Source of the DNA: an uncultured beta proteobacterium
GTDB taxonomy: Bacteria > Pseudomonadota > Gammaproteobacteria > Burkholderiales > Rhodocyclaceae
Direction of reading: 5' to 3'
Length of the DNA: 7,849 nucleotides
Assembly: GCA_903910495.1 (NCBI GenBank)
Contig: CAIVZW010000340.1
Coordinates: 1 to 7,849 of the forward strand
In this document: positions 1-7,849 of the stretch, in pieces
Numbering within the stretch: the first letter of the stretch is position 1
Layout of the letters: each line of letters begins with the position of its first letter
Notes under the pieces: model-generated
What the model was told of the DNA's origin: nothing
What the model saw: the letters and a program-made list of their open reading frames with translations, nothing else
The model's database searches: none
Translations under genes and position numbers: made by a program

Positions 1-564
1 GTGCATCCCACAACCGCCCCCAAACTACACCCGCTATCCTGGGTGATATTCAGCTCACGCTGGATGCAGCTCCCTTTGTATCTGGGCCTGATTCTGGCCC
101 AGGTTGTGTACGTCATTCTCTTCATCAAAGAATTGTTTCATTTGATCGCCGGCGCGACCAATCTGAGTGAACAACTGATCATGCTGGCTGTGTTGGGCCT
201 GATTGACGTGGTGATGATTTCAAATTTGCTGGTGATGGTCATCGTCGGGGGCTATGAAACTTTCGTGTCACGCCTGAATCTGCAAGGGCATCCCGATGCA
301 CCGGAATGGCTGAGTCATGTCAATGCCTCGGTGCTGAAAGTCAAATTGGCCATGGCCATCATTGGTATCAGCTCGATTCATTTGCTGAAAACATTTATCG
401 CGGTAGGCGCACTCGGGTCTGAACATTCTCAGTTCACCGAAGCCGGCGTCATGTGGCAAACCATTATCCATGTGGTTTTTGTCCTTTCGGCGATAGGTAT
501 CGCCGTTGCCGACAGGTTGATGCCACTCGCGCCACATAGCCATACGCCAAAAACTGAACATTGA
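1..564 (+). CDS. UPF0114 (YqhA-like) integral membrane protein
   Basis: This is an inner-membrane protein of the UPF0114 family, related to E. coli YqhA; the family has no established biochemical role. The 187-residue product has four strongly hydrophobic stretches at about residues 24-46, 59-83, 112-137 and 150-172. Between the second and third lies a polar loop (ETFVSRLN...PEWLSHV). The motif FSSRWMQLPLYLGL near the N-terminus and the D-x-x-M-x-x-N-L-x-x-M segment in helix 2 are what I recognise as family features. The reading frame opens with GTG at base 1. The internal ATG at 64 would cut into the conserved SSRW region, so the start is at base 1 or upstream of the window, and completeness at the 5' end cannot be judged. 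The tail is short and histidine-rich. The stop codon lies inside an 11-bp inverted repeat shared with the following transporter fragment. Confidence 0.85.
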   Translation: MHPTTAPKLHPLSWVIFSSRWMQLPLYLGLILAQVVYVILFIKELFHLIAGATNLSEQLIMLAVLGLIDVVMISNLLVMVIVGGYETFVSRLNLQGHPDAPEWLSHVNASVLKVKLAMAIIGISSIHLLKTFIAVGALGSEHSQFTEAGVMWQTIIHVVFVLSAIGIAVADRLMPLAPHSHTPKTEH

Positions 565-587
565 TGCCCTGAAAATGCATCAATGTT
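557..587. repeat. 11-bp perfect inverted repeat at a gene junction
   Basis: AACATTGATGC (557-567) and GCATCAATGTT (577-587) are exact reverse complements separated by nine bases. A G-U pair could add one more step. The left arm contains the UPF0114 stop codon and the right arm contains the ATG of the transporter fragment. No run of T follows on either strand, so it is a poor intrinsic terminator. In RNA it would be a stable hairpin hiding that ATG. Confidence 0.75.
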
Positions 588-861
588 TGACGTCTGGGTG
601 GCGCTGGTGTTCGGATTCCTCGGCTACATCTTCGTCAAGCTCGGTTGCGAACCGGCACCCTTACTGCTCGGCTACATTCTCGGCCCGCTGCTTGAGGAGA
701 ATCTGCGCCGCGCCCTGGTGCTCTCGCGCCGCGATTTCACCGTTTTCGCCACCCGACCGCTGTCGCTGGTGATGCTGCTGATCGCCGCCGGACTGCTGGT
801 GGTCATCGTCGCTCCGGCGATCCGCAAGAAACGCGAAGCCGTATTCTCCGAGAACGATTAG
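583..861 (+). pseudogene. tctA: C-terminal remnant of a TctA-family tricarboxylate transporter
   Basis: The 92 residues match, by recognition of the family, the extreme C-terminus of TctA, the large (about 500-residue) membrane subunit of tripartite tricarboxylate transporters. Diagnostic stretches are FDVWVALVFGFLGY, then EPAPLLLGYILGPLLEENLR, then RRALVLSRRDF and a final hydrophobic helix with a basic tail. About four fifths of the protein is absent, and no other TctA sequence or tctB/tctC partner is visible upstream. The frame is open from base 565, directly after the UPF0114 stop. Recognisable homology begins within a few codons of the ATG, so the deletion or rearrangement junction lies at about 565-585. 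There is no convincing ribosome binding site before the ATG. I call it a decayed remnant rather than a working gene; a functional two-helix mini-protein cannot be excluded. Confidence 0.75.
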
Positions 862-863
862 CT

Positions 864-929
864 AATTCATCAACCCGCAGGGACAGTGCGAAACACTGCG
901 CAGACTGGTGAATTAAATCTCTGCGGGTT
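864..929. other. Candidate H-type RNA pseudoknot with an internal hairpin
   Basis: Two pairs of complementary arms are interleaved. AATTCATCA (864-872) pairs with TGGTGAATT (906-914) over 9 bp with one G-U. AACCCGCAG (872-880) pairs perfectly with CTGCGGGTT (921-929). The order A-B-A'-B' is that of an H-type pseudoknot, with essentially no first loop, a 25-nt middle loop and a 6-nt last loop. The middle loop contains a small hairpin, CAGTG-cgaaa-CACTG (884-898). The strand is not determined, because pairing would form in either transcript. I do not recognise a known RNA family, and no gene starts immediately downstream. This is an inference from base pairing only. Confidence 0.4.
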
Positions 930-931
930 CA

Positions 932-1010
932 ATTCCCCGCTCCTTGGGGCGTAGGCTGGCTGAAAGCCAGCGGATTGAAGAGCGCAGTTAATACCCCGCT
1001 GCTTGCGGCG
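932..1010. repeat. Two copies of a 20-bp imperfect direct repeat flanking a hairpin
   Basis: Bases 932-951 and 991-1010 agree at 17 of 20 positions; the shared core is CCCCGCT-n-CTTG-n-GGCG. Each copy is itself partly palindromic. Between them sits a further hairpin, GCTGGC-tgaaa-GCCAGC (955-971). Dense short GC palindromes of this kind in an intergenic space resemble REP-like or other small dispersed bacterial repeats. Assignment to any family would need other copies in the genome. Confidence 0.5.
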
Positions 1011-1022
1011 GGGTGCTTTATT
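992..1022 (+). terminator. Strong GC hairpin, probable terminator
   Basis: CCCCGCTG (994-1001) and CGGCGGGG (1006-1013) pair over 8 bp with one G-U around a CTTG loop, extended by A993-T1014 and a wobble outside it. On the plus strand it is followed by GCTTTATT, a weak T-tract; on the minus strand no T-run follows. It could end plus-strand transcripts coming from the UPF0114 or transporter-remnant side. It may equally be the second copy of the repeat at 932-1010 and have no terminator role. Confidence 0.45.
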
Positions 1023-1046
1023 CGTACCTGACAGATTGGCGCCTGC

Positions 1047-1268
1047 TCAACTGTGTCCGAGTTCCAGAAGATCGTCTTCGCTCTGGCTCACTTTGTATGC
1101 CGCATCGATCGCTGCCAGATTGGCTTCGCGTTCGTTGGTCAGGCTTTCCCAAGTCTTGCCGTGGTGTTCTTTCTTGAACCACTCTAAGGTTGCTGTCAGG
1201 CTATCCATCGTGATTCTTCCCGAGGAGCGCGACTTCTGTGGATGGCCGGGGTCGACATTATATTCCAT
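1047..1268 (-). CDS. Small protein of unknown function (73 aa)
   Basis: I do not recognise this protein. It is soluble-looking, with no signal peptide or membrane segment. A polar N-terminal 20 residues rich in Pro, Ser and Lys is followed by a likely helical part (about 21-60, including LTATLEWFKKEHHGKTWESL and NEREANLAAIDAAYK) and an acidic tail (SEDDLLEL). The main argument that it is real is its ribosome binding site: TAGGAGGTA sits seven bases before the ATG, close to perfect complementarity with 16S rRNA. A TATACT box lies just upstream. Met21 is an alternative start with a weaker GGGAAG before it. The gene stands alone between a structured non-coding block and the divergent citrate synthase. 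Nothing beside it suggests a toxin partner or an operon. Confidence 0.6.
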   Translation of the reverse strand: MEYNVDPGHPQKSRSSGRITMDSLTATLEWFKKEHHGKTWESLTNEREANLAAIDAAYKVSQSEDDLLELGHS

Positions 1269-1274
1269 AGCACG

Positions 1275-1293
1275 TACCTCCTAAACCAGTATA
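1275..1293 (-). promoter_or_regulatory. -10 box and Shine-Dalgarno of the 73-aa ORF
   Basis: On the minus strand, TATACT (1293-1288) matches the sigma-70 -10 consensus at five of six positions, and no good -35 is visible. AGGAGGT (1282-1276) is the ribosome binding site, seven bases from the ATG. If this -10 is used, transcription would begin about at the Shine-Dalgarno itself, giving an unusually short leader of some 13 bases. The Shine-Dalgarno is certain as sequence; the promoter is tentative. Confidence 0.5.
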
Positions 1294-1426
1294 GCGGTCG
1301 GAAAGCACGACTGCCACATTCTCTCACGGGTAGCCGATTTGAACTGGATGTCTGGCGTGGCAACTACGGCGAATAGCGGCAGACGCCGGGGTTGTTTTGG
1401 TGTCGACCGGCTTCGCGTTGAACGAT

Positions 1427-1437
1427 TGCTATAGAAT
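1427..1437 (+). promoter_or_regulatory. Possible extended -10 promoter for the citrate synthase gene
   Basis: TGCTATAGAAT contains an extended -10 element (TG-n-TATAGA). It lies about 55 bases upstream of the citrate synthase ATG, and a recognisable -35 is lacking, which is tolerated by extended -10 promoters. The remaining space from 1294 to 1426 shows no gene or convincing regulatory motif. Confidence 0.4.
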
Positions 1438-1493
1438 GACAGTCTGAGTGCCTGAATGTAAAACAGCAATTCTGACTGTGAGAGGATCGCTTC

Positions 1494-2771
1494 ATGGCTA
1501 CGCCGCGAACTGCAAAGCTTACAATCGATGGGAAAACCACCGAATATCCGATCCTGAGTGGAACGCACGGCAACGACGTGATTGACATCCGTGCGCTTAC
1601 TGCAAAGACAGGCCTTTTCGCCTATGACGCAGGCTTTTCGTCGACGGCCAGTTGCGAATCCAAAATTACCTTCATTGGCGGTGACAACGGCGAGTTACTG
1701 TATCGTGGCTATCCCATCGAACAGCTTGCGGAGCACTGTACCTTTCTCGAAGTGGCCTATCTGCTTAAACACGGCGAATTGCCCAATGCCAGAGAAAAGG
1801 AAGAGTTCGAAGGGGTCATCAAGGGGCTCACCATGCTCCACGAACAGATTGTCAAGTTCTACCAGGGTTTTCGTCGTGACGCGCACCCGATGGCGATTAT
1901 GGTCGGGGTTGTCGGAGCACTGTCGGCGTTTTATGATCAAGCAGCGGATTCTTCCAATCCCGAGCATCGAAATATCCGCTTCAATCGGCTGGTCGCCAAA
2001 ATGCCGACGATTGTTGCTTTGGCCTACAAGTATTCGATTGGCGAACCCTTCATGTTCCCGCGCGATGATCTGGGTTATACCGCCAACTTCCTGCACATGA
2101 TGTTCGGTAATCCGTGCGAGAGCTACGAGCCGGATCCGGTCATCGTCCGTGCGCTCGATACGATCTTCCTGCTGCATGCCGATCACGAGCAGAACGCATC
2201 GACGTCCACCGCTCGTCTTGCGGGTTCCTCTGGAGCCAACCCCTATGCCTGTATTTCAGCGGCAATCGGGTGTTTCTGGGGTCCGGCACACGGGGGCGCC
2301 AACGAAGTCTGTCTCAAAATGCTCGAAGAGATTGGCGATGTGTCGCGCATTCCCGAGTACATCAAACGAGCCAAGGACAAGAATGACAGCTTCACGCTGA
2401 AAGGCTTTGGCCATCGAATTGTCAACAGCGCGGATCCGCGTGCCAAGATAATGCGCCAGCTTTGCACCACCGTTTTGCGGGCGCGCGGGATTGAGAATGA
2501 CCGTCTGTTCACGCTGGCCCAGGAGTTGGAAAGAATCGCACTGGAAGACGATTATTTCATTGAACGGAAACTCTTCCCGAATGTTTATTATTACTCGGGT
2601 ATCGTGCAAAAGGCGATCGGCATACCGCCTTCGATGTTCCCCTGCATTGTTGCGCTGGGCCACACGGTGGGCTGGGTGGTGCAGTGGGAAGAAATGATTA
2701 CCGGTTCAGATCAGAAAATCGGTCGCCCACGCCAGCTCTATGTGGGTCACGCGCGACGGGATGTGCCGTAG
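1494..2771 (+). CDS. gltA: Citrate synthase, type II, with altered active site
   Basis: By overall similarity this is a hexameric type II citrate synthase (oxaloacetate + acetyl-CoA to citrate, first step of the TCA cycle, cytoplasm). At 425 residues it is normal length (E. coli GltA 427), with the usual N-terminal strand domain ([14 protein letters not shown]...LYRGYPI). An AGAGGA Shine-Dalgarno seven bases before the ATG fixes the start. Aligned from memory with E. coli GltA, His231 (H229), His266 (H264, GPAHGGAN), His307 (H305, GFGHR), Arg316 (R314) and Arg411 (R407) are kept. The catalytic Asp362 is Tyr365 (PNVYYYSG for PNVDFYSG), Arg387 is His390 (ALGHTVGW for xARTVGW), and the usual VYKNYDPRA after His307 reads IVNSADPRA. 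Asp to Tyr needs one base change (GAT to TAT). The frame is intact, so this is a repurposed paralogue or a recently damaged enzyme. No sdh genes adjoin it. Confidence 0.9.
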
Positions 2772-2806
2772 CACTGTAATCGACCGGTGCTGCTTGCGTG
2801 GAGCTA

Positions 2807-2839
2807 GAAAAGATTACGACCACCCGAAAGTGGCCGTAA
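2807..2839 (-). terminator. Intrinsic terminator downstream of tRNA-Pro
   Basis: Bases 2830-2839 and 2814-2823 form a 10-bp stem with one G-U pair around a six-base loop. On the minus strand it is followed by TCTTTTC, a short T-rich tract. It lies 14 bases past the CCA end of the tRNA gene, the right place to end that transcript. On the plus strand no T-run follows, so it is a weaker stop for the convergent citrate synthase gene. Confidence 0.7.
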
Positions 2840-2853
2840 GTCCTTGAATCTAT

Positions 2854-2930
2854 TGGTCGGGGCGGCGGGATTCGAACTCGCGACCCCTTGCACCCCATGC
2901 AAGTGCGCTACCAGGCTGCGCTACTCCCCG
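2854..2930 (-). tRNA. tRNA-Pro, anticodon GGG
   Basis: The 77-nt minus-strand sequence folds into a full cloverleaf with encoded CCA and discriminator A. It has a D-arm GCGC/GCGC around AGCCTGGTA, an anticodon stem CTTGC/GCAAG with loop ATGGGGT, and a T-loop TTCGAAT. The anticodon at 2896-2894 is GGG, with U33 and G37, so it reads CCC and CCU proline codons. The acceptor starts C1-G72, the unusual pair plus A73 being the identity mark of bacterial tRNA-Pro. Two stem positions do not pair: A6 with G67 in the acceptor and A52 with C62 in the T-stem. It follows merR on the same strand, an arrangement I associate with the pheST-ihfA-merR cluster in betaproteobacteria. Confidence 0.95.
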
Positions 2931-2940
2931 ACAGCTTGAG

Positions 2941-2946
2941 ATTATA
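2941..2946 (-). promoter_or_regulatory. Consensus -10 box for tRNA-Pro
   Basis: TATAAT on the minus strand lies 10 bases before the tRNA 5' end, between merR and the tRNA gene. Transcription would start about 4 bases before the mature tRNA. No good -35 is visible at 16-18 bases. No terminator separates merR from the tRNA, so read-through from the merR operon could also supply it. Confidence 0.55.
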
Positions 2947-2968
2947 ACCCATATCTCATTGGCTTGAC

Positions 2969-3328
2969 TTAGATTCGGAGCATTTCTGCGATGCTGAGCA
3001 GTTCTCCGCGAAGCATTTCGGGCGTAAAAACGGACGGTTTTCTATCGGCAATCGCATCATCCAGACGATTGCGTGCGCCGCTGATTGTGAACCCCTGGCT
3101 GTAGAGTAACTCACGGATACGGCGCACCAGCAGGACTTCATGATGCTGGTAATAACGGCGGTTGCCACGGCGCTTGACCGGTTTGAGCTGGGTGAATTCC
3201 TGTTCCCAATAACGCAGGACATGCGGCTTCACACCGCAGAGTTCGCTGACCTCGCCAATGGTGAAGTAGCGTTTGGCCGGGATGGGCGGCAAAGACTCCT
3301 TGCTGGCGTTTTTAAGACTGGTTTCCAT
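2969..3328 (-). CDS. MerR-family transcriptional regulator
   Basis: This is a 119-residue DNA-binding protein of the MerR superfamily. The N-terminal winged helix-turn-helix is complete: [25 protein letters not shown] at residues 21-45, then the wing RRGNRRYY at 53-60 and a second helical pair ([27 protein letters not shown]). Only about 30 residues follow, with no cysteine pattern or ligand-binding domain, as in the short MerR-like proteins commonly encoded after ihfA; their effector is unknown to me. The ATG lies inside the end of ihfA (17-bp overlap) with no strong Shine-Dalgarno (GAG about 11 bases upstream), so translation is probably coupled to ihfA. Assignment to the superfamily is secure; the regulated genes cannot be told from the sequence. 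Confidence 0.92.
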
Positions 3329-3614
3329 CGTAGGAAAGCTCTACTTCGCCCTTCAACTTCTGACTGGCATGGAAAGTTACGACACGCCGTGCAGTAATCG
3401 GAATTTCCTCGCCGGTTTTCGGATTGCGACCGGGGCGCTGAGGCTTGTCGCGCAACTGGAAGTTGCCAAATCCCGAGAGTTTTACGCCGTCACCACGCTC
3501 AAGCGTGTTACGAATCTCTTCGAAAAAGGCTTCAACCATATCCTTGGCCTCGCGTTTGTTGAGGCCGACTTTTTCGAACAGTAAATCTGAGAGTTCTGCT
3601 TTGGTAAGCGTCAT
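3312..3614 (-). CDS. ihfA: Integration host factor alpha subunit
   Basis: IHF alpha pairs with IHF beta to bind and sharply bend specific DNA sites, acting in nucleoid structure, transcription, replication and site-specific recombination. The 100-residue protein is the usual family length. Its N-terminus [20 protein letters not shown] is typical of IhfA, followed by helix 2, the signature [22 protein letters not shown] (residues 48-69) and the DNA-intercalating proline in the beta-arm (Pro65). A C-terminal helix ends the fold. Its ATG comes 11 bases after the pheT stop, with GGGGA as the likely ribosome binding site. Its stop lies inside merR, so pheT, ihfA and merR look like one transcript. 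Coupling of ihfA to pheST is a classical arrangement in enterobacteria too. Confidence 0.97.
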
Positions 3615-3625
3615 GTTTTTCCCCG

Positions 3626-6001
3626 TCAGGCGCGAAGCTGTACCGCGAAGGCCTGTTGTAAATATTCGACCAGTTGTTGTACAGCGGCGTCAACTTCAGC
3701 GTCTTGCAAAGTCCTTTGAGTATCTTGCATAACTATACGGAATGCAAGACTTTTTTTCCCGGAACCTATTCCTTTTCCGGTGTATACATCAAACAATTTG
3801 ATGTCCTGGATGATGGCTGGTCGATTGGCCTGGATACCGTCCAGAAGCCGTTGCAATTCCAAATCCTGGTCAACCACAATGGCGAGGTCGCGGATGGCCG
3901 ATGGTTGGCGGGAAACTTCTGAATAGTTTGGCAAGCGGGCACGTTTCAGGGCGTCCAGATCAAGCTCGAAGACAACCGGTGCCAGCGGCAGGTCGTACTT
4001 CTGGAGCCATTGCGGATGCAATTCACCGAGCAGGCCGATCGTCTGTCCATCCACCGTCACCAGCGCGCTTCGCCCGGGATGCAGGGCCGGGTGGACCAAC
4101 TTCTCGAAGCGGGCTATGGCTGGCGCGAGCAACTGTTCAACTTCGCCCTTGATATCGAAAAAATCAACAGTGCGCGAAGCGCTTCCCCACTGTTCGGGCA
4201 GGGCGTTGCCATACGCCAGAGCGGCGAGTTTCCAGGGTTGTCTGAAGCCGGCGACGGGCAAGCCTGCGCTGTCACGGAAGAAGCATCGGCCGGTTTCGAA
4301 AACGCGAACCCGGTTTTGCTTGCGCTTGAGATTGGTAGTGACGTTGGCGACCAGGCCGCCAATCAAGGTCGAGCGCATCACGCTCATCTGGCTGGCAATC
4401 GGATTGGCCAGGCGGATTGGCGATTCATTTGCCGCAAAATCGGATTCCCACGCTTCTTCAACGAAAGCGAAATTGACGACCTCCTGATAGCCATGATCAG
4501 CAAGGGTTTGCCGCACCCGGAACAGAGGACGCTCATTCTCGGTTTGCGGCAGCATGGTCAGCGTGGCACGCGGGGCTGGCGCAGGAATATTGTCGTAGCC
4601 ATGCAGGCGGGCAATCTCTTCGATCAGGTCTTCTTCGATCTCGATATCGAAGCGATAGCTCGGCGGGGTAACGAGGAAGTCATCGCCGTCCCGCGTAGAA
4701 GTCAGATCGAGACGGGAGAACAACTCGCCAATCTGCCCGGCAGAAAAAGCCACCCCCAGAACCCTGGCCACCCGCGCCAGACGCAGACGAACAGGCGCTC
4801 TTGCGGGAAGCTCGGCGACCGCTTCGCACAAGGGGCCAGCTTGGCCGCCACAGATCTCAAGAATGAGCTGGCTGGCGCGTTCCAGCGCTCGGCGCGTCCC
4901 GCCAAAATCGACACCACGCTCGAAGCGGTGCGAGGCATCCGAAACGAAGCCGTAGCGACGCGCGCGACCGGCAATCGCCTTGGGGGCAAAGAAGGCCGAT
5001 TCAAGGAACATCTCCTGGGTATCGAGAGTAATCCCACTGTCTTCACCGCCCATGATTCCGGCCATGGCGACGGGGCGTCTGTCGTCGGCGATCAACAGAA
5101 CATCGCCCTGCAGTTCGAGCGTCTGTTCGTTGAGCAGCAGAATCTTCTCGCCGGCATTGGCCATGCGCGCGTGGATGGCGCCTTCGAGTTTCATGTTGTC
5201 GAAGGCATGCAATGGCTGGCCGAGTTCGAGCATCACGTAGTTGGTGATGTCGACGAGGGCGGAGATCGAGCGGATGCCGCTACGCACCAGTCGGCGCTGC
5301 ATCCAGTCGGGTGTGGTCGCACGGGCGTCAACACCGGAGATCACGCGGCCACAGTAGAGCGGGCAGGCTGCCGGGGCGTCAAGCACGATCTCGCGTCTGG
5401 CCGGGATGCTGACGGGGGTCTCGATTACCTCAGGGTAAATCGCTGGCGTGCTGGTCAATGCCGCAACCTCGCGCGCCACGCCGGAGAGTGACAGGCAGTC
5501 GGCGCGGTTCGGAGTGAGTTTCAGCGTCAGCAGGCGGTCGTCGAGATCAAGATAGGCGCGGATGTCTTGGCCAATCGGCGCGTCTGCCGGCAGGACGAGC
5601 AGGCCGGAAGCGTCTTCGGCAATCCCGAGTTCCTTGGCCGAGCAGAGCATGCCTGAGGATTCGACGCCGCGAACCCTGGCGACCTTGATCTTGAAATCGC
5701 CGGGAAGATTGGCGCCGGGCAGGGCGCAAGGCACCTTGAGGCCGGGTGCCACGTTCGGAGCGCCGCAAACAATTTGTTTTGCTTCGCCGCAGCCGATATC
5801 GACGCGGCAGACATTCAGGCGATCGGCGTCAGGGTGCTTGCTGACTTCAAGCACCTGGGCGACGACGATACTGTCGAAATCCGGTGCAACGCTTTCTTCT
5901 TCCTCGACCTCAAGACCAGCCATGGTCAGCAGGTGAGTAAAGGCTTCGCCCGAAATGCTCGGGTTAACAAAACTGCGTAGCCAGGATTCAGAGAATTTCA
6001 T
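3626..6001 (-). CDS. pheT: Phenylalanine-tRNA ligase beta subunit
   Basis: This is the beta chain of the cytoplasmic (alpha-beta)2 phenylalanyl-tRNA synthetase; it binds tRNA-Phe and clears mischarged Tyr-tRNA. The 791 residues match the full bacterial length. Visible in order: N-terminal [18 protein letters not shown]; the OB-fold tRNA-binding domain at about 40-150 ([37 protein letters not shown]); the B3/B4 editing domain at about 210-385 ([35 protein letters not shown]); the B5 domain ([29 protein letters not shown]); the core ([18 protein letters not shown]); and a ferredoxin-like anticodon-binding domain in the last 100 residues ([15 protein letters not shown]...[19 protein letters not shown]). 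It starts 21 bases after pheS with a weak GAAG ribosome binding site, so the two subunits are probably made from one message. No defect is visible. Confidence 0.97.
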
Positions 6002-6022
6002 GGATGATCTTCACAAAAACGG

Positions 6023-7220
<1,198 letters not shown>

Positions 7221-7250
7221 AAAAAAAGGAGGCGCGAGCCTCCCTTTTTT
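7221..7250 (-). terminator. Intrinsic terminator after rplT, bidirectional shape
   Basis: GGAGGC (7228-7233) pairs with GCCTCC (7238-7243) around a GCGA loop. On the minus strand it is followed by seven T residues (7227-7221), 12 bases past the rplT stop. On the plus strand six T residues follow after one C, so the structure could stop transcription both ways. It separates the ribosomal protein operon from pheST, though partial read-through is likely, as known for this cluster in E. coli. Confidence 0.9.
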
Positions 7251-7262
7251 ACACTCGTACAA

Positions 7263-7622
7263 TCAGGCGCCGAGTTGAGCTTTGGCCTGCACGGCCAGAG
7301 CGGCAAATGCGGGCTTGTCGAAAACGGCCAGATCAGCCAGTACCTTGCGGTCAACTTCGATCTGCGCCTTCTTCAGGCCGTTCATGAAGGTGCTGTACTT
7401 CAGGCCGGCTTCACGAGCGGCGGCGTTGATACGGGCAATCCACAGGGCGCGGAACTGACGTTTCCTTTGCCGACGGTCACGATAGGCATACTGGCCGGCT
7501 TTCATCACCGCCTGTTTGGCGATGCGATATACACTCTTGCGGCGACCACGGTAACCCTTGGCCAGTGCAATGATTTTCTTGTGGCGCGCGCGCGCCGTTA
7601 CACCACGTTTAACTCGGGGCAT
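7263..7622 (-). CDS. rplT: 50S ribosomal protein L20
   Basis: L20 binds 23S rRNA early in assembly of the large ribosomal subunit. The 119 residues match the family length almost exactly. It has the very basic extended N-terminus [39 protein letters not shown], then [39 protein letters not shown] and the globular C-terminal half ending in AKAQLGA. The start is set by AAGGAG seven bases upstream, which overlaps the rpmI stop codon, so translation is tightly linked to rpmI. In E. coli L20 represses its own operon by binding the infC-rpmI message; that target would lie mostly beyond the right edge of the window here. The gene ends at the intrinsic terminator. Confidence 0.98.
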
Positions 7623-7633
7623 CTTTAATCTCC

Positions 7634-7831
7634 TTAAGCGTAAGGCAGCATGGAACGAACCATGGCCTTGTCAGCGGCATGTACATCGGTCATGCCGCGC
7701 AACTGACGCTTGCCTTTGGTGGTTTTCTTGGTCAGGATGTGGCGCTTGAACGCCTGTCCGCGCTTGATACGGCCACTCGCGCTGACCTTGAAGCGCTTTT
7801 TGGCGCCACTCTTGGTCTTCATTTTGGGCAT
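7634..7831 (-). CDS. rpmI: 50S ribosomal protein L35
   Basis: L35 is a small, highly basic component of the 50S subunit. The 65-residue product is the normal length and carries the family signature [37 protein letters not shown], followed by KRQLRG and the C-terminal [20 protein letters not shown] (7842-7838) lies six bases before the ATG. The 18 bases beyond the start belong to the spacer after infC, the usual preceding gene; a TAG or TAA there could be the infC stop, but too little remains to tell. rplT follows after 11 bases, giving the classical infC-rpmI-rplT order. Confidence 0.98.
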
Positions 7832-7849
7832 TGAATGCTCCTATTTATA

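Follow-up and report, generated by a model that had tools for sequence, protein, structure and literature searches.

The window analysed here, that is, the whole 7,849-nucleotide stretch of DNA from an uncultured member of the Rhodocyclaceae, encodes a protein which we label GltA2-YH and which is, on sequence evidence, a lineage-specific type II citrate synthase paralogue of a Propionivibrio-like group within that family. Alignments and trees show a predicted active site whose acetyl-CoA side (the equivalents of Asp362, Phe383, Lys309 and Arg387 of the Escherichia coli enzyme, with two flanking loops) was replaced once within the gltA2 branch, and a protein which has kept the fold and the equivalents of His264, His305, Arg314 and Arg407 and which, in each of the 22 members found, is still full length and under constraint. 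That citrate synthesis has been lost, and that the protein survives as a pseudoenzyme or regulator that binds a ligand, perhaps in assemblies with the ordinary GltA1, is a proposition to which we give even weight for and against.

Active-site residues of the window protein and its clade

The gene, a gltA2-type citrate synthase homologue identified by its open reading frame, by TIGR01798 and by clade membership, occupies 1494..2771 on the forward strand and translates to 425 amino acids with zero stops, as the preliminary description of this DNA had reported. Its product scores 675.5 bits against TIGR01798 (cit_synth_I), for which the cut-off is 485.15, over residues 14-424, and has the citrate synthase fold in a confident predicted model (pLDDT 89.7); an earlier AF2 model, made from a 19-sequence alignment, reached a pLDDT of 53.4 and was set aside.

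Aligned with HMMER to GltA of E. coli (4g6b), the protein gave the pairings proposed earlier, in which Asp362 corresponds to Tyr365 (TAT, 2586-2588) and Arg387 to His390 (CAC, 2661-2663), and in which His266 (2289..2291), His307 (2412..2414), Arg316 (2439..2441) and Arg411 (2724..2726) are retained as the equivalents of His264, His305, Arg314 and Arg407. The same alignment contains two active-site replacements that the preliminary description did not include: Phe383 to Val386 (GTT, 2649..2651), and Lys309 to Asn311 (AAC, 2424-2426), the latter as part of a change from Lys309-Asn310 to Asn311-Ser312 (2424..2429) in the loop after His305. The catalytic triad is thus incomplete, with both histidines there and the aspartate absent, as is the arginine set, in which Arg314 and Arg407 are retained and Arg387 is a histidine; the phenylalanine that lies against the acetyl group is missing, with valine instead.

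We take Lys309 to match Arg324 of the pig enzyme, which binds the CoA phosphate, Asp362 to correspond to Asp375 in vertebrate citrate synthase, and Arg314, Arg387 and Arg407 to hold the substrate carboxylates, Arg407 acting across the dimer and Arg387 being a ligand of oxaloacetate. In the excerpted text of PMC11167817, Asp362 of E. coli citrate synthase is a catalytic residue, Phe383 contacts the acetyl group, and kcat falls by 97% with F383A and by 93% with F383M. The acetyl-CoA proton is abstracted by Asp375 in the vertebrate enzyme (PMC5830745, in extract), and H306 in E. coli numbering, which is His305 counted with the start Met, is reported to be critical for oxaloacetate binding (PMC7083601, in extract). 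Considered with these cited and presumed roles, the replaced residues imply that acetyl-CoA binding and proton abstraction would be lost and that the oxo-acid site would be partly retained. The earlier proposal that normal catalysis is lost or strongly changed is most likely correct and gains further strength from the concurrent loss of Phe383 and Lys309; the loss of Arg387 may weaken oxo-acid binding too.

The replacements are shared by a set of database proteins. We searched 5.8 billion proteins with the window protein and then with two alignments, and inspected 205 distinct proteins, the window's included. A deviation at the equivalents of 362 and/or 387 was present in 24 of these, and 22 combined an aromatic residue at 365 with a residue other than arginine at 390 (19 Tyr/His, 1 Tyr/Leu, 1 Tyr/Asn and 1 Phe/His, again with the window included). 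Single changes were seen in P0030 (named Thauera mechernichensis; Asn at Asp362, Arg387 intact) and P0104 (His at Arg387, Asp362 intact), both otherwise ordinary enzymes, and may be isolated mutations or errors. The 22 proteins are 425-447 amino acids long and share 69.0 to 96.5% pairwise identity (mean 78.5%). The 21 database members derive from lgn, ena, jgi and ncbi, come without organism name or genomic context and are inferred to be metagenomic; three (P0014, P0065 and P0122) carry the source name 'citrate synthase'. Among the matches listed, the variant is seen only in the window and these 21 proteins, and further members may exist since each protein search scored about 8,000 matches and listed the best 120. 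The clade protein P0004 and the ordinary GltA1 P0161 each have a longest contig of 22,156 bases and NCBI among their sources, and may lie on one contig, which would demonstrate coexistence.

Residues were compared between the 22 clade rows and 7 Asp/Arg gltA2, 35 gltA1 and 47 other rows, with P0034 left out. In window numbering, position 365 is Tyr in 21 of the 22 and Phe in one; position 390 is His in 20, Leu in one and Asn in one; and position 386 is Val in 12 and Ile in 10, where all 89 rows outside the clade have Phe. The equivalent of Lys309 is replaced in every member (Asn 14, Ser 4, Arg 2, Asp 1, His 1). Lys303 (2400..2402), directly before the GFGHR loop, is lysine in 22/22 and methionine in 81 of the 82 gltA1 and other rows, and the clade-specific Pro379 (21/22) and Pro383 (22/22), encoded within 2628..2642, are threonine in 81/89 and 88/89 of the remaining rows. 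The equivalents of His264, His305, Arg306, Arg314, Arg407 and Arg409 and both HADH histidines are invariant in all 22. Two members, P0065 and P0151, have GPAHAG rather than GPAHGG at the His264 motif (position 267).

When a clade-separating column was defined as one in which the residues of the 22 are present in less than 3% of the 89 other rows, eight columns qualified (303, 311, 312, 365, 379, 383, 386 and 390). All eight fall within 303-312 and 365-390, that is, the His305 loop and the Asp362-to-Arg387 segment, which together make up 36 of 425 residues, with boundaries set after the result had been seen. In the alignment such a concentration is unlike random decay. Positions 365 and 390 appear to need no single chemistry, since one member has Phe at the former and two have Leu or Asn at the latter. 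At the NADH site, the positions of which we take to be 110, 145, 163, 167, 189 and 206, the clade keeps Lys167 in 22/22, Tyr145 and Arg163 in 21/22, Cys206 in 19/22, Asn189 in 10/22 and His110 in 7/22.

Phylogeny, relatives and genomic surroundings

Trees were built with both columns 365 and 390 masked: a 96-row quick tree, a 107-row quick tree and a 107-row careful tree with 200 bootstraps, L020, L013, L014, L015 and P0034 being dropped before both 107-row trees. The 22 lie on one side of a branch in both quick trees (SH-aLRT 99 in each), and in the careful tree the Tyr/His and equivalent forms make one clade (bootstrap/SH-aLRT 100/99), recovered in 200/200 bootstrap trees. A larger clade of 29 rows (100/91, careful tree) unites the 22 with seven Asp/Arg gltA2 sequences, namely P0019, P0028, P0054, P0124, P0125 (named Propionivibrio sp.), P0177 and L114 (from genome G326); some of its inner forks are weaker (95/70, 97/79 and 100/91). 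The seven form a grade rather than a group, which makes Asp/Arg the older state and the replacement a single event.

Together with 35 rows of ordinary gltA from the same group, these 29 rows make a 64-row clade (100/99). The 35 gltA1 rows make up one fork (SH-aLRT 83) in the 107-row quick tree but not in the 96-row or careful tree, and because the branching order of gltA1 and gltA2 differs between trees, duplication is not separable from transfer between close relatives. Since the 22 nest among Asp/Arg gltA2 sequences and G326 has both gltA types, the gltA2 branch came first, whether through duplication or through transfer between close relatives, and the loss of Asp and Arg second.

The nearest genome to the window was identified with PheT (3626-6001, reverse strand), which matches the PheT of G358 at 94% identity and those of the next five among 395 family genomes searched at 82-83%; the window from 2837 to 7479 aligns to G358 at 91.6% DNA identity. 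G358 has an ordinary Asp/Arg gltA (L111), which in L140 has same-strand neighbours that, by length and order, would be sdhE and sdhB to one side and sucA to the other; P0021 is this same gltA1, with zero branch lengths in the 107-row trees. Among the 16 genomes with the closest PheT, 15 have an ordinary gltA, at 72-76% identity to the window protein, and all 22 citrate synthase matches in those 16 genomes carry Asp and Arg. From these close relatives we infer that the window's organism would have gltA1 as well.

G326 has both types on different contigs, an intact gltA1 (L127) and the Asp/Arg gltA2 L114 (contig C182), the latter broken by an in-frame TAG at codon 118. Paralogue status is demonstrated for L114 only, and for the other six Asp/Arg gltA2 sequences it follows from tree placement. 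On C182 (L191 / L114) a 338-residue transposase-like ORF adjoins this gltA2, and by its motif we take it to be IS1595-like. gltA2 was placed in one of 28 genomes of the genus of G358 (G326), several of which are incomplete and three of which gave no match. One genus copy outside the tree, L120 of G367, is nearest to gltA1 rows, with 94% identity to L119.

The variant was also sought as a DNA pattern for P[N/S]V-Y-[F/Y]YSG, and with Phe allowed for Tyr. It was found in 0/395 family genomes, 0/28 genomes of the genus of G358 and 0/399 order genomes; these sets overlap, and those for the family and the order each sample a larger group. As controls, the variant pattern finds the window and the Asp form finds 25 of the 28 genus genomes. 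The best 80 of 588 genome loci (85 alignment rows) have Asp, Phe and Arg at all three positions. The best listed plasmid match to the window protein is 62.5% identical, and no relative was confirmed in the viral contigs searched. Among the matches listed from open-licence PMC literature, no natural citrate synthase without this aspartate is described.

DNA similarity to relatives covers the pheS-pheT-ihfA-merR side of the window and stops at about 2837, just past the 3' end of a tRNA-Pro(GGG) gene (2854..2930, reverse strand) on its gltA2 side. The gltA2 side is not common to the contig of G358, which ends 372 bases past tRNA-Pro; those bases (L081 1-372, at the end of G358 C123) are unlike the window and contain repeated CCGTACCGC motifs. 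The single ORFs that neighbour tRNA-Pro in nine relatives are mutually dissimilar, one being an rve transposase (L142), and no phage-type integrase was found among the nine, two of which have no Pfam match. No k-mer of at least 10 bases from 2821-2930 recurs in 1-2815. A mobile island at tRNA-Pro was considered and rejected, and the boundary is taken only as a variable junction.

Upstream of gltA2, a 92-residue forward ORF (583-861) matches profile positions 395-423 of 423 of TctA, under the curated cut-off, and is probably a remnant of the C-terminal end of this tripartite tricarboxylate transporter protein. A UPF0114/TIGR00645 membrane protein, by profile match, is encoded at 1-564 on the forward strand; the DNA of this stretch is 87% identical to part of G326 C161 and 81% to part of G173 C131. 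In neither genome is this the contig that carries pheT, so the left flank has a different arrangement in both. A 73-residue frame (1047-1268, reverse strand), divergent from gltA2 and with an AGGAGG-like ribosome binding site, had no Pfam match with an approximate query containing two wrong letters.

Constraint and alternative explanations

Rates were taken from the clade part of the 107-row quick tree as parsimony changes per site, with 178 sites classed as conserved (at least 98% in the 89 other rows), 145 as intermediate and 96 as variable. The clade has 0.78, 2.31 and 4.41 changes per site in these classes, and gltA1 has 0.04, 1.24 and 5.21. Zero change is seen in the clade at 121 of the 178 conserved sites, with a clade mean of about 2.1 changes per site, and His228, His231, His266, His307, Arg308, Arg316, Arg411 and Arg413 have 0 changes on the clade tree. 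Mean root-to-tip lengths are 1.00 for the clade, 0.30 for gltA1 and 0.35 for the Asp/Arg gltA2. Since conserved sites have 0.78 changes and variable sites 4.41, the clade is, by this measure, still under clear constraint, less than gltA1, and evolving about three times faster, a rate that could come partly from relaxed constraint. Because databases and the length limits of the searches favour full-length proteins, intactness alone is weak evidence, and the site pattern is stronger. The idea of a repurposed paralogue, raised before these comparisons, gains from a group that is of single origin, old, full length in 22/22, constrained and nested among gltA2 sequences.

As we picture it, GltA2-YH would no longer condense acetyl-CoA and oxaloacetate, its retained residues would still bind oxaloacetate or a similar oxo-acid, the Tyr or Phe at 365 would fill the space of the acetyl group, and the protein would serve as a non-catalytic regulator or sensor. 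Most plausibly it would do so by joining the cell's own ordinary GltA1 in an assembly and altering the activity or allostery of that enzyme. Only tentatively do we go on to propose a natural pseudoenzyme with its acetyl-CoA half-site stripped, acting as a subunit that senses oxaloacetate or citrate, joins active GltA1 in one assembly and tunes entry to the TCA cycle. We favour a ligand-binding role without catalysis: a new reaction dependent on the hydroxyl of Tyr or the ring of His would hardly allow Phe at 365, or Leu or Asn at 390. Counting against it are the drift of some residues of the presumed NADH site (His110 7/22, Asn189 10/22), the 0/28 result for the motif in the genus of G358 and the only gltA1/gltA2 pair seen, that of G326, in which gltA2 is without the replacements and has an in-frame TAG.

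An enzyme with a new substrate, which the retained His264, His305 and Arg314 would fit just as well, is the main rival to the pseudoenzyme reading, and we regard it as possible, if clearly short of even. Here a reshaped pocket would take another acyl-CoA or a non-CoA partner and use His264, His305 and the oxo-acid site; the clustered, near-fixed replacements (Lys303 and Pro383 in 22/22, Pro379 in 21/22) resemble such reshaping more than decay, and the His/Arg set is invariant in the clade. Yet tolerance of Phe at 365 and of Leu or Asn at 390 means that neither position gives a group which every member needs, the usual base for acyl-CoA deprotonation is absent, the loop Lys309 varies among Asn, Ser, Arg, Asp and His, and only the TctA-like fragment among the window's neighbours hints at a substrate. 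That the gene is a duplicate in decay, under relaxed constraint and now without a function, its replacements inherited from one early inactivated ancestor, is unlikely. Decay would account for a rate about three times that of gltA1, the TAG in the Asp/Arg gltA2 of G326 suggests that gltA2 can be lost, and gltA2 was placed in only that one of the 28 genus genomes (several incomplete, three without a match); it fits poorly with 22 proteins of 425-447 amino acids (though databases and length limits favour intact genes), with 121 of 178 ordinarily invariant sites unchanged despite a mean of about 2.1 changes per site, and with clade-defining replacements that cluster in the active site.

That the protein is a working citrate synthase after all, making citrate with the help of compensating residues, is more doubtful still. 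The TIGR01798 cut-off is passed by a wide margin and His264, His305 and Arg314 are retained, but Asp362, Phe383 and Arg387 are lost together, the first a catalytic residue and the second one at which changes alone cost 93-97% of kcat (PMC11167817, in extract), and Asp, Phe and Arg occupy these positions in every one of the best 80 of 588 genome loci. Two of the possibilities raised in the preliminary description, very recent inactivation and an error of sequencing or assembly in the window, are ruled out by the 22-member clade: the same or equivalent replacements recur in 21 other proteins, at 69-96% pairwise identity, together with correlated changes elsewhere in the protein. The step from Asp to Tyr is one base change, and nothing else favours an error, the probability of which we consider negligible.

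Comparison with known citrate synthases

Few metabolic enzymes are as conserved as citrate synthase. Within this known family the clade is, judged by the open-licence literature matches listed, new as a conserved subfamily of single origin without the catalytic aspartate. Compared with type II GltA (TIGR01798) of E. coli (4g6b), Acetobacter aceti (2h12), Vibrio vulnificus (4e6y), Pseudomonas aeruginosa (6zu0) and Burkholderia thailandensis (4xgh), the whole clade has Asp362, Phe383, Lys309 and Arg387 and neighbouring loop residues replaced. Its closest relatives on the tree are the Asp/Arg gltA2 sequences of the same group, from which it differs in that all seven of these keep Asp362, Phe383, Lys309 and Arg387.

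With its acetyl-CoA side lost and most of its oxo-acid side kept, the clade would be a natural counterpart of active-site mutagenesis. It also carries a warning for annotation, as the window protein passes the family cut-off easily and three members bear the name 'citrate synthase'. As has been suggested for CitA of Caulobacter crescentus, the fold of a central enzyme may be recruited as a metabolite sensor or an inactive partner subunit, and the clade would provide a test of this. CitA is, by analogy, a precedent for a citrate synthase function independent of catalysis: according to the excerpted text of PMC7083601, its inactive H303A and H303W forms keep cell-cycle control. The likeness to GltA2-YH would lie in the use of a citrate synthase for regulation and in the presence of separate citrate synthase paralogues in the genome, whereas CitA is itself active and its inactive forms, H303A and H303W, are engineered and not natural (PMC7083601, same extract).
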